DNA of 64,000 nucleotides from Yoonia sp. GPGPB17 (GTDB taxonomy: Bacteria; Pseudomonadota; Alphaproteobacteria; Rhodobacterales; Rhodobacteraceae): NCBI RefSeq assembly GCF_037892195.1, contig NZ_JATACI010000002.1, positions 1,488,001 through 1,552,000 of the forward strand, written 5' to 3'. Below, piece by piece: positions 1 to 64,000 of this stretch; position 1 is the stretch's first letter, and every line of letters starts with the position of its first letter. Under the pieces are notes generated by a model. That model did no database searches. It was given only the letters and a program-made list of their open reading frames with translations, and had not been told where the DNA came from. A program made the translations under genes and the position numbers.

Positions 1-2
1 GG

Positions 3-406
3 GCCAGCAACGACCGGTTGGAATGGATGCGCAGCGCGCGGTCCGACTATGAAATCGCGATTCCACTGTCCGAGGTTGAAAGCTTTGCGCGTGGCGACGG
101 CTACTACCGCGATCTGTCACCAGCCCTGCGCAGGCCCCAGCTTGCGAAATTCCGCGACTTGCATGCGCAGCTTTACCCGCGCTGCGGCTGCACCTCTTTG
201 ATCAACGCAAGCTTTACTCGGCTCCGGTTACCGTATTTGGCCCACTCCTTGCTGTGATTTACATTGGCCAAAATTATCTGGTCTTTCGCGATACCGAACG
301 GGTCGCCGCCATTACTGCGCATTTCGACGAACTCGTTCGTGCGGCCAGCGTCAGCCAGCGCGAGATCGGTGCCTACTTTGACGACCTTATCGCAAAGATT
401 GGCTAG
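3..406 (+). CDS. 3' part of an unidentified, possibly regulatory, protein; frameshifted
   Basis: The gene enters from the left edge, so its start is missing. Frame 3 codes to about base 180 and ends in a stop at 257. The coding signal continues in frame 2 from about base 182 to the TAG at 404-406, giving residues such as LRLHLFDQRKLYSAPVTVFG. One C appears to be missing near 178-184 (tacccgcgctgcgg read for tacccgcgcctgcgg). The protein resembles the ligand-sensing C-terminal half of Rhodobacteraceae helix-turn-helix regulators, but no DNA-binding domain is inside the window, so this is a guess. It converges on the carnitine operon with a 4-bp overlap, and a regulator would fit that position. 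No promoter or start can be assessed. Confidence 0.5.
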
Positions 407-1862
407 CCCCGCACGCCCACGGCTTTGCCAGCCCCCTCGGGCCTCGGCAGCGCTTTGTGCGCTTCGGCGACTTTTGCCAGTGTAGCGGCCAGATGTGGCG
501 CAGGCTCAGATGCCCGCCGGGTTTCTAGGCTGACATGGATCAGCATGTGCTCACCCGTCGCCAGTTCGCGATCACCTGCAAACATGCGATGAAAAAGATG
601 CATCTTCTTGCCTGCGCCGTTCAATACCTGCGTTTCCACGCGGATCACCGCGCCTGCATGCACTTCATCCAAGTGGCGGATATGTGTCTCGGCCGTGAAA
701 TAGCTGCCACCTGTCGCGATGTATTCCGCGTCACACCCCACCAGCAGCATCATGCGATCAGTGGCATCCCCGAAGGCTTGCAGATATCGCGCCTCGTTCA
801 TGTGCCCATTGTAGTCAGTCCAATCCAACGGCACCGCGCGTTCGACAGTCACAATCGGACGGCCCAGATCAGCGGGTAACCCGACCGCCCCTTCAACCCG
901 GCGATCCTGTTGGTTAAGCAGTTTGCCTGCCCCCCAATCCTGCGCTTTCAGCCCGCGCAGAATGGAAACCAGGTTGTCGTCTCGCGCGCGCTCCAGTTCG
1001 CGGATGCTATGATGGCCGGATTGCGCATCAGATTGATCCGCTACGGCGTCAATCAATTCATCTGTCAATTCAGGCACATCCATCAGTTTGGTCCACGGCC
1101 ATTCAAGACAAGGCCCGAATTGTTCGATAAAATGACGCATTCCTGCTTCCCCACCGGCGATACGGTAGGTCTCAAACAGGCCCATCTGCGCCCAGCGCAG
1201 GCCAAAGCCATAGCGGATCGCATTGTCGATTTCCTCGGTTGTGGCAATGCCATCCTTGATCAGCCAAAGCGCTTCGCGCCAAACCGCTTCAAAAAACGGT
1301 CGGCAATATGGGCGTCAATCTCGGCACGCACATGCAATGGGTGCATGCCGATGCTGGTCAGAATGTCCTTGGCGCGCGCAATAATTGCAGGTGCGGTTTT
1401 GGCACTCGGCACCAGCTCCACCAGCGGCAGCAGATAGACCGGGTTGAACGGATGGGTCACAACGATTTGCGCGGGGCGGGTCGCACAGCCGTGGAGTTCA
1501 GAGGGTTTGAAACCGCTTGTCGACGACCCGATCACAGCATCATGCGGACAGTGTTCCTGCAGCGTCTGATAAACCTTTCTTTTCAGTTCCAGACGTTCCG
1601 GGACACTTTCCTGAATCCATGCGACATCCGCCACGGCAGCAGACATTGTATCGTGAAAGCTCAGCTGGCCTTCTGCTGGCAGCGCCACATCCGACAAGCC
1701 CGGCAAAGACCGCCGCGCATTGTCGAGAACTTCAGAGATTTTGCGGGCGGCTTCTGGATCGGGGTCAAAAACCCGCACATCCCACCCCATCAGCAAGAAC
1801 CGCGCGGCCCAGCCGCCGCCAATCACGCCACCGCCGATAATGGCCGCTGTTTGTTTGGCCAT
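403..1862 (-). CDS. lcdH: L-carnitine dehydrogenase fused to a hotdog thioesterase; frameshifted
   Basis: About 486 aa once one missing base is restored. Residues 1 to about 320 are a 3-hydroxyacyl-CoA-dehydrogenase-type NAD(H) enzyme with the Rossmann motif GGGVIGGGWAARF near the N-terminus and the signature VVTHPFNPVYLLPLVE. The last 165 residues form a hotdog thioesterase domain (DWTDYNGHMNEARYL). This architecture is known for carnitine 3-dehydrogenase of Rhodobacteraceae and Rhizobiales: the first domain oxidises L-carnitine to 3-dehydrocarnitine and the second is thought to hydrolyse betainyl-CoA. The frame breaks in a run of six A (1291-1296, T on the coding strand); seven restores an uninterrupted product. 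It is last in an operon after BKACE, lipocalin and a lipoprotein. Start ATG at 1862 with a weak AAGAG. Confidence 0.85.
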
Positions 1863-1865
1863 CTC

Positions 1866-2114
1866 TTAACCTGCTGGTTTGTCGTCAGGGTGGTCAAATT
1901 CATCCGCTGGAACAGGTTCGCGGCGGATCGTCGGATCGCAGGCGACCATCGCGGTGTTGCTGTCGCGGATGATCAAACCACCGCGCGCGCGGCAAGATTC
2001 AAAGGACATGCGCCCGCCGATCACCATGAATTCACGCATACCACCACCGGCGTTCATCCCGCCACCTTCGCAAGCAGCCAGCGCTACAACACTGCCCAAA
2101 ATCAAACGTCTCAT
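1866..2114 (-). CDS. small putative lipoprotein
   Basis: An 82-aa product with a hydrophobic N-terminal signal ending in a lipobox-like ALAAC, followed by a glycine-rich linker and a short globular part rich in charged residues with two further cysteines (SFESC, VACDP). ATG 2114 is chosen because a GAGGAG ribosome site precedes it; an upstream TTG at 2120 is in frame but less likely. It starts 2 bases after the lipocalin stop and ends 3 bases before the carnitine dehydrogenase start, so it is co-transcribed with them. It is probably anchored in the envelope. I do not recognise a family, and its role in carnitine use is unknown. Confidence 0.6.
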   Translation of the reverse strand: MRRLILGSVVALAACEGGGMNAGGGMREFMVIGGRMSFESCRARGGLIIRDSNTAMVACDPTIRREPVPADEFDHPDDKPAG

Positions 2115-2116
2115 CG

Positions 2117-2644
2117 TCAAAACTCCTCAAGTCGGCTAAGATCATAGCCATTGAACTCCAAAACATCACGCGCCGCTTCCAGACGGTCGGCACGAATGTC
2201 AGGCGTGCGGTTCAATATCCACCCCGACCGTCCATTTGGGGCCCCGACAACCGCTGTGCGGTAATCTTCGTCCGTCCACAATACCCAATAATCGGCGGCA
2301 ACGAACGGGACAGACGGGAACCTGACCTTGAGCCGCCCGGGCCCGACGATTTCTGCGGTGCCCGCGATCCGTGAGGTCTCTCGTCCGGCGGTATCCCGAC
2401 AGATGTTCAGAACAGAAAGTAACCCATCGTCGCGCAATCCGTACTCTGCAGTTACACCGACGCAGCCCGCCTGAAATGGCACTGGATAGCGCGATACCTC
2501 ATGCCAAACGCCCAGATAGCGTTCCGGCGCGAATACCGCCTTTGAAGCGATTGGCGCGTCCGTGTCCCGGTACACGGAAAACAGGCCGCCGCTATCCTGC
2601 GCCGCACAGCCCGCAAGCAAGACGATCAGTGCCAGTGCCCTCAC
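2117..2644 (-). CDS. lipocalin family lipoprotein (Blc-like)
   Basis: A 175-aa protein with signal peptide and lipobox VLLAGC, then the lipocalin signature YLGVWHEVSRYPVPFQ near residues 43-58 and a late NRTPDI segment typical of bacterial Blc lipocalins. Lipocalins are eight-stranded barrels that bind small hydrophobic ligands, and Blc sits at the inner face of the outer membrane. The GTG start at 2644 overlaps the TGA of the BKACE gene (GTGA), which implies translational coupling. Its place between two carnitine-degradation enzymes is recurrent in this family of bacteria as far as I know, but a ligand or function in carnitine metabolism is inference only. Confidence 0.85.
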   Translation of the reverse strand: MRALALIVLLAGCAAQDSGGLFSVYRDTDAPIASKAVFAPERYLGVWHEVSRYPVPFQAGCVGVTAEYGLRDDGLLSVLNICRDTAGRETSRIAGTAEIVGPGRLKVRFPSVPFVAADYWVLWTDEDYRTAVVGAPNGRSGWILNRTPDIRADRLEAARDVLEFNGYDLSRLEEF

Positions 2645-3557
2645 TTGGACACCGGCGCGCGTTTTGTCAGACCCAGCTTTGCGCGCACCTCGGCGGGGCC
2701 GATAACCCTCGCACCAAGGTTTTCCACGATCCCTGCGGCCCGCTCAACCAGTTGTGCATTGGTCGCCAGAACGCCGCGATCCAGCATCAGGTTATCTTCC
2801 AGACCCACGCGCACATTGCCACCTGCCAGCACCGAAGCTGCAACATAGGGCATCTGACTGCGCCCCAGCCCAAAGGCCGAGAATGTCCAATCATCCGGCA
2901 CGTTATTCACCATCGCCATGAAGGTATTGAGATCATCCGGCGCGCCCCAAGGGACGCCCATGCAAAGCTGTACCAGTGCCGGGCTGTCGAGCACGCCATC
3001 TTTCACAAGCTGCTTTGCATACCACAAATGGCCAGTGTCGAAGGCTTCAATCTCCGGCTTGACCCCTAGGTCAGTCATCATCTGCCCCATCGCGATCAGC
3101 ATGCCGGGGGTGTTGGTCATGACGTAGTCGGCCTCGGCAAAATTCATTGTACCGCAATCGAGCGTGCAAATCTCGGGCAGACATGCGGCGACATGGGCGA
3201 CACGTTCTGTTGCGCCAACCATATCGGTACCAGCAACAGTGGGCAGCGGTACTTCGGTGCCGCCAAACACGATGTCGCCCCCCATGCCCGCTGTCAGGTT
3301 CAACACGACATCGACATCCGCATCGCGAATGCGGTCCGTGACTTCACGATAGAGCGCCAAATCACGCGATGGCACGCCGGTCTCGGGGTCCCGTACGTGA
3401 CAATGGACAACTGCGGCGCTTAAACCTTGGCGGCATCAATTGCGCTTTCGGCGATTTGCTGGGGCGAGCGGGGCACATGCGGGCTGCGATCCTGGGTTGA
3501 GCCAGATCCCGTTACAGCGCAAGTGATAAAGACCTCGCGGTTCATCTCAAGTGGCAT
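2641..3557 (-). CDS. BKACE-family 3-dehydrocarnitine cleavage enzyme; frameshifted
   Basis: About 305 aa after restoring one base. Beta-keto acid cleavage enzymes (former DUF849) use acetyl-CoA to split a beta-keto acid. Beside carnitine dehydrogenase the expected reaction is 3-dehydrocarnitine + acetyl-CoA to betainyl-CoA + acetoacetate. The metal-binding [10 protein letters not shown] motif and NLTAGMGG are visible, as is the C-terminal [12 protein letters not shown] motif. The reading frame breaks at about 3419-3424 (AAGGTTTAAGC on the coding strand) where one base is missing; the N-terminal 45 residues ([20 protein letters not shown]) lie before it. Start ATG 3557 has AGGGAG ten bases upstream. 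First gene of the carnitine operon. Confidence 0.85.
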
Positions 3558-3812
3558 TTGCGTTCTCCCTTCGCGTCTGCGGCGACATTTGCCGATATCA
3601 TGACACCACACAAGCCGGAATTCTTGACAAGCTCTGGGGCACAATGGCATCACCGTCCCTATGCACAGAACGCCACTTTCTCATGCGGTCTATTTTACCA
3701 GCGCCATATAGCGGCGGCTGGGCTTTTTTGATGACATCTTGAAACAACAGCCGCCCGCAAGGGTGATCTGTTTGCTGGGCGTCCTTGCGGGCCAATCGCA
3801 AGGACAAAAACG

Positions 3813-4277
3813 ATGCCAGACATCACACAAGTCACCCCAAAGGATATCCCGGACCTGCTGCGGATGATCCAAAAGCTTTGCGCCTTTCATGGTGATACCT
3901 GCCAGATGGGCCTGGCAGATACACAGGCAAAGTTCATCGGCGGTCCGCTGACCGGTTTGATCGCCCGCCAAGATGGTCGGGCCATAGGCTACGCCGTGCT
4001 GGAATGGCATTGGCGGCCAATGCATAACGGAGACCTTTTTGACATTGCCCATCTCTTTGTCGCAGAGCAGATGCGCGGCAAAGGGGTCGGCAAGGCATTG
4101 CTTATGGCATGTCGGACCTATGCAGAAGCAAAGGGTGCCCACCGGCTGGTGATAGGCACGTCACCCGTCAATCCGGGGGCCGCTGCCGCCTATCGCGCGA
4201 TGGGGCTGGACGAGATTACGACAGTGCCCGGGCCACGGTTTGAAATCACCTTGGGCGCCGCATGTAAGGTGGATTGA
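3813..4277 (+). CDS. GNAT family N-acetyltransferase
   Basis: A 154-aa single-domain protein with the GNAT acetyl-CoA pyrophosphate loop (VAEQMRGKGVGKALL, about residues 87-101) and a C-terminal half with GTSPVNPGAAAAYRAMG. It should transfer an acetyl group from acetyl-CoA to an amine; the substrate cannot be read from sequence. Start ATG 3813 follows AAGGAC. It stands alone, divergent from the carnitine operon, and its last codons and stop lie inside a perfect palindrome (4265-4288) that separates it from the convergent aldo/keto reductase gene. Confidence 0.85.
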   Translation: MPDITQVTPKDIPDLLRMIQKLCAFHGDTCQMGLADTQAKFIGGPLTGLIARQDGRAIGYAVLEWHWRPMHNGDLFDIAHLFVAEQMRGKGVGKALLMACRTYAEAKGAHRLVIGTSPVNPGAAAAYRAMGLDEITTVPGPRFEITLGAACKVD

Positions 4278-4288
4278 AATCCACCTTA
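4265..4288. repeat. REP-like palindrome, copy 1
   Basis: TAAGGTGGATT, a 2-base loop GA, and AATCCACCTTA form a perfect 11-bp stem. The arms match the palindrome at 52931-52952 and, less closely, that at 50110-50130. There is no T-tract, so it is not a standard terminator, though its place between convergent genes would suit a bidirectional one. The left arm supplies the last codons (K-V-D) and stop of the acetyltransferase gene. I read it as a REP element of the transposase-associated kind. Confidence 0.6.
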
Positions 4289-4289
4289 T

Positions 4290-5333
4290 CTAGTAGGGCA
4301 TTGGATTCTGCTTATGCACCGTATCGATCTCGGCGATCACATCATCTGACAGCACCACATCTTTGCCCGCCAATATCCGTGTCAATTGATCTGATGTCGT
4401 CGCACCAAAGATCGCAGATACGTCGAAAGGCCGGGTGCGTTGCCAGGCCATCGCCATATGTACCGGATTCAGCCCGTGTTTTGCGGCCAGATCAAGGTAG
4501 GCTTGCACCGCAGGCCAAAGCCGATCCGTCACGCGCCCACCCAGATCACCGTTGATCGACAGGCGGCTGCCTTCGGGCACCTGACCGTTCTGGTACTTGC
4601 CAGTCAGCAGACCACAAGCAAGCGGCGAAAACGACAGCAGCGTGACATCCTCATTCACCGCCATTTCTGCCATGTCAGTATCGTAGAGGCGGCACAACAG
4701 CGAGTACTCGTTCTGTACCGAGGCCATACGTGGCAACCCAGCAGCCCCGGCCTGATCAATCCATTTGGTCATGCCCCATGCGCTTTCGTTCGACATGCCA
4801 ATGGCGCAGATCTTACCGGCCTTGACCATGTCGCCCAGCGCCTCAAGCACGTCCATCATATGATCCATGGTCTGCTGACGGTCCTGACCCGAAGGGTCAT
4901 AGGTCCAATTCTGGCGGAACATGTAAGAACCCCGGATCGGCCAATGCATCTGGTAGAGATCAATCACATCCGTTTGCAGCCGCTTCAGCGATGTCTCTAC
5001 CGCCTCGCGGATCACTGCCCCATCATAGCCGCGCCCTTCACGGACCCAACCGGGGTTGTTGCCTGACACTTTGGTGGCCACCACAATCTCGTCCCGGCGC
5101 CCTGTTTTCGAAATCCAATTGCCAATCACCTGCTCGGACAGCCCGACGGTTTCGGCCCGAATCGGGTTCACCGGGTACATCTCGGCGGTATCAAGAAAGT
5201 TGATGCCCGCATCCAGCGACATATCAATCTGACGGTGGGCATCGTCCTCTGGTGTCTGGTTGCCAAAGGTCATCGTGCCCAAACACCATTCGCTGACCGT
5301 AATGTCGGTGCGGCCTAGGGGAAGTTGCTTCAT
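4290..5333 (-). CDS. aldo/keto reductase (Tas-like)
   Basis: A 347-aa NADP(H)-dependent oxidoreductase of the aldo/keto reductase family, subfamily like E. coli Tas/YghZ. The tetrad can be assigned: Asp and Tyr in FLDTAEMYP, Lys in VVATKV, His in LYQMHWP. The C-terminal cofactor loop IFGATTSDQL is present. ATG 5333 is chosen because the family begins directly with MKQLPLGRTDITVS; the open frame upstream codes nothing like the family. Substrate unknown. It is convergent with the acetyltransferase and divergent from the MFS transporter at 5466. Confidence 0.88.
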   Translation of the reverse strand: MKQLPLGRTDITVSEWCLGTMTFGNQTPEDDAHRQIDMSLDAGINFLDTAEMYPVNPIRAETVGLSEQVIGNWISKTGRRDEIVVATKVSGNNPGWVREGRGYDGAVIREAVETSLKRLQTDVIDLYQMHWPIRGSYMFRQNWTYDPSGQDRQQTMDHMMDVLEALGDMVKAGKICAIGMSNESAWGMTKWIDQAGAAGLPRMASVQNEYSLLCRLYDTDMAEMAVNEDVTLLSFSPLACGLLTGKYQNGQVPEGSRLSINGDLGGRVTDRLWPAVQAYLDLAAKHGLNPVHMAMAWQRTRPFDVSAIFGATTSDQLTRILAGKDVVLSDDVIAEIDTVHKQNPMPY

Positions 5334-5465
5334 CTCATCTGCCTCAAATTTTTGTTCGCGCCAGACCCTAATATGCCAGCGCCCAAGGACAAGGGCACAA
5401 AGACGACATTCGATTTGTCGATTATGGCCTAGCATCCCCGACGTGGCAGGCGCATAGGTCGGATC

Positions 5466-6688
5466 ATGCGCATGATCATTTCATTTGCGGCATTGTTTTT
5501 GTCGGTCGCTCTTTTGCAACTTTCCTCTGGCGGGGTTGGTCCTTTGGACGCGTTGACCGGTTTGAAGTTGGGGTTCTCGCAGTCTCAGGTCGGCTTTCTG
5601 GGGTCGGCGCATTTTGTAGGATTTTTCATTGGCTGTTGGTGGGCGCCTCGCCTGATGGGCGGTGTGGGACACAGCCGCGCCTTTGCAACCTTCACCGCAA
5701 TGGGGGCGATTGGGCTAGCCGCACATGTGGTCACGACAGACCCGTATCTGTGGGCCCTCTTTCGGATCGGGTCCGGTATCTGCGTTGCCGGGTGCTATAC
5801 GGTGATCGAGGCCTGGTTGCAGGCCAAGGTCACCAATGAAACACGCGGACGGGCCATGGCCAGCTACCGGATTGCAGACACAAGCGCATCCTTTGTTGCC
5901 CAGTTCATGATTGGCGCCCTGGCCAATCTGGAAACCTATATCGCATACAACATCCTGACGATCCTGTGCTGCGCGTCGCTGCTGCCGCTCGCGCTGACCC
6001 GGGTACCACAGCCCGAAACGCCCAAGGCAACCCGTCTCAGACCCGCCCTTGCCTGGGCCTGTTCACCACTGGCCGTTGCCGCCGTGCTGGTTGCAGCTCT
6101 ATCAAGTGCGTCGTTCCGTATGGTTGGCCCGATTTATGGTCAGGAAGTCGGCCTGACCGCCAATCAAATCGGTTCGTTTCTGGCTGCCTTCGTTGCGGGT
6201 GGTGCAATTGCGCAGTACCCTGTTGGCTGGCTGGCGGACAAATATGACCGCCGCTGGGTGATGATCTGGCTGTCTGTTGCCGCGATCCTGTCTTGCGGCT
6301 TTACCGTCACCACAGCGGGGAACGGAACAAGCGCGATCATGACGGCCTCTTTCGTTTTTGGCCTGACGACATTTCCAATCTATTCAGTTGCCACCGCACA
6401 CGCCCACGACTTTGCGACATCCGATCAGCGGGTCGAGCTTTCGGCCGCACTGATGTTCTTTTTGCGTTGGGTGCCATCGCGGCACCCTTCACAACCTCGA
6501 CGCTGATCGGGTTCTTCGGCCCCGCCGCACTCTTCTACTTCATCTCAATCGGGCATCTGCTTTTGGTGCTGTTCGGTCTGTGGCGTATGGGCGTGCGCAA
6601 AGCGCCCGATGATCGGACCCGCTACATCTATGCCCCACGGACCAGCTTTGGCATTGGGCGATTGCTGGGACGCAGCCGCGAGCACTAG
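5466..6688 (+). CDS. MFS transporter (YcaD-like); frameshifted
   Basis: About 407 aa over two frames. Twelve hydrophobic segments are expected; the first ([17 protein letters not shown]), the cytoplasmic loop [12 protein letters not shown] and the motif [20 protein letters not shown] are readable. It resembles the YcaD/MFS_1 group of small-molecule exporters with unknown substrate. Frame 1 ends at 6506 after [10 protein letters not shown], and translation continues in another frame with [19 protein letters not shown]. One T is missing from the run at 6459-6463 (ttctttttgcg). The 3' end overlaps the convergent outer-membrane gene by 4 bases. Confidence 0.8.
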
Positions 6689-7149
6689 AAGCTGTAAAGC
6701 ACCGCGATCCGTGTCGTGGTGACAGCTTCGGTAAAGGTGTTGTCCATGAAATCACGGATCAACTCGCCCCGCACGGTCAGGTTTGGCGAAACCTCGCGCT
6801 CTGCACCGAGCCCGGCATTGAAGCCACCTGTATTGTCATCTTCAAAGTAGTATTCGGTCACGCCACCCGCGACACGGAAAGTATAGTCAGCCCAATCGCG
6901 GCTCACCCAAACGCGCACACGGGCGGTATCGTAGTCATTGTCACCAGCAATACGCAGCCCATACTCGGCTTCCGCGCCAAGCGCGAAAAGCCCGGTATCA
7001 AAACCCAGTCCGGCAATCGCAGAGGTGACAGTTTGTGCATCGCCGGAATGTGGGAAGTGATAGTCCACCCCTGCTCCGACGTAGGCCTCTTGCGCAGATG
7101 CGGCAGAACCAAGTGTCGCGGCGATAACAAAAGGGATCAGGCGTTTCAT
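6685..7149 (-). CDS. small outer-membrane beta-barrel protein
   Basis: A 154-aa protein with a signal peptide ([19 protein letters not shown], cleavage after ASA) followed by alternating polar/hydrophobic strands ([34 protein letters not shown]) and a C-terminal phenylalanine (VLYSF), the usual signal for BAM-dependent outer-membrane insertion. About eight strands would fit. It probably belongs to the OmpW/OmpA-barrel-like group of porin-like proteins. It lies divergent from metG, with 135 bp between them. Confidence 0.75.
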
Positions 7150-7284
7150 AGGGGTATCTCCTCAATGCATGGGGCGTTGTGCCAGATGTACCCCTGCATT
7201 GCCCGGAACGCCAGCCTGTCCGCAACATCTGGCATCTGGCAGCAACCCCCGCTAGATAGGCTGCAAATCTGCAAGGACATCGCT

Positions 7285-9006
7285 ATGGCCCGCCATCTGA
7301 TCACATCCGCCATTCCCTATATCAACGGGATCAAACATCTGGGAAATCTGGTAGGTAGCCAGTTGCCTGCGGACCTTTACGCCCGCTATCTGCGCCAGCG
7401 CGGGCATGAGGTTTTGTTCCTTTGCGCAACAGATGAACACGGCACGCCGGCTGAATTGGCCGCGGCCAAAGCAGGTAAGCCAGTGGCCGAATACTGCGCC
7501 GAAATGCACGCCGTGCAGTCCGAAATCGCAGATGGGTTCCGCTTGTCCTTTGATCACTTTGGCCGCTCCTCCAGTCCACAGAACCACAAGCTGACCCAGG
7601 CTTTTGCCACACGGCTCGCCGACCTTGGCTTGATCAAGGAAGTGACTGAGGAGCAGGTCTATTCGGTCGCGGATGGCCGCTTCTTGCCAGACCGCTACAT
7701 CGAAGGCACCTGCCCTAACTGCGGGTTTGAAAGCGCGCGTGGCGATCAGTGCGACAACTGCACAAAGCAGCTCGACCCGACGGATCTGATCAATCCACGT
7801 TCCACGATCTCTGGTTCAACCGAGTTGGAGGTGCGTGAAACCAAACACCTCTATCTGCGTCAATCCGAGCTAAAGGACGATCTGGCGACATGGATCGACA
7901 GCAAAAAGGATTGGCCGATTCTGACCACCTCGATCGCCAAAAAGTGGCTGACCGATGGTGACGGCTTACAGGACCGTGGCATCACCCGCGACCTGGACTG
8001 GGGGATCCCAGTTATGCAAGGTGACGATGTCTGGCCCGGTATGGACGGCAAGGTTTTCTACGTCTGGTTTGATGCCCCCATCGAATACATCGCCTGCGCG
8101 CAGGAATGGGAAGATGCGGGTAAGGGCACCGATTGGGCGCGCTGGTGGCGCACCGACAAGGGTGCAGACAACGTGACCTATACCCAGTTCATGGGCAAAG
8201 ATAACGTGCCGTTCCACACGCTGTCATTCCCGGCAACCATTCTGGGCAGTCAAGAACCTTGGAAACTGGTCGATTACATCAAATCGTTCAACTACCTCAA
8301 CTACGACGGTGGCCAGTTCAGCACCTCGCGCGGGCGCGGCGTATTCATGGATCAGGCGCTAGAGCTTTTGCCCGCAGACTATTGGCGTTGGTGGCTTTTA
8401 TCGCATGCGCCCGAGTCATCGGACGCGGAATTCACCTGGGAAAACTTCCAGACAGACGTTAACAAAGACTTGGCTGACGTATTGGGCAATTTTGTTAGCC
8501 GGATAACTAAGTTTTGCCGCTCCAAGTTCAGCGAAGCGGTGCCCGAGGGCGGCACCTATGGTCCCGCCGAAGAACAACTGATTGTCGACCTGACCACTCG
8601 CATTCGCACCTATGAAGGCCACATGGACGCGATGGAGGTGCGTAAGTCTGCCGCTGAACTCCGCGCAATCTGGGTGCTCGGCAATGAATATCTGCAAGCC
8701 AACGCGCCCTGGACGACCTTCAAGACCGATCCTGAGACCGCCGCAATGCAGGTGCGCCTCGCGCTCAATCTGATCCGCATCTATGCGGTGCTGTCAGCGG
8801 CCTTCATTCCCGACGCGTCCAAGACGATGATCGCAGCGATGCAGACCGGTGATGACAGTTGGCCCACCGATGTGGCGGCTGCCGTCGAAGTACTTCCGGC
8901 TGGCCACGCCTTTGCCGTGCCGGAAAACCTGTTCCGCAAGATCACCGATGAAGAGCGCGAAGGCTGGTCCACCCGTTTTGCTGGAACGCGCGGCACAGAG
9001 GAGTAA
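7285..9006 (+). CDS. metG: methionine--tRNA ligase
   Basis: A 573-aa class I aminoacyl-tRNA synthetase that charges tRNA-Met. The HIGH-equivalent is HLGN near residue 20 ([17 protein letters not shown]), a zinc-knuckle with two Cys pairs lies near residues 140-165 ([17 protein letters not shown]), and the KMSKS-equivalent is FSTSRGRG near residue 347, a variant usual in this MetRS subtype. The C-terminal tRNA-binding EMAP domain is absent, as in other short forms. ATG 7285 is chosen because the family begins [12 protein letters not shown]; upstream codons match nothing. It runs 4 bases into the neuA-like gene, so both may share a transcript. Confidence 0.97.
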
Positions 9007-9010
9007 AGCC

Positions 9011-9724
9011 ATGATCATCGGTCATATCGGCGCCCGCGCGGGTAGCAAGGGCGTGCCAAACAAGAACTTCCGCATGCTGCATGGCAAGCCCCTGATTGAT
9101 TGGTCACTGGATCAACTCATCGCCTCTGACCGGGTGGATCATGTGGTGGTGTCCACGGACTCGCCCGAGATGTATGAACATGGTTTGAAGCGCGGATGCC
9201 TTGATATCGGATTGCGGTAAGCGGCTTTGGCGACGGATACGGCAGCGAAATGGGATGTCTGGCAGCACGCCCTCGGCGAGGTCGAAAAGCAGACCGGGCC
9301 CGCCGATGCTTTCCTAGATCTCGATTGCACCTCGCCTTTGCGGCTGCCAGAGGACATTGACGCGGGCCTCGACCTGTTCGCTGCAGAACAACCCGACATG
9401 GTCATGTCCTGCTGCGAGAGCCGCAAAAACCCGTACTTCAACATGCTGGAAACCGATGCCAATGGCGCGTTGCAGGTTTCAAAACCCCTGCCCCACGGTG
9501 TTGTCGCGCGCCAACAGGCACCAATGGTCTATGACCATGTCGGCCTGGTCTATGTGGTCAAGCCCTCTTACTTGCGCACCGCGTCCCGCCTGTTTGAGGG
9601 CCATGTAGTTCCACTAATTGTACCGAATGAACGTGGCCTTGATGTCGACAGCCCGTTTGACTGGGATGTGATCGCATACCTGCTTGGTAAGCAAATCGCA
9701 GACGGTGTACGCAACCCCGCCTAA
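9011..9724 (+). CDS. neuA: CMP-nonulosonate cytidylyltransferase-like (NeuA); in-frame stop
   Basis: About 237 codons interrupted by TAA at 9218-9220 (codon 70). The part before the stop holds the nucleotide-binding signature IGARAGSKGVPNKN and VVVSTDSPEMYEHGL; the part after it continues in the same frame with LATDTAAKWDVWQHAL, LDLDCTSPLR and DVDSPFDWDVI. This family activates N-acetylneuraminic, pseudaminic or legionaminic acid as the CMP-sugar for surface glycans. GAGGAG precedes ATG 9011, 4 bases after metG. The stop either inactivates the gene or is a sequence error. A neuB-like gene follows after a convergent phosphatase gene. Confidence 0.75.
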
Positions 9725-10428
9725 CGCCAGCCCTGCCATGGTTTCAAAGCCGCTTGCTTCGCGGCAAAGCTGGCGGTCAAAGCCTCGGGATCATATTCCG
9801 TCCTGATCCAATCCTTGATCCCTATCGGGCTTTCTGCGTTGCGCGCCTCATAGACGTCCAGAAAGTGGTCCAGTATCCCGGTCGCTGACCGGCGAATATG
9901 CAAGTAACGAAAGCTCAGTTGTTTGCGCGCCTCGGCGACGGTTTGGCCGTCTTGGGTGATCAGATAAAGCGCCGCAACCAAACCCGTGCGATCTGCACCT
10001 GATTTGCAATGCAGAAGGAAGGGGCGCTCCATTGTATCGAACGCCTCTATCACCTGGATCAACCGGTCGGTTTTGGGCGCGTTCCGTGCCGACATGTGCA
10101 CGGTTACAAGCGTCAGACCCAATTGCGCGCAACTTTCGACCTCGAAAAGGTAATGCGGCTGCTTGGCCACGCCGCGCAAGTTCAGCACGGTTTTGATCCC
10201 CATGGCCGCATAGGCCTCAAACCGTTTGTGATCGGGATGGTTTGAGCGATAAACACCGTCACTGACCTTTTCAAAGTTGTGCCAGAAGGTGCGCAATATC
10301 CCATGATCCAGCCAGCGCACATGCCGGTAAGATCGCTTGCGTTCGATTGGATCGGTAATGTCGTGCCCGAATGATTGGCGCAACTCACGTTCTTTGCGCT
10401 CCAGCGCGCTGAATATTTTGCGGATCAT
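9721..10428 (-). CDS. dual-specificity/tyrosine protein phosphatase
   Basis: A 235-aa protein with the cysteine-phosphatase active site HCKSGADRTG (CX5R) near residue 130 and upstream features of eukaryote-like DSP/PTP-like phosphatases (VYRSNHPDHKRFE, GIKTVLNLRG). It should dephosphorylate phosphotyrosine or a phosphorylated lipid/sugar. ATG 10428 (MIRKIFSALERKE) is preferred; an earlier ATG at 10524 would leave almost no room for the promoter of the divergent neuB gene. It sits antisense inside a glycan cluster, and tyrosine phosphatases often act on capsule export kinases, but no kinase is seen here. Confidence 0.8.
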   Translation of the reverse strand: MIRKIFSALERKERELRQSFGHDITDPIERKRSYRHVRWLDHGILRTFWHNFEKVSDGVYRSNHPDHKRFEAYAAMGIKTVLNLRGVAKQPHYLFEVESCAQLGLTLVTVHMSARNAPKTDRLIQVIEAFDTMERPFLLHCKSGADRTGLVAALYLITQDGQTVAEARKQLSFRYLHIRRSATGILDHFLDVYEARNAESPIGIKDWIRTEYDPEALTASFAAKQAALKPWQGWR

Positions 10429-10558
10429 TGGCAGCTCAATCAAGGACGTCAGCCTGTCACTTGACCCAAGAAAGGCCGCATTGCAATGGGTCGGACCCAA
10501 TTGCTCCTTGGATTGAAACCCCATAGACACGGGACAATAGCAAATGCAGGAGACAATC

Positions 10559-11590
10559 ATGGATATCGCTGGCCGCAAGATAGGACCAAAGCATCCACCG
10601 CTGGTGATTGCCGAAATCGGGATCAATCACGGCGGCGATCTGGCCGTCGCCAAGGAAATGGTACGCCTTGCCGCTGGAGCGGGTTGCGAAATGATAAAAC
10701 ACCAGACCCACATCATCGAAGACGAGATGACCGAAGAGGCCAAACAGATATTCCCACCCAATGCCGATGTGTCAATCTGGGACGTCATGGCTGAATGCGC
10801 CCTGTCGCTGGAGGATGAGGCAGAGCTAAAGCGCTATACCGAAAGCCTTGGGATGATCTGGATCTCAACGCCATTTTCGCGCGCAGCGGCTGATTTTCTG
10901 AATGAACTGGACGTACCTGCCTTCAAAATCGGGTCAGGTGAGACCGATAACCTGCCCCTGATCCGGCACATTGCGCGGATGGGTAAACCGGTGATCATGT
11001 CAACCGGCATGCAAAGTATCGAGAGCATTCGCGCCTCGGTCGCGATCCTTGATGAGGCTGGGATCGACTATGCTTTGCTTGAGTGTACCAATCTTTATCC
11101 ATCACCACCCGAAATTGTATCTTTGCAAGGTGTGACTGACCTGAAACAGGCCTTCCCAAACGCCGCTGTGGGTTTCTCGGATCACTCCATCGGTCCCGAC
11201 ATGGCACTGGCGTCAGTGGCCCTTGGTGCTTGCATTCTGGAACGCCACTACACCGACACCCGCTATCGCAAGGGTCCTGATATCATCAATTCCATGGACC
11301 CGGCCGAATTGCGCCATATCATCGACCGTTCAAAAGAAATTCACACCGCGCTACATAACCCCAAGCAACGCACCAGCGCCGAAGAGGATGTCTATCGCTT
11401 TGCACGCGCCTCTGTCGTCGCGGACCGCGATCTGCCTGCAGGTCACGTGATCACCGAGGCCGATATCTGGGCACGCCGCCCGGGGTCCGGTGAGATTGCC
11501 GGGTATGATTTTGACAGGGTGGTCGGTAAGACGCTGACCCGTCCGGTGACACACAACACACAGTTGAAGTGGACAGATCTGGATGGCTGA
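10559..11590 (+). CDS. neuB: N-acetylneuraminate/nonulosonate synthase (NeuB family)
   Basis: A 343-aa enzyme that condenses phosphoenolpyruvate with a hexosamine-derived sugar to make a nine-carbon acid. The TIM-barrel NeuB domain (VIAEIGINHGGDL; KHQTHI; FKIGSGETDN; GFSDHSIG; ILERHYTDTR) is followed by a C-terminal SAF/antifreeze-like domain from about residue 280. Sequence alone does not settle sialic, legionaminic or pseudaminic specificity. ATG 10559 is chosen over 10544 because AGGAG (10548-10552) is 6 bases before it. Its stop overlaps the next gene by 8 bases, so genes 10559 to 14428 form an operon. Confidence 0.9.
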   Translation: MDIAGRKIGPKHPPLVIAEIGINHGGDLAVAKEMVRLAAGAGCEMIKHQTHIIEDEMTEEAKQIFPPNADVSIWDVMAECALSLEDEAELKRYTESLGMIWISTPFSRAAADFLNELDVPAFKIGSGETDNLPLIRHIARMGKPVIMSTGMQSIESIRASVAILDEAGIDYALLECTNLYPSPPEIVSLQGVTDLKQAFPNAAVGFSDHSIGPDMALASVALGACILERHYTDTRYRKGPDIINSMDPAELRHIIDRSKEIHTALHNPKQRTSAEEDVYRFARASVVADRDLPAGHVITEADIWARRPGSGEIAGYDFDRVVGKTLTRPVTHNTQLKWTDLDG

Positions 11591-12728
11591 GCCATTCACC
11601 TTTGTATGCCTTGATCCGCGCAAACAAAAGCGTGCGCGAATTGATAGGTGTCTTGCGCCGCTTGGCACTATCAATTGGATAAAAACACCCAAACTAAGCT
11701 TGCTAGACCGATCACAGGCTGTAGAGCGCGCTGAAACGGCGCTTATGGCCGGGCGGGGCGTTCACACACCGGGACCAAAACGCCAAATCTGGCATCGAAT
11801 TCTGCGCATGCAGTACAACGGAACGCGGCGCTACTTTGAAAAGCACCCTAACCATGTCGCTGTCGCGTGGAACGGCCTGAATGGCACGCGACGCGTCTTT
11901 ATGGACGCCGCCAAGGACGCTGGTGCCAAGACATTGTTCTTCGAACTGGGCCCATTTCCAGGTCGGATTACAGTTGATACGGCAGGCGTCAATTTTGCCA
12001 ACAGCCTGCCCCGCGAGGCGGCCTCTTACAAAAGCTGGCTTGTGCAAAGTAAGGTTGACCCAAATGATTGGCGCGCATTGGGAACAAGGATCAAGCAACG
12101 CACTCCCAACAAGCCACCTGCACCGACAGCAAGTTTACCGCCATTGACCGATCCCTTCATATTTGCCCCACTACAAGTTCCAGGTGATAGTCAGCTACGC
12201 CTCTTTGGCGGTAACTTCCGCACCGTCGACAGCTTTGTGGAAGCTTTGGTCGGATCGGCTAAGGCCTTGCCGGATGGCTGGCATCTGCGACTAAAAGAGC
12301 ACCCCAGCACGCCACCCTTTGTGGCTGACCGGTTGCGTGAAGCCCAAACAGCCATTTACCTCGACAATACGACCGACACGTTTGCACAGGTCGCTGCAAG
12401 CCGTGGGGTGTTGACCATCAACTCCTCAGTCGGTTTGGAGGCCATGTTCTTTGATAAACCCGTCTTGGCTTGCGGCCAGTGCTTTTGGGCAATCCCGGGC
12501 ATGGCTGATACAGCACCCGACCAAACGACATTGACCAGATCGCTGGCAAACGCCGCCGATTGGTCGTTTGACGCTGAAACGCGCAACGCTGTCATGAGTT
12601 TTCTCGATCAGATCTACTATCCCGCCGATGTACCTGGCAATGCGCACACGCCCCAACTCATCAGGGATCGCTTAGAAAAGACAGGTGCCTTTCGTTTTCT
12701 TGCACAACTACCCGCAGTGACGGCATGA
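11583..12728 (+). CDS. capsule polysaccharide transferase/export protein (KpsC/KpsS-like)
   Basis: A 381-aa protein, overlapping neuB by 8 bases and the next gene by 4. The C-terminal half carries the KpsC/KpsS-type features: GWHLRLKEHPST near residue 239 and INSSVGLEAMFFDKPVLACGQCFW near residue 280, which in Kps proteins forms part of a Kdo-transferase domain that builds the lipid-linked capsule anchor. The N-terminal part (HVAVAWNGLNGTRRVF) is also typical. Cytoplasmic, no signal. Its coding sequence looks slightly more AT-rich than the neighbouring housekeeping genes, which may mean the glycan cluster was acquired. Confidence 0.75.
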   Translation: MAEPFTFVCLDPRKQKRARIDRCLAPLGTINWIKTPKLSLLDRSQAVERAETALMAGRGVHTPGPKRQIWHRILRMQYNGTRRYFEKHPNHVAVAWNGLNGTRRVFMDAAKDAGAKTLFFELGPFPGRITVDTAGVNFANSLPREAASYKSWLVQSKVDPNDWRALGTRIKQRTPNKPPAPTASLPPLTDPFIFAPLQVPGDSQLRLFGGNFRTVDSFVEALVGSAKALPDGWHLRLKEHPSTPPFVADRLREAQTAIYLDNTTDTFAQVAASRGVLTINSSVGLEAMFFDKPVLACGQCFWAIPGMADTAPDQTTLTRSLANAADWSFDAETRNAVMSFLDQIYYPADVPGNAHTPQLIRDRLEKTGAFRFLAQLPAVTA

Positions 12729-13651
12729 TCTGGCCATTTGGAAAACCAGCGCCTGCCCGCGCGAGCCGCATAGCAATCCGACCACCGGTTGCCGAAGCTT
12801 CGCGCGCACCGTTAGCTCTGGTTCTTATTGCGCGAAATGAAGCGCGCCGCATTGGCGATTGGCTGACCTTTCACGCCCTTGCGGGTGTGTCGCATGTATA
12901 TCTCTACGACAATGGCTCGACCGACGAGACCGCACAAATCGCAAGCGCTTTCAACGGCTGCGCTGTAACGGTCATACCCTGGAGGCTGGATACATCCGAG
13001 GCAAAAAGCGGCATGATCCTACCTCGGCAGATCATTGCTTACGCACATGCCATCTGCACGTTTGGCGGCGCGTATCAACGGATGGGTTTTATTGACACGG
13101 ACGAATATCTGGTGCCGCGCGCGGCGAAGACACTGCCCGAGGCGTTATCCGGCATGGATAGTCCCAACATCTCGTTGCCGTGGACAATGTTCGGTCATAG
13201 CGGCCACAGGACCGTATCAGAAGATGCCGTCCCATTTGCGTTTCAGTATCGTGCAGCAGCAGCGACCGGGCCGTTGCTCAACTTCAAATGCATCGTTGAT
13301 CCCTGTAACGTTACGCAGGTCAGCACTCACAAATTTCATACGGCCTCGGATGGCAACATGAGTGCAAATACTCTAGGGTTCAAAGCACCAAATACCAAAC
13401 GGTCTGACGCATTCGTCACTCAAGACGTTATCCAGTTAAATCACTATTATCTGATGTCAGAAGCAGAAATGCAGGCCAAGCTATCGGGTCCAGCTGTGTC
13501 TGGGTCAGCCCGCGACCAACGTGCGGCAGCGATCATGCGTAAAGCTGCGCTAATCGAAAAAGCACCAGTTCAGGATACGTCTGCCGTCGATTTTCTAGCC
13601 CGGCACGGGATCGAAAGCTCAAGCGAACTTAGATCACGTTTTACCGGCTAG
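12725..13651 (+). CDS. glycosyltransferase (GT92/GT2-like)
   Basis: A 308-aa protein whose core LVLIARNEARRIGDWLTFHA, YLYDNGSTDET and FIDTDEYLVP (DxD metal site) matches the GT92 (former DUF23) group of GT-A glycosyltransferases. GT92 enzymes are known as galactosyltransferases in eukaryotes; bacterial members act in surface glycans. A histidine-containing segment HKFHT near residue 205 and LNHYYLMS near residue 240 are further family features. ATGA overlap with the gene before it. The sugar and acceptor are unknown. Confidence 0.78.
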   Translation: MIWPFGKPAPARASRIAIRPPVAEASRAPLALVLIARNEARRIGDWLTFHALAGVSHVYLYDNGSTDETAQIASAFNGCAVTVIPWRLDTSEAKSGMILPRQIIAYAHAICTFGGAYQRMGFIDTDEYLVPRAAKTLPEALSGMDSPNISLPWTMFGHSGHRTVSEDAVPFAFQYRAAAATGPLLNFKCIVDPCNVTQVSTHKFHTASDGNMSANTLGFKAPNTKRSDAFVTQDVIQLNHYYLMSEAEMQAKLSGPAVSGSARDQRAAAIMRKAALIEKAPVQDTSAVDFLARHGIESSSELRSRFTG

Positions 13652-13669
13652 CGTATCCAAAGGATTGTC

Positions 13670-14428
13670 ATGAAGTTACATTTCCAACACCTGCGCCGCA
13701 CCGATAACATTGGCGATCAAGCCTGTTCGCCATATGACTATTTCGATTGGGGCGATGCGACCGTTTCAGACCTGCGTGACAATGATACCCCCGCCTATGA
13801 CATCGGTGTTTACGGTGGTGGCAAGATATTCCGCGGCTTGGCGACCTACGCTGGCGTAAGGCAGCCCAAAAGTGCGCTAAACATCGCGTGGGGTGTGAGT
13901 ACGGTACAATCATTCCCGATCTCGATGCGGTACATGCAAGCCCGTAGACGGATGTCTATCGTTGGGTCCCGCGACTATGGCGACACGCGTTTCAGATATG
14001 CGCCCTGCGCCAGCTGCATGTCCCAGATTTTTGACGCGCCACCGGCACCCGAACACAACGTCGTTTTCTACGCCCATGCCGGTAAGACATCAAAGATGGG
14101 AATTACAATACCGAATGATATACCTGTTACCGACAATCATGCCGCTTCACTGCAGCAAGCACTTGCTTTCATTGCCAGTGGTAAAATCGTTATCTCAAAC
14201 TCCTACCACGGCGTTTATTGGGGGCTCCTGATGGGACGCAAGGTGCTCTGCCTACCGTTTTCGAACAAATTCGGCGGCTATCGTCTGCCACCTCACTACG
14301 CCACGGCGAAAAACTGGCAGAACGAGATAAGAAATGCCGTCGCTCAGCCGGACATGCTGGGATTGGTACGAGCGGCAACATTGGATTTCAAGGCGATGGT
14401 CGACGACCATATCGCTGCCCGCTCATAA
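13670..14428 (+). CDS. polysaccharide pyruvyltransferase-like protein
   Basis: A 252-aa protein. The N-terminus RRTDNIGDQACSPYDYF, the loop VYGGGKIF and the C-terminal SNSYHGVYWGLLMGRKVLCLPF are hallmarks of polysaccharide pyruvyltransferase-family proteins, which add a pyruvate ketal to glycans using phosphoenolpyruvate. It is shorter than typical members (300-380 aa), and the middle is reduced. AAGGATTG precedes ATG 13670. Last gene of the glycan operon, 18 bases after the glycosyltransferase. Confidence 0.72.
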   Translation: MKLHFQHLRRTDNIGDQACSPYDYFDWGDATVSDLRDNDTPAYDIGVYGGGKIFRGLATYAGVRQPKSALNIAWGVSTVQSFPISMRYMQARRRMSIVGSRDYGDTRFRYAPCASCMSQIFDAPPAPEHNVVFYAHAGKTSKMGITIPNDIPVTDNHAASLQQALAFIASGKIVISNSYHGVYWGLLMGRKVLCLPFSNKFGGYRLPPHYATAKNWQNEIRNAVAQPDMLGLVRAATLDFKAMVDDHIAARS

Positions 14429-14496
14429 CAACTGCAGCCATGCGCTATGCAAATGTTCGGAATGTCTGGGAAGGCATCTTGCCAGCCTCAATACAA

Positions 14497-14511
14497 GAAC
14501 ATAACATGAAC
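14497..14511 (+). promoter_or_regulatory. LexA (SOS) box
   Basis: GAAC-ATAACAT-GAAC is a perfect copy of the alphaproteobacterial LexA operator GTTC-N7-GTTC read on the other strand. It ends 2 bases before the ATG (14514) of the radical-SAM DNA-repair gene, where bound repressor would block initiation. Repressor binding itself is inference, but both the match and the function of the downstream gene agree with SOS control. Confidence 0.75.
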
Positions 14512-14513
14512 AT

Positions 14514-15749
14514 ATGGCCCGGCTCGACCTCTCTCAAAAACTCGCGATCCTGAGCGACGCCGCTCGTTATGATGCGTCCTGTGCATCCAGCGGCACAACG
14601 CGCCGCGACAGCCGGGATGGAAAAGGGTTGGGATCAACCGAAGGGTCGGGGATTTGTCACGCCTACGCCCCTGACGGGCGCTGCATCAGCCTGTTGAAGA
14701 TTCTGATGACGAATTTCTGCATCTACGACTGCGCCTATTGCATCAACCGGGTGTCCTCAAACGTGCAGCGGGCCCGATTTTCTGTCGATGAGGTGGTCCA
14801 GTTGACGATCGAGTTCTATCGCCGCAATTACATCGAAGGCCTGTTTCTGTCGTCTGGCATCATCCAGTCACCCGACAAAACCATGGAAGATATGCTGCGC
14901 ATCGCCAAACGCCTGCGTGAAGTCGAGCATTTTCGCGGCTACATCCACCTCAAAACGATTCCTGATGCTGCACCGGAATTGATCGAGCAGGCCGGTCTTT
15001 ATGCAGACCGGCTATCCATCAACGTCGAGTTACCGACCGACAACAGCGTCAAAGCCTATGCACCCGAAAAGAACCCCGCCACGATCCGCAAGGCGATGGG
15101 CGATGTGAAATCGCGCACGGATGTCGCAGGTGAGCGCAGCTATACGGGCAAACGCGCCAAGCGGTTTGTTCCGGCGGGGCAATCGACACAGATGATTGTA
15201 GGGGCCGATATGTCCACCGATGCCACAATCCTTGGGCAATCAACCCGGCTTTACGGTGACTACAAACTCAAGCGGGTTTACTATTCGGCATTCTCACCGA
15301 TCCCGGATGCGACAGCGAAACTGCCCCTGATCAAGCCGCCCTTGGCGCGTGAACACCGGCTTTATCAAGCGGATTGGTTGCTACGTTTTTATGGTTTCGG
15401 CGTTGCTGAAATCACAGCAGCACGCCCCGATGGAAACCTTGATCTGGATATTGACCCAAAACTGGCGTGGGCCTTGCAAAACCGCGCACAATTCCCGGTT
15501 GATGTGAACCGGGCCAGCAAGGAGATGCTGCTGCGTATCCCCGGTTTTGGTACCCGCACCGTCGGCCGCATCCTCTCGACGCGACGGCACCGGCGCTTGC
15601 GTTATGACGACCTGCTACGCATGGGGGCGTCGCTGAAGAAGGCGCAGGCCTTTATCACGGCACGGGATTGGTCCCCCGGCGGCCTGACAGATAGTGCCAC
15701 CCTGCGCGCCCGGTTTACCCCACCCCCTGAACAGTTGAGCCTTTTGTGA
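14514..15749 (+). CDS. putative DNA modification/repair radical SAM protein
   Basis: A 411-aa protein. The radical-SAM iron-sulfur motif is C-IYD-C-AY-C near residue 75. The C-terminal third holds helix-hairpin-helix DNA-binding motifs (VNRASKEMLLRIPGFGTRTVGRIL). This matches the family of radical SAM proteins linked to uracil-DNA glycosylase-like proteins (TIGR03916), whose reaction is not established. A LexA box lies just before the start, and the next gene overlaps its stop (TGATG), so the pair is one SOS-type operon. No UDG domain is encoded nearby. Confidence 0.88.
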   Translation: MARLDLSQKLAILSDAARYDASCASSGTTRRDSRDGKGLGSTEGSGICHAYAPDGRCISLLKILMTNFCIYDCAYCINRVSSNVQRARFSVDEVVQLTIEFYRRNYIEGLFLSSGIIQSPDKTMEDMLRIAKRLREVEHFRGYIHLKTIPDAAPELIEQAGLYADRLSINVELPTDNSVKAYAPEKNPATIRKAMGDVKSRTDVAGERSYTGKRAKRFVPAGQSTQMIVGADMSTDATILGQSTRLYGDYKLKRVYYSAFSPIPDATAKLPLIKPPLAREHRLYQADWLLRFYGFGVAEITAARPDGNLDLDIDPKLAWALQNRAQFPVDVNRASKEMLLRIPGFGTRTVGRILSTRRHRRLRYDDLLRMGASLKKAQAFITARDWSPGGLTDSATLRARFTPPPEQLSLL

Positions 15750-16591
15750 TGTACACCGTCCCCCTGCCCCGGATTGGCACTGACATCGCGTGGCGTGATG
15801 CGGCCAAACGGCTGATTGGCGTCGGCGTATCACCCGAAGATATCCTTTGGGACTTCGACAATGAAATGGGCGAACTCTTTGCGACAGCCACACCGTTGCC
15901 GCCTCTCACCCGGCGGATTAAAGCGCCGCAAAGTTTTGTGGACATGGCAAACTGGGTGGTCTGGCACAAGGATCCGCAACGCTTTGCCCGGCTTTATGCG
16001 CTGCTGTGGCGGCTGCGCCATCAGCCCGGCCTGATGCAGGATCGTGCGGACCCAGATCTTGCCAAGCTGCGCCAGATGGAAAAGGGCGTGCATCGCTGCA
16101 AACACAAGATGAAGGCCTTTGTACGCTTTCGCGACTTGCGCCAGGGCGGCACGCGGCGCAGCTTTGCGGCATGGTTTGAGCCGACGCATCACACAGTTGA
16201 ACCAACTGCCCCCTTCTTTGCCCGCCGCTTTGCCGACATGGATTGGATGATCGCAACGCCGGATGTGACGGCGCAGTTTGTGGATGGCAACCTGTCGTTC
16301 CATCCCGGCCAGCCCAAACCCGACCTGCCCGAGGACGCAACAGAGGCGTTATGGGGCACGTACTTTTGCAACATCTTCAATCCGGCGCGGTTGAAGGTGA
16401 GCGCAATGACATCCGAGATGCCCAAGAAGTATTGGAAAAACTTGCCCGAGGCACAGCATATTCAGGGCCTGATTGCGGGGGCCGAGGCGAAGGTACAGCA
16501 GATGCAGGACAATGTGCCGACGCTGCCGCCAAAGCGCGCCGCTGCTATTCGCAAGCAGTTGGGCAAGTCGGCTGAAAAAGACGATGAATGA
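15749..16591 (+). CDS. DUF4130 protein, partner of the radical SAM repair protein
   Basis: A 280-aa protein matching the family found next to the radical SAM gene (TIGR03915/DUF4130): DILWDFDNEM early, FARLYALLWRLR near residue 89, HKMKAFVRFRD near residue 119, FFARRFADMDWMIATPD near residue 154. In many Rhodobacteraceae the same protein is fused to a C-terminal uracil-DNA glycosylase-like (UdgX-type) domain and reaches about 480 aa. Here it ends after a lysine-rich tail and ychF follows within 60 bp, so the glycosylase domain is absent rather than shifted out of frame. GTG 15746 is an alternative start. Confidence 0.82.
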   Translation: MYTVPLPRIGTDIAWRDAAKRLIGVGVSPEDILWDFDNEMGELFATATPLPPLTRRIKAPQSFVDMANWVVWHKDPQRFARLYALLWRLRHQPGLMQDRADPDLAKLRQMEKGVHRCKHKMKAFVRFRDLRQGGTRRSFAAWFEPTHHTVEPTAPFFARRFADMDWMIATPDVTAQFVDGNLSFHPGQPKPDLPEDATEALWGTYFCNIFNPARLKVSAMTSEMPKKYWKNLPEAQHIQGLIAGAEAKVQQMQDNVPTLPPKRAAAIRKQLGKSAEKDDE

Positions 16592-16649
16592 AGCGAGGAC
16601 TACTGCTTCAGTTTTCAAACATCAGGCAATGATCGTATGGCGGATCTAT

Positions 16650-17747
16650 CTAGGTGTTGAACAAGAAGTGCATCACATCGCCGTCTTTGACGATGTATGC
16701 TTTGCCCTCTGCCCGCATTTTACCCGCTTCCTTGGCGGGTTGTTCACCGCCCAACGTCACGAAGTCGTCGTAGGCAATCGTCTCGGCCCGAATAAAGCCA
16801 CGCTCGAAGTCACCATGGATGACGCCCGCCGCTTGTGGCGCTGACGTGCCTTCTTTGATCGTCCAGGCGCGTGCCTCTTTAGGACCAACCGTAAAATAGG
16901 TCTGCAAATGCAGCAACTCGTACCCGGCACGGATCAACCGATCGAGGCCAGCTTCTTCGAGCCCCATTTCTTCGAGAAACATCTCGGCCTCGTCGGCTTC
17001 AAGCTGGCTAATTTCTTCTTCAATGCGTGCCGAGATCACAACGTGTGAGTTCCCTTGCGCCGCCGCCATCTCGGCCACCCGCGCCGACTGGCTATTGCCC
17101 GAACCTGCACTGTCCTCTTCAACATTGCAGACATAAAGCACCGGTTTGGTGGTCAAAAGTTGCAGCATTTTCCACGCTTTTGCGTCGTCGGAATCCACTT
17201 CAACGGTGCGGGCGGGTTTGCCGTCTTCCAATGCCGCCTGCGCCATCTCGAGCAGCTTCACCTGCTGTACCGCCTCCTTGTCACCACCGCGCACCTTGCG
17301 CACGAGGTTCTGCATACGCTTTTCGATACTCTCCAAATCCGCCAGCATCAGCTCGGTTTCAATCACTTCTGCGTCTACGACCGGATCAACACGACCCTCG
17401 ACATGGGTGATATCATCATCTTCAAAACACCGCAGCACATGGGCGATGGCATCACATTCGCGAATATTGGCAAGGAACTGGTTTCCGAGACCCTCACCCT
17501 TGCTGGCGCCTTTCACCAGGCCTGCAATATCAACGAAGGTCATACGCGTCGGGATGATCTGTTTGGAAGAAGCGATTGCGGCCAGCTTGTCCAAGCGCGC
17601 GTCCGGGACAGCCACGTCGCCCACATTTGGTTCAATCGTGCAAAACGGGAAGTTGGCCGCTTGCGCGGCAGCCGTCTTGGTCAGCGCATTAAACAAGGTT
17701 GATTTGCCCACATTCGGCAAACCCACAATACCCATTTTGAAACCCAT
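16650..17747 (-). CDS. ychF: YchF family ATPase
   Basis: A 365-aa OBG-family P-loop protein; YchF binds ATP rather than GTP and associates with ribosomes and the oxidative-stress response. G1 motif GLPNVGKST near residue 9, G3 [14 protein letters not shown] near residue 73, and the C-terminal TGS domain ([15 protein letters not shown], about residue 280 onward) ending in MHFLFNT. Full length for the family. AGGAG lies 7 bases before ATG 17747. Convergent with the SOS operon, divergent from trpA. Confidence 0.97.
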
Positions 17748-17885
17748 CGCGGCTCTCCTTTGATCCTGCCCGCGCTTCTAGGGGCGGACGGGCACAGGCG
17801 CAAGCGGCATGGGGTGTGCACTCTGCCATTGATTTTCCGCACGCCTTCAAGCAAACCACATCAAGTTTGCAGACCGGGGACCAAG

Positions 17886-18677
17886 ATGAGCAGAATCGAC
17901 GCGAAATTTGCGCAGTTGCGCGCGCAGGGAAAGAAAGCTTTTGTAGCTTATGTCATGGCTGGCGATCCTGACTATGACACCGGTCTAAAGATCGTCAAAG
18001 GCTTACCCGCGGCAGGCGTCGACATCATTGAGCTTGGCATGCCATTTACCGATCCCATGGCGGACGGACCAACCATTCAACTTGCGGGGCAGCGCGCGTT
18101 AGAAGCCGGGCAGGACCTGGAAAAGACGCTGCAATATGCACGCGAGCTGCGCAAAGAAGACGACATCACACCAATTGTGATGATGGGCTATTACAATCCA
18201 ATTTACTCACGCGGCGTCGATACGTTTCTGGCAGACGCCAAAGACGCGGGCATTGATGGTCTGATCATTGTTGATCTGCCGCCTGAGGAGGATGAGGAAC
18301 TCTGCATCCCGGCCCAAAACGCAGGTATCAACTTCATCCGCCTTGCGACCCCGACAACGGATGACAAACGCCTGCCCGCCGTTCTGAAAAACACCTCTGG
18401 CTTTGTCTATTACGTCTCTGTGACCGGCATTACCGGCTCCGCCGAGGCGCAGGCTGGCGATGTCGGCCCGGAGGTCGCGCGTATCAAAGCGCAGACGGAT
18501 TTGCCTGTGATCGTTGGCTTTGGCATCAAGACACCAGGCGCCGCAGAGGCCATCGCGAAGATCGCCGATGGTGCGGTTGTCGGCTCTGCCATTGTGGAAA
18601 AGATTGGCGCGGGCGAAAGCGCTGATGATGTGCTCACATTCGTGAAGTCCCTTGCGGATGGCACCCACCGCGGTTGA
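17886..18677 (+). CDS. trpA: tryptophan synthase alpha chain
   Basis: A 263-aa TIM-barrel enzyme that splits indole-3-glycerol phosphate to indole, handed to TrpB. The catalytic Glu49 ([11 protein letters not shown]) and Asp60 stand at their usual places, and the phosphate-binding [10 protein letters not shown] near residue 213 is intact. ATG 17886 fits the family start ([11 protein letters not shown]); codons upstream are unrelated. trpB and trpF lie 16-18 kb away on the opposite strand, the split trp arrangement common in Rhodobacterales. Confidence 0.97.
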
Positions 18678-18696
18678 TCGACACATTCGTTCTGAT

Positions 18697-18710
18697 TTGA
18701 TTCACATCAA
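18697..18710. promoter_or_regulatory. FNR/FnrL box upstream of lldD
   Basis: TTGAT-TCAC-ATCAA is a perfect match to the FNR consensus TTGAT-N4-ATCAA. It ends 63 bases before the lldD start and 20 bases after trpA, so it most likely sets oxygen-dependent expression of lldD. Activation versus repression cannot be told without the transcription start. Confidence 0.75.
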
Positions 18711-18773
18711 AGCAGGGACTTGCGAAAAACCTCTAAATCGGTAATAAATAGTTACCAATTCAAGGATTTCGCC

Positions 18774-19937
18774 ATGCCCGTTATTACAACGATCGCTGAT
18801 CTGAAGCGGCTTCATAAACGTCGCACGCCCAAGATGTTTTATGATTACGCCGAAAGCGGCAGTTGGACGGAACAAACCTTTCGTGAAAACACTTCCGATT
18901 TCGACCTGATCCGCCTACGCCAGCGCATCGCTGTCGACATGACCAACCGGACCACGGCAAGCCAGATGATCGGGCAGGAAGTATCCATGCCGGTGGCTCT
19001 TGCCCCGGTCGGGCTGACAGGTATGCAGTGTGCCGACGGTGAGATCAAGGCCGCGCGGGCCGCCGAAAAATTTGGCGTGCCGTTTACCCTGTCTACCATG
19101 TCCATTTGTTCAATCGAGGATGTGGCAGCAAGAACAAACAAACCGTTCTGGTTTCAGGTTTATACCCTGAAAGACGACGAATTCATGAAGCGCCTGTTTG
19201 ATCGCGCACGCGATGCCGGGTGTTCGGCCATGGTGATCACACTTGATCTGCAAATCATGGGTCAGCGGCACAAAGACCTCAAAAACGGTCTGTCTGCCCC
19301 ACCAAAGTTCACACTGGCCAGCATGGCAGACCTCGCCACCAAATGGTCATGGGGCCTCGAGATGTTGGGCACGCCGCGCCGTTTCTTTGGCAATATTGTT
19401 GGCCACGCCAAAGGTGTGTCTGACCCCTCCTCGCTTGCATCTTGGACGGCTGAGGCCTTTGACCACGCCCTGGATTGGAACCGCGTCGCGGAATTGATGA
19501 AGATGTGGGGCGGTCCCGTGATCCTGAAAGGTATTCTGGACGCCGAAGATGCAAAAAAAGCGGCCGAACTCGGAGCGGATGCAATTATCGTGTCAAACCA
19601 CGGCGGTCGCCAGCTTGATGGGGCTTTATCGTCGATCCGCGCATTGCCCGCCATCATGGACGCGGTCGGCGACAAGGTAGAGGTGCACTTGGATAGTGGG
19701 ATCAGATCCGGCCAGGATGTGCTCAAGGCGCTCGCCATGGGGGCAAAGGGCACCTATATCGGGCGCGCTTTCGTCAACGGGCTGGGCGCGATGGGCGAGA
19801 AAGGTGTGAAAACCGCATTGGAGGTTATCCACAAGGAACTGGACACCACAATGGCACTTTGCGGGCGGCGCGATGTCAACGAACTGGACCGCGATGTCTT
19901 ACTTGTGCCAGAGGATTTCGAGGGGCGCTGGCAGTAG
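18774..19937 (+). CDS. lldD: FMN-dependent L-lactate dehydrogenase
   Basis: A 387-aa alpha-hydroxy-acid oxidoreductase that oxidises L-lactate to pyruvate and feeds electrons to quinone at the membrane. Family features: FYDYAESGSWTEQTF near the start, ALAPVGLTGM (FMN pocket), and the active-site SNHGGRQLDG near residue 280 with its catalytic His and Arg. ATG 18774 is chosen to match the family N-terminus (MPVITTIADLK); an open frame starting at 18720 adds 18 unrelated residues. Preceded by an FNR box. A short stem TCGCTG/CAGCGA follows the stop, without a T-tract. Confidence 0.93.
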   Translation: MPVITTIADLKRLHKRRTPKMFYDYAESGSWTEQTFRENTSDFDLIRLRQRIAVDMTNRTTASQMIGQEVSMPVALAPVGLTGMQCADGEIKAARAAEKFGVPFTLSTMSICSIEDVAARTNKPFWFQVYTLKDDEFMKRLFDRARDAGCSAMVITLDLQIMGQRHKDLKNGLSAPPKFTLASMADLATKWSWGLEMLGTPRRFFGNIVGHAKGVSDPSSLASWTAEAFDHALDWNRVAELMKMWGGPVILKGILDAEDAKKAAELGADAIIVSNHGGRQLDGALSSIRALPAIMDAVGDKVEVHLDSGIRSGQDVLKALAMGAKGTYIGRAFVNGLGAMGEKGVKTALEVIHKELDTTMALCGRRDVNELDRDVLLVPEDFEGRWQ

Positions 19938-20202
19938 CATTCGCTGGTCGCAGCGACGAAGCAATTCAGATTCAATTCAGGGTTGATAATACTTGGAACA
20001 TATCCCACATACGGCGGTTAGTTTCCGGTTTTCGCACAGACAGCACACCGCTACATATCTGGAATTGCTTACTTAAGCCGCTGTACAGGGTGTAAGGTAT
20101 TGACGTTTGGACGCGGCTTGGTGATGACGGTGCCGCGCGTGGGGGCGCTTTGAAAAGTACAGTCCAGTACCGAAAAGTACTATTGAGCAAGGAAACACAA
20201 CG

Positions 20203-20433
20203 ATGTTCACCAAAACGATCACATACGCCGCCGCTCTGGCCCTTTGCACATCATCCGCTTTCGCTGGCGGCCTGGCTAACGAAATTGTCGAGGCGCCTGT
20301 GATGGAGGCGGAAATGGCCCCCGCTGCGACTTCATCCGTAAACCCCACATACATTGTCGTTGGTATCTTGGCAGCGCTTTTGATTGCTGCCGCCGCCAAT
20401 GACGACGAGGACAATGATCCATTGCCAAGTTAA
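20203..20433 (+). CDS. small exported membrane protein, tandem paralogue 1
   Basis: A 76-aa protein: signal peptide (ALCTSSAFAGG, cleavage after AFA), a short acidic linker (EIVEAPVMEAEM), a transmembrane helix (YIVVGILAALLIAAAAN) and an acidic tail DDEDNDPLPS. Short proteins of this kind are common in Rhodobacteraceae and are sometimes mislabelled ferrochelatase; their function is unknown. It is the least similar of three tandem paralogues (others at 20685 and 21207) and lacks their paired upstream palindromes. AAGGAAA precedes the ATG. It has its own terminator. Confidence 0.7.
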   Translation: MFTKTITYAAALALCTSSAFAGGLANEIVEAPVMEAEMAPAATSSVNPTYIVVGILAALLIAAAANDDEDNDPLPS

Positions 20434-20459
20434 ATCAAAGTTGCCTGTTTGAACAATTT

Positions 20460-20494
20460 GAGGCGGTGCTGGCAAAGGTGCCGCCTTATTATTT
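20460..20494 (+). terminator. terminator of small paralogue 1
   Basis: AGGCGG ... CCGCCT stem with imperfect inner pairing (loop near GGCAAA) followed by TATTATTT. The two downstream paralogues carry hairpins of the same GGCGG/CCGCC design, which supports the call. Confidence 0.6.
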
Positions 20495-20571
20495 GTAAGC
20501 CCGCGCATCGTGAGGGTCATGGCGATTTTGAAGCAAAAAATGTATAAAATGTGTGCCTCAAGCAACGTGGT

Positions 20572-20638
20572 GGTATGGAATACCCGTACTTGGGAGTGAC
20601 CGGATCGGCAAAACATTGACGCAAAGTTAACGCTTTGC
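20572..20638. promoter_or_regulatory. paired palindromic operators of small paralogue 2
   Basis: Two inverted repeats: GGTAT-GGA-ATACC at 20572-20584 and GCAAAG-TTAACG-CTTTGC at 20621-20638, with 36 bases between them. A -35-like TTGACG (20616-20621) runs into the second palindrome, so a bound regulator would overlap the promoter. The same two palindromes with the same 36-base spacing occur before paralogue 3. Confidence 0.6.
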
Positions 20639-20684
20639 AATGCTCTCGGTCATCTAAAACAGGTAATGAGTGAGGAAACACCTG

Positions 20685-20963
20685 ATGTTCACAAGAACCA
20701 TGGCATGCGCCGCCGCAATCGCCCTATCCACAACATCCGCCTTTGCAGGTGGACTTGCAGACGCCATCGTCGAGACGCCCCCAATGGAAGAGGCAGTCGC
20801 ACCAGCTGCCGGTCCATCTATCGAACCAACGTACATCGTTGTTGGCATTCTCGCCGCTCTTTTGATCGCAGCGGCCGTCAATGATGATGACGATGATGGT
20901 GATGGTGATGGTGATAATGGCGGGGATAATGGCCTTGGCGATATCACTGACGTGCGCCGATAG
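20685..20963 (+). CDS. small exported membrane protein, tandem paralogue 2
   Basis: A 92-aa protein with signal peptide (LSTTSAFAGG), the linker IVETPPMEEAVAPAAGPS, a membrane helix (PTYIVVGILAALLIAAAVN) and a C-terminal tail alternating Asp, Gly and Asn (about 20 residues). It is nearly identical to paralogue 3 through the helix, and the two differ mainly in the tail. ATG 20685 follows GAGTGAGGAA; an in-frame GTG at 20670 is less likely because paralogue 3 starts at the matching ATG. The tail suggests cation binding outside the membrane, an inference. Monocistronic, between its operators and terminator. Confidence 0.72.
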   Translation: MFTRTMACAAAIALSTTSAFAGGLADAIVETPPMEEAVAPAAGPSIEPTYIVVGILAALLIAAAVNDDDDDGDGDGDNGGDNGLGDITDVRR

Positions 20964-20990
20964 GACAACTTCATAATTTATGAACTTTTG

Positions 20991-21021
20991 GGCGGCGCCA
21001 ATGATGGTGCCGCTCTTTTTT
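20991..21021 (+). terminator. terminator of small paralogue 2
   Basis: GCGGCGCCA-atga-TGGTGCCGC stem (one G-T pair) followed by TCTTTTTTT, a typical intrinsic terminator. Confidence 0.85.
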
Positions 21022-21095
21022 TGAAATAGCACTTGGCTGCATTATGCGCGCCGAAACGTGATACGTATCAAAAACAGCCACTTAGACGGCCCAAT

Positions 21096-21162
21096 GGTAT
21101 GGAATACCTTTCTTTTCGTATACTTTGAGCGGCAAACCGTTGACGCAAAGTTAACCCTTTGC
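21096..21162. promoter_or_regulatory. paired palindromic operators of small paralogue 3
   Basis: GGTAT-GGA-ATACC at 21096-21108 and GCAAAG-TTAACC-CTTTGC at 21145-21162, spaced 36 bases as before paralogue 2, with TTGACG at 21140-21145. The sequence between the two palindromes has diverged while the palindromes have not, so they are likely under selection. Confidence 0.6.
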
Positions 21163-21206
21163 AATGTTCTCGTTCACGAAAATTCATAACGAGTGAGGAA
21201 CAGAAT

Positions 21207-21491
21207 ATGTTTACGAGAACAATGGCATGCGTCGCAGTGCTTGCCCTATCCACCACATCCGCTTTTGCAGGTGGACTTGCAGACGCAATTGTCGAAACGC
21301 CTCCGATGGAAGAAGCTGTCGCACCCGCAGCCGGCCCTTCGATTGAGCCGACATACATTGTGTTGGGCGTCTTGGCGGCGCTTTTGATCGCTGCCGCAGT
21401 GAATGAAGACGACGATGATGATGATGGTGATGAGCCAGTGCGCGTACGTATGAAAGAAGTGGAATTCGACACAACCCCGCTTGACAACTAA
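21207..21491 (+). CDS. small exported membrane protein, tandem paralogue 3
   Basis: A 94-aa protein: signal peptide (LSTTSAFAGG), linker IVETPPMEEAVAPAAGPS shared word for word with paralogue 2, membrane helix (PTYIVLGVLAALLIAAAVN), then NEDDDDDDGDEP and a longer C-terminal extension VRVRMKEVEFDTTPLDN not found in the others. ATG 21207 has GAGTGAGGAA upstream. Operators, promoter region, gene and terminator form a unit duplicated from that at 20572-21021. Function unknown. Confidence 0.72.
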   Translation: MFTRTMACVAVLALSTTSAFAGGLADAIVETPPMEEAVAPAAGPSIEPTYIVLGVLAALLIAAAVNEDDDDDDGDEPVRVRMKEVEFDTTPLDN

Positions 21492-21540
21492 GTTTTCACC
21501 TAGAAGCTGAATAAGACGAACTTTTATTATTCAATGAATA

Positions 21541-21572
21541 GGGCGGCACCACAGTGGTTGCTGCCCTTTTTC
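21541..21572 (+). terminator. terminator of small paralogue 3
   Basis: GGGCGGCACCAC-agt-GGTTGCTGCCC imperfect stem followed by TTTTT. It also lies just before the 3' end of the convergent MFS gene. Confidence 0.75.
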
Positions 21573-21582
21573 GACGGCGGGT

Positions 21583-22724
21583 CTATGACGGCCGAGACAT
21601 GCGCCGGACGACAACGGCCAAGGGCAGCGCACTCAGTAGCAACAAAGCCACTGCCAGAAACGCGACCCTCAGGCCAAATCCCTCGGACAGCAAACCCATC
21701 AACATCGGTGCAAAAAAGAAACCTGAAAAGCCAATCACAGCGGTACGGCTGATCGCTTCTGTGCGCAAATGGGGCGGAACCAGTTGGCCAACAAGCGCCA
21801 ACCCGATAGGTCCGATCACGGACACACCCAAACCCAGAATGCCAAAGCCAAGGTAGGCCAATGGCGGAGAAGGTGCTAAAGCTGCGATCACAGCCCCCGT
21901 TGCTGAAATCACAGATGCCCCAATGACAAGGGGGATTTGGCGAATGCGCTCTGCGACCGCCTGGCCGGAGAAACGTCCGACAGCCATGGTGATCCCCAGC
22001 ATCGCCGGTCCCAGCGCCCCTTCGGCAGCTCCACCACCTAAAGTGCGCTCTACATGCAGGGCGGACCAGGCCTCTACCGTAGCCTCTGACATGAAGGCGA
22101 CAAGAACGATTGCGCCACAAACAATGATCGGCCCTAGCGGATACTTTCCGGCATACCCGTCCTCCGGTGCAACAAAAGTCACATCCATGCGCATCAAAGG
22201 CAGCATGAGCAACGTTACCAAACCGATGCCCGCAAACACAGGCGTAGGTGGCAAACCGGCCTCGCGCGTGAACCCCACACATAAAGCCCCGCAAGCATAT
22301 GCAACTGAAAACATCGCGTGGTTGGCGTTCATTAAGGGGCGACTGTGTTTTGCTTCCAACTCGCTGACGCGGGCGTTCATCACCACATCCAACAGACCAG
22401 AGGCCAACCCGACCACCGCCATGGATGCTGCAAAAACCAAAGGCAAAGTCACCTGCCCGGGCACCAACCACGCAAGCGCCAGCAATAGAGCCCCGGCCTG
22501 CATGCCCCGCGCGCCAAGCAGACGGTCCGCCCGTGGTGCCAGCCACATCGCCGAAACCAACCCCGTGGCCGAACCCAGCAACAGCGCACCAAACAATGCA
22601 TCTGACGCCCCCAACTGCGCCTTGATCACTGGGACGTAGGCGGCAAAACACCCCAAAACATGCCGACAACGACAAAGGCAGCGGCAGGGCGGCGCGACAG
22701 GGAAAGGGCATTCAAAACTGACAT
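21583..22724 (-). CDS. MFS transporter; frameshifted near its start
   Basis: About 380 aa after restoring one base. The true N-terminus is MSVLNALSLSRRPAAAFVVV (ATG 22724), then GMFWG, after which the frame is lost: four G at 22651-22654 (C on the plus strand) where five are needed for FWGCFAAYVPVIKAQLG. The remainder shows twelve-helix MFS features with WLAPRADRLLGARGM in the loop between helices 2 and 3. Members of this group are annotated as FsrA/YbjJ-like, with unknown substrate. Divergent from the flavoprotein gene at 22894 and convergent with the small paralogues. Confidence 0.8.
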
Positions 22725-22893
22725 ATCCGCATGCCTGCCCCCGTTTTTAACCCAAAGCAAGGTTCAAAGCGCCAGGGGTCCGACCTGCGATGAAATGGGT
22801 GCCAGCAGCCGCCGGTTTCAGCCTTTGATCTTTGTCAATGGCAATAACGTCGCCGCTTTTACACTTGGCGCGTTTCCAGTGAGGAGTGGATAC

Positions 22894-24216
22894 ATGACAT
22901 TTCTGAAAACACCGCTTTCGCGGCGTGGTGCTCTTGCTCTGGCGGCGGGCGCGGGGGCCAGCGCGCTGATGACCGCAGGGCAACAGGCACAAGCTCAGTC
23001 TTCTGTTGCAACCAACGCGCAGATTGTAATCTTGGGCGCGGGGGCGGCTGGAACAGCCTTGGCCAACCGCTTGTCACGGCGGTTGGATGGCGCGCAGATA
23101 ACGATTGTCGATGGTCGGGCCGAACATTGGTATCAACCCGGACTCAGTCTGGTTGCCACAGGTCTGAAACCGGCCTCTTACGCTGTCAGTCGGACCACGG
23201 ACTGGTTGCCGCAAGATGTCGCGCTGAAAACAGAGTTCGCAGTTCAAATCGACCCCGAAACCAAAGCAGTCACGCTGCAAAGCGGTGAGGTGCTGCGCTA
23301 TGATTATCTGATTGTGGCGACGGGGCTGATCCTGGATCACGACGCGATTGATGGGTTTGACCTTGATATGGTGGGCACCAATGGCATCGGCGCGCTCTAT
23401 GCGGGGCCTGACTATGCCCGTCGGACTTGGCAAGCCGCGTCGGCGTTCATTGAAACGGGTGGACGCGGTTTGTTCACCCGTCCGGCAACAGAAATGAAAT
23501 GCGCAGGCGCCCCGCTGAAACACGTTTTTTTGTTGGATGATCTGGCGCGCACCGCAGGCACGCGCACCCAAATGGAACTGAGCTATGCCGCGAACAACAG
23601 CAGCCTTTTTGGTGTCCCCATCGTGGCCGAGAAAGTGCGCATGTTGTTTGATAACCGGGGCATCGGTTCGGCCTACTCTCATGTCCTGAAAGCAATTGAA
23701 CCAGGTTCCAAACGAGCAACCTTTGCCACGCCCGACGGTGATGTGGAACAGGACTATGACTATATCCATGTGATCCCACCCCAGCGCGCACCCGATGTGA
23801 TCCGTCAATCGGGCCTCAGTTGGGCTGACAAATGGACGGATCAGGGGTGGATTGAAGTTGATCAATACAACCTGCGTCATCTGCGATACCCGGAAGTTTT
23901 TGCTGTGGGTGATGTCGCTGGTGTGCCAAAGGGAAAAACCGCTGCCTCTGTCAAATGGCAAGTGCCAGTCGTCGAACAACATCTGGTTGCCCAAATCAGT
24001 GGCGGCCGCACGGACGCCGCCTATAATGGTTACACCTCATGCCCGCTGATCACGCGCGTCGGGCGCGCCATGTTGGTTGAATTTGACTACAACAACGACC
24101 TTGTTCCCAGCTTTCCCGGCGTCATCGCGCCTTTGGAAGAACTGTGGATCAGCTGGCTGATGAAAGAGGTCGCACTGAAGGCAACCTATAACGCAATGTT
24201 GCGCGGTCGCGCATAA
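22894..24216 (+). CDS. Tat-exported sulfide:quinone-reductase-like flavoprotein
   Basis: A 440-aa FAD protein. The N-terminus has a twin-arginine signal (SRRGALALAAGAGASALM), then the dinucleotide fold ILGAGAAGTALANRL. Two cysteine motifs typical of SQR/flavocytochrome c sulfide dehydrogenases are present: EMKCAGAPLK near residue 200 and YTSCPL near residue 383. It should oxidise sulfide and reduce quinone or cytochrome; the export signal places it in the periplasm, whereas classical SQR lacks one. ATG 22894 has GAGGAG upstream. It is followed by a small membrane protein 11 bases on, a likely partner. Confidence 0.82.
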   Translation: MTFLKTPLSRRGALALAAGAGASALMTAGQQAQAQSSVATNAQIVILGAGAAGTALANRLSRRLDGAQITIVDGRAEHWYQPGLSLVATGLKPASYAVSRTTDWLPQDVALKTEFAVQIDPETKAVTLQSGEVLRYDYLIVATGLILDHDAIDGFDLDMVGTNGIGALYAGPDYARRTWQAASAFIETGGRGLFTRPATEMKCAGAPLKHVFLLDDLARTAGTRTQMELSYAANNSSLFGVPIVAEKVRMLFDNRGIGSAYSHVLKAIEPGSKRATFATPDGDVEQDYDYIHVIPPQRAPDVIRQSGLSWADKWTDQGWIEVDQYNLRHLRYPEVFAVGDVAGVPKGKTAASVKWQVPVVEQHLVAQISGGRTDAAYNGYTSCPLITRVGRAMLVEFDYNNDLVPSFPGVIAPLEELWISWLMKEVALKATYNAMLRGRA

Positions 24217-24227
24217 GGGGGATCATC

Positions 24228-24581
24228 ATGCAGGAAATCAGCTTCGAGACACTGCTGTATGTTTTGATAGAGGTTTTTGGACCGGTACTGTTCTGGCTGA
24301 TGGTCGGCGTGGCAGCCGTCGTAACACTAGCATATCTCTTTGTGCTTATCAGAGACCGGGCCGTTAGTTGGCGCAAGTTCCTTTGGGCGCAACTGTCGAT
24401 GCCTGTTGGCGCCGTGGCTGCGGTGGGTTTTGTGATGTGGGTGACGGATTCTAACCTGCGCGATATGGGCGGTCCTATTGACCTGATCATCCTGCTTGGT
24501 GTGGCGATCATCGGGGCCATCGGCATCGCCATACTTGTCTATACGGCAGAAGCGCTGCTGCTGCGCAAAGACCCGCAATAG
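24228..24581 (+). CDS. small integral membrane protein (DUF5368-like)
   Basis: A 117-aa protein with three predicted transmembrane helices: [20 protein letters not shown], a second at about residues 55-75, and [20 protein letters not shown]. It ends in a short charged tail (LLRKDPQ). It resembles DUF5368 proteins of Rhodobacteraceae; this name is from memory and uncertain. AAGGGGG precedes the ATG, 11 bases after the flavoprotein gene, so it is in the same operon and may anchor it or pass electrons, although no heme or metal ligands stand out. Confidence 0.65.
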
Positions 24582-24699
24582 CGCGCATTCCGCTACACCC
24601 ATATTCCCCCTTTCCAAAACACCGAATCCCCCCTATACGGCGGGCTTCATCGGGCTCGGACACCCTTGGAGGCGGGCCCCTACATATCGGAGAAATACT

Positions 24700-25356
24700 A
24701 TGGCTGGAAAGATCCCAGATCTGAACGCCAAGGTACGCGCGGGGACAGGCAAGGGGGCCGCCCGCCAAGCTCGCCGTGAGGGCGACGTACCTGGCATTGT
24801 TTATGGTGGCGGCACAGACCCGCAATCCATCAGCATCCCATTCAACTACCTTCTGACAAAATTGCGCAAGGGTGGCTTCATGTCCACGCTGCACAACCTC
24901 AAGATCGAGGGTCAGGAAGACGTGCGTGTCATTTGCCGTGGCGTGCAGCGCGACGTGGTCAAGGACTTGCCAACACACATCGACCTGATGCGCCTGAAGC
25001 GCACAAGCCGTGTGAACATCTTTATCCCGGTCGAGTTCTTGAATGCAGACACTTGCCCCGGCGTGAAAAAGGGCGGCGTTCTGACTGTTGTGCGTAACGA
25101 AGTCGAACTGAACGTTCTGGCGGGTGAAATCCCTGACAGCATCGAGATCGATCTCGCTGACGTGCAGATTGGTGATACCATTTCCATCAGCAACGTCACA
25201 TTGCCTGAAGGGGCAACACCGACGATCACCGACCGTGACTTTGTTATTGCGAACGTTGCCGCACCACGTGCGCTTCTGTCTGATGACGAGGAAGAAGGTG
25301 AAGAGGTTGCCGCCGACGAAGTACCGACAGCTTCTGATGAGGCCGCTGAAGAGTAA
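24700..25356 (+). CDS. rplY: 50S ribosomal protein L25 (general stress protein Ctc)
   Basis: A 218-aa two-domain form: N-terminal L25 5S-rRNA-binding domain ([23 protein letters not shown] near residue 15) and C-terminal beta-rich TL5/CTC domain, ending in an acidic tail ([14 protein letters not shown]). This long form is normal in alphaproteobacteria. ATG 24700 after CGGAGAAA; the upstream open frame is not coding. In most relatives pth follows directly; here pth is 5.3 kb further on, with a methylated-amine module in between. Confidence 0.96.
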
Positions 25357-25380
25357 TCAGCGTTTCAGCTTTGATTTTGA

Positions 25381-25412
25381 AAGGGCATCCCGAATTGGGG
25401 TGCCCTTTTTTC
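25381..25412 (+). terminator. rplY terminator
   Basis: AAGGGCATCCC-gaatt-GGGGTGCCCTT stem with one mismatch pair, then TTTTTC. Also positioned to stop the convergent flavoprotein transcript. Confidence 0.88.
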
Positions 25413-25425
25413 TTGGTGCAATCAA

Positions 25426-27862
25426 TCAGCCGCGCATACGGTCAAATCCGGGGTCATAGGGCGACGGCGCGATCACCGCCGCATCAACCATATCTCCCAG
25501 CAGGTCTAACTGCATCGTGCTGCCGACAGCGGCCAGTTCCGGTATCACAAAGGCATAGGCAAGGTTCATCCCCGTCCGGTGTCCCCATTCACCAGAGGTG
25601 ATCGTCCCAACGACCACGCCATCTAGCATAAGCGACGCGCCACCGTAGGCAGGCGTATGCATCGCATCAATCTTCAGCGTGACCAGTTGTTTCTGCGGTC
25701 CTTGCGCCATTTGGGTCATCAAGGCCGCCTTGCCGACGAAATCCCCCCTTCTCGGCCTTCACAAAACGGTCGAGGCCAGTTTCTAACGGATTGAACTCGG
25801 TGATGAGGTCCGCTTTCCAATGCAGGAAACCCTTTTCCATCCGCATCGAGTCTACCGCGCGGGCACCGAAAAGTCGCATATTGTATGCCTTTCCTGCCTC
25901 ACGCAAAGCAAGATAGGCGGCATAAAGCGATGCATTCGGCACGTGTATTTCATAGGCCAACTCACCGCTGAAACTGACACCGATCACCGTGGCAGGCGCA
26001 AACCCGATAAAGCACTCGCGCACGGACAACCAAGGAAAGGCTTCTTTCGACCAATCAGCCCGGCTGACCGCCTGCAAGACCTCGCGCGACCTTGGGCTTA
26101 CCAACACAAGGATCGTTTGGTCATTGGTCAGGCTGGTGATCCGCACGTCTTCATCTGCCGCGATATGTGCCGTCAGCCAGTCCATGTCGTGATACTCGGA
26201 CGCCGCAGCCGACCCATACCAGACCCGCGCGGGCCCACGGTCGGATGCAGGCAGGTTCGCGACCGTCGCCTCACCCTTCACCATACCTTGATGGTTGAGC
26301 AGATAGCCAAGGCCAACACGCCCCTCTCGGGTCGTCACGGCGCCGCAGAACATCCGATCAAGAAACAGATGGCGATCAGCACCCGTGATCTCGAGCCGGT
26401 TGAAGCCATTGACTTCGCACAGGCCCACATTCTGTTGAACATTGCGAACTTCTGATGCGACCAGATCAAAGGTCTCATCAAAATGAAAATCGAGCGTATG
26501 GTGGACCTCCGGCGCAGGCTTTATGTAATCTACCCGCTCCCATCCGTTCACTACGCTAAACTCCGCACCCTCAGCCGCCAGAATGGGCGTCAGTGGCGTT
26601 GTCTTCGCAGGACGGCCCGCCGGACGATGCTCGTGCGGAAAATGGAAGCGGAATTCGTTCTGGTAGTCTTCAATCGCCTTCAGCGATGTTATCTCAACAT
26701 TCGCGTGTCCCGTGAAACGGCGTGGATCAATGCACCATGTGTCATAGCAGGCCTCACCATGCACGATTTGCTGTGCGAGTAGCCAACCATGCCCGCCGCC
26801 CTCACCCAAACCTGCACGCAGACCGATGATGCAGAACGCATTGCGTTTACCGGGGATCGGCCCCACCAAAGGCGCGCCGTCAATGGTATAGGTGATCGGC
26901 CCGTTCACGACAGTATGAATACCCGTTTCCATCAGTGCGGGCATGCGCGCAAAGGCGCCTTCCAGAACGTCCGTCACACGGTCCAGGTCATCCGGGCAAA
27001 GCGCATTGACAAAGTTGGGGTCAATTCCGTCCATGCCCCAAGGCTTACAGTCCTGTTCATAGAACCCCACCAGCAACCCGTTCTTTTCCTGACGGCAATA
27101 ATAATCGCTGATTGGGCAGCGCAGCAGCGGCATGCGGTGGCTTGCCTCTTTGATCGCCGCGATCTCCTCGGTCAAAAAGTATTGGTGTTCCATCGACGCC
27201 ACGGGGTGATGTACCCCCATCATCGCGCCGACCTCATTCACCCGGTAACCACCTGCATTGACGATCACATCACAGTCAATATCGCCATGCTCGGTGTGGA
27301 CCGTCCACGTATCATCCTTGTGCTGGCTCAGCCCGGTAACGGGCGTATTGCGATAGACCTCGGCCCCTGCCTTGCGTGCTCGGCGGGCCAAGGCCTGACA
27401 CAATTGTGCAGGATCAATATCACCATCCATCGGGTCCCACAGACCACCAATCAGATTATCGGTCGAAATCAACGGATGACGGCGCGCGCATTCTTCGGGG
27501 TCGATGACCTCAAATTCCACATCCATCCCCCGCGCCATCGACGCAAAGTGCCGGTAGCCCTGCATCTGTGCCTCGGTATTCGCAAGCCGGATGCCACCAT
27601 CGCCGTGGTGGTAGTTGATCGGATACTCGGGATCCTCGGCCAGTTCTTTGTAAAGGTTGATCGAGTGGGTCTTCAGCCCCACCATCGTCTGGTTCATGCC
27701 AAAGTTTGTCACCTGTGCCGCCGAATGCCATGTGGTGCCCGAGGTCAACTCGTTCCGCTCCACCAGCACCACGTCGGTCCAGCCCTCCTGGGTCAGGTGG
27801 TAGAGCGTCGAGCAACCGGCAATCCCACCTCCGATGACAACAGCTTTGGTACGCGATTTCAT
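25426..27862 (-). CDS. dimethylglycine/sarcosine dehydrogenase-like flavoprotein (GcvT-fused); frameshifted
   Basis: About 811 aa: N-terminal FAD/DAO domain (VVIGGGIAGCSTLYHL; SGTTWHSAAQV with the His that carries FAD covalently in this family), FAO_M linker, and GcvT-like tetrahydrofolate domains from about residue 420 (WYGSAAASEYHDMDWL; SMRMEKGFLHW). Such enzymes oxidatively demethylate N-methyl amines and transfer the one-carbon unit to folate. The frame is lost at six C (25743-25748) where five would continue as KGDFVGKAALM; the last 95 residues lie in the other frame. AGGAG precedes ATG 27862. Divergent from the MttB homologue, its likely functional partner. Confidence 0.85.
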
Positions 27863-28042
27863 GGGTCTTCTCCTGTCGGACGCTGGCAGAAGAGGGCGGT
27901 ATTTTTGCGGCCCTGACAACTAGCTGAGGTAAATATTCCAAAAATTAGAAACTATATTTTGATTTTTACGAAAGAGGTTTCTGACGATTGCCTCAAAGGC
28001 ATGAAACAAAGTTCACTCGTGCTACGGGCAAGGGAGTGCGGA
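27863..28042. promoter_or_regulatory. AT-rich divergent promoter region of the methylated-amine module
   Basis: The 180 bp between the flavoprotein and MttB starts contain an A/T-rich block (about 27928-27970, including AAATATTCC, ATTAGAAACT and ATATTTTGATTTTT) unlike the GC-rich surroundings. It must hold both promoters and probably the sites for the LysR regulator encoded at 29560-30540. I cannot assign exact -35/-10 or LysR boxes. Confidence 0.45.
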
Positions 28043-29563
28043 ATGTGCGCAAGGCGGGCTGAAGGAAGTGGCCGTAAGGGGCGATTGGCCAAGCGGGCCG
28101 CCAAACCCGTATTTGATCCCTGCCCGCCAGGTCAGATCGGTGGAACCTACCGCCTGCTAACCAACGCCGAGATTACCCGCATCTATGAAACGGCTCTGAG
28201 GCTGCTCGCTAATCTGGGCTTGGGCGACGTTCCGAACCGGCTGCGCACCGACTTACTCAATGCAGGCGCAATGGACGGCGATGAAGGCCGCATCCTGTTT
28301 CCACGGATGCTGGTGGAAGACGCTGTTGCTGGCGCCGCCAAAACATTCATTCTCCATGGCCGTGACGATGCGCGCTCAATCGAAGTTGGCGGGCACCGGG
28401 TGCACTTTGGCACAGGTGGTGCTGCTGTTCAGACCCTCGACATCGATAGTCGCGCCTATCGCCCTTCAACGCTCGCAGATTTGCACAATTTCACGCGGCT
28501 ACAAGACACGCTTGCCAACGTCAGCTGGTACACGCGCTGTTGTGTCGCCACGGATGTACACGACATCATTGATCTGGATGTGAACACGGCCTACGCGTTG
28601 ATCAAGAACACGACAAAACCGACAGCGACCTCTTTCACAGTGGCCGAAAATGTGGCCCCAATTGTCGAAATGATGGATATCGCGGCTGGCGGCACAGGGG
28701 CGTTTTTCAAGCGACCCTTCATGAAGGCGCATATCAGTCCGGTCATTTCACCAATGCGATATGGCGAAGACGCCGTAGATGTTGTCTACGAATGTATCAG
28801 ACACAACATCCCGATCTCTTGCATTACTGCGGCGCAAGCCGGGGCGACCGCGCCAGCCACCTTAGCGGGGTTTCTGGCCCAATCATTGGCCGAAACGCTC
28901 GCCAGTCTGGTGATGGTTCATGCCATTAAACCGGGGCATCCTATGGTCTTCTCGAACTGGCCTTTGGTGATTGATCTACGCACCGGCGCGTTTTCGGGTG
29001 GCAGCGGGGAAAGTGCCGTCTTGAACGCAGCATCGGCACAAGTCTCGAACTGGTTGGGGCTGCCATCCGGGGTGGCCTGTTCCATGACCGACGCCAAGGC
29101 GATTGACGCGCAATACGGGATGGAAAAAGGGCTCACCTCTCTTGCCGCTGCCTTGGTTAGCGGGAACCTGATCTATGAAAGCTCGGGCATGACAGCATCG
29201 CTTTTGGGTGCCAGTTTCGAGGCATTCATTCTGGATGATGAAATGCATTCGCACACATATCGCGCCCTGCGCGGCATTGAGGTGACCGATGACAACCTTG
29301 GCTATGAGGCGATCATTGAGGCCGTAACGGGCGAAGGGCATTTCTTGGGTGGCACGCATACGCTAGCCGCGATGGAGCATGACTATTTCTACCCAACCCT
29401 CGCCGATCGTGAACAGCCCATCACCTGGGAAGAGAACGGCAGAAAAGACGCGTGGGACATGGCCCGCGACTGGGCGCGCGACATCCTCGCCAAGCACCAC
29501 CCGACGTATCTGACACCGGATCAAGACGCTGAAATCAGAGCTAAGTTCAATATTTTGATTTAG
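28043..29563 (+). CDS. MttB-family (trimethylamine/betaine) methyltransferase homologue
   Basis: A 506-aa protein of the MttB superfamily: PCPPGQIGGTYRLLT near residue 32, VHFGTGGAAVQTLDID near residue 115, then the barrel through HPTYLTPDQDAEI at the C-terminus. Archetypal MttB carries pyrrolysine at an internal UAG; here the frame is open throughout, so this is a non-pyrrolysine member, a group whose studied members demethylate glycine betaine, proline betaine or carnitine onto a corrinoid protein. No corrinoid protein or activase is in the window. ATG 28043 is preferred over 27959 and 28001 because AGGGAG (28031-28036) lies 6 bases before it. Confidence 0.85.
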   Translation: MCARRAEGSGRKGRLAKRAAKPVFDPCPPGQIGGTYRLLTNAEITRIYETALRLLANLGLGDVPNRLRTDLLNAGAMDGDEGRILFPRMLVEDAVAGAAKTFILHGRDDARSIEVGGHRVHFGTGGAAVQTLDIDSRAYRPSTLADLHNFTRLQDTLANVSWYTRCCVATDVHDIIDLDVNTAYALIKNTTKPTATSFTVAENVAPIVEMMDIAAGGTGAFFKRPFMKAHISPVISPMRYGEDAVDVVYECIRHNIPISCITAAQAGATAPATLAGFLAQSLAETLASLVMVHAIKPGHPMVFSNWPLVIDLRTGAFSGGSGESAVLNAASAQVSNWLGLPSGVACSMTDAKAIDAQYGMEKGLTSLAAALVSGNLIYESSGMTASLLGASFEAFILDDEMHSHTYRALRGIEVTDDNLGYEAIIEAVTGEGHFLGGTHTLAAMEHDYFYPTLADREQPITWEENGRKDAWDMARDWARDILAKHHPTYLTPDQDAEIRAKFNILI

Positions 29564-30540
29564 TCGGGATCAATCAATGTGAATTGACCAACCAACCATG
29601 GTGTCGCCTTGTGGGACGGCATGATGACATGCGCCTCAAGCGATGCACGCAATCGTTCATCAATCAGATCCAAGACCGTTTCGGCACTATCCTGGGTGGC
29701 CAAGAGTGACAGCCGACGCGCGAAGCTCTTGCCTGGGAAGGGATGCAGTTGCACCTGCTGGTGAAAGCGTTGCGCACGTGAAAACAACAAAGGCGTGGTG
29801 ATTGTCCAGCCCGCGCCAGAGGCAACCATGCCCATAAGCGTTTGATTGTTGTTGCAGGCAAACTGATGCGCCAGCGCTATCCCAAGACGGCGAAGTTGCG
29901 CTTCAATCTGCCGGGCAATGATCAGATCGCTGGAAAACCGCAGGAACGGCAGTTTGTTACTGCCGCCCACGATATCAGGCAGCGATTGATCTGTATCGCG
30001 TGGCAGCACCAAGACGAATGGGTCACGTAAAAGCGGCCTCTCTTGCAGGTCGCGATGGCGTTCAGGGGGGCTTGTCGTGATCCCCATATCCAACTGCCTG
30101 TTGCGCAACATCTCGATAACTTCGTGACTAGTCGCGGTGTGGTAGAGAAAATCACACCCCGGCATCCTTGATGAAAGATGCGACGCAAGCTCTGGCACTA
30201 TGTCACTGTCTAGATCTTCTATGGAACCGATACGCAAGTGCCGTGCTTCTGCGACATCACCGGCGGTCGCTTCGGTCTGTGCCTTGCGAATGGCAAGCAG
30301 CGCATCGTCAATGTTCGCCAGAAACGCCTGCCCCTTGGGTGTCAAAACAACGGGCCTGCGCGCATGATCAAGCAGGTTCACGCCCAAATGCTCCTCAAGA
30401 CTTTTGAGGTGATATGATACCGTACTGATCGACAGCCCCGTTTCTTGTGCCGTAGCTTGGACAGACCCCTTTCGCGCACAAATCTGGAACAATTCAAGCC
30501 ATTTGAGGTTAAGCCCTTTCCGATTGAAATGCGGCGCCAT
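29560..30540 (-). CDS. LysR family transcriptional regulator
   Basis: A 326-aa protein with an N-terminal winged helix-turn-helix (LELFQICARKGSVQATAQE; GLSISTVSYHLKSLEEHLG, about residues 14-52) and a LysR substrate-binding domain. ATG 30540 (MAPHFNRKGLNLKW) is chosen because homologues begin there; the reading frame upstream is open but unrelated. Its stop overlaps the MttB gene by 4 bases tail to tail. It probably controls the divergent flavoprotein/MttB pair; the inducer is unknown. Confidence 0.88.
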   Translation of the reverse strand: MAPHFNRKGLNLKWLELFQICARKGSVQATAQETGLSISTVSYHLKSLEEHLGVNLLDHARRPVVLTPKGQAFLANIDDALLAIRKAQTEATAGDVAEARHLRIGSIEDLDSDIVPELASHLSSRMPGCDFLYHTATSHEVIEMLRNRQLDMGITTSPPERHRDLQERPLLRDPFVLVLPRDTDQSLPDIVGGSNKLPFLRFSSDLIIARQIEAQLRRLGIALAHQFACNNNQTLMGMVASGAGWTITTPLLFSRAQRFHQQVQLHPFPGKSFARRLSLLATQDSAETVLDLIDERLRASLEAHVIMPSHKATPWLVGQFTLIDPD

Positions 30541-30670
30541 GATGCTGTCCTTTGACGGGTATGGATGCCTATTGTTTCGATGAATGCACAGTACAAATCT
30601 ACCAAAATCGAAATTCTGGACCACAAATGAAGCTCTGGCGCTGCACTGCGGCGTAAGATAGGTTGCGTCC

Positions 30671-31345
30671 ATGAAGCTTCTTGTCGGCCTTGGAAACCCG
30701 GGCGCGAAATACGCGCAGAACCGTCATAACATCGGCTTTATGGCGATGGACCGAATTGCAGCGGACCACGGGTTCAGCGGTTGGCGATCGAAGTTTCAGG
30801 GGCAAACCTGCGACGGGCGCTTTGGCCCCGAAAAGGTCACACTGCTGAAGCCAGAGACTTTCATGAACCTTTCCGGCCAGTCGGTGGGCGAGGCGATGCG
30901 CTATCTCAAACTCGCGCCCGAGGATGTGATTGTGTTCCACGACGAGATCGATCTGGCCCCCGGCAAGGTCCGCCTGAAGACAGGTGGTGGGCATGCGGGA
31001 CACAATGGGTTGCGCTCCATCCACGGGCATATCGGACCGGATTATGACCGCGTGCGCATGGGGGTCGGACATCCCGGGCACAAGGACGCGGTGCCGGGCT
31101 ATGTGTTGCGCGACTTTCCCAAGGCGGATGCAGAGTGGCTGGATGATGAATTGCGCGGTGTCAGTGATGGCATTGCCGAATTGATCGCAGGCGATGGCGG
31201 CAAGTTTTTGAATGCAATCGCACTGCGTGTCGCACCGCCGCGATCTTCAAAGTCAGCCCCGAAACCCAAAGCGGTTGCACCTGCGCCAGAACCGGCTCCC
31301 GACACACGGTCAGCCATGCAAAAACTTGTGGACAAGTTTCGGTGA
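30671..31345 (+). CDS. pth: peptidyl-tRNA hydrolase
   Basis: A 224-aa enzyme that frees tRNA from stalled peptidyl-tRNA. Catalytic Asn10 and His20 are in GLGNPGAKYAQNRHNIG, FMNLSG near residue 65 and HDEIDL with the catalytic Asp near residue 94 are intact. A proline/alanine-rich C-terminal extension of about 35 residues (KPKAVAPAPEPAPDTRS) is usual for Rhodobacteraceae. The last base pairs overlap the next gene (GTGA). Confidence 0.97.
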   Translation: MKLLVGLGNPGAKYAQNRHNIGFMAMDRIAADHGFSGWRSKFQGQTCDGRFGPEKVTLLKPETFMNLSGQSVGEAMRYLKLAPEDVIVFHDEIDLAPGKVRLKTGGGHAGHNGLRSIHGHIGPDYDRVRMGVGHPGHKDAVPGYVLRDFPKADAEWLDDELRGVSDGIAELIAGDGGKFLNAIALRVAPPRSSKSAPKPKAVAPAPEPAPDTRSAMQKLVDKFR

Positions 31346-32382
31346 CGCCTACCGCAATTCAAGAGGCGTTTCTTTATCAATCCAAAGCCTGCGCCAACCT
31401 TGGCTCGCCCTTCATGGCGCGTCTGATGGCGCTTTGCGGTACAATGAGTTGGCCCGAGGGGGACGTAACGGACCGTATCTTCAGCTGGCAGGGTGATATC
31501 AGCCCTGCGGGCCAATCGGTGCCGTTGCGATTGGCCGGTGCGCTGCATGCATTGCATTTGCGGGGGCATGCAGGGCTGGGGCACGTATACCCACCGAACG
31601 AGGGGGACGATGCGCCGCTTTGGAAGGCTGTGTGTGCAGCGCTTGTTGCGGATGCGGATCACATCAACGCCTGGCTTGATCGCGCACCGCAAACCAACGA
31701 AGTGCGACGCTCAGCAACGTTGATCCCTGTCGGGCATTTGCTGACCGAACACTTTGGATTGCCGCTTCGGACATCGGAACTCGGGGCGAGCGGCGGCCTG
31801 AACCTGCATTGGGACACATATGCGCTAAAGTTGGGTGATATTCGCCGAGGGTCAAGCAACCCTGCCCTGACGCTGACGCCTGACTGGACCGGCCCGGCCC
31901 CGCCAGACACGCCCGTGACGGTTGCATCTCGTGGTGGAGCTGACCTGAACCCCCTGAACCCGGCAAACCCCGATGATGCCTTGCGTCTGCAAGCCTATCT
32001 CTGGCCAGATCAACCCGAACGCATGGCACTGACCCGTGCCGCAATTTCGGCCGCAAAGACGCCAGTGGACCAAGGTGATGCGATTGATTGGCTCAAGCCC
32101 CGATTGGCGCATGTGGTTGGGCAAACACATCTGATCTATAGCACTGTCGCATGGCAGTACTTTCCTGCGGTCAAGCAGGCCGAAGGGACAGCACTGATCG
32201 AAGACGCAGGGGCATCGGCATCCCGTGATACGCCGCTGGCATGGTTCGGCATGGAAAACGATGGCAGTGGGCGTGGCGCGGCCCTGACCCTGCGGCTTTG
32301 GCCGGGCGACGTGACACTTGCGCTGGGACGGGCGGATTTTCACGGGCGCTGGGTTGCATGGAGCACCGAAAGCACCGGCTAG
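31342..32382 (+). CDS. DUF2332 domain-containing protein
   Basis: A 346-aa cytoplasmic protein of the DUF2332 family, of unknown function. Typical segments: FLYQSKACANLGSPFMARLM near residue 10, SEVGRSA-like NEVRRSATLIPVG near residue 118, ELGASGGLNLHWD near residue 142, and VYSTVAWQY-like IYSTVAWQYFP near residue 264. The GLNL segment within SGGLNL recalls Rossmann methyltransferases but no cofactor loop is clear. GTG start at 31342 overlaps the pth stop, so the genes are coupled. Confidence 0.88.
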   Translation: MTPTAIQEAFLYQSKACANLGSPFMARLMALCGTMSWPEGDVTDRIFSWQGDISPAGQSVPLRLAGALHALHLRGHAGLGHVYPPNEGDDAPLWKAVCAALVADADHINAWLDRAPQTNEVRRSATLIPVGHLLTEHFGLPLRTSELGASGGLNLHWDTYALKLGDIRRGSSNPALTLTPDWTGPAPPDTPVTVASRGGADLNPLNPANPDDALRLQAYLWPDQPERMALTRAAISAAKTPVDQGDAIDWLKPRLAHVVGQTHLIYSTVAWQYFPAVKQAEGTALIEDAGASASRDTPLAWFGMENDGSGRGAALTLRLWPGDVTLALGRADFHGRWVAWSTESTG

Positions 32383-32454
32383 GCCAGATGCAGGCATAGC
32401 ATTTCTTGTGCGCCAACCTACATTACTAGGAAGACAAAGAAAGATGCGAACCTG

Positions 32455-32838
32455 ATGGAAAAAGACCCTTCATTCAACGTCCTCGGCAGTACACTGACCG
32501 CATGTTCAACTGCACCGATGACGGGTTTCTTCCGCAATGGCGCCTGCGACACATGCGCAGCTGATCAAGGCAGCCATACCGTTTGCGCCGTGATGACTGA
32601 TGAATTCCTCGCCTTCTCAAAATACGTGGGCAATGACCTGAGCACGCCACGCCCGGAATATGGGTTTCCGGGGTTAAAGGCCGGTGATGGGTGGTGTCTC
32701 TGCGCCAGCCGCTTTCTGCAAGCGCATGAGGAAGGCTGCGCGCCGCAGGTCAACTTGCATGCAACCCATGTGCGGGCTTTGGAAATCGTCTCGATTGAAA
32801 TTCTGCGGGACTATGCGATTGGCACATCAGCCGGTTGA
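32455..32838 (+). CDS. DUF2237 family protein
   Basis: A 127-aa protein that matches the DUF2237 pattern throughout: NVLGSTLTACSTAPMTGFFR at the start, HTVCAVMTDEFLAFSK, GNDLSTPRPEYGFPGLKAGD, WCLCASRF, and the C-terminal THVRALEIVSIEIL. Conserved Cys and acidic residues suggest a metal or redox site, but no function is known. It ends inside the convergent luxR gene (12-bp overlap). Confidence 0.9.
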   Translation: MEKDPSFNVLGSTLTACSTAPMTGFFRNGACDTCAADQGSHTVCAVMTDEFLAFSKYVGNDLSTPRPEYGFPGLKAGDGWCLCASRFLQAHEEGCAPQVNLHATHVRALEIVSIEILRDYAIGTSAG

Positions 32839-33312
32839 AGACGCATCCATAAGATCGTCAATGAAAAGACTAAGCAACTGCGTGCGCCCCGATACATCCG
32901 CCTTGCGGTAGATCGCATTTGTCTGCGCCTTGATGGTGCCTTCGCTGACATCGCGCAGGGCGGCGATTTCCTGCGTGGACATGCCCTTGATCGCAAATAG
33001 GGCCACATCGCGTTCTGCCGGTGTCAGCTCCCACGCGGCAAAACGTTCTTCCAGCACATCCATAAAGGCGCCCGAGGCCAGCCTGAGTTGATCTTCTACG
33101 ACCACATTGCGCGCCATGGTTCGACGCAATACAACCCAGCCGAAGCCCACGCCCAGAAGCAGGCCCAGGGCCGCGCCGATTTCCACCAGTTCGTGAAGCT
33201 GCCAACTGATCGGTGCGACGCCTAAAACTGACGCGATGATCTGCGATACAAAAAAGACGGCGCATAAAAGCTGCACCGCAACGATCAAGACGACAGTCCA
33301 TTGACCTTTCAA
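32827..33312 (-). CDS. membrane-anchored LuxR-type regulator
   Basis: A 161-aa protein with two N-terminal transmembrane helices (VVLIVAVQLLCAVFFVSQII and VEIGAALGLLLGVGFGWVV) and a C-terminal GerE/LuxR helix-turn-helix (LTPAERDVALFAIKGMSTQEIAALRDVSEGTIKA overall, about residues 97-155). Membrane-tethered LuxR proteins of this size occur widely in Rhodobacteraceae; their targets are unknown. It follows the two poly-aspartate genes on the same strand with 28 bases between, so it may be co-transcribed with them and regulate them. Confidence 0.82.
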   Translation of the reverse strand: MKGQWTVVLIVAVQLLCAVFFVSQIIASVLGVAPISWQLHELVEIGAALGLLLGVGFGWVVLRRTMARNVVVEDQLRLASGAFMDVLEERFAAWELTPAERDVALFAIKGMSTQEIAALRDVSEGTIKAQTNAIYRKADVSGRTQLLSLFIDDLMDASSTG

Positions 33313-33340
33313 CGACTGGCCCCCTTTTGGTCAGACCGGA

Positions 33341-33802
33341 TCAATCATCGTCCCCATCATCACCGCCGTCATCATCATCGCCATCGTCGTCGTCGTCATC
33401 ATCATCGTCGTCGTCATCATCGTCGTCATCATCATCATCGTCGTCGGCATCATCGTCGTCGGCATCGTTGTCGTCATCGTCGTCATCGTCACCTCCGGCT
33501 GATCCACTTCCGGGGTTGAAGATGCGCGGTCCATCATTGTCATCGTTATTGTCGTCATTTGTCTCAATCGTTCGCCAGTAGTCCCGCAGAATCTCTCCTG
33601 TCTGGGGGTTGAAAACCAACTCGCGGCGCAAATCATCACGAAAAGCCGTCACGCGGATACGCCCGAGCCACGTGCGTTGTAGCGTGATTTCCGAGAAGCC
33701 CTGTCCCTGCAACTGGCTGACAATCTGGTCCTGCACGGACTGGGCCGCCGCAAAATGCGGCGCCCCAGCGAGTACAAGACATATAGCGACCCGTTTCAGC
33801 AT
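33341..33802 (-). CDS. exported PepSY-like protein with poly-aspartate tail (1)
   Basis: A 153-aa protein: signal peptide (LVLAGAPHFAAAQ), an alpha/beta PepSY-like domain (SVQDQIVSQLQGQGFSEITL; VFNPQTGEILRDYWR) to about residue 80, a linker (PRIFNPGSGSAGG), then a C-terminal tail of about 48 residues that is almost all Asp, broken by a few Asn, Ala and Gly. The tail is a GAC/GAT microsatellite. No enzyme motif. Probably periplasmic or extracellular; cation binding is an inference from charge. Twenty-one bases after its paralogue. Confidence 0.8.
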   Translation of the reverse strand: MLKRVAICLVLAGAPHFAAAQSVQDQIVSQLQGQGFSEITLQRTWLGRIRVTAFRDDLRRELVFNPQTGEILRDYWRTIETNDDNNDDNDGPRIFNPGSGSAGGDDDDDDDNDADDDDADDDDDDDDDDDDDDDDDDDDDGDDDDGGDDGDDD

Positions 33803-33823
33803 GAACGGGCCGCGGATGCGTAA

Positions 33824-34312
33824 TTAGTCATCGTCGCCATCATCATCGTCGTCATCATCATCGTCATCGTCATCATCGCCGTCGTCGTCATCGTCATCGT
33901 CATCGTCGTCATCGTCATCGTCGTCATCGTCGTCATCGTCATCGTCGTCATCGTCGTCATCGTCATCGTCATCGTCATCGTCGTCATCGTCATCGTCATC
34001 GTCATCGTTCAGATCAACGAAGTCGTCATCATCATCTTCGATCGTCACGCCAGGTTCCAAATCGTCGTCATCATCAACAGGTTCTACCTCCTGTTCAAGG
34101 ATTTCACCGGTTGCACGGTCATAAACCGCTTCCAGCTTACGATTGTTACGGACGGCTTCGACTTTGACCTGTGTCGGGCCATTGGTGACTTCAATACTCT
34201 CATAACCTTCTGCCTGTAGCGCCGAGATCACTTGTTCAGCAACTGACTGGGCGTGCCCTGCACCGGCGGTCAATGCAAACATGGCGGTAGTGGATAGCAA
34301 AATCTTTTTCAT
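33824..34312 (-). CDS. exported PepSY-like protein with poly-aspartate tail (2)
   Basis: A 162-aa paralogue of the preceding protein: signal peptide (FALTAGAGHAQ), PepSY-like domain (SVAEQVISALQAEGYESIEV; VYDRATGEILEQEVEPV), two short Asp clusters (DDDDDLEPG, EDDDDDFVDLN), and then 60 final residues that are all Asp except two Gly; the first 42 are consecutive Asp. The net charge would be extremely negative. Frame is certain because the other strand and frames give only repetitive Ser/His/Thr-Met strings. Function unknown. First gene of the three-gene set ending in luxR. Confidence 0.82.
   Translation of the reverse strand: MKKILLSTTAMFALTAGAGHAQSVAEQVISALQAEGYESIEVTNGPTQVKVEAVRNNRKLEAVYDRATGEILEQEVEPVDDDDDLEPGVTIEDDDDDFVDLNDDDDDDDDDDDDDDDDDDDDDDDDDDDDDDDDDDDDDDDDDDGDDDDDDDDDDDDDGDDD
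33827..34006. repeat. GAC/GAT trinucleotide microsatellite
   Basis: One hundred and eighty bases made of GAC and GAT codons (GTC/ATC on the plus strand) with many internal 6- and 9-base repeats. A second, shorter tract lies at 33344-33495. Such tracts slip during replication, so tail length should vary between strains; each gain or loss of three bases keeps the frame. Confidence 0.9.
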
Positions 34313-34429
34313 GGGTCATTCCTCTCGGGACATTGCAGCGCACCCCGCGTGCACCGCCTGTCCAGATCAAAAGCCAACCCCACATGCTGACGCTATCCAC
34401 CATGCGTTTATTCTGAATAGCGTAAACCC

Positions 34430-34462
34430 AAGAAAGAAGCGTCTAAACCAAAGTTTAGACGC
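34430..34462 (-). terminator. trpB terminator
   Basis: Reading on the minus strand: GCGTCTAAAC-tttg-GTTTAGACGC, a perfect 10-bp stem (34439-34462), followed by TTCTTTCTT. It begins 7 bases past the trpB stop. Confidence 0.75.
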
Positions 34463-34468
34463 GTCTGG

Positions 34469-35695
34469 TTAGGTATTCATGTCAAAGCCAAGGTGCTGGG
34501 CAACCGTGAAAATATCCTTATCTCCACGTCCACACATGTTCATGACAAGCAGATGGTCCTTGGGTAGATCGGGCGCGATCTTCATCACATGGGCCAGTGC
34601 ATGCGAAGGCTCCAACGCCGGGATGATCCCTTCTTGTGCGCAGCACAACTGAAACGCCTCCAAAGCCTCTGCATCAGTGATCGCGACATATTTTGCCCGC
34701 CCGATGTCGTGCAGCCAGGCGTGCTCTGGCCCAATACCGGGATAATCCAAACCGGCGGAAATGCTGAACCCTTCAAGAATCTGCCCGACGTCATCTTGCA
34801 ACAGATAGGTGCGATTGCCATGCAGCACGCCGGGGCGCCCACCGGTGAGAGAGGCGCAATGCTCCATCTTGGCATTCACGCCCTTGCCGCCTGCCTCTAC
34901 CCCGATGATGTTGACCTCTTTGTCATCCAGAAAGGGGTAGAACAGGCCCATCGCGTTCGAGCCGCCACCAATGGCGGCAATCAGTGTGTCGGGAAGACGC
35001 CCTTCGGCGGCCTGCATCTGCTCTTTGGTTTCCTTGCCGATGATGGCCTGGAAATCGCGCACCATGGCCGGGTAAGGGTGCGGACCAGCCACCGTACCGA
35101 TGCAGTAGAATGTATCGCGCACGTTGGTCACCCAGTCACGTAGTGCATCGTTCATGGCATCTTTCAGTGTACCCCGACCGGATGTTACGGCGACCACTTC
35201 AGCTCCCAAAAGGCGCATGCGGAAAACGTTTGGCGCCTGCCGTTCCACATCATGCGCACCCATGTAGACCACGCATTTGAGGCCGAATTTGGCACAGACC
35301 GTCGCTGTCGCAACACCGTGCTGACCTGCACCGGTTTCAGCAATGATACGGGTCTTTCCCATGCGGCGCGCAAGGATGATCTGGCCCAGAACATTGTTGA
35401 TCTTATGCGCCCCAGTATGGTTCAGCTCATCACGCTTAAGATAAATCTTGGCACCACCCAGATGCTCGGTCAGGCGTTCAGCATGATAAAGCGGGCTAGG
35501 ACGCCCAACATAATGGGTCCACAGATCGTGCATTTCGGCCCAGAAAGCCGCATCTGTTTTGGCATGCTCGTACTGCTCTTCCAACTCAAGGATCAGCGGC
35601 ATCAGGGTTTCAGATACAAAGCGTCCGCCAAAGTCGCCAAAGCGGCCCTTTTCGTCGGGACCCATCATGAAACTGTTAAAGAGATCGTTGGCCAT
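34469..35695 (-). CDS. trpB: tryptophan synthase beta chain
   Basis: A 408-aa PLP enzyme that joins indole and serine. The PLP lysine is Lys98 in [12 protein letters not shown]; the phosphate-binding GGGSNAMG is near residue 238, and [11 protein letters not shown] near residue 305. ATG 35695 fits the family start ([20 protein letters not shown]); upstream codons come from the hairpin element and are unrelated. Last gene of trpF-(small ORF)-trpB, with a three-armed hairpin element in its leader and a terminator behind it. Confidence 0.97.
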
Positions 35696-35765
35696 AGGAC
35701 ACCTGCTGTTTTTCGCACTCGCCAGACCTAGCGATTCTGTGATTGATCGTAAAGCGTTGAAGGTG

Positions 35766-35842
35766 CCGCAGGTGCGGTGATCAAGGCTTTTGGAAAAGCC
35801 TTGCCCAATTCCTTTCAAGGAATTGGCTTACCGCACCTGCCG
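35766..35842. repeat. three-armed inverted-repeat element before trpB
   Basis: An outer 11-bp inverted repeat (GCAGGTGCGGT at 35768-35778, ACCGCACCTGC at 35830-35840) encloses two perfect hairpins: AAGGCTTTT-GG-AAAAGCCTT (35783-35802) and CCAATTCCTT-TC-AAGGAATTGG (35805-35826). Folded as RNA or extruded DNA it makes a three-way junction with three long stems. The stop codon of the small upstream ORF lies in the outer arm. No terminator T-tract. Function unknown; attenuation, mRNA processing or an inserted palindromic element are possible. Confidence 0.75.
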
Positions 35843-36058
35843 AATGTCTTCGGAATTGCAGAAGATCACGTACTGACCGGCGTTCTCCACCGCGCGGTAT
35901 CCACGGCGACGCAACTCAGCTTCAAATTCATCGCGCCCGATCAGCCGTTCAATATCTCTGGATTTGCGCCGCACAACACCACCATCACGGGCGGCCTGTG
36001 AAGAAAAAATCTGCCTGAGCCAGCGTTCAGGTGACACATGGGACGCAATCACAGTCAT
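35828..36058 (-). CDS. small conserved protein between trpF and trpB
   Basis: A protein of about 76 aa with WLRQIFSSQAARDGGVVRRKSRDIERLIGRDEFEAEL and VIFCN near its end (quoted in parts: WLRQIFSSQA, GGVVRRKSRD, RRRGYRAVEN). Rhodobacteraceae commonly carry such an ORF here, often mislabelled as phosphoribosylanthranilate isomerase; it has no TrpF motif. It is basic and may bind nucleic acid, which is only a guess. The start is uncertain: ATG 36058 is chosen, while ATG 36115 would overlap the end of trpF. No clear ribosome site. Confidence 0.6.
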   Translation of the reverse strand: MTVIASHVSPERWLRQIFSSQAARDGGVVRRKSRDIERLIGRDEFEAELRRRGYRAVENAGQYVIFCNSEDIRQVR

Positions 36059-36092
36059 AACGCAACGGTCGCATATCGCGGTAAACGCCGCG

Positions 36093-36740
36093 TTAATCCA
36101 TGCGGGCCGCCGCACAAAAGGCTGTAATCATCTCCGCGCTTTTGACACCCGGCGCACGTTCCACCCCAGACGATACATCGACCTGCTTGGCGCCTGTGAG
36201 GCGGATCGCCTCGCCCACATTGTCCGGGGTCAGACCGCCAGCGAGCATCCACGGTACGGGCCAGCGACGGCCAGCGATCAGGCGCCAGTCAAATGACAGT
36301 CCATTGCCGCCGGGCAGAGCTGCATTCTGAGGAGGTTTCGCATCAACCAATATCTGGTCGGCTACTTTGGCATAGGTATCAAGTGCGTCAAGATCGCCCG
36401 CATCCGCAACCCCCACGGCCTTCATCACTGGCAAGCGATAGCGGTTACGTATCTCGCTCACACGCGCCGGAGTTTCGTTGCCGTGCAATTGCAGGATATC
36501 GAGCGGGAGTTCCCCAGTGATTTCATCAAGCAGCGCATCCGTTGCATCAACAACCAGCGCCACCTTTGCTACACCCGGCGGTGCGACCCGCGCGATTGCA
36601 ACGGCTTCGGTGATGCTGACGTGGCGTGGAGATTTTGGAAAAAACACCAAACCGATGTACTGCGCACCGGCATCCAATGCCGCGTTCAGGCCGACCACAT
36701 CGCGTAGCCCGCAAATCTTGACCCGCGTACCCGCAGGCAT
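36093..36740 (-). CDS. trpF: phosphoribosylanthranilate isomerase
   Basis: A 215-aa TIM-barrel enzyme of tryptophan synthesis. VKICGLRD carries the catalytic Cys near residue 10; QLHGNETP is near residue 85, the catalytic Asp is in QILVDAKPP near residue 130, and the phosphate loop is [10 protein letters not shown] near residue 166. Its start codon overlaps the lapA stop by one base, so lapA-trpF-small ORF-trpB run as one transcript. Confidence 0.96.
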
Positions 36741-37096
36741 CAGCCAGTCTTTTCGAGTAGCGCCAGAACGTCATCTTCGCTCTTGGCACCTGCAGCAGCG
36801 CCGCGCAATTGATCAACCTCGCGGCGCAGTGTTTCCACCTCGCGGGCTTTGCCCCGTGCATCGGACCGGATGCGATGCTCGCGCACCCATTCCCACAGGA
36901 ATCCGATCATCAGACCGGCACCAACACTGATGAAGATGACAACAAAAAGCGGCAGTTGCATGTCTGGGGACAGACCCAGAAGATCACCCAGCGCCTCTGG
37001 CATAGCACGCACGGTGACCATGTCACGGTTGGCAAGACCAATCAGAATCAGACAAAGGCCAATAACAGCCCAAAAAGCATAGCGAATTGTTTTCAT
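36740..37096 (-). CDS. lapA: LapA domain (DUF1049) membrane protein
   Basis: A 118-aa inner-membrane protein with two transmembrane helices ([19 protein letters not shown] and [19 protein letters not shown]) and a cytoplasmic coiled coil ([17 protein letters not shown]). LapA-family proteins take part in lipopolysaccharide assembly control in enterobacteria; in alphaproteobacteria the role is inferred. ATG 37096 (MKTIRYAFW) matches the family. It sits between ihfB and trpF as in other Rhodobacterales. Confidence 0.85.
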
Positions 37097-37157
37097 GAAT
37101 TCAGCATACCGCAGTTCCAAGACGCGGTGAACAGAGAAATAACGTGCAACTGTGGCG

Positions 37158-37439
37158 CTAGCCGCCGTTCAGCCGATCACGCAAAAGTTTGCCTGTCTTA
37201 AAGAAAGGCACATGCTTTTCATCAACTTCAACTGCTTCACCTGTACGGGGATTGCGGCCGATGCGCTGGTCGCGTTTTTTGACGGAGAATGCGCCAAATC
37301 CGCGAAGTTCCACGCGGTCGCCGCGCGCCATCGCTTCGATGATCTCTTCAAAGATCGTATTCACGATCTTTTCGACATCGCGCTGATAAAGATGTGGGTT
37401 CTCGTCGGCGAGTTTCTGGATCAGTTCAGAACGGATCAT
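37158..37439 (-). CDS. ihfB: integration host factor subunit beta
   Basis: A 93-aa DNA-bending protein of the HU/IHF family: [20 protein letters not shown] start, [14 protein letters not shown], and the arm [12 protein letters not shown] whose proline intercalates in DNA. It pairs with IhfA. ATG 37439 after a GAGG-containing leader. It follows rpsA at 405 bp, a normal gene order, with a terminator between them. Confidence 0.95.
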
Positions 37440-37783
37440 GTTTTGGCCTCCCAACCAGTAAGCGCACACACACGAGCAGGTTTCTCCCCGCTTATCAAAT
37501 GACTATAGGCATTTTGTGCCCACGAAGAAATACCGTGTTTCCGCTGTTTTCCCACTAAAACCGCCAAGCATGAGAACAATTTCGCGCAATTCATAAAGAC
37601 TGTCAGCAAGATTGAGTATTGGTTGCAGACAATGGGGACCTCGGAAAAGACCCGATCTGCAAGCAACGTTCTGTTGCCACGAGCCTGAAAGCTTATCAAC
37701 CAATCCTGGCGTCAAATCGCCTGACGGATAGTGACCTCACGGGCCCGAAATTGTCGTTTCCATAAGCACCCCTCTCACACATG
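37440..37783. other. intergenic region upstream of ihfB
   Basis: A stretch of 344 bases with no open frame that resembles a protein. It must contain the ihfB promoter because a strong terminator ends the rpsA transcript just upstream. I see no tRNA, small RNA or repeat that I can support. The block around 37500-37640 is more AT-rich than the flanks. Confidence 0.6.
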
Positions 37784-37817
37784 AAAAGGCCCCGCCGCAG
37801 TCACCTGCAACGGGGCC
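37784..37817 (-). terminator. rpsA terminator
   Basis: On the minus strand GGCCCCG-ttgcaggtgactgcgg-CGGGGCC followed by TTTTC, 27 bases after the rpsA stop. Confidence 0.85.
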
Positions 37818-37843
37818 AGTTCATTCAGACTGTGAAATCAGGT

Positions 37844-39517
37844 TTAGTCGTCGCCCTTCAGAGCTGCACCAAGGATATCACCCAAGGATGCACCGGAATC
37901 GCTCGAACCATACTGCTCGACCGCTTCCTTCTCTTCTGCAATTTCGCGCGCCTTGATCGACAGACCCAGCTTGCGGGTCTTGCTGTCGATGTTGGTCACA
38001 CGCACGTCGACCTTGTCACCAACGCCGAAACGCTCTGGGCGTTGCTCTGCACGGTCACGAGACAGATCAGAGCGACGGATGAAGGATTTCGCGCCTTCAT
38101 AATCCACTTCGATACCGCCATCTTCGATCTTGGTCACTTCAACAGTGATGACCGAACCGCGTTTCACGCCGCCAACGGCTTCTGCGAATGGGTCACCGTC
38201 AAGCGCCTTGATGGAAAGCGAGATACGCTCTTTCTCAACATCAACCTCAGCAACCTTAGCTTGCACAACATCACCTTTGCGGAAATCACCGATCACGTCT
38301 TCGCCACGGCCTTCCCATGTCAGGTCAGACAAGTGCACCATACCGTCGATGTCGCCTTCGAGACCAACAAACAGACCGAACTCGGTGATGTTCTTAACTT
38401 CGCCTTCGACCTCAGTGCCTTCAGGGAACTGCTCAGCAAAGACTTCCCATGGGTTGCGCTGTGTCTGCTTAAGGCCAAGGGAAACACGACGCTTGGCTGA
38501 GTCGATTTCCAGAACCATGACTTCCACTTCCTGCGAAGTAGAGACGATCTTGCCTGGGTGTACGTTCTTCTTTGTCCAAGACATTTCAGACACGTGCACC
38601 AGACCTTCAACGCCAGCTTCCAGCTCAACAAACGCACCGTAGTCGGTGATGTTTGTCACGCGACCCTGATGAACAGAACCGAGTGAGAACTTGGCTTCAA
38701 CCGCATCCCATGGATCGTCCTGCAGCTGCTTCATGCCCAGGCTGATACGGTGGGTTTCTTTGTTGATCTTGATGACCTGCACCTTGATCGTCTCGCCAAT
38801 AGTCAGGATTTCGGAGGGGTGGTTCACACGGCGCCATGCCATGTCTGTCACGTGCAGCAGACCGTCAACACCGCCCAAGTCAACAAACGCACCGTATTCG
38901 GTGATGTTCTTGACGACGCCGTCGACTTCCTGACCTTCAGTCAGGTTACCAATGACTTCGGCGCGCTGTTCAGCGCGAGACTCTTCAAGGATCGCACGGC
39001 GCGACACAACGATGTTGCCACGACGACGGTCCATTTTCAGGATCTGGAACGGCTGCTTCAGACCCATCAATGGGCCCGCGTCACGCACTGGGCGGACGTC
39101 AACCTGCGAACCCGGCAAGAACGCAACTGCGCCGCCAAGGTCGACAGTAAAGCCGCCTTTGACACGGCCAAAGATTGCGCCATCGACGCGCTCTTCGTCA
39201 GCATATGCTTTCTCCAGACGATCCCATGCTTCTTCACGGCGCGCCATCTCACGGCTGATAACAGCTTCGCCGCGGGCGTTTTCAACTTGGCGAAGGAACA
39301 CTTCAACTGTGTCACCAACGGCCAGTTCAGCCTCTTCACCGGGATTTGCGAATTCTTTAAGCTCAACGCGGCCTTCCATCTTGTAGCCTACGTCGATGAT
39401 GGCTTGGCCCGCTTCGATTGCGATAACCTTGCCTTTGACAACTGACCCTTCAGCGGGTGTGTCCATTTCGAAGCTTTCGTTCAGGAGTGCTTCAAACTCT
39501 TCCATTGTGTTAGCCAT
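37844..39517 (-). CDS. rpsA: 30S ribosomal protein S1
   Basis: A 557-aa protein with six S1 RNA-binding repeats, each marked by a G-x-V-x-N-I-T-x-Y/F-G-A/L-F-V element (for example GVVKNITEYGAFVDLGG near residue 198, GRVTNITDYGAFVELEAG near residue 286). It binds mRNA at the ribosome and is essential. ATG 39517 (MANTMEEFEALLNESF) fits the family. A sigma70-like promoter lies at 39693-39721. In relatives cmk directly precedes rpsA; here three accessory genes intervene. Confidence 0.97.
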   Translation of the reverse strand: MANTMEEFEALLNESFEMDTPAEGSVVKGKVIAIEAGQAIIDVGYKMEGRVELKEFANPGEEAELAVGDTVEVFLRQVENARGEAVISREMARREEAWDRLEKAYADEERVDGAIFGRVKGGFTVDLGGAVAFLPGSQVDVRPVRDAGPLMGLKQPFQILKMDRRRGNIVVSRRAILEESRAEQRAEVIGNLTEGQEVDGVVKNITEYGAFVDLGGVDGLLHVTDMAWRRVNHPSEILTIGETIKVQVIKINKETHRISLGMKQLQDDPWDAVEAKFSLGSVHQGRVTNITDYGAFVELEAGVEGLVHVSEMSWTKKNVHPGKIVSTSQEVEVMVLEIDSAKRRVSLGLKQTQRNPWEVFAEQFPEGTEVEGEVKNITEFGLFVGLEGDIDGMVHLSDLTWEGRGEDVIGDFRKGDVVQAKVAEVDVEKERISLSIKALDGDPFAEAVGGVKRGSVITVEVTKIEDGGIEVDYEGAKSFIRRSDLSRDRAEQRPERFGVGDKVDVRVTNIDSKTRKLGLSIKAREIAEEKEAVEQYGSSDSGASLGDILGAALKGDD

Positions 39518-39692
39518 GTGGCGTCGTTTTCCTAACGTTTGGTTTTATACGGGCCGTGCGGTTGTCTCCGCCGGTCTTTGGGGTTTCGGTTTGGTCTGGC
39601 ATCATCCGCGGAACATAAAACAACAGGGCCGGTTAACACCGACCCCGCTCACATCTCACGTCCGCGCCTGTCTCGACGCTTCGACAGGGCGG

Positions 39693-39721
39693 CGTATATG
39701 GGGGTTGAGGTATGTTTGCAA
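39693..39721 (-). promoter_or_regulatory. candidate rpsA promoter
   Basis: On the minus strand TTGCAA (-35, 39716-39721), exactly 17 bases, TATACG (-10, 39693-39698). It would give a leader of roughly 170 bases for rpsA, long enough for S1 autoregulation, which is known in other bacteria. It is a pattern match only. Confidence 0.5.
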
Positions 39722-39771
39722 GGACTTTTCCTACCTCAAGACGATAGGGCAGCATGCTACACGCGTGGGGC

Positions 39772-40626
39772 TTATGCGCGGGTCAGCACCAGCATCAGAT
39801 AGGTATTATTCGCCGCAAAATGCGCCGCATTCCGGGTCTTCTGGTTTAATCGCTGATACAACCGCGCCCGCTTACGCGGGCCAACCAACCTACGCCACCC
39901 CCAGTGCACAATGCGGCGCGCCCGCGGTCGCTGCAGTGCCATTTGTTGGTCGACCCTCTGAGCGGCGTAGCCGACCACATTGAACAACCCCTGTTCCAGA
40001 TCAATCGAAGGGGCAACTTCTTTAGTGATATCAATCCCCTGACTGACACATAGGCCCATAGACAACACAAGATCGCGGAACCTCCGGATCGGATGGCCGC
40101 CGCCGACGGTCGCTTGAACAGCATCGGGATTGAAGGTCTCGCTGCGAAAACAATCAGCAATCACGATCCGTCCCCCCGATGCCAAAAGCGACAGACATTT
40201 CGCTATCCCCTGATCCAACGGAATATATTGAAAACTCTCTGAAAAGAGGCACACATCGAACGGCCCCTCAAGTTGCGCATCCTGAAAAGTCGCCTCATGC
40301 ACGACGGCCTCGGGTGCGTTCTCGCGGCAGCGGCTGGCAAGAAAGGCGCTCGGGATCACAATCTCGACTTGATGGCCTAAGGCGATCAGCTTGCGGGCGG
40401 TTTCGCCCGCACCGCCCCCAACATCAAGAATGCGGCATGGAGCATCCGGCAGCCGCTCGAACACAAGGTCCGTATACGCGACCTGTGCAGCCCCGAAATT
40501 CGCAGCACAAACCTCTAAGCCATCCCAATAGCCATAGTGAAGGTTTTCTGCCCCTGTCAGCCATTTTGAAAAAGCCAACCCAATGTCCAGGCCCAAGCTT
40601 CGTGTGTCTATCTTTTTGCTTGCCAT
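39772..40626 (-). CDS. class I SAM-dependent methyltransferase
   Basis: A 284-aa protein with motif I ILDVGGGAGETARKL near residue 67, an acidic post-motif and FDVCLFSESFQYIPLDQG (motif II region) near residue 125, then GGRIVIADCF. The N-terminus ENLHYGYWDGL resembles small-molecule and lipid methyltransferases related to cyclopropane-fatty-acid and phosphoethanolamine types. Substrate unknown. The basic C-terminus (RPRARRIVHWGWRRL) is unusual. First of three accessory genes between cmk and rpsA. Confidence 0.8.
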   Translation of the reverse strand: MASKKIDTRSLGLDIGLAFSKWLTGAENLHYGYWDGLEVCAANFGAAQVAYTDLVFERLPDAPCRILDVGGGAGETARKLIALGHQVEIVIPSAFLASRCRENAPEAVVHEATFQDAQLEGPFDVCLFSESFQYIPLDQGIAKCLSLLASGGRIVIADCFRSETFNPDAVQATVGGGHPIRRFRDLVLSMGLCVSQGIDITKEVAPSIDLEQGLFNVVGYAAQRVDQQMALQRPRARRIVHWGWRRLVGPRKRARLYQRLNQKTRNAAHFAANNTYLMLVLTRA

Positions 40627-40713
40627 ACCAATTCGGTAGTCGAAAGGACGACGCTGTGGAAGAAATATCTTACCTCAGGGCATTGGCGTGTCTGAAGCAC
40701 AACACGTATAGTC

Positions 40714-41340
40714 TCAAATCTCGTGCAAAGCCTTCTGCACAGCCGCAAAATACGCACCGACCTGTGCGCCATCCACTAGCGCATGATGTACTTCCAGCGT
40801 CATCGGCATGTCACGACGGCCCTCGCGTTCGACAATCTTTCCCCATGTGATGCGCGGGATACAATCATCGGGACCCGGCAACGCATTGTTGATTGAGGTG
40901 TAATCCAGCCACGGCATGCACGACAGATAGGCCAGATCATCGCGTTCACCGCTATTCGCCTGCAAGACGCCCCCTTTGGCGACCTCATCAATCAGTGCCT
41001 TCGCTTGTGTATCAAAGGTATCGAAGTTCGCGACAAACGGCACATATGCGTAGCCGAAGCTGCCTGCATCCGTCGGCACTGTCATCGACAAAGTGATCAT
41101 GTCATGGGCCACGACCACATCACCGCGAAACCGCATGCACATCTCGGGCACTGCATGCAGCCCCGCGCCGATGGCGTAGAGACAGGCACGATAGGGCGAA
41201 ACGCCATCGGCCTTGCGTGCCATCAGATGCGTGACATCCAATCGGGTGGTCGTCGCATAGTGCGGCTGCTGATAGCCGCGAAAGAAATGAAACTGCGCCG
41301 CACGCGGCCAGGTTTCCAAGTCAACGATGTGATAGGTCAT
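40714..41340 (-). CDS. chloramphenicol acetyltransferase-like protein
   Basis: A 208-aa type A CAT-fold protein. The catalytic HHALVDGAQVG (HHxxxDG) is near residue 186, and the N-terminal segment FHFFRGYQQPHYATTTRLDVT and central FMTLSMTVPT-like MITLSMTVPTDAGSFGY are present. CAT acetylates chloramphenicol; distant chromosomal homologues like this one need not give resistance, and the natural substrate is unknown. It lies 13 bases before (downstream of) the hypothetical secreted-protein gene on the same strand, so they may be co-transcribed. Confidence 0.85.
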   Translation of the reverse strand: MTYHIVDLETWPRAAQFHFFRGYQQPHYATTTRLDVTHLMARKADGVSPYRACLYAIGAGLHAVPEMCMRFRGDVVVAHDMITLSMTVPTDAGSFGYAYVPFVANFDTFDTQAKALIDEVAKGGVLQANSGERDDLAYLSCMPWLDYTSINNALPGPDDCIPRITWGKIVEREGRRDMPMTLEVHHALVDGAQVGAYFAAVQKALHEI

Positions 41341-41353
41341 AAGACCACTGGTG

Positions 41354-41872
41354 TCAGATTTCTTGACCCTTCTCCAGCAATCTTTCGATTAACTCCTGTT
41401 GCAGATTGCCGCTGTCACCTGCCCCAAACTGGCCCGCACCACTGCTGTAAAGCGAGCCGTAGGTCTTGGCCACATTCACCGTCTGGGCCACCCCAGAAAT
41501 GAACTGATCGCGTTCCAGCTCTTTAAACGGATGCAGGAATACACCCCAAAGTTGGCCTTGAGCGACAGCATAGCGGGCGTCCAAAGCACTGTCGAAATTG
41601 GCTTGCATCACCCGCTGCATTTCTTCCGCGGTCATGGTTTCAGCCGACCGAATGGGCACCATCGCACGCATCCGGTTGGCCCGCACATCGGTGACGATCA
41701 GCACCGGAATGTCATCTATTGAAAGCGAAAATCCGGCACCCGACAATTGCGCCTCTGGATCCAATGCGAGCACGATCTCAGCCATCCGCGGCAGTGTCAT
41801 ATGCGGCTCTGCCTCTTGGGCGCGGACCGCGGCAGGTACGATAAAGGCTATTAGCGCGAGGATACGGATCAT
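41354..41872 (-). CDS. exported protein of unknown function
   Basis: A 172-aa protein with a clear signal peptide (ILALIAFIVPAAVRAQ), then an alpha/beta domain (MAEIVLALDPEAQLSGAGFSL; IPVLIVTDVRANRMRAMVPI) that recalls the type III secretion chaperone/YbjN fold, a family link I hold weakly. The C-terminus is rich in Gly/Ser (SSGAGQFGAGDSGN) before a final helix. It is conserved in the Roseobacter group to my knowledge but not characterised. Confidence 0.65.
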   Translation of the reverse strand: MIRILALIAFIVPAAVRAQEAEPHMTLPRMAEIVLALDPEAQLSGAGFSLSIDDIPVLIVTDVRANRMRAMVPIRSAETMTAEEMQRVMQANFDSALDARYAVAQGQLWGVFLHPFKELERDQFISGVAQTVNVAKTYGSLYSSGAGQFGAGDSGNLQQELIERLLEKGQEI

Positions 41873-41959
41873 GTGGGCAACTCCTTCTGCTTCACACTAG
41901 TGCAGCAGATGATACACCAACAACGCAAGCTTTGGTGAACCTTTGCAACATGACGAAAC

Positions 41960-42568
41960 TTAGATACGCGCCTTTGTCACGACACCCACGGCGGCAGCGA
42001 TGGCCTGTTCAACGGTCAACTCGGACGTATCCAGCAAAACCGCATCCTCTGCCGGAACAAGGGGGGCGGCAGCGCGACTGCGATCCCGCGCATCACGTTC
42101 TTTGACGTCCGCCAAGACGGTGTCAAAGGTCACAGCCATGCCTTTATCCGACAGTTCCTTGAAACGGCGCTCTGCCCTGCATACGGGGCTTGCCGTCACA
42201 AAGAGTTTCACATCCGCGCCGGGACAAATCACCGTCCCGATATCGCGGCCGTCCAAAACAGCCCCACCCTCACGCGCTGCAAAACTCTGCTGGAACGCAA
42301 TCAGCGCCTCGCGGACTTCAGGTATCGCAGCCACCTCGCTGGCGGCTTGCGCCACCTGCGGCGTGCGCAGGCTGTCATCTTCCAGATCAACCGGATCGAG
42401 CGTTTGCGCTGCCGCAATGGGGGCCGCACCAGCCAGCACCTTGGCGCCAACGGCGCGATACAACAGCCCCGTATCAAGGTAGGCAAACCCAAAATGCGCT
42501 GCCACCGCCTTGGAAATCGTGCCCTTGCCCGCAGCCGCAGGGCCGTCAATGGCGACCGTGAAACGCAT
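41960..42568 (-). CDS. cmk: (d)CMP kinase
   Basis: A 202-aa enzyme that phosphorylates CMP and dCMP. P-loop [15 protein letters not shown] near residue 9, [10 protein letters not shown] near residue 32, [20 protein letters not shown] near residue 108, and a lid with [10 protein letters not shown] near residue 167. Its ATG overlaps the aroA stop (TGATG), so the two are translationally coupled, the common aroA-cmk arrangement. Confidence 0.96.
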
Positions 42569-43918
42569 CAGTTGGTGCGCACCAGCTGTGCGCCCAGACC
42601 ACCCATCAAGTCCTCAAAGATCGGGAAAGAAGTTGCAATCGGGCTGCCATCATCGACGCTCATTGGCTTTTGCGTGGCCATGCCCATGACCATGAAAGCC
42701 ATCGCAATACGGTGATCCAACTCACTCGCAACGGTGACACCGCCTGGAACATTGCCATGGCCCAAGCCTGTGACCTGCCACCAATCCGGGCCTTCATCCA
42801 CGGTGACACCAGCCGCGCGCAGACCCTTGGCCATTGCATCAATCCGGTCGCTTTCCTTCACACGCAGTTCTTTGACACCCTGCATGTTAGTAACCCCCTC
42901 AGCGAAGGACGCGACAACAGACAAGACAGGATATTCATCAATCATACTCGCCGCGCGTGCTGGCGGGACCGAAATGCCTTTCAGGTCAGGCGAAAACTTC
43001 GCCCGTAAATCGGCAACAGGCTCGCCCCCCTCTTCGCGCATGTTTTCAAAAACAAGGTCGGCGCCCATCTCTTGCAAGGTTGTGAACAACCCTGCGCGGG
43101 TTGGATTCAATCCAATGTTCGGCACCAGAACATCCGACCCCGGCGTAATGATCGCCGCACAAACAGGGAATGCCGCCGAGGACGGATCGCGCGGCACGAC
43201 GATCGTCTGCGGTGTCAATTCAGGCTGGCCATCCAGCGTGATAAGGCGCCCCTCGCCCGTTTCTTCGACGGTCAAAGTCGCGCCGAAACCTTTCAACATC
43301 CGCTCCGTGTGATCGCGGGTCGCTTCTTTCTCAATCACGACGGTCTGACCCGGCGCATTCAAACCCGCCAAAAGCACTGCGGATTTGACCTGTGCCGAGG
43401 GCATCGGCACAACGTAGCGGACGGGTACTGGATCAACCACCCCGACCAATGTCATTGGCAAACGGCCACCGGCACGACCAACGGCCTGTGTGCCGAAAAG
43501 CGCCAGTGGGTCCGTCACCCGCCCCATCGGGCGGCCATTCAGGGACGCATCGCCCGTAAAGGTCACGGTTATCGGCGAAGTTGCCATTGCGCCCATAATC
43601 AAGCGGACACCCGTGCCGGAGTTTCCGCAGTCGATGACCTGATCAGGCTCTGCAAACCCCCCCAACACCCACGCCCGTCACCGTCCACTCACCGCCACCA
43701 TGGTTGGTCACTGTCGCGCCAAGAGCTTCCATCGCTTTGCCAGTATCCAGCACGTCCTCGCCTTCCAGCAAGCCGGTAATATGGGTTTCACCCACGCACA
43801 TCGCACCCAAAATCAGCGACCGGTGCGAAATCGACTTGTCTCCGGGGACATGCGCCTCACCGGTCAGCGGGCCGCAAGGGCGCGAGGTCATAGGGATCGG
43901 TGTGCCGTGGCCGGACAT
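42568..43918 (-). CDS. aroA: 3-phosphoshikimate 1-carboxyvinyltransferase; frameshifted
   Basis: About 449 aa after removing one base. EPSP synthase transfers enolpyruvyl to shikimate 3-phosphate in aromatic amino acid synthesis. The N-terminal motif [17 protein letters not shown], the [11 protein letters not shown] motif and the C-terminal [16 protein letters not shown] are all readable. The frame shifts at seven G (43657-43663, C on the plus strand); six gives [20 protein letters not shown] without interruption. Since aroA is needed for growth without aromatic supplements, a sequence error is the simplest explanation. Start ATG 43918. Confidence 0.9.
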
Positions 43919-44025
43919 GGAAACTTCCTTCTCAATTCATGCGGTTGATAACGCAGGGCACCGGCAGGGTCCATCGCCCCCATCACCATCCAGCTAACAA
44001 AAAACTTCCCCAGAGGGTCCTGCGC

Positions 44026-44739
44026 TCACGTCCGGCGAAACGTCAGATAATGGGGCGTGCGCCCCTCGCGCAGCGCCTTTTGCTCATAGCGTGTTGAAAG
44101 CCAGTCGCCCCACGGGTTACGCCAATCATCAGGCCCTTCCGCCAACCATTCAAACCCATGCGCCGGAACCTGCTCCAAGGTCTGGCGGACATAGTCTTTG
44201 ATATCGGTCGCGACGCGCAGTTCAGCGCCCGGTTTCATCACCCCGTGTAACGGGACCAAATGCTCTGGGGTCACAAAACGCCTACGGTGGTGGCGCTTTT
44301 TGGGCCAGGGATCGGGGTAATTCAGAAACACTTTCGACAGAGACGCATCTGGCAAGACATCAAAAAGATCACGCACATCGCCAGGGTAGACGCGCAGGTT
44401 GTCCACATCCGCCTTGCGAATTTTACCTAGTAGCATGGCGACGCCATTGATGAACGGCTCGCACCCGATCAAACCCACAGCACGATAGGTTTCGGCCATG
44501 TGGATCAGATGCTCGCCACCACCGAAGCCGATCTCAAGCCAAATGTCCCTGTCGCCAAAGACATCTGTCAGATCAAGCGGCATGCGCTCCGGGTTCTCAT
44601 CCCAACTGATCGCACCCGGCGACAAGGGTGCCAGATCGTTTTCCAGATAGTCGTGCTGGGACGCGCGGATCGTCTTGCCCTTGAAGCGACCATAAAAATT
44701 GCGCCAGGGCGCGCCGGAGGGGTGATTTGTCTTGCTCAT
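44026..44739 (-). CDS. trmB: tRNA (guanine(46)-N7)-methyltransferase
   Basis: A 237-aa SAM enzyme that makes m7G46 in tRNA. The SAM-binding loop is WLEIGFGGGEHLIHMA near residue 67, and the family motif NYPDPWPKKRHHRRRFV is near residue 138. ATG 44739 (MSKTNHPSGAPWRNFYG) fits homologues. It follows metK by 64 bases on the same strand. Confidence 0.95.
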   Translation of the reverse strand: MSKTNHPSGAPWRNFYGRFKGKTIRASQHDYLENDLAPLSPGAISWDENPERMPLDLTDVFGDRDIWLEIGFGGGEHLIHMAETYRAVGLIGCEPFINGVAMLLGKIRKADVDNLRVYPGDVRDLFDVLPDASLSKVFLNYPDPWPKKRHHRRRFVTPEHLVPLHGVMKPGAELRVATDIKDYVRQTLEQVPAHGFEWLAEGPDDWRNPWGDWLSTRYEQKALREGRTPHYLTFRRT

Positions 44740-44803
44740 GGGCGGGGCTTTAACAAGCAGGCGACATCTGTGCAATCAGGCGGGTCTGGATCATGCCCCT
44801 TGA

Positions 44804-45985
44804 TCAAACCGCGCGTTTCAGCGCCTCCACCAAATCAGTCCGTTCCCAGCTGAACCCACCATCCGCGTCTGGCGCACGGCCAAAGTGGCCGTAAGCTGCA
44901 GTGCGTTCATAAATCGGTTTATTCAGGCCAAGATGCTGCCGAATACCGCGCGGCGTCAGATCCATCACATCGGCTATCGCACGCTCAATCGCGGCGGGTT
45001 CTACTTCACCCGTGCCATGGGTATCTGCATAAATCGACAAGGGCTTTGCGACACCAATCGCATAGCTCAACTGGATCGTGCATCGCTCGGCCATTCCGGC
45101 CGCAACCACGTTCTTGGCCAGATAGCGGGCCACATAGGCTGCTGAACGATCCACCTTTGTAGGGTCTTTGCCAGAGAACGCACCACCACCATGCGGTGCT
45201 GCGCCGCCATAGGTATCCACGATGATCTTGCGACCTGTCAGACCGGCATCCCCATCAGGACCACCAATCACAAACGTACCTGTTGGGTTCACCCACCATT
45301 CAGTCTGCGGTGTGATCAGACCATCGGGCATCACCTCGCGAATGTAGGGCTCAACGATGTCGCGAATATCGGCACTCGACTGTGTTTCATCGCGATGCTG
45401 CGTTGACAATACAATGGACGTTACCTCAACCGGCACAGCATTTTCATAGCGCAGGGAAATCTGGCTTTTTGCGTCAGGGCGCAATGTGGGTTCTTCGCCC
45501 GACTTGCGCACCTCAGCCAACCGTCGCAGGATCGCGTGGGCATATTGGATCGGCGCGGGCATCAACTCTTTCGTTTCGGTGGTGGCATAGCCGAACATGA
45601 TGCCCTGATCGCCGGCACCTTCATCCTTGTTCTCACCCGCATCCACACCCTGCGCAATATGGGCAGACTGACCGTGCAAAAGGTTTGTGATTTCGCAGGT
45701 CGCGTGATGGAACTCATCCTGCTCGTAGCCGATATCTTTGATGCAGGCGCGGGCGATATCTTCGATCCGGCCCATGTAATCCTTGAGTTTGGATTGATCG
45801 GACAATCCAACCTCGCCGCCAATAACAACACGGTTTGTTGTGGCAAATGTTTCACAAGCAACACGCGCCTCAGGCTCCTCCGTCAAGAAGGCGTCCAGAA
45901 TGGAATCCGAGATCCGGTCACAGACCTTATCAGGGTGCCCCTCGGAAACAGATTCCGAAGTGAAGATGTAGTTATTGCGTGCCAT
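44804..45985 (-). CDS. metK: S-adenosylmethionine synthetase
   Basis: A 393-aa enzyme making SAM from methionine and ATP. The start [20 protein letters not shown] holds the ATP-binding His, [10 protein letters not shown] near residue 126 is the metal/methionine region, and [19 protein letters not shown] near residue 265 is the glycine-rich loop. A SAM/SAH riboswitch whose 3' end contains the ribosome site lies 7 bases before ATG 45985, so product feedback on translation is likely. Confidence 0.97.
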
Positions 45986-45992
45986 GAAAATG

Positions 45993-46036
45993 TGCTCCGG
46001 TAGGTGTAGCTGTCACGTCAGGAAGCCGTTGTGACA
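45993..46036 (-). ncRNA. SAM/SAH riboswitch upstream of metK
   Basis: The minus strand reads TGTCACAACGGCTTCCTGACG, then TGACAGCTACACCTACC and GGAGCA, ending 7 bases before the metK ATG. This fits the short SAM/SAH riboswitch (Rfam SAM-SAH) known upstream of metK in Rhodobacterales: stem P1 GTCAC/GTGAC, the conserved AACGGCTTCCTG core, and CGGAGCA forming the pseudoknot and containing the GGAG ribosome site. Ligand binding would hide GGAG and lower translation. The match rests on memory of the consensus. Confidence 0.88.
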
Positions 46037-46073
46037 GATTTGAGAACCCGGATATGCTGTGACGGAATGAACG

Positions 46074-47573
46074 TCAATCGCTATCGCGTTTTGCCGATAC
46101 GTAAGCCCCAAAGGTTAACAAAAGCAGCACCGCTACCACGGGAACATCACCCCACCGGCTATAGGGCGTCGCAGGCAAAGCCGCGGGCAGCGGCACGTCA
46201 ATTGCCCCGTCCACGCCCAATGGCAGTGAGGTTATGATCCGCCCCTTGGCGTCAATCATCGCGCTGATCCCGGTGTTGGCCACACGCACCATCGGCAGCC
46301 CCTGTTCAATGGCGCGCAACCGGGCTTGCGCCAGATGCTGATGCGGGCCAGCCGCCTGACCAAACCAGGCGTCATTGGTAATCAGAAGAAGCAGCCGGGG
46401 CCGCGTGTTGCCATAGGCAATCTCTTCGGCAAAAATGCCCTCATAGCAAATCAGCGGGACGGCAGCACCGATGCCCGGCAGATTAATCGGCCCGGGTGTG
46501 CTTCCCGGCGTAAAGCCAACCCCCAGATTGCGCGCCAGACCGGTCGCACCCATCTTCCCCAGAAAGCGTGCACCGGGGATGTATTCACCAAAGGGGACAA
46601 GGTGTCGCTTGTCATAGATGCTTTGCACCTCACCGCCCGGCCCCATCACAACAAGGCTGTTGTAAGCGCGGGTTTGCGCATCACGGCGCTGAATACCAAA
46701 AACCAAAGGCGCGCCACGGGCCGCATCAGACAGCAGGCTGAGATCGTCATCAATATGGTTCAACAGATAGACAATTGCAGTCTCAGGCCAGACGACCAAA
46801 TCAGGGATGTCGCCCGCGCTGGTCTGCTGCAGCAAACGATTGAGAAAGATATCAGAATAGGCCGGATCCCATTTTTGATGTTGCGGCGCATTCGGTTGGA
46901 CAAGACGGACAACGGGTCGGTCGGCGGTGCGCTCTGGTGCTGAGCCGGGACGCGCAACAAAGGACAGCGCCAGAACCAGCCCAAGCGTGACAAAGCCCAT
47001 GACCCGTTCGCGTCTGAAGAGTGCGGCCACAGAGACACCGCAGATCACGGTCAGAAGGGTCAGCACATGCGGCCCCCCAAATGCGGCCACCTGCGCCAGT
47101 CCGGTCGTGATCCAGATGTGACCAAGCAACGCCCATGGAAAGCCCGTCAGGATCAGCGAACGCAGCACCTCGGCCCCCACCAAGAGCAGGCCAAACATAC
47201 CGATGCGGCCCGGCGCAACACGCGACGCCACCCATGCGGCCAACGCCCAAAATAGCGCCGCACCAGCGCCCATCAACAGCAGCGCGAAAGGTGCCATCCA
47301 TCCATGTCGCGCGATATCGATTAAGAAGGGCTCGACAATCCAACGCAGACTGAAAGCAAAATAACCAAAGCCAAAAGCCCAGACACGCAAGGCAGCCTGC
47401 CGTGCAGTTGCACTGTTTGCATAGGTGAGGAACAACGCGCCCAGCGCCAGAATGGATGCTGGCCAAAGATCAAATGGCGCTTGCCCCAACCCGGCGGCGG
47501 CCCCCAAAAGGGCAAGCAAGAGCAGCTGCACCCAGCCGGGCCGCGCCGCAAATTGCGCCAACTTGTCAGCCAT
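46074..47573 (-). CDS. lnt: apolipoprotein N-acyltransferase
   Basis: A 499-aa inner-membrane enzyme adding the third acyl chain to lipoproteins. Residues 1 to about 215 have multiple transmembrane helices, then a periplasmic nitrilase-like domain with catalytic Glu (VVWPETAIVY), Lys (KRHLVPFGEYIPG) and Cys (PLICYEGIFAEE), and a last helix near the C-terminus (VVAVLLLLTFGAYV). Its start overlaps the end of the corC-like gene by 8 bases. Confidence 0.95.
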   Translation of the reverse strand: MADKLAQFAARPGWVQLLLLALLGAAAGLGQAPFDLWPASILALGALFLTYANSATARQAALRVWAFGFGYFAFSLRWIVEPFLIDIARHGWMAPFALLLMGAGAALFWALAAWVASRVAPGRIGMFGLLLVGAEVLRSLILTGFPWALLGHIWITTGLAQVAAFGGPHVLTLLTVICGVSVAALFRRERVMGFVTLGLVLALSFVARPGSAPERTADRPVVRLVQPNAPQHQKWDPAYSDIFLNRLLQQTSAGDIPDLVVWPETAIVYLLNHIDDDLSLLSDAARGAPLVFGIQRRDAQTRAYNSLVVMGPGGEVQSIYDKRHLVPFGEYIPGARFLGKMGATGLARNLGVGFTPGSTPGPINLPGIGAAVPLICYEGIFAEEIAYGNTRPRLLLLITNDAWFGQAAGPHQHLAQARLRAIEQGLPMVRVANTGISAMIDAKGRIITSLPLGVDGAIDVPLPAALPATPYSRWGDVPVVAVLLLLTFGAYVSAKRDSD

Positions 47574-48450
47574 TGCGGGTTGTAGACAGGCGGACCCGCA
47601 AGCGTTTCACCCGGCGTGGATCAGCATCCACAACCTCAAACTCTGGCCCATCTGGATGCACAATGACCTCGCCCCGTGCAGGCAGATGGCCCGCCAGCAT
47701 CGTCACCAACCCGCCCAGGGTGTCGATCTCTTCCTCGTCAACCTCATCTGGGTCGGTCAGGGTCATCCCGATCTCGGCCTCAAAGTCATCCAGATCGGTG
47801 CGGGCCTGGGCCAGATAACATCCCGGCTTTTCCATCACCCAGCTTTTGGCCTCTTCGATATCGTGTTCATCCTCGATCTCGCCCACAACCTGTTCGATGA
47901 CGTCTTCGATGGTCACAAGACCGTCTGTGCCGCCGTATTCATCAACAACCAAAGCCATGTGTATCCGCTCCGCCTGCATCTTTTGCAGCAGGACACCCAG
48001 CGGCATTGAGGGCGGCACAAAGATCAAAGGGCGCACCATCTCGCGCAGGTCCATTTTGGGGGTTTTGCCGTTGAAACCGTGACGCAGCGCAAAATCCTTG
48101 AGGTTGGCAATGCCAATCGGCGTGTCCAAAGTGCCATCATAGACCGGGACACGCGTCAGGCCGCTATCGCGAAAAACCTCAAGCAGTTCGTCCTTAGAGA
48201 TCGTTACCGGAACTGCGACAATATCGGGCTTGGGGACCAATACATCCTCCACACGCATGCGGCGCAGATTGAGCATACCCAACACAGAGCCAGCCGGTTT
48301 GGCAATTTCGGAAGGTGCACTTTCAAGCACCTGAGGTGTTATCGGAGGGCGAAACGCATTGCGCAAACGCGCAAAAAGCCCCGGTTGTGGTGTCTGATCC
48401 GGCTGCGCGCTTTGCGCTGCGCTAGACGGTGCGTCGCCTGTGTCGGCCAT
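47566..48450 (-). CDS. CBS-domain CorC/TlyC family protein
   Basis: A 294-aa soluble protein of the hemolysin-like CorC family: an N-terminal proline-rich stretch, two CBS domains (VEDVLVPKPDIVAVPVTISK near residue 70; MHMALVVDEYGGTDGLVTIEDV region near residue 165), and a C-terminal CorC_HlyC transporter-associated domain (EEIDTLGGLVTMLAGHLPARGE). CorC proteins affect magnesium/cobalt efflux; the hemolysin label is historical. Standard position between ybeY and lnt. Confidence 0.92.
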   Translation of the reverse strand: MADTGDAPSSAAQSAQPDQTPQPGLFARLRNAFRPPITPQVLESAPSEIAKPAGSVLGMLNLRRMRVEDVLVPKPDIVAVPVTISKDELLEVFRDSGLTRVPVYDGTLDTPIGIANLKDFALRHGFNGKTPKMDLREMVRPLIFVPPSMPLGVLLQKMQAERIHMALVVDEYGGTDGLVTIEDVIEQVVGEIEDEHDIEEAKSWVMEKPGCYLAQARTDLDDFEAEIGMTLTDPDEVDEEEIDTLGGLVTMLAGHLPARGEVIVHPDGPEFEVVDADPRRVKRLRVRLSTTRNG

Positions 48451-48471
48451 TTTGTCCTTACCTATGTGGGT

Positions 48472-48970
48472 CTATTGACCCGTTTCATCCCTATATGGGT
48501 CAGCAATACCCAATTTGCCAAGTATCTCTGCCTCCAACCCCTCCATCAGGGTGGCGTCGCGGTCACGTTCATGATCGAAACCCAACAAATGGAGCGTGCC
48601 ATGCACAAGTAAATGGATTGTGTGATCATGCATTGATTTACCTGCTTCTTTGGCCTCGCGGTAGCAAGTTTCATAAGCAATGGCGATGTCACCGAGTTCA
48701 CTATCCGGTCCGGGTTGGGGCGCAGGCGGCATTTCGCCGCCAATCGCCGCCGCGCGCTCCCCGATGGCCAACTCAGCACATTCGTCGGCCGGGGTTTCCC
48801 CGGAAATCTTCGTTCAAAGCGGCAATCCGCGCATCATTGCAGGCCAGCAAGCTAATCTCAAACACCGACGGCTCCAACCCCAAACGGTCCAGCACCGCAT
48901 CGCTCGCCAACTGGGCAAGCGCGTCAATGTCGCCCCAGCGTTTGTCCTCAACCATGCAGTCGACGGTCAC
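48472..48970 (-). CDS. ybeY: endoribonuclease YbeY; two frame breaks
   Basis: About 166 aa after restoring two bases. YbeY is a zinc RNase for 16S rRNA 3' maturation and ribosome quality control. The zinc motif [16 protein letters not shown] (H-x3-H-x5-H) is intact in the last third. The frame breaks first near 48786-48793 (a C/G is missing, so GNPG should run on into [10 protein letters not shown]), and again at four C (48759-48762), where five restore [12 protein letters not shown]. Two deletions within 30 bases in a conserved gene suggest poor sequence here. Its start overlaps the phoH stop by 4 bases. Confidence 0.85.
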
Positions 48971-49980
48971 TTGGGATCGTCCGCCTCATAGGCCTCAATG
49001 ATCGCCGCGACCAACGGATGACGCACCACATCTTTGGCGGTGAAGTAGTTGAAGCTGATCTTGTCGATGCTCTTGAGCAACCGCTCCGCATCCCAAAGGC
49101 CCGAATTGACGCCGCGCGGCAAGTCAATCTGCGTGCGGTCACCCGTGATCACCATGCGGCTGCCTTCACCCAGACGGGTCAGGAACATCTTCATCTGCAT
49201 CGTGGTCGCGTTCTGCGCCTCATCCAGCACGACAAAGGCGTTAGACAGCGTACGGCCACGCATAAAGGCCAAAGGTGCGATCTCAATCACCTTTTCCTCG
49301 ATCATCTTGGCCGATTGCTTGCCCGGCAAAAAGTCATTCAGCGCATCATAGAGCGGCTGCATGTAAGGATCGACCTTGTCTTTCATATCACCGGGCAGAT
49401 AACCCAGCTTTTCGCCCGCCTCAACCGCAGGACGTGACAGGATGATCTTGTCCACATGCCCGGAAATCAGCATGTTCACGCCAACAGCCACCGCCAGATA
49501 GGTTTTGCCCGTCCCCGCCGGGCCAATACCGAACGCCAGCTCATTGGCAAAGAGTGATTTGACATAGGCCTTCTGCGCATCTGTGCGCGGCTCAATCAGC
49601 TTTTTGCGGGTCTTAATCTCAACCCGTTCTGTTTCACCTTTGAAAAGCTCGATCTGATCGCCATCGCGGGCCGGATCAAACATCGGCTCCGCACCCATAC
49701 GCAACTCGCGGTCCAGATCGCCGGGTTCCAGCGTGCGCCCAGCCTCCAACCGGCTATACAGCGATTGCAAGACCTGTGTCGCCTCATGGCGCACATCATC
49801 TTCGCCGATGACAGCCAACTGGTTGCCACGACGCAGGATTTGCACGCCTAGTTTATCTTCTATGGTGGTCAGGTTGCGGTCATATTCGCCGCACAGATCG
49901 ATCAGCAAAAAGTTGTCCGGGAATTCCAACAGGGATTCTGTCGCAGCTTCAGCGGGCGGGGTCAGGGCACCAGTGGCCAA
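48967..49980 (-). CDS. phoH: PhoH family ATPase
   Basis: A 337-aa protein with an N-terminal KH-like part and a C-terminal PhoH P-loop domain: Walker A GIGPAGTGKTYLAVAVG near residue 150, Walker B VVLDEAQNATTMQM near residue 245, and GDRTQIDLPRG near residue 279. PhoH proteins act with YbeY in RNA metabolism. The neighbours miaB and ybeY are in the usual order. Confidence 0.95.
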   Translation of the reverse strand: MATGALTPPAEAATESLLEFPDNFLLIDLCGEYDRNLTTIEDKLGVQILRRGNQLAVIGEDDVRHEATQVLQSLYSRLEAGRTLEPGDLDRELRMGAEPMFDPARDGDQIELFKGETERVEIKTRKKLIEPRTDAQKAYVKSLFANELAFGIGPAGTGKTYLAVAVGVNMLISGHVDKIILSRPAVEAGEKLGYLPGDMKDKVDPYMQPLYDALNDFLPGKQSAKMIEEKVIEIAPLAFMRGRTLSNAFVVLDEAQNATTMQMKMFLTRLGEGSRMVITGDRTQIDLPRGVNSGLWDAERLLKSIDKISFNYFTAKDVVRHPLVAAIIEAYEADDPK

Positions 49981-50109
49981 TCAGCTCTCCTCTTCATCTA
50001 TATATAGCTATCGTGGCGTGTCGATGCGCTACGCGCAAGGTGTGACACGCAATTGTCACGGGTTTGATACAGAAATATTTATGAGGTGCTGCATGTGCAG
50101 TCATCTGAA

Positions 50110-50130
50110 GCGGATCATGATCCGCCCTAC
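50110..50130. repeat. REP-like palindrome, copy 2
   Basis: GCGGATCATGATCCGC is a perfect 16-base palindrome flanked by CCTAC, so the minus strand reads GTAGGGCGGATCATGATCCGC. Arms resemble those of the palindromes at 4265 and 52931 (GGTGGATC.. against GGCGGATC..). It overlaps the miaB stop codon. Confidence 0.55.
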
Positions 50131-51434
50131 AATAGTTTGCCCTTCAGTGAGTTGGGGCTGTCTTGTAGAACCTTGACCCGGCGCACTTGCCCCACAACAC
50201 TTGCTGGCGCATCGGCGTAAACCGCGTGCAAGTATTCAGATTTGCCAATCATCTGCCCGGCCTCTCGCCCTGCCTTTTCAAACAGCACCTTCACCTCGCG
50301 CCCAACCATGGACGCCTGCGTCGCCTGTTGCTGTTCACGCAACAACGCCTGCAAGCGCCGTAAACGGTCGTTCATCATATCCTCTGGCAGTTGCGGCTTC
50401 TCCGCCGCTGGGGTTCCGGGACGTGTGGAGTATTTGAACGAATAGGCCTGCCCGTAGTGCACATCGCGCACCAGTTGCATCGTGTCTTCAAAGTCTTGGT
50501 CCGTTTCACCGGGAAACCCGACAATAAAATCGCCCGACAGCAGTAAATCCGGCCGCGCCGCGCGAATACGCTCAATCAGCCGCACATAGCTTTCACCGGT
50601 ATGCTTGCGATTCATCGCCTTGAGAATACGGTCAGAGCCGGACTGCACCGGCAAATGCAGATAGGGCATCAGCTTGTCACAGGTGCCGTGTGCCTCGATC
50701 AGCGCGTCATCCATATCATTGGGGTGCGACGTGGTGAAACGAATACGCTCTAGCCCATCAACCTTGTCCAATGCCCAGATCAACCCGGCCAGCCCACCGT
50801 CGTGGCCGTGATAGGCATTCACGTTCTGGCCCAAGAGCGTGATTTCCTTCACGCCATTCTCAACCAATTCCTGTGCCTCACGAATAATCCGGTCCGCCGG
50901 GCGTGATACTTCGGCCCCGCGGGTGTAGGGGACCACACAAAAAGCACAAAACTTGTCGCAGCCTTCCTGCACGGTCAAAAACGCCGTCGGACCACGCTTG
51001 GCCTTGGCGCGGGTCTTAAGCGTTTCAAACTTATCGTCATCCGGGAAATCCGTATCAAGCGCTTTGGCCCCGGTCTGAACGGCATCGTCCATCGCGGGCA
51101 GGCGGTGATAGCTTTGCGGTCCCACAACCAAATCCACCATCGGCTGACGCTTGATGATCTCTTCGCCCTCGGCCTGGGCCACACACCCAGCCACGCCAAT
51201 CTTCAAATCGGGTTTCTCAGCCTTCAGGCCCTTGAACCGGCCCAGTTCGGAATAAACCTTCTCGGCGGCCTTCTCACGAATGTGGCAGGTGTTGAGCAGA
51301 ATCATATCCGCGTCATCAGGCGTCTGCGTCTCAATATACCCCTTGCTGCCCAGCGCCTCGGCCATGCGTTCGCTGTCATAGACGTTCATCTGACAGCCGT
51401 AAGTCTTGATAAAAAGCTTCTTTGGCGCGGACAT
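50127..51434 (-). CDS. miaB: tRNA-2-methylthio-N6-dimethylallyladenosine synthase
   Basis: A 435-aa radical-SAM methylthiotransferase that makes ms2i6A37. The N-terminal UPF0004 domain has three Cys ([28 protein letters not shown]), the radical-SAM cluster is [15 protein letters not shown] near residue 158, and a TRAM domain closes the protein. First gene of the miaB-phoH-ybeY-corC-lnt series. Confidence 0.96.
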
Positions 51435-51547
51435 GTGATCTGCTCTTGTGATGGGATATCCCGGGCGTTCTAGCGACTTGGCGGGATGCTTGCAATGCGG
51501 CGGGATATCACCGATTCTATACGGGTTGTTCTATTATGTGAGCCTGC

Positions 51548-52410
51548 ATGCACTACCCCTCCCTTTCGGCGTTAGCCAATGATGCCAAGCGGGCCCTCTC
51601 CACGGGCCCTGTCGCGCTGATCCTGATTGAAGACGATGTCGAGATCGCTAGCACAATTGCCCATCACGCAAAGGCCGGTTTCACAAATCTGATCGCCTTT
51701 TGTGCACAAGAGCGGGCATTGCCTGCCGAAGCGCCTGACACCCTGCACCGGGTGGACTATGATGTGAGCGCAGAAGACGCGTTGCAGACGATTGCCAATA
51801 CGATGATCAAGGCACTGCCCGGTCAGTGGCTGTATTTTTGCTACAATGCCGAGTATCTGTTTTACCCGTTCTGCGAACACCGCAGCGTCGGCGAGATGCT
51901 GACATTCATGGAAGAAGAGCGGCGACGGACCGTGATGAGCTACGTTGTCGATCTTTATGCCAAGGACCTGAGCACGCACCCCAATGGCGTTGATCGCGAA
52001 GGCGCTTACTTCGACAAATCAGGTTACTACGCATTGGCCCGAGAGGACGCCGAGGGCGCATCGCTTGAACGGCAGGTTAATATCTTCGGTGGCCTGCGAT
52101 GGCGGTTTGAAGAACACATCGCCAAGGCCCGGCAACGAACGGACCGGGTTGCTTTTTTCGCGCGCAGCACGGCCTGAAAATGCTGCCGGACAGGTCGTTC
52201 AATTTGGCCGAGTACAACACCTACTCTTGCCCGTGGCACAATAACCTATCTGCCACGGTTGGCTCATTTCGCACGGCCAAGGCGCTGCGTCGCAACCCCG
52301 GCAGTCGGGCTGTGATCAATACGTTCCATTGGCCACAATCAGAGCGTTTCAGCTGGCAATCGCAGCAGTTGTTGGATTTGGGATTGATGGAGCCGGGACA
52401 GTGGTTCTAG
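51548..52410 (+). CDS. glycosyltransferase-family-2-like protein; frameshifted
   Basis: About 287 aa across one break. The N-terminal part (VALILIEDDVEIASTIAHH; FCYNAEYLFYPFCEHR; DLSTHPNGVDREGAYFDKSG) and C-terminal part (FNLAEYNTYSCPWHNNLSAT; INTFHWPQSERFSW; MEPGQWF) match a Rhodobacteraceae family often labelled glycosyltransferase family 2, though no classical DxD is obvious. The frame ends at 52177 because six T (52153-52158) stand where seven would read VAFFRAQHGLKMLPDRSFN. Its 3' end is overlapped by the convergent transposase gene. Function uncertain. Confidence 0.7.
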
Positions 52411-52879
52411 CCTTGCGCCTATTGTGGTGGAGCGAGCAATAGGGCCAATCGCTTGGTTTTTTAACGAGACCCTCGTGAATAGGCGCCGATCGGATCAAAT
52501 GCATATGCAGCGCCAGATCATCTTCGTCGCGGATAAGATGCTCCCAAAATCTGCGCTGCCAGATGCCCTTTTCACCACGCCTGCGATGGCTTTCAGGAAC
52601 ATGCAGGGGAACTGGGGCATGCCGCGAGAAGCTTGATTTGATCAACCGCCAGCGCTTGGAAAAATCGACATCATCTTCCGGCAAGGTCCAGATCATATGC
52701 AGTTTGCTGGGCAGTATCACAGCCGCATCAATCACAAAGGGCCAGCGTTTCTGGCAGAGTCGCGTTGCATCCCGCAAAAGTTCGATATGCGAAATCAAAA
52801 GATCAGAGCGCGAGTCCTGCAAGCGTATAGTAAAGAAATAGGTGCCACCGGGCACTCGAAGACAGCGATAGTCTGACAT
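52349..52879 (-). CDS. REP-associated tyrosine transposase, probably catalytically dead
   Basis: A 176-aa protein of the RAYT/Y1 family (IS200/TnpA-like): YRCLRVPGGTYFFTIRLQ start, WTLPEDDVDFSKRWRLIKSS, WQRRFWEHLIRDEDDLALHM, and PSDWPYCSLHH. In active RAYTs the metal site is PxHxH; here it is LPSKLHMIW, so the first His is Lys. The catalytic Tyr region, usually D-Y-I/V-x-x-N-P-V, reads HLIRSAPIHEGL, so Tyr and Asn are lost too. ATG 52879 matches the family start. A REP-like palindrome lies 52 bases upstream. Its C-terminus overlaps the glycosyltransferase-like gene by 62 bases. Confidence 0.8.
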   Translation of the reverse strand: MSDYRCLRVPGGTYFFTIRLQDSRSDLLISHIELLRDATRLCQKRWPFVIDAAVILPSKLHMIWTLPEDDVDFSKRWRLIKSSFSRHAPVPLHVPESHRRRGEKGIWQRRFWEHLIRDEDDLALHMHLIRSAPIHEGLVKKPSDWPYCSLHHNRRKARTTVPAPSIPNPTTAAIAS

Positions 52880-52930
52880 CCCCGCAGCGTGATGCAACAT
52901 AGTTAAATTTGTGTAAAACTGTGCAAGCCG

Positions 52931-52952
52931 TAAGGTGGATCTTGATCCACCC
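52931..52952. repeat. REP-like palindrome, copy 3, next to the RAYT gene
   Basis: TAAGGTGGATC-TT-GATCCACCC. The arms are the same as in the copy at 4265-4288 apart from the bases next to the loop. Its place just upstream of the RAYT gene and directly past the irr stop (52959 on the minus strand) fits a RAYT-REP unit. Confidence 0.65.
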
Positions 52953-52958
52953 TCCCCG

Positions 52959-53375
52959 TCAGATACGTCGCAACCTGATTACCACATCCACAGACGCAAT
53001 CTCCGCGCCATCGGGGGCATCGGGCAAATGACAGATTTCCAACTGGTCAGCAGGGGCATCTGTCAATTTAGCCGTATCTTCCCAATAGAAATGCGGGTGA
53101 TCCGTCATGTTGGTATCAAAGTAGCTCTTTGACCCATCGACCGTAATCTCACGCATCAGACCTGCATCACAAAATGCCCGCAGCGTATTGTACACCGTCG
53201 CGAGAGATACTTTTTCATCCGCATTTGACGCCGCCTCAAACAGGCTTTCCGCTGTCACGTGCCGATCCTGCCCATCGCCGACCAGCAAGGATGCGAGCGT
53301 CATACGTTGCCGGGTTGGGCGAAGTCCTGCTCCGGCCAGCCAATCTGTGCTGCGTTGTATCGCTATGTCTGACAT
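52959..53375 (-). CDS. irr: iron response regulator Irr (Fur family)
   Basis: A 138-aa Fur-superfamily repressor. The winged helix has GLRPTRQRMTLASLLVGDGQ near residue 21 and VSLATVYNTLRAFCDAGLM; the dimerisation half has SYFDTNMTDHPHFYWED, the His-rich motif of Irr. Irr senses iron through heme and controls iron and heme genes in alphaproteobacteria. ATG 53375 (MSDIAIQRSTDWLAGAG) is chosen over 53393. Divergent from fabA, the usual Rhodobacterales arrangement. Confidence 0.92.
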   Translation of the reverse strand: MSDIAIQRSTDWLAGAGLRPTRQRMTLASLLVGDGQDRHVTAESLFEAASNADEKVSLATVYNTLRAFCDAGLMREITVDGSKSYFDTNMTDHPHFYWEDTAKLTDAPADQLEICHLPDAPDGAEIASVDVVIRLRRI

Positions 53376-53388
53376 GATCGTCCTTTTT

Positions 53389-53421
53389 GACATCTATTCT
53401 CATCTATATGGGAAGAATGTC
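53389..53421. promoter_or_regulatory. dyad in the irr-fabA divergent region
   Basis: Imperfect inverted repeat with outer arms GACAT (53389-53393) and ATGTC (53417-53421) and inner arms ATTCT and AGAAT. It sits 14 bases upstream of the irr start, so it could be an autoregulatory operator for Irr or another Fur-type protein. No consensus match is claimed. Confidence 0.35.
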
Positions 53422-53525
53422 CCTCGGATCAAATAAAAACGGCCATAAACCCCGCGCACTTGCCCTCTTAAACCGCAGAGTGATAGAGGTCAGAAGACGC
53501 AGTAAAGAAGAATGAGACCAGTTAG

Positions 53526-54035
53526 ATGGCGGATTACCCAACCTATTTCGACAAAGATGACCTGCTGAAATGCGCGCGCGGCGAGCTGTTTGGCGATGGG
53601 AATGCACAGCTTCCGGCCCCGCCGATGCGGATGATGGACCGCATTACAGACATCTCGGGCGATGCAGGTGCACACGGCAAAGGCCATGTTGTGGCGGAGT
53701 TTGATATCACGCCGGACCTTTGGTTCTTTGACTGCCATTTTCCAAATAACCCGATCATGCCCGGTTGCCTTGGCCTTGATGGTCTGTGGCAGCTAACTGG
53801 CTTCAATCTTGGTTGGCGTGGCTGGCAGGGGCGCGGCTATGCGCTTGGTGTAGGCGAAGTCAAGCTGACGGGAATGGTCCGCCCTGACCGTAAGATGCTG
53901 ACCTATAAGGTCGATTTTACAAAAGCGATCCAAACGCGCCGCCTGACCATGGGTGTCGCAAACGGCATTGTTGAGGCCGACGGCGAGGTCATTTATCAAG
54001 TTACCGACATGAAAGTCGCATTGTCTGAGAGCTAA
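53526..54035 (+). CDS. fabA: 3-hydroxydecanoyl-ACP dehydratase/isomerase
   Basis: A 169-aa hotdog enzyme that dehydrates 3-hydroxydecanoyl-ACP and isomerises trans-2 to cis-3-decenoyl-ACP, the entry to unsaturated fatty acids. Catalytic His71 (FFDCHFPNNP) and Asp85 (GCLGLDGLWQ) are in place. First gene of fabA-fabB-fabI, divergent from irr. Confidence 0.97.
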   Translation: MADYPTYFDKDDLLKCARGELFGDGNAQLPAPPMRMMDRITDISGDAGAHGKGHVVAEFDITPDLWFFDCHFPNNPIMPGCLGLDGLWQLTGFNLGWRGWQGRGYALGVGEVKLTGMVRPDRKMLTYKVDFTKAIQTRRLTMGVANGIVEADGEVIYQVTDMKVALSES

Positions 54036-54069
54036 GCCCTCAAATCCAAGTGTAAAAGGAGAGGTGCCC

Positions 54070-55299
54070 ATGCGCCGTGTTGTTGTCACAGGTCTCGGGA
54101 TCGTATCGCCGATCGGGAACAATGCCGATGAAGTGCTTGCTGCGCTGAAAGCGGGTAAATCTGGCATTGAAGCCTCACCAGAAATGGTCGAACACGGCTT
54201 TCGCAGCCAGATTGCAGGTACGCTCAAGATCGACATCAAAGAGCATGTCGACAAGCGCACCCTGCGCTTTATGGGCCCCGGTGCGGCTTACGCGCACATC
54301 GCGATGGGTAAGGCGATTGCAGACGCGGGATTGGGCGAAGATCAGGTTATGAACCCCATGACCGGTCTGATTGCAGGCTCTGGCGGGCCATCCACATCGG
54401 CGATTCTGGCCGCGCATGAGGTTGTGAAGACCACAGGGGCCACAAAACGGATCGGCCCATTTGCCGTACCAAAGGCGATGTCTTCGACTGTCAGCGCGAA
54501 CCTTGCAACGGCCTATCAGATCAAAGGCATGAATTTCTCGATCACCTCCGCCTGCTCCACCTCGCTGCATTGTATCGGGATGGCCGCGCAACAAGTCGCC
54601 TTAGGCAATCAAGACATCATGTTCGCGGGCGGCGGCGAAGAGCTGGACTGGACACTGTCCTGCCTCTTCGACGCGATGGGCGCGATGTCCTCGAAATACA
54701 ATGATACCCCCGAACGTGCGAGCCGCGCGTTTGACGCAGACCGCGACGGGTTTGTCATCGCGGGCGGTGGCGCGATGGTTGTGCTGGAAAGTCTTGAGAG
54801 TGCGCAGGCACGAGGCGCAAAAATCTACGCCGAAGTCACCGGATTTTCGGCCACATCCGACGGTGCCGATATGGTCGCGCCGTCCGGTGAGGGGGGCGAG
54901 CGGGCCATGCGCGGCGCGCTTAACACGCTGCCAGATGATCGCAAAGTCAGCTATATCAACGCGCACGGCACGTCGACCCCGGTTGGTGATGTCGGCGAAG
55001 TCGAAGCGGTGCGCCGCGTCTTTGGCCACGGCAATACCCCGCCAATCAGCTCGACCAAGTCGATGACAGGCCACAGCCAGGGGGCCACAGGCGCGCAGGA
55101 AGCCGTCTATTGCCTGCTGATGCTGGAGAACGACTTTATCGCGCCATCCATCAACGTCGAAAACCTGGACCCAGCACTGGACCCAGCCGAGATCGCAACA
55201 TCGCTGGTTGAGAATGCAGACCTTGATACCGTGATGACTAATTCATTCGGATTTGGCGGCACCAACGGCTCCATGCTTCTGTCCAAATTCAAGGGGTAA
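54070..55299 (+). CDS. fabB: beta-ketoacyl-ACP synthase I
   Basis: A 409-aa condensing enzyme with the Cys-His-His triad: Cys162 in ITSACSTSLHC, His in INAHGTSTPVGD near residue 297, and His in MTGHSQGATGAQ near residue 333. FabB extends the FabA product. ATG 54070 is chosen because AAAGGAGA lies 7 bases upstream; a GTG at 54064 is too close to it. Thirty-four bases after fabA, same operon. Confidence 0.96.
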   Translation: MRRVVVTGLGIVSPIGNNADEVLAALKAGKSGIEASPEMVEHGFRSQIAGTLKIDIKEHVDKRTLRFMGPGAAYAHIAMGKAIADAGLGEDQVMNPMTGLIAGSGGPSTSAILAAHEVVKTTGATKRIGPFAVPKAMSSTVSANLATAYQIKGMNFSITSACSTSLHCIGMAAQQVALGNQDIMFAGGGEELDWTLSCLFDAMGAMSSKYNDTPERASRAFDADRDGFVIAGGGAMVVLESLESAQARGAKIYAEVTGFSATSDGADMVAPSGEGGERAMRGALNTLPDDRKVSYINAHGTSTPVGDVGEVEAVRRVFGHGNTPPISSTKSMTGHSQGATGAQEAVYCLLMLENDFIAPSINVENLDPALDPAEIATSLVENADLDTVMTNSFGFGGTNGSMLLSKFKG

Positions 55300-55303
55300 G
55301 CAG

Positions 55304-56095
55304 ATGACCATTTCGATGCAGGGCAAACGCGGGCTGATCATGGGCGTGGCCAATGAACGGTCGATTGCTTGGGGCATTGCCAAGGCGATGGCCGAGGCAG
55401 GCGCCGAGTTGGCGTTTACGTACCAAGGCGAGGCGTTCGGCAAACGCCTTGAACCTTTGGCCCAATCTGTTGGCTCCGACATCATGGTTGATGTGGATGT
55501 GAATGATGACGCCAGCATGGACCTGGCGTTTCAAACGCTGAAAGACCGATGGGGCACCTTGGACTTTGTGGTTCATGCCATCGCTTTTTCCGACAAAAAC
55601 GAATTGACAGGCCGGTTCATCAACACAAGCCGCGCCAATTTCAAAAATTCGCTGACGATCTCTTGCTATTCGTTCATCGACGTCGCCAAACGTGCCGCTG
55701 ACCTGATGCCGGAGGGTGGGACATTGCTGACAGTGACCTTCCAAGGATCAAACACCGTCACGCCGTTCTATAACGTCATGGGCGTGGCCAAAGCAGCGCT
55801 AGAATCAGCGACACGCTATCTGGCGAACGATCTGGGCCCACAGGGCATCCGCGTCAACGCGATCAGCCCCGGCCCGATGAAAACCCTTGCCGGGGCGGCC
55901 ATTGGTGGCGCGCGCAAGACCTATAAGCACACCGATCAAAACGCGCCCCTGCGCAGCAATGCCACGCTTGAGGCCGTGGGCGGCACAGCTGTGTATCTGG
56001 CATCCGAAGCTGGCGCATGCACGACGGGCGAGATTATCCGTGTGGATGGTGGGTTCCACGTATTGGGGATGCCGCAGCCGGAAAATCTGGTTTAA
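55304..56095 (+). CDS. fabI: enoyl-ACP reductase (NADH)
   Basis: A 263-aa SDR-family enzyme that reduces trans-2-enoyl-ACP. The glycine-rich cofactor motif is GVANERSIAWGIAKAMA near residue 11, and the active-site Tyr-x6-Lys is YNVMGVAK near residue 157; GPMKTLAG near residue 190 is the flexible substrate loop. Triclosan-type FabI. Four bases after fabB. Confidence 0.96.
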   Translation: MTISMQGKRGLIMGVANERSIAWGIAKAMAEAGAELAFTYQGEAFGKRLEPLAQSVGSDIMVDVDVNDDASMDLAFQTLKDRWGTLDFVVHAIAFSDKNELTGRFINTSRANFKNSLTISCYSFIDVAKRAADLMPEGGTLLTVTFQGSNTVTPFYNVMGVAKAALESATRYLANDLGPQGIRVNAISPGPMKTLAGAAIGGARKTYKHTDQNAPLRSNATLEAVGGTAVYLASEAGACTTGEIIRVDGGFHVLGMPQPENLV

Positions 56096-56162
56096 CAGTT
56101 ACTGATTTATCGCGACATTGCAGGATAGCAAAAGGCCCACCAGATCATTGCGGGCGGGATGC

Positions 56163-56543
56163 TTAACCCTCTTCGATGACTTTGCGCGCCACCCGAAAGC
56201 ACTCCAGCGCCTGTGGCACACCACAGTAAATTCCGACCACATGGATGATGGCCCGAATTTCATCCTGTGTAACGCCGTTTCTGATCGCGCCTCGGCAGTG
56301 AATTTCCCACTCTGTCATTTTCCCTAAGGCCCCGATCATCGACAGATTCATCATTGAACGTGTCTTGGCATCAATCACGTCATCGCCCCAGCCGAACCCC
56401 CAACACCATGCGGTCATCGCTTCCTGAAACGGCCGTGTGAAATCATCCGCAGCGGCGAGGTTTTTTTCCACATACTCCGCACCAAGTGTTGCCTTGCGTT
56501 GTTCCAGACCTTTCAGAAACAGATCCTCGTCGAATGCACTCAT
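56163..56543 (-). CDS. carboxymuconolactone decarboxylase family protein
   Basis: A 126-aa all-helical protein with the CMD motif TRSMMNLSMIGALGKMTEWE followed by HCRGAIRNGVTQDEIRAIIH near residues 80-102. True 4-carboxymuconolactone decarboxylases and AhpD peroxidases share the fold; the AhpD CxxC pair is absent. No protocatechuate pathway genes are in the window, so the substrate is uncertain. Last gene of the RpiR-Rieske-aldehyde dehydrogenase operon, 3 bases after the preceding gene. Confidence 0.85.
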   Translation of the reverse strand: MSAFDEDLFLKGLEQRKATLGAEYVEKNLAAADDFTRPFQEAMTAWCWGFGWGDDVIDAKTRSMMNLSMIGALGKMTEWEIHCRGAIRNGVTQDEIRAIIHVVGIYCGVPQALECFRVARKVIEEG

Positions 56544-56546
56544 GGC

Positions 56547-58001
56547 CTACCCTTTCAGTTTGATGGCGACGTTTTTCGTCTGCACATAGTTCCAAAGCGC
56601 CTCGCGCCCCTTTTCGCGACCGTAGCCGGATTTGCCATAGCCGCCAAAGGGAGTTTCAACGCCGCCAGCGTACCATTCGTTGACGAAGACCTGTCCGGCG
56701 CGCAGCTGTCGTGCTGCGCTGGTTGCCCGGTCCAGATCACGGGTGAACACACCGCCAACAAGCCCATAGGGCGTTCCGTTGGCGAGCCTGATGGCGTCAT
56801 CGTCAGCGCCGAACTTCAGAACCGAAAGGACCGGACCAAACACCTCTTCATTCGCGATTTTCATGTCCGGCGTCACGTTTGTCAGGATCGTTGGCTCCAA
56901 AAAAGCCCCAGGGATGTTGGGCTTGCGTCCACCTGTGGCAATAGTCGCGCCCTCTCTTTGGGCGTCCGCGATCATATCGGCCGCCCGGTCACGTTGCGAC
57001 TCTGACACCATCGCGCCCATGGTTGCATCAAACTCCGGCTGTTCGATCCCCGGTTTTACCGTCAATGACTGCGCGACACCGACCATGCGTTCGACCAAGG
57101 CGTCGTGCACACTGTCATGAACAATGACACGGCTCATCGCCGAACAGACCTGACCCGCATTGAAGTAAATGCCCCAACGCACATCGTTTTCAAATGCGGC
57201 AAGGTCGGCATCATCATGGACAATGGCCGCCGATTTTCCACCCAGTTCCAGCACGCAAGGCACGACATTCTGCGCGGCGGCAGAGGCAATGGCGATGCCC
57301 GTCGGGACCGAACCGGTAAAGACAATCTGGTTCACATCAGGGTGCGCCGACAGGGCCGCGCCAGCCTCTTGCCCTAAACCACACAGGATATTAACCGCCC
57401 CATTTGGCAGACCAACTGCCTCGGCCGCATGGGCGAACCATGCATTGCTAAGCGGGGTCAGCTCTGGTGTTTTGATAATACAGGCGTTGCCGGTGGCCAG
57501 TGCCGCAGAAAGCGAACGTGCTGTCATCTCAATCGGATAGTTCCATGGGATAATCTGGGCGGAGACCCCAAAGGGTTCATAGGTCGTGAAGTCAAAATAC
57601 CCTTTGCCCAAGGGAATGGAGCGCCCTTCGACCGTTTCGGCCTGATTGCCATAGTATTCGAAGTACCGTGCGGCCCCTTCGATTTCGATCCGAGCCTCCC
57701 AAAGCGGTTTGCCCTGCTCCAGTGTCAGAACTTCAGCTATCTCATCAATGTGCGCCAACAGGTAGCGCCCCATGGCTTGCACCATGCGGCCTCGCTCGAC
57801 CGGGCGCAGGTCAGATAGCGCGCCAGACAGGTGGACCCGACGGGCAGCTTGTACGGCGCGATCTACATCGGCGGCATCGGCAAGGGCATGTTCTGCCAGC
57901 TTTTCACCTGAACCGGGATTGATCACATCAATCCTTCCGCCGCCACCATCCATCCACGCACCGTCAATGTAGTTTCGCCAGTAGCTCTTGATCTCAGCCA
58001 T
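56547..58001 (-). CDS. NAD(P)-dependent aldehyde dehydrogenase
   Basis: A 484-aa enzyme: cofactor region IIPWNYPIEMTARSLSAAL near residue 151, FTGSVPTG near residue 228, catalytic Glu in LELGGKSAAIV near residue 252, catalytic Cys in NAGQVCSAMSR near residue 285, and EEVFGPVLSV near residue 380. It resembles betaine-aldehyde or gamma-aminobutyraldehyde-type dehydrogenases. In this operon it could oxidise the aldehyde or formaldehyde-derived product of the Rieske demethylase. It overlaps the Rieske gene by 8 bases. Confidence 0.92.
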   Translation of the reverse strand: MAEIKSYWRNYIDGAWMDGGGGRIDVINPGSGEKLAEHALADAADVDRAVQAARRVHLSGALSDLRPVERGRMVQAMGRYLLAHIDEIAEVLTLEQGKPLWEARIEIEGAARYFEYYGNQAETVEGRSIPLGKGYFDFTTYEPFGVSAQIIPWNYPIEMTARSLSAALATGNACIIKTPELTPLSNAWFAHAAEAVGLPNGAVNILCGLGQEAGAALSAHPDVNQIVFTGSVPTGIAIASAAAQNVVPCVLELGGKSAAIVHDDADLAAFENDVRWGIYFNAGQVCSAMSRVIVHDSVHDALVERMVGVAQSLTVKPGIEQPEFDATMGAMVSESQRDRAADMIADAQREGATIATGGRKPNIPGAFLEPTILTNVTPDMKIANEEVFGPVLSVLKFGADDDAIRLANGTPYGLVGGVFTRDLDRATSAARQLRAGQVFVNEWYAGGVETPFGGYGKSGYGREKGREALWNYVQTKNVAIKLKG

Positions 58002-59073
58002 CTATCGCCTCGCGCATCCAGCGTTGCAGGTGCATGACGGGATGTTCGGAATTCACTCCACCTTTCGGGTCAATCACCAGTGGACCGGGACGGTAACCGC
58101 GTGATCCGAGGCCACGCTGCACAGATTCGACCAAGTGGATGTCTTCCTCCACCGTCGTTTCCCGGTCCTGCACCGCAAGTTGCCGCACCTTGGGGTCATC
58201 CACTCCGTTCACTGAATACCACCCACGCCACACAACCACATGTTCTGCGTCGATTGCCCGCCAGTGATAGGTATTCAGCACATTGCCTGGGTAGACCTGG
58301 AACGAAAACATCGGCCAGAGGAACCAGCTGGAGTATTCGTGGGAATGGGCAAAGCCCGAGTTGATATCATAGGTCATCTGATCCAGCGACTGACACTCCG
58401 TCGTGTGACGCAGGCATTTCCCCTGCGGCTGGATGTCATAGGTTTCCGGCCTAACCACCCCATTGGCGAAGGTCGGATGGTTTAGTGAGCAGTGATAGCA
58501 CTCAGAATAGTTTTCGACCGATACTTTCCAATTGCAGTTCTCAGCAATCTCGACCCATTCCAGCGGCTTAAGGTCCGCCCAATGCGGCACCCATTCTTCC
58601 AACTCGGCACGCGCCCCGGGAAACCAATCTTCCATTGGTGCGGCGTCCGGGTCGAGGTTGACGAACACAAAACCCAGGAACTCTTCTGCGCGGACCTCTT
58701 CCAGGCAAATGCTGGATTTCTCAAAGCCTTCGACCGCTTTGATGTTGGGGCCTGCACGCAGCTCTCCGGTTAATTCGTAGGTCCAGGCGTGATACGGACA
58801 GACAACAACACGAGCCGTGCCCGTACCGCTGACCAATTGATGGGCGCGGTGCTGACAGACATTGTAGAAAACCCGAATCTTGTCGTCACGCCCACGGATC
58901 GCAAAGAGGCTCTCCCCCGCAATTTCGAATGTTGCGTAATCACCGGCGTTCGCAATGTCCGATGCATGGCAACCAAACTGCCAAGTCTTCGCCAGCAAGC
59001 CCTCATTTTCGAGCCGAAACACGAGTGGATCGGTATAATAACGTGCAGCCAGGGATCGGATGGGTTTGGTCAT
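57994..59073 (-). CDS. Rieske non-heme iron oxygenase (betaine demethylase-like)
   Basis: A 359-aa oxygenase alpha subunit. The Rieske cluster is CQHRAHQLVSG...CPYHAW (C-x-H-x16-C-x2-H, about residues 73-95), and the mononuclear iron site includes ENYSECYHCSLNHP near residue 190. It resembles stachydrine (proline betaine) demethylase Stc2 and the carnitine/glycine-betaine Rieske group more than aromatic dioxygenases. A reductase component is not seen in the window. It overlaps the RpiR gene by 4 bases and the aldehyde dehydrogenase gene by 8. Confidence 0.88.
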   Translation of the reverse strand: MTKPIRSLAARYYTDPLVFRLENEGLLAKTWQFGCHASDIANAGDYATFEIAGESLFAIRGRDDKIRVFYNVCQHRAHQLVSGTGTARVVVCPYHAWTYELTGELRAGPNIKAVEGFEKSSICLEEVRAEEFLGFVFVNLDPDAAPMEDWFPGARAELEEWVPHWADLKPLEWVEIAENCNWKVSVENYSECYHCSLNHPTFANGVVRPETYDIQPQGKCLRHTTECQSLDQMTYDINSGFAHSHEYSSWFLWPMFSFQVYPGNVLNTYHWRAIDAEHVVVWRGWYSVNGVDDPKVRQLAVQDRETTVEEDIHLVESVQRGLGSRGYRPGPLVIDPKGGVNSEHPVMHLQRWMREAIDG

Positions 59074-59957
59074 TTCTCCTCCGCATAATAAAGCCCCAGT
59101 TGATGGCGGCGTCTGTGAAAGGTCTCGACCCGTTCAACGATTTCATCGCTGGCAACGGCAATCACAAAGGACAACAACGTCTCTAGCAGGGCAATTGTGC
59201 TCACAGACGATGGAAAGAACTGCGGGGTGTCGCAAGAGATGACAAAGCCATGATCGGCGGCGCGAATGATCGGGCTGGCGGGACTGTCAGAGATCGCGAT
59301 AATCCGCATGCCCTGTTCGCGGGCGCGCTCAACCGCTTCGACCACCTCGGCACGGTAAGGTTTGCACGTGATCGCAACCAGCGCATCGTCTTTGTCCGCC
59401 CACGCCAGATCGTCGATGGCGTTTGATCCGGCACGAGGGATAGCATGGAACCGCACCATGCCCGTGGACGCCAGATATGTGAAATTGCGGGCGCTGGAGT
59501 TATTCACCCCGACACCCAGTGTGAAGACATTGTCTGAAGTCCATATTGCCTCAGCCGCTGTTTTCAGATCATCCGCCGTGATGCCAGCGAATGTGTCCTC
59601 AATGTTGCGCAGTGCACCTTGCACCATATCGGCATAAAGCCCACCAAGATCGTCAGACTTGCGAATGTCCTGCAACCACCGTGCGCGATCAGGGAAATCT
59701 GCGGCACCCCGCCGGATCGCCTCGCGGAAGGGCGCGCGGAAATCCTCGTAGCCCTCAAAACCAACCTGCCGTGCCATACGCACCACTGTATTGGGTTTCA
59801 CATTGGCGGCCTCTGCAATCTCGCGCACCGTCGACACCCCCACATCGCGCGGGTTTTCCAACACATAGGTGGCCGCCTTCCGCGCCTCTGGCGTTAGCTC
59901 TGAAAGCTCCCCGGCCAGCCGCTCCAGAATCGTATTTGATACATTTGTCCCATTCAT
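59070..59957 (-). CDS. RpiR family transcriptional regulator
   Basis: A 295-aa protein: an N-terminal helix-turn-helix_6 domain (STVREIAEAANVKPNTVVRM near residue 42) and a C-terminal SIS sugar-isomerase-like domain (FTLGVGVNNSSARNFTYLA near residue 143; ISDSPASPIIRAADHGFVI). ATG 59957 (MNGTNVSNTILERL) is chosen for its fit to the family. It heads the minus-strand catabolic operon and lies 69 bp from the divergent flavoprotein gene, so it likely controls both transcripts. The SIS ligand may be the betaine or a derivative, which is inference. Confidence 0.9.
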   Translation of the reverse strand: MNGTNVSNTILERLAGELSELTPEARKAATYVLENPRDVGVSTVREIAEAANVKPNTVVRMARQVGFEGYEDFRAPFREAIRRGAADFPDRARWLQDIRKSDDLGGLYADMVQGALRNIEDTFAGITADDLKTAAEAIWTSDNVFTLGVGVNNSSARNFTYLASTGMVRFHAIPRAGSNAIDDLAWADKDDALVAITCKPYRAEVVEAVERAREQGMRIIAISDSPASPIIRAADHGFVISCDTPQFFPSSVSTIALLETLLSFVIAVASDEIVERVETFHRRRHQLGLYYAEEK

Positions 59958-60026
59958 GATTGACGATGGTACTTTTGTCCGCTTAGCGTGTCGAGAGAAA
60001 AACGACTCGCAAAAGGATGATTGCCC

Positions 60027-62475
60027 GTGTCCAAGGATTTTCCCAGCCAAGCCCGCGTTGTGATTGTTGGTGGTGGCGTTATGGGTGTTGGCTTGGCCTA
60101 TCATCTTGCCCATGAAGGTTGGGGTGCGGATACGGTTTTGCTTGAGAAGGCAGAACTGACCTCTGGCAGCACATGGCACGCGGCCGGACAGATCACACAT
60201 TCCACGTCAAGCTTTAGTCTGGGTAAATGCGTTGACTACAACATTGGTCTGTATGCCGGAGGGTTAGAGACTGAGACCGGACAGCCCGTCACATGGCATG
60301 GCTGTGGATCGTTCCGATTGGCCTATACCGAGGATGAGATGGATTGGCTGCGGCATACCCTGTCGGTCGGGCGGTCCTTGGGGTTCAACATTGAACTGGT
60401 TGGCCCTGAGAACGTCCGCGCACTGCACCCTTTCTACAATCTGGACGGCGTATTGGGCGCGTTGCACACGCCCGACGATGGGCACGTCGATCCCACGAAC
60501 GTCACTATGGCGATGGCAGCAGGCGCACGCCAGAAGGGTGTGCAGATCATCCGCCAATGCCGCGCGACAAACATAACGCAAGCACCTTCAGGTGAGTGGG
60601 TTATCGAAACTGACAAGGGCACGGTCACCTGCGAGCATGTCGTCAACGCGGGCGGCACCTACGCCCGGCAGATGGGCGAATGGTCTGGCCTGCAACTGCC
60701 CATGACATCCATGACACACCATTATTTTGTCACCGAACCTGTACCGGAGTTCGCAGCGTTGGAGACAGAGCTGCCAGTCATCCGCGATGATAAAAAGGTA
60801 TCGGGCTACATCAGGATGGAGCAAAAACGCGGGCTGATCGGCATTTACGAGAAAGAGAACCCCAATTCTGTCTGGCATGACCATTGCCCATGGGACTATG
60901 AAAACTGGCTGTTTGACGCCGACTACGACCGGATCATGCCGTATCTGGAAGAAAGCCTGAACCGCATGCCAATCTTTGCCGAACTGGGCATTCAGCGTGA
61001 GGTGCATGGCGCCATCAGCCATCCGCCCGATGGTAACCCTGTTGATTGGTCCCGCACCTGGTGTTCGGAACTATTGGTGTTGTTGCGGCACCCAGATCGG
61101 CATTGGCTGGGGGCCGGGGCTGACGCGCGAACTGGCACGTTGGATGGTACATGGGGCGGCCGACATCTCGATGCGCGACTATGATCCGCGGCGGTTTGGC
61201 AGCTACGCCACAAAGGATTGGCAGGTTGTAAAAGCAGAAGAGGATTACTGCCTGCGCCACGAAATCCCGTTTCCGCATTTCAACAGGCTGGCGGGGCGGC
61301 CCATCAAACCGTCTCCGCTTTATGAACAACTCAAAGCAAAGGGTGCCGTGCATGAAGAAGTGTATGGTTTTGAGCGTCCGCGCTGGTTTGCAAAGAATGG
61401 TGTCGCGCAAGAGGATCACTATTCCTTCAACCGTACCGTGGTCGATGACATCGTTGCAGCAGAAGTGAAAGCGGTGCGCGAAACGGTCGGCATCATGGAT
61501 GTCACCGCATTCACCAAGGTTTTGGTGGAAGGGCCGGATGCATACGCACTGCTGGATCGTTTGACCGCAAACCGGATGCCTCAGAAGGTGGGATCGATTA
61601 CTCTGACCCATATGCTGAACCGGGCGGGCCGAATTGAACTTGAAACGACGATTGTGCGCATGGCCAAAGATCAGTTTTATCTGGTTTGTGCGGCGTTCTT
61701 TGAGCAGCGGTTGCTGGATCATTTGGAGCAAAAGCGCGCAGGCGAAGATGTCACGATTTCTGCACTTTCAGCCGAATGGTCAGCCTTGTCGCTGAACGGG
61801 CCGAACGCGCGCAACGTCTTGGAGGCATGTACAGACACCGATCTGAGCAACGCCGGTTTCCGCTGGCTTTCGGCGCAACAGATCACTGTTGCAGGTCACA
61901 ACATATGGGCGTTCCGGATTTCATACGCGGGTGAGTTGGGCTGGGAATTTCACATGCCCAACACCGCCTGCCTTGACGTCTACAACGCCCTGTGGGCCGC
62001 CGGTCAGGACCACGGCATTGCGAATTATGGTTCATTTGCGATGAACGCGATGCGCATGGAGAAAGGCTTTAAAGGTGCAGGCGAGTTGACCAACGAGGTC
62101 ACTTTGGCCGAGGCTGACGTGCTGCGGTTTGCCCGGACAGACAAAGACTATCTTGGCCGTGACAGGACCCTGCATGCGGACCGGAGGTGGGTCTGCGCCT
62201 ACCTGACGATTGAACCCGATGGCGTGGCAGATGGCCATGGCGGGGAAGCCGTTATGCTGAATGAGGAGGTCGTGGGTTCAACCGCATCGGTGGCCTACGG
62301 GCCGACCGTCGGCAAGGTGCTCGCCTTTGCTTATGTCAAACCAGAGGCTGCTGCGCCAGGCACAGCCTTGCAGGTCGTGATCCATGGTGCACCCCGTGCG
62401 GCGCGCGTGCTCGGGGAACCGGCCTACGATCCACAAAGCCTGAAGCCACGGGCAGATGCAAAGGTGCCCGCATGA
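60027..62475 (+). CDS. GcvT-fused FAD-dependent demethylating dehydrogenase; frameshifted
   Basis: About 815 aa after removing one base; paralogous in architecture to the gene at 25426-27862. FAD domain (VVIVGGGVMGVGLAYHLAH; SGSTWHAAGQITH with the likely FAD-linked His), then FAO_M and GcvT folate domains (RAGRIELETTI; SMRMEKGFKGAG-like NAMRMEKGFKGAG). Family members include dimethylglycine, sarcosine and N-methylproline demethylases. The frame changes at about 61041 (an extra T in aaccctgttgatt) within DGNPLIGPAPGVRNYW. GTG 60027 is chosen because AAGGATG precedes it by 7 bases. Confidence 0.85.
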
Positions 62476-62527
62476 CATGGAGTACGTTTGTCACAATTGG
62501 GGAAAGCCACCCGGTGGAGATATATGG

Positions 62528-63631
62528 ATGAAGGTCACCGGGCTTACAATTTGGTCCGTCAATCTGACAAGCCATGCAACCTACTACATGGCCGAAGGCA
62601 AAGCCTGCGCCACGGTTAAGACCCATGTTTTGCGTCTTGAGACCGACACCGGACTGGAAGGTTGGGGCGAGGTGTGCCCCATCCCGCATTATCTGCCCGC
62701 TTTCGCCGATGGTATACCAAGCGCGATCACTGAAATGGCACCCCAGATCATCGGCATGTCACCCTTTGGGGTCGATGCGCCGATGCGCAAGTTGGATGGC
62801 TATCTACCCGGGCATGCGCATGCGAAGTCGATTGTGGACATGGCGCTGTGGGACTTATTTGGAAGGGCGACCGGCCAGCCACTCTACGCTCTTCTCGGCG
62901 GGCGTACACGGGCAGACATGCCGCTCTACCACTCTATCACATGTGTCGCTCCCGATGAGATGGCGCGGATCGCAAAAGAGACCTACGCCACAGGCATTCG
63001 CCAGTTTCAGGTCAAGCTCGGTGCGGACGCCGATTGGCAAATGGATGCGGAGCGGTTGATAAAGGTGCGCGAAGCCGTTGGCGCAGGACCAATTGTCTAT
63101 GGCGATTGGAATTGCGGGGCGACCAAGCTGCATGCCACACGGACGGGCCGCGCCGTGGCCCATCTTGATGTCATGCTCGAACAGCCCTGCAAAACGTTGG
63201 AGGATTGCGCCGATGTCCGCAAAGCAACAGGGCTGCCGATGAAGATCGATGAATGCGCCTATGATCTGGCCACTTTGATGCAGGCCAGTGACTTGGGCTG
63301 TATGGATGCTGTCGCCCTGAAGCTGTCAAAGTTTGGCGGCCTGTCTGCCATGCGCCGCGCCCGCGATCTGACCGTGCATCTGGGGGCCGAGATTTGCGCC
63401 GAATGCACCTGGGGGTCCGATATCGTGACCGCTGCGTCACTGCACTTTGCTGCCTCAACGCCAAACGGATCTCTGCTGAACACCTGCGATCTGTCCGGCT
63501 ATGTGGCACCACGCATTTGCCCCGACGCGCCGGTCCGCGTGAACGGGCGGATCGCACCACCCGCGGGTCCGGGCCTTGGTGTTGTTCCTGACCGTGATGT
63601 CTTGGGACCCCCGATATTGGAGTTGCGCTGA
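62528..63631 (+). CDS. enolase-superfamily enzyme (mandelate racemase/muconate lactonizing type)
   Basis: A 367-aa protein: N-terminal capping domain (MAEGKACATVKTHVLRLETD; GWGEVCPIPHYLPAF) and barrel with FQVKLGADADW near residue 178, metal ligands in YGDWNCGAT (Asp), MLEQPCKT (Glu) and MKIDECAYD (Asp/Glu), and Lys in ALKLSKFGGLS. The usual K-x-K acid/base pair reads Q-V-K. In this context it may be a betaine or proline-betaine epimerase of the HpbD kind, or a cis-3-hydroxyproline dehydratase; I cannot decide. ATG 62528 has GGTGGAGA upstream. Followed 3 bases later by an aminotransferase. Confidence 0.85.
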   Translation: MKVTGLTIWSVNLTSHATYYMAEGKACATVKTHVLRLETDTGLEGWGEVCPIPHYLPAFADGIPSAITEMAPQIIGMSPFGVDAPMRKLDGYLPGHAHAKSIVDMALWDLFGRATGQPLYALLGGRTRADMPLYHSITCVAPDEMARIAKETYATGIRQFQVKLGADADWQMDAERLIKVREAVGAGPIVYGDWNCGATKLHATRTGRAVAHLDVMLEQPCKTLEDCADVRKATGLPMKIDECAYDLATLMQASDLGCMDAVALKLSKFGGLSAMRRARDLTVHLGAEICAECTWGSDIVTAASLHFAASTPNGSLLNTCDLSGYVAPRICPDAPVRVNGRIAPPAGPGLGVVPDRDVLGPPILELR

Positions 63632-63634
63632 CAT

Positions 63635-64000
63635 ATGCAAAAGCTGACCTCTCAATCTGAATGGATCGCCCGTGCGCAAGAGGTGCTGCCTGCGGGTGGA
63701 TTCGGCAACTTCGACCCAGGGATTATCATCGCCCATGGCGAAGGCAGCCGTGTATGGGATGAGGATGGCAACGAATATGTCGATTACCTGATCGGCTCTG
63801 GCCCTATGCTGTTGGGGCATGGGCATCCAGAGGTAATGGACGCCGTGCTGGAACAATTGCCCAAGGGCATGACCTTCTTTGCAAACAACGCAAAGGGCAT
63901 CGCACTCGCCGAAGAAATTGTTCAGGCCGTCCCATGCTGCGAGCAGGTCCGCTTTGTCGCATCCGGCGGTGAGGCCGATATGTATGCGATCCGCTTGGCG
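63635..64000 (+). CDS. class III aminotransferase, N-terminal part
   Basis: The first 122 codons of a PLP enzyme that runs off the right edge. RAQEVLPAGGFGNFDPG, GSRVWDEDGNEYVDYLIGSG, GHGHPEVMDAVLEQL and RFVASGGEADMYAIRLA match the glutamate-1-semialdehyde aminomutase/omega-aminotransferase group; the PLP lysine is outside the window. It is 3 bases after the enolase-superfamily gene, so it belongs to the same catabolic operon, presumably acting on an amino or imino acid product. Confidence 0.85.
   Translation, partial: MQKLTSQSEWIARAQEVLPAGGFGNFDPGIIIAHGEGSRVWDEDGNEYVDYLIGSGPMLLGHGHPEVMDAVLEQLPKGMTFFANNAKGIALAEEIVQAVPCCEQVRFVASGGEADMYAIRLA

Follow-up and report, generated by a model that had tools for sequence, protein, structure and literature searches.

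Three genes on the minus strand of the window (the whole stretch of 64,000 nucleotides that was analysed) make up the locus, and they are transcribed in the order P1, P2 and TM-LuxR; the coordinates of all features are collected in Table 1. Two adjacent paralogues with giant poly-aspartate tails had been predicted at this place, and such tails were found, 60 residues long in P1 and 49 in P2, with 42 consecutive Asp in the 162-aa protein. Altogether, Asp accounts for 70 of the 162 residues of P1, where the 42-residue run (aa 103-144) is followed by G, 13 D, G and 3 D, and for 51 of the 153 residues of P2, where the longest run is 21. When the window was shuffled ten times by mononucleotide, the longest six-frame Asp runs reached 3-4 residues, and the only other runs of at least 5 in any frame of the real window were of 5 and 6 residues, near 20.9 and 21.4 kb. 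The N-termini of P1 and P2 were signal-peptide-like as judged by eye, and no RTX nonapeptide repeat (Pfam HemolysinCabind) was matched in either protein.

Table 1. Positions of the genes, acidic tails and candidate control elements in the window.
Feature	Position	Strand	Remark
P1, PepSY_2 protein	33824..34312	-	162 aa; signal-peptide-like start; 60-aa Asp tail
P1 acidic tail, aa 103-162	33827..34006	-	42 D run = 33881-34006
P2, PepSY-like protein	33341..33802	-	153 aa; signal-peptide-like start; 49-aa Asp tail
P2 PepSY-like core, aa 22-78	33569..33739	-	
P2 acidic tail, aa 105-153	33344..33490	-	
TM-LuxR	32827..33312	-	161 aa; two hydrophobic segments and C-terminal GerE helix-turn-helix; TTG start assumed
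trpB (label by sequence reading)	34469..35818	-	Upstream neighbour, outside the system
Operator-like dyad TAAACTTTGGTTTA, half-sites 1 and 2	34444..34457	-	Conserved
Half-site 3, GTTTA	34423..34427	-	16 nt after the dyad
Half-site 4, TAAAC	34406..34410	-	12 nt after half-site 3
-10-like GGATAG	34393-34398		After half-site 4; by eye

The Pfam families tested on these proteins were PepSY (PF03413), PepSY_2 (PF13670) and GerE (PF00196). A small PepSY-like domain had been proposed for both paralogues, and in P1 it scored 25.1 bits against PepSY_2, narrowly above the cut-off of 24.3. P2 alone gave no PepSY match in the Pfam scan; it is nevertheless PepSY-like as judged from profile, alignment and model, since the profile built from its relatives matched P1 (E 2.4e-6), weak PepSY and PepSY_2 matches were obtained in 6 and 5, respectively, of the 68 aligned P2 cores, and AlphaFold predicted a core fold of one helix and four strands (pLDDT 96.4). 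The membrane LuxR gene expected on the same strand after the pair was also present, its frame beginning 28 nt downstream of P2 and its product combining two hydrophobic segments (windows within aa 1-37 and aa 42-63) with a GerE domain (33.8 bits against a Pfam cut-off of 23.5). A Pfam scan of just these three genes found no kinase or receiver domain in P1, P2 or TM-LuxR. Among solved structures, sequence searches returned no convincing relative of P2 (best E 0.11) and none of TM-LuxR at 1e-6.

To follow the locus through other genomes, the P2 core was scanned against named genomes, which gave 140 relatives; the best 80 of the 140 were examined, a set that under-represents weaker relatives and that is partly repaired by a family sample of one genome per genus. 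By record names, nearly all of the best 80 of 140 came from Rhodobacteraceae or roseobacters, with L105, L119 and L127 being other or broader. A membrane LuxR gene lay downstream on the same strand in 77 of these 80 loci, counting L090, where it is in pieces, and the other 3 are cut off by the end of their contig. In the family sample, P2 relatives were present in 63 of 149 genomes. Pooling of both sets gave 148 distinct loci after removal of three duplicates from 151. The original prediction had staked itself on conservation of the arrangement in relatives, and the arrangement is kept: LuxR adjoins P2 (same strand, -700 to +400 bases) in 140 of the 148 distinct loci, and two PepSY frames lie on the LuxR strand in 101. 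As for the other 8, the contig ends in L116, L128 and L142, LuxR is present but broken, offset or more distant in L090, L186 and L240, and it is absent from view in L226 and L239.

The flanking genes (ihfB-lapA-trpF-trpB and DUF2237/DUF2332/pth) are at least partly common to most loci. In the window, the pth-like gene of this conserved block, labelled by sequence reading, lies at 30671-31345 on the plus strand. The P2 alignment was made of 67 locus cores and the window, leaving out, among others, L090 (stop in the matched stretch) and L081 (looks shifted), and the LuxR alignment of 70 locus sequences and the window, leaving out the partial L117 and L139. Across the 71 LuxR sequences, the outer loop and the second helix are conserved, with E41, A47, G50 and L51 invariant and P34, W37 and E44 nearly so. 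In L081 (Roseobacter sp. CCS2) a short stretch of the P2 core deviates and then matches again, as if frame-shifted, owing to either a sequencing error or a real change.

We then considered the tails themselves. Their near-pure Asp composition, as originally described, holds for the window and not for the orthologues, in which pure Asp is found alongside Asp/Glu, Asp/Arg, Asp/Ser and Asp/Gly mixtures. A GAC/GAT microsatellite had also been proposed; both codons are indeed present (GAC/GAT 36/34 in P1 and 25/26 in P2, counting all Asp codons), in a mixed tract and not in a uniform repeat. Because orthologous tails need not be pure Asp, the microsatellite is one state of the tail and not its essence. 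Among 79 P2 tails, a set without L090, whose frame has no tail, the median acidic fraction was 0.54; 66 tails contained at least 30% D/E, 49 were at least half D/E, and 70 had at least 3 acidic residues among the last six. On the wider set, 145 of the 148 P2 tails were long enough for scoring and 40 of these fell below 30% D/E, some being poly-Gly/Asn; the PepSY-LuxR pair can exist without the polyanion. The length of the P2 tail had a median of 79 aa (IQR 66-90, range 0-241, n=148), and the idea of slippage as an adaptive length switch found no support beyond differences between species.

In order to see which residues replace Asp, codons one transversion away from GAY were counted in Asp-rich stretches, which were picked on Asp alone, a choice that does not favour Glu. 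Neutral drift would be expected to give similar counts of Glu, Val+Ala and Tyr+His, because two transversions are open to each class. The stretches of P2 contained Glu 253, Val 4, Ala 20, Tyr 6 and His 30, and those of P1 Glu 248, Val 12, Ala 9, Tyr 7 and His 48; these are counts without p-value or fitted mutation model, the codons in repeats and related species being not independent. Transition products were common (Gly 236 in P2 and 73 in P1; Asn 80 and 45), and Arg and Ser also occurred within the acidic stretches, so that flexible polar residues appear to be tolerated and hydrophobic ones rare. On these sequence counts the tail is biased towards charge, its exact sequence not being fixed.

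A direct comparison was made between the window and Roseobacter sp. CCS2, whose LuxR genes are identical at 403 of 486 nt. The P1 tails measure 84 and 85 codons, counted from where the core ends and with the stop codon, and their DNA gave 202/243 over the aligned positions with 21 gaps, as compared with 188/237 for the core, low complexity inflating the tail figure. Between these two, the tail DNA has thus diverged no further than the core; in the longest runs, GAC and GAT follow each other in a different order. Between core and tail, a hydrophobic-hydrophobic-x-Pro motif was found at most 32 residues after the PepSY core in 49 of 79 P2 tails (shuffled mean 0.5, maximum 3), with a pattern that was defined only after inspecting the tails; it hints at a docking motif between domain and tail. 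In L055, L173 and L227, the position of P1 is occupied by acid-tailed proteins without a PepSY match, which argues that the tail matters apart from its domain.

Tails of this kind also occur on EF-hand proteins. Acidic or poly-Asp tails were carried by EF-hand proteins in 4 of 35 same-genus genomes (G002, G006, G015 with two, and G023), cases that, like the RTX case below, came from followed leads and not from a blind screen. In G023, up to seven EF-hand matches (Pfam 6.5e-28) were obtained in the protein encoded directly before a second PepSY-LuxR pair, and in G006 the EF-hand protein ends in a long DES/DDE tail and adjoins a 2OG-Fe(II) oxygenase gene. The homologues in G002 and G015 (two) end in poly-Asp, and one G015 copy scores under every Pfam EF-hand cut-off. 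Tailed EF-hand genes were found in 4 of 23 genomes with a close LuxR relative versus 0 of 12 (p 0.28, not significant), and the same homologue search gave none in the window's own genome. Such similar tails are a hint towards calcium. Separately, an RTX protein gene was seen near the PepSY-cytochrome b561-LuxR set of L157.

The region upstream of P1 was then compared among the loci. A dyad, TAAAC-N4-GTTTA, whose pattern was defined only after inspecting sequences, occurs exactly in 103 of the 148 distinct loci (105 of 151 before duplicate removal), with 45 of the 148 having no exact site. A first scan of upstream regions of up to 220 bases had found it in 32 of 81, and, in the 151 loci, 102 of 108 occurrences lay at most 900 bases upstream of the first PepSY frame found. 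Exactly 16 nt beyond the dyad, 59 of 106 occurrences have a third half-site, GTTTA, and the consensus of those 59 shows a fourth half-site, TAAAC, 12 nt further and then a -10-like AAT element. The last half-site would thereby lie near the expected position of a -35 element, as for an activator.

The three-half-site form occurs once in the window's genome, before P1, and once in each of 14 of 35 same-genus genomes; it is absent from the others, and the reversed control gave 0. All 14 copies stand upstream of the P1-P2-LuxR operon, 13 by position relative to LuxR matches, and the fourteenth (G020:C33) was equated with locus L116, whose site precedes its PepSY genes. With kinship ignored, 14 of the 23 same-genus genomes that have a close LuxR relative carried the form and 9 did not, as against 0 of the 12 genomes lacking such a relative; likewise with kinship ignored, acid tails were commoner in loci with the site (83/102) than in those without (22/43). 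The encoded TM-LuxR is the obvious candidate binder of the site, a link drawn from co-occurrence. As 34 of 106 dyad occurrences are not near trpB, the dyad seems to travel with the operon.

A reading of the dyad as a terminator of trpB was rejected as its main meaning, both for these 34 occurrences and for the extra pairing beyond the dyad, which was alike in the two groups (mean 1.4 and 1.1 bases). A wider regulon was considered and rejected, the short dyad being not enriched in the window's genome, with 2 places versus 3 for the reversed control; the other exact copy (G000:C2:1748703-1748716, L246) falls at the start of a membrane-protein-like ORF. TAAAC-N4-GTTTA was absent at the second LuxR pairs of L086-L088 and at the pairs of L054, L056 and L062, and covariation of the recognition helix with the site was uninformative, as nearly all helices are alike.

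We tentatively propose that the three genes form one self-contained, self-regulated module, in which an envelope polyanion, probably a buffer of Ca2+ or other cations, is run by the PepSY/membrane-LuxR pair; a probability of roughly 0.42 is given to this reading. P1 and P2 would be exported to the periplasm or beyond, each as a small PepSY domain joined by a short linker to a disordered tail with tens of negative charges. The tails would take up divalent cations, Ca2+ being the likeliest, at high capacity though low affinity, much as the Asp-rich end of calsequestrin does. TM-LuxR would sit in the inner membrane with almost nothing protruding; because only a short stretch seems to lie outside the membrane, a partner is more likely than a built-in sensor domain to inform it about the envelope, and PepSY proteins touching its conserved short outer loop and second helix could convey the envelope's state. 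It would in turn control transcription through the TAAAC/GTTTA half-sites before P1, perhaps as an activator. The sole conserved long site precedes the polyanion genes, so the visible product of the regulation is the polyanion, and this favours a self-adjusting buffer over a broad stress switch. The polyanion would be the main output of the regulator, and a feedback loop would set the amount of acid polymer in the envelope.

It is possible, if doubtful, that the system serves signalling only, the PepSY proteins being DbfQ-like regulators of the membrane LuxR and the tail, too scarce to buffer, being an antenna for divalent cations, cationic peptides or outer-membrane damage. According to the available part of one report (PMC12714742), the sensor domain of DbfS is the binding partner of DbfQ, a small PepSY protein of the periplasm, two-component systems have PepSY genes in their vicinity more than 60-fold above chance, and P. 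aeruginosa has two PepSY genes before BqsRS; the pairs without acid tails speak in the same direction. However, the long-form site was found solely at the P1-P2-LuxR operon in 35 genomes, where weaker or single sites elsewhere are possible, and the tails are very large for an antenna, similar ones being carried by non-PepSY and EF-hand proteins.

Many of the named organisms carrying P2 relatives are marine, which, along with the signal-peptide-like N-termini, would suit a surface or matrix polymer, in which secreted or displayed tails would hold on to polysaccharide bridged by Ca2+, seed mineral or make the cell surface softer. An acidic C-terminus has also been described in a mussel shell protein (available part of PMC9808598). 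A dedicated inner-membrane regulator, however, better fits the periplasm, and, on passing inspection, the operon showed neither a second export signal nor a surface gene; we consider this explanation quite unlikely.

Intrinsic destabilisation of the ribosome is Mg2+-dependent, and a nascent-chain attenuator could operate in which the Asp runs destabilise the translating ribosome and lower translation of P1/P2 and LuxR at low Mg2+. In the available part of one paper (PMC9718836), consecutive acidic residues can abort bacterial translation and Pth2 cleaves D/E-run peptidyl-tRNAs in yeast; the short gap of 28 nt between P2 and the LuxR frame and the pth gene (label by sequence reading) in the same block would fit as well, the presence of pth being possibly a coincidence. 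The same part stresses N-terminal acidic runs, whereas the tails of P1 and P2 are C-terminal, many orthologous tails are interrupted by Arg, Gly or Ser, and P1 bears the same tail though it does not adjoin LuxR, which together make attenuation very improbable. A neutral microsatellite, where GAC/GAT slippage extends a harmless tail, is the most strongly disfavoured of all, for the short-period repeats detected, the fact that GAT never follows GAT in the 42-residue Asp run of P1, which is a sign of repeat copying, and the tail DNA shared with CCS2 no worse than the core, inflated as that figure is by low complexity, are set against Glu 253 versus Val+Ala 24 and Tyr+His 36 in the acidic stretches of P2 (codons not independent), acidity retained in 66 of 79 P2 tails and a restricted range of lengths.

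The self-regulated envelope buffer has partial likenesses among known systems. In DbfQ-DbfRS of Vibrio cholerae and PA2658/PA2659-BqsRS of Pseudomonas aeruginosa, one or two small exported PepSY proteins stand beside an envelope-sensing regulator, so that this placement is already known (available part of PMC12714742), and among the references of that paper is a title that ties a PepSY protein to metal binding. In contrast to these systems, the regulator here is one membrane LuxR protein that has neither a kinase nor a receiver domain, the PepSY proteins end in giant acid tails, and in the genomes searched the long control site stands nowhere but at its own operon. For the PepSY protein linked to metal binding, we know of no acid tail or LuxR partner. 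A literature search that covered few subscription journals returned no title or abstract describing acid-tailed PepSY proteins or a PepSY/membrane-LuxR pair, in agreement with the original view that no system of such form had been described; the search likewise brought up no description of the membrane-LuxR partner, the giant acid tails or the private control site.

Regulators of the one-component ToxR/ToxS type hold their DNA-binding domain at the inner membrane and have a co-encoded envelope partner, and in this TM-LuxR is like them; it differs in its GerE-type helix-turn-helix, its two hydrophobic segments and a practically missing outer domain. Calsequestrin, a luminal protein with an Asp-rich C-terminal tail, is a parallel in working and not in descent. 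It belongs to another kingdom and differs in fold and size from P1 and P2, for which we infer Ca2+ binding. It is reportedly through its Asp-rich C-terminus that calsequestrin makes contact with STIM1, a Ca2+ sensor of the membrane (available part of PMC4471903).

If the buffer module is real, it would carry PepSY-based signalling beyond two-component systems, to a membrane regulator made of one protein, and would clearly exemplify selection that acts on the charge of a disordered tail and not on its exact sequence; an operon with a ready control site makes the idea directly testable. The holding and sensing of free Ca2+ in the bacterial envelope are poorly understood, and to our knowledge no dedicated high-capacity bacterial calcium store has been described; the roseobacter-type gene set may be a self-regulating envelope buffer of calcium or other cations.

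A further gene was found in some of the loci. A TIGR02466 / 2OG-FeII_Oxy_5-like gene lies between P1 and P2 in 6 of 148 loci (L083, L086, L087, L088, L098 and L189), and L175 has perhaps a shifted piece of the same gene; family scores were obtained for the copies of G023 and G006. Among the 35 same-genus genomes, 10 carry the oxygenase gene, all in the group with a close LuxR relative (10/23 versus 0/12, p 0.007, kinship ignored), five within the operon, one beside an acidic EF-hand gene and four elsewhere. The window's genome gave no match to it. Asp is hydroxylated by some 2OG oxygenases, so the tail could plausibly serve as a substrate, and the 2OG-Fe(II) oxygenase-like gene is a candidate for an Asp hydroxylase acting on it. 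At L253:2906-3541, a 2OG-Fe(II) oxygenase-like gene was observed beside an acidic EF-hand gene. A bolder version of the buffer, which we hold to be unlikely as a whole, would make it the bacterial equivalent of calsequestrin: a widespread buffer of envelope Ca2+, with poly-Asp tails attached to PepSY and EF-hand domains, its amount adjusted by a membrane LuxR which senses the buffer protein itself and acts on one operator per genome, and in some species with tails tuned through Asp hydroxylation by the co-encoded 2OG-Fe(II) oxygenase.

Beyond the family, a relative of the membrane LuxR at E 1e-12 was present in 17 of 289 genomes of the class. Among the 18 loci fetched, a PepSY-type neighbour was seen in 7 (L152, L153, L156, L157, L158, L162 and L165), cytochrome b561 or a dihaem cytochrome c was seen in 3 more (L155, L159 and L161), and neither a PepSY nor a cytochrome neighbour was in view in 8. 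Pfam confirmed PepSY_2 in L153, L156 and L157, cytochrome b561 in L157 and the dihaem cytochrome in L159, the remaining neighbour labels being based on resemblance or a custom profile. The PepSY proteins of L162 and L165, which belong to another family, have acid tails, and some PepSY-LuxR pairs of Rhodobacteraceae are tail-less or have poly-Gly/Asn tails. Because pairs without acid tails exist both in the class and in some Rhodobacteraceae, the PepSY-LuxR pair probably came first, with the acid tail as a later addition that is now common in Rhodobacteraceae. The cytochrome neighbours suggest redox or iron, not calcium, for the older module.

Several single loci depart from the usual form. In other families of the class, relatives of the membrane LuxR adjoin either cytochrome b561, some together with PepSY and some not, or dihaem cytochrome c (L152, L155, L157, L158, L159 and L161), and L220, L226 and L230 have PepSY proteins of the same family in which poly-Gly/Asn tails replace the acidic ones. 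At L202:1233-2321, the P1 homologue has two tandem PepSY stretches preceding its acidic tail, and at L218:1890-2339 a different ORF, with a signal-peptide-like start and a low-complexity tail rich in Thr/Ser/Asp/Glu, lies between the two PepSY genes. In the window itself, the runs of 5 and 6 Asp belong to two tandem small paralogues on the plus strand (20670-20963 and about 21159-21491), each with a signal-peptide-like start and one hydrophobic segment, followed by a short NDDDDDGDGD or EDDDDDDGD stretch.
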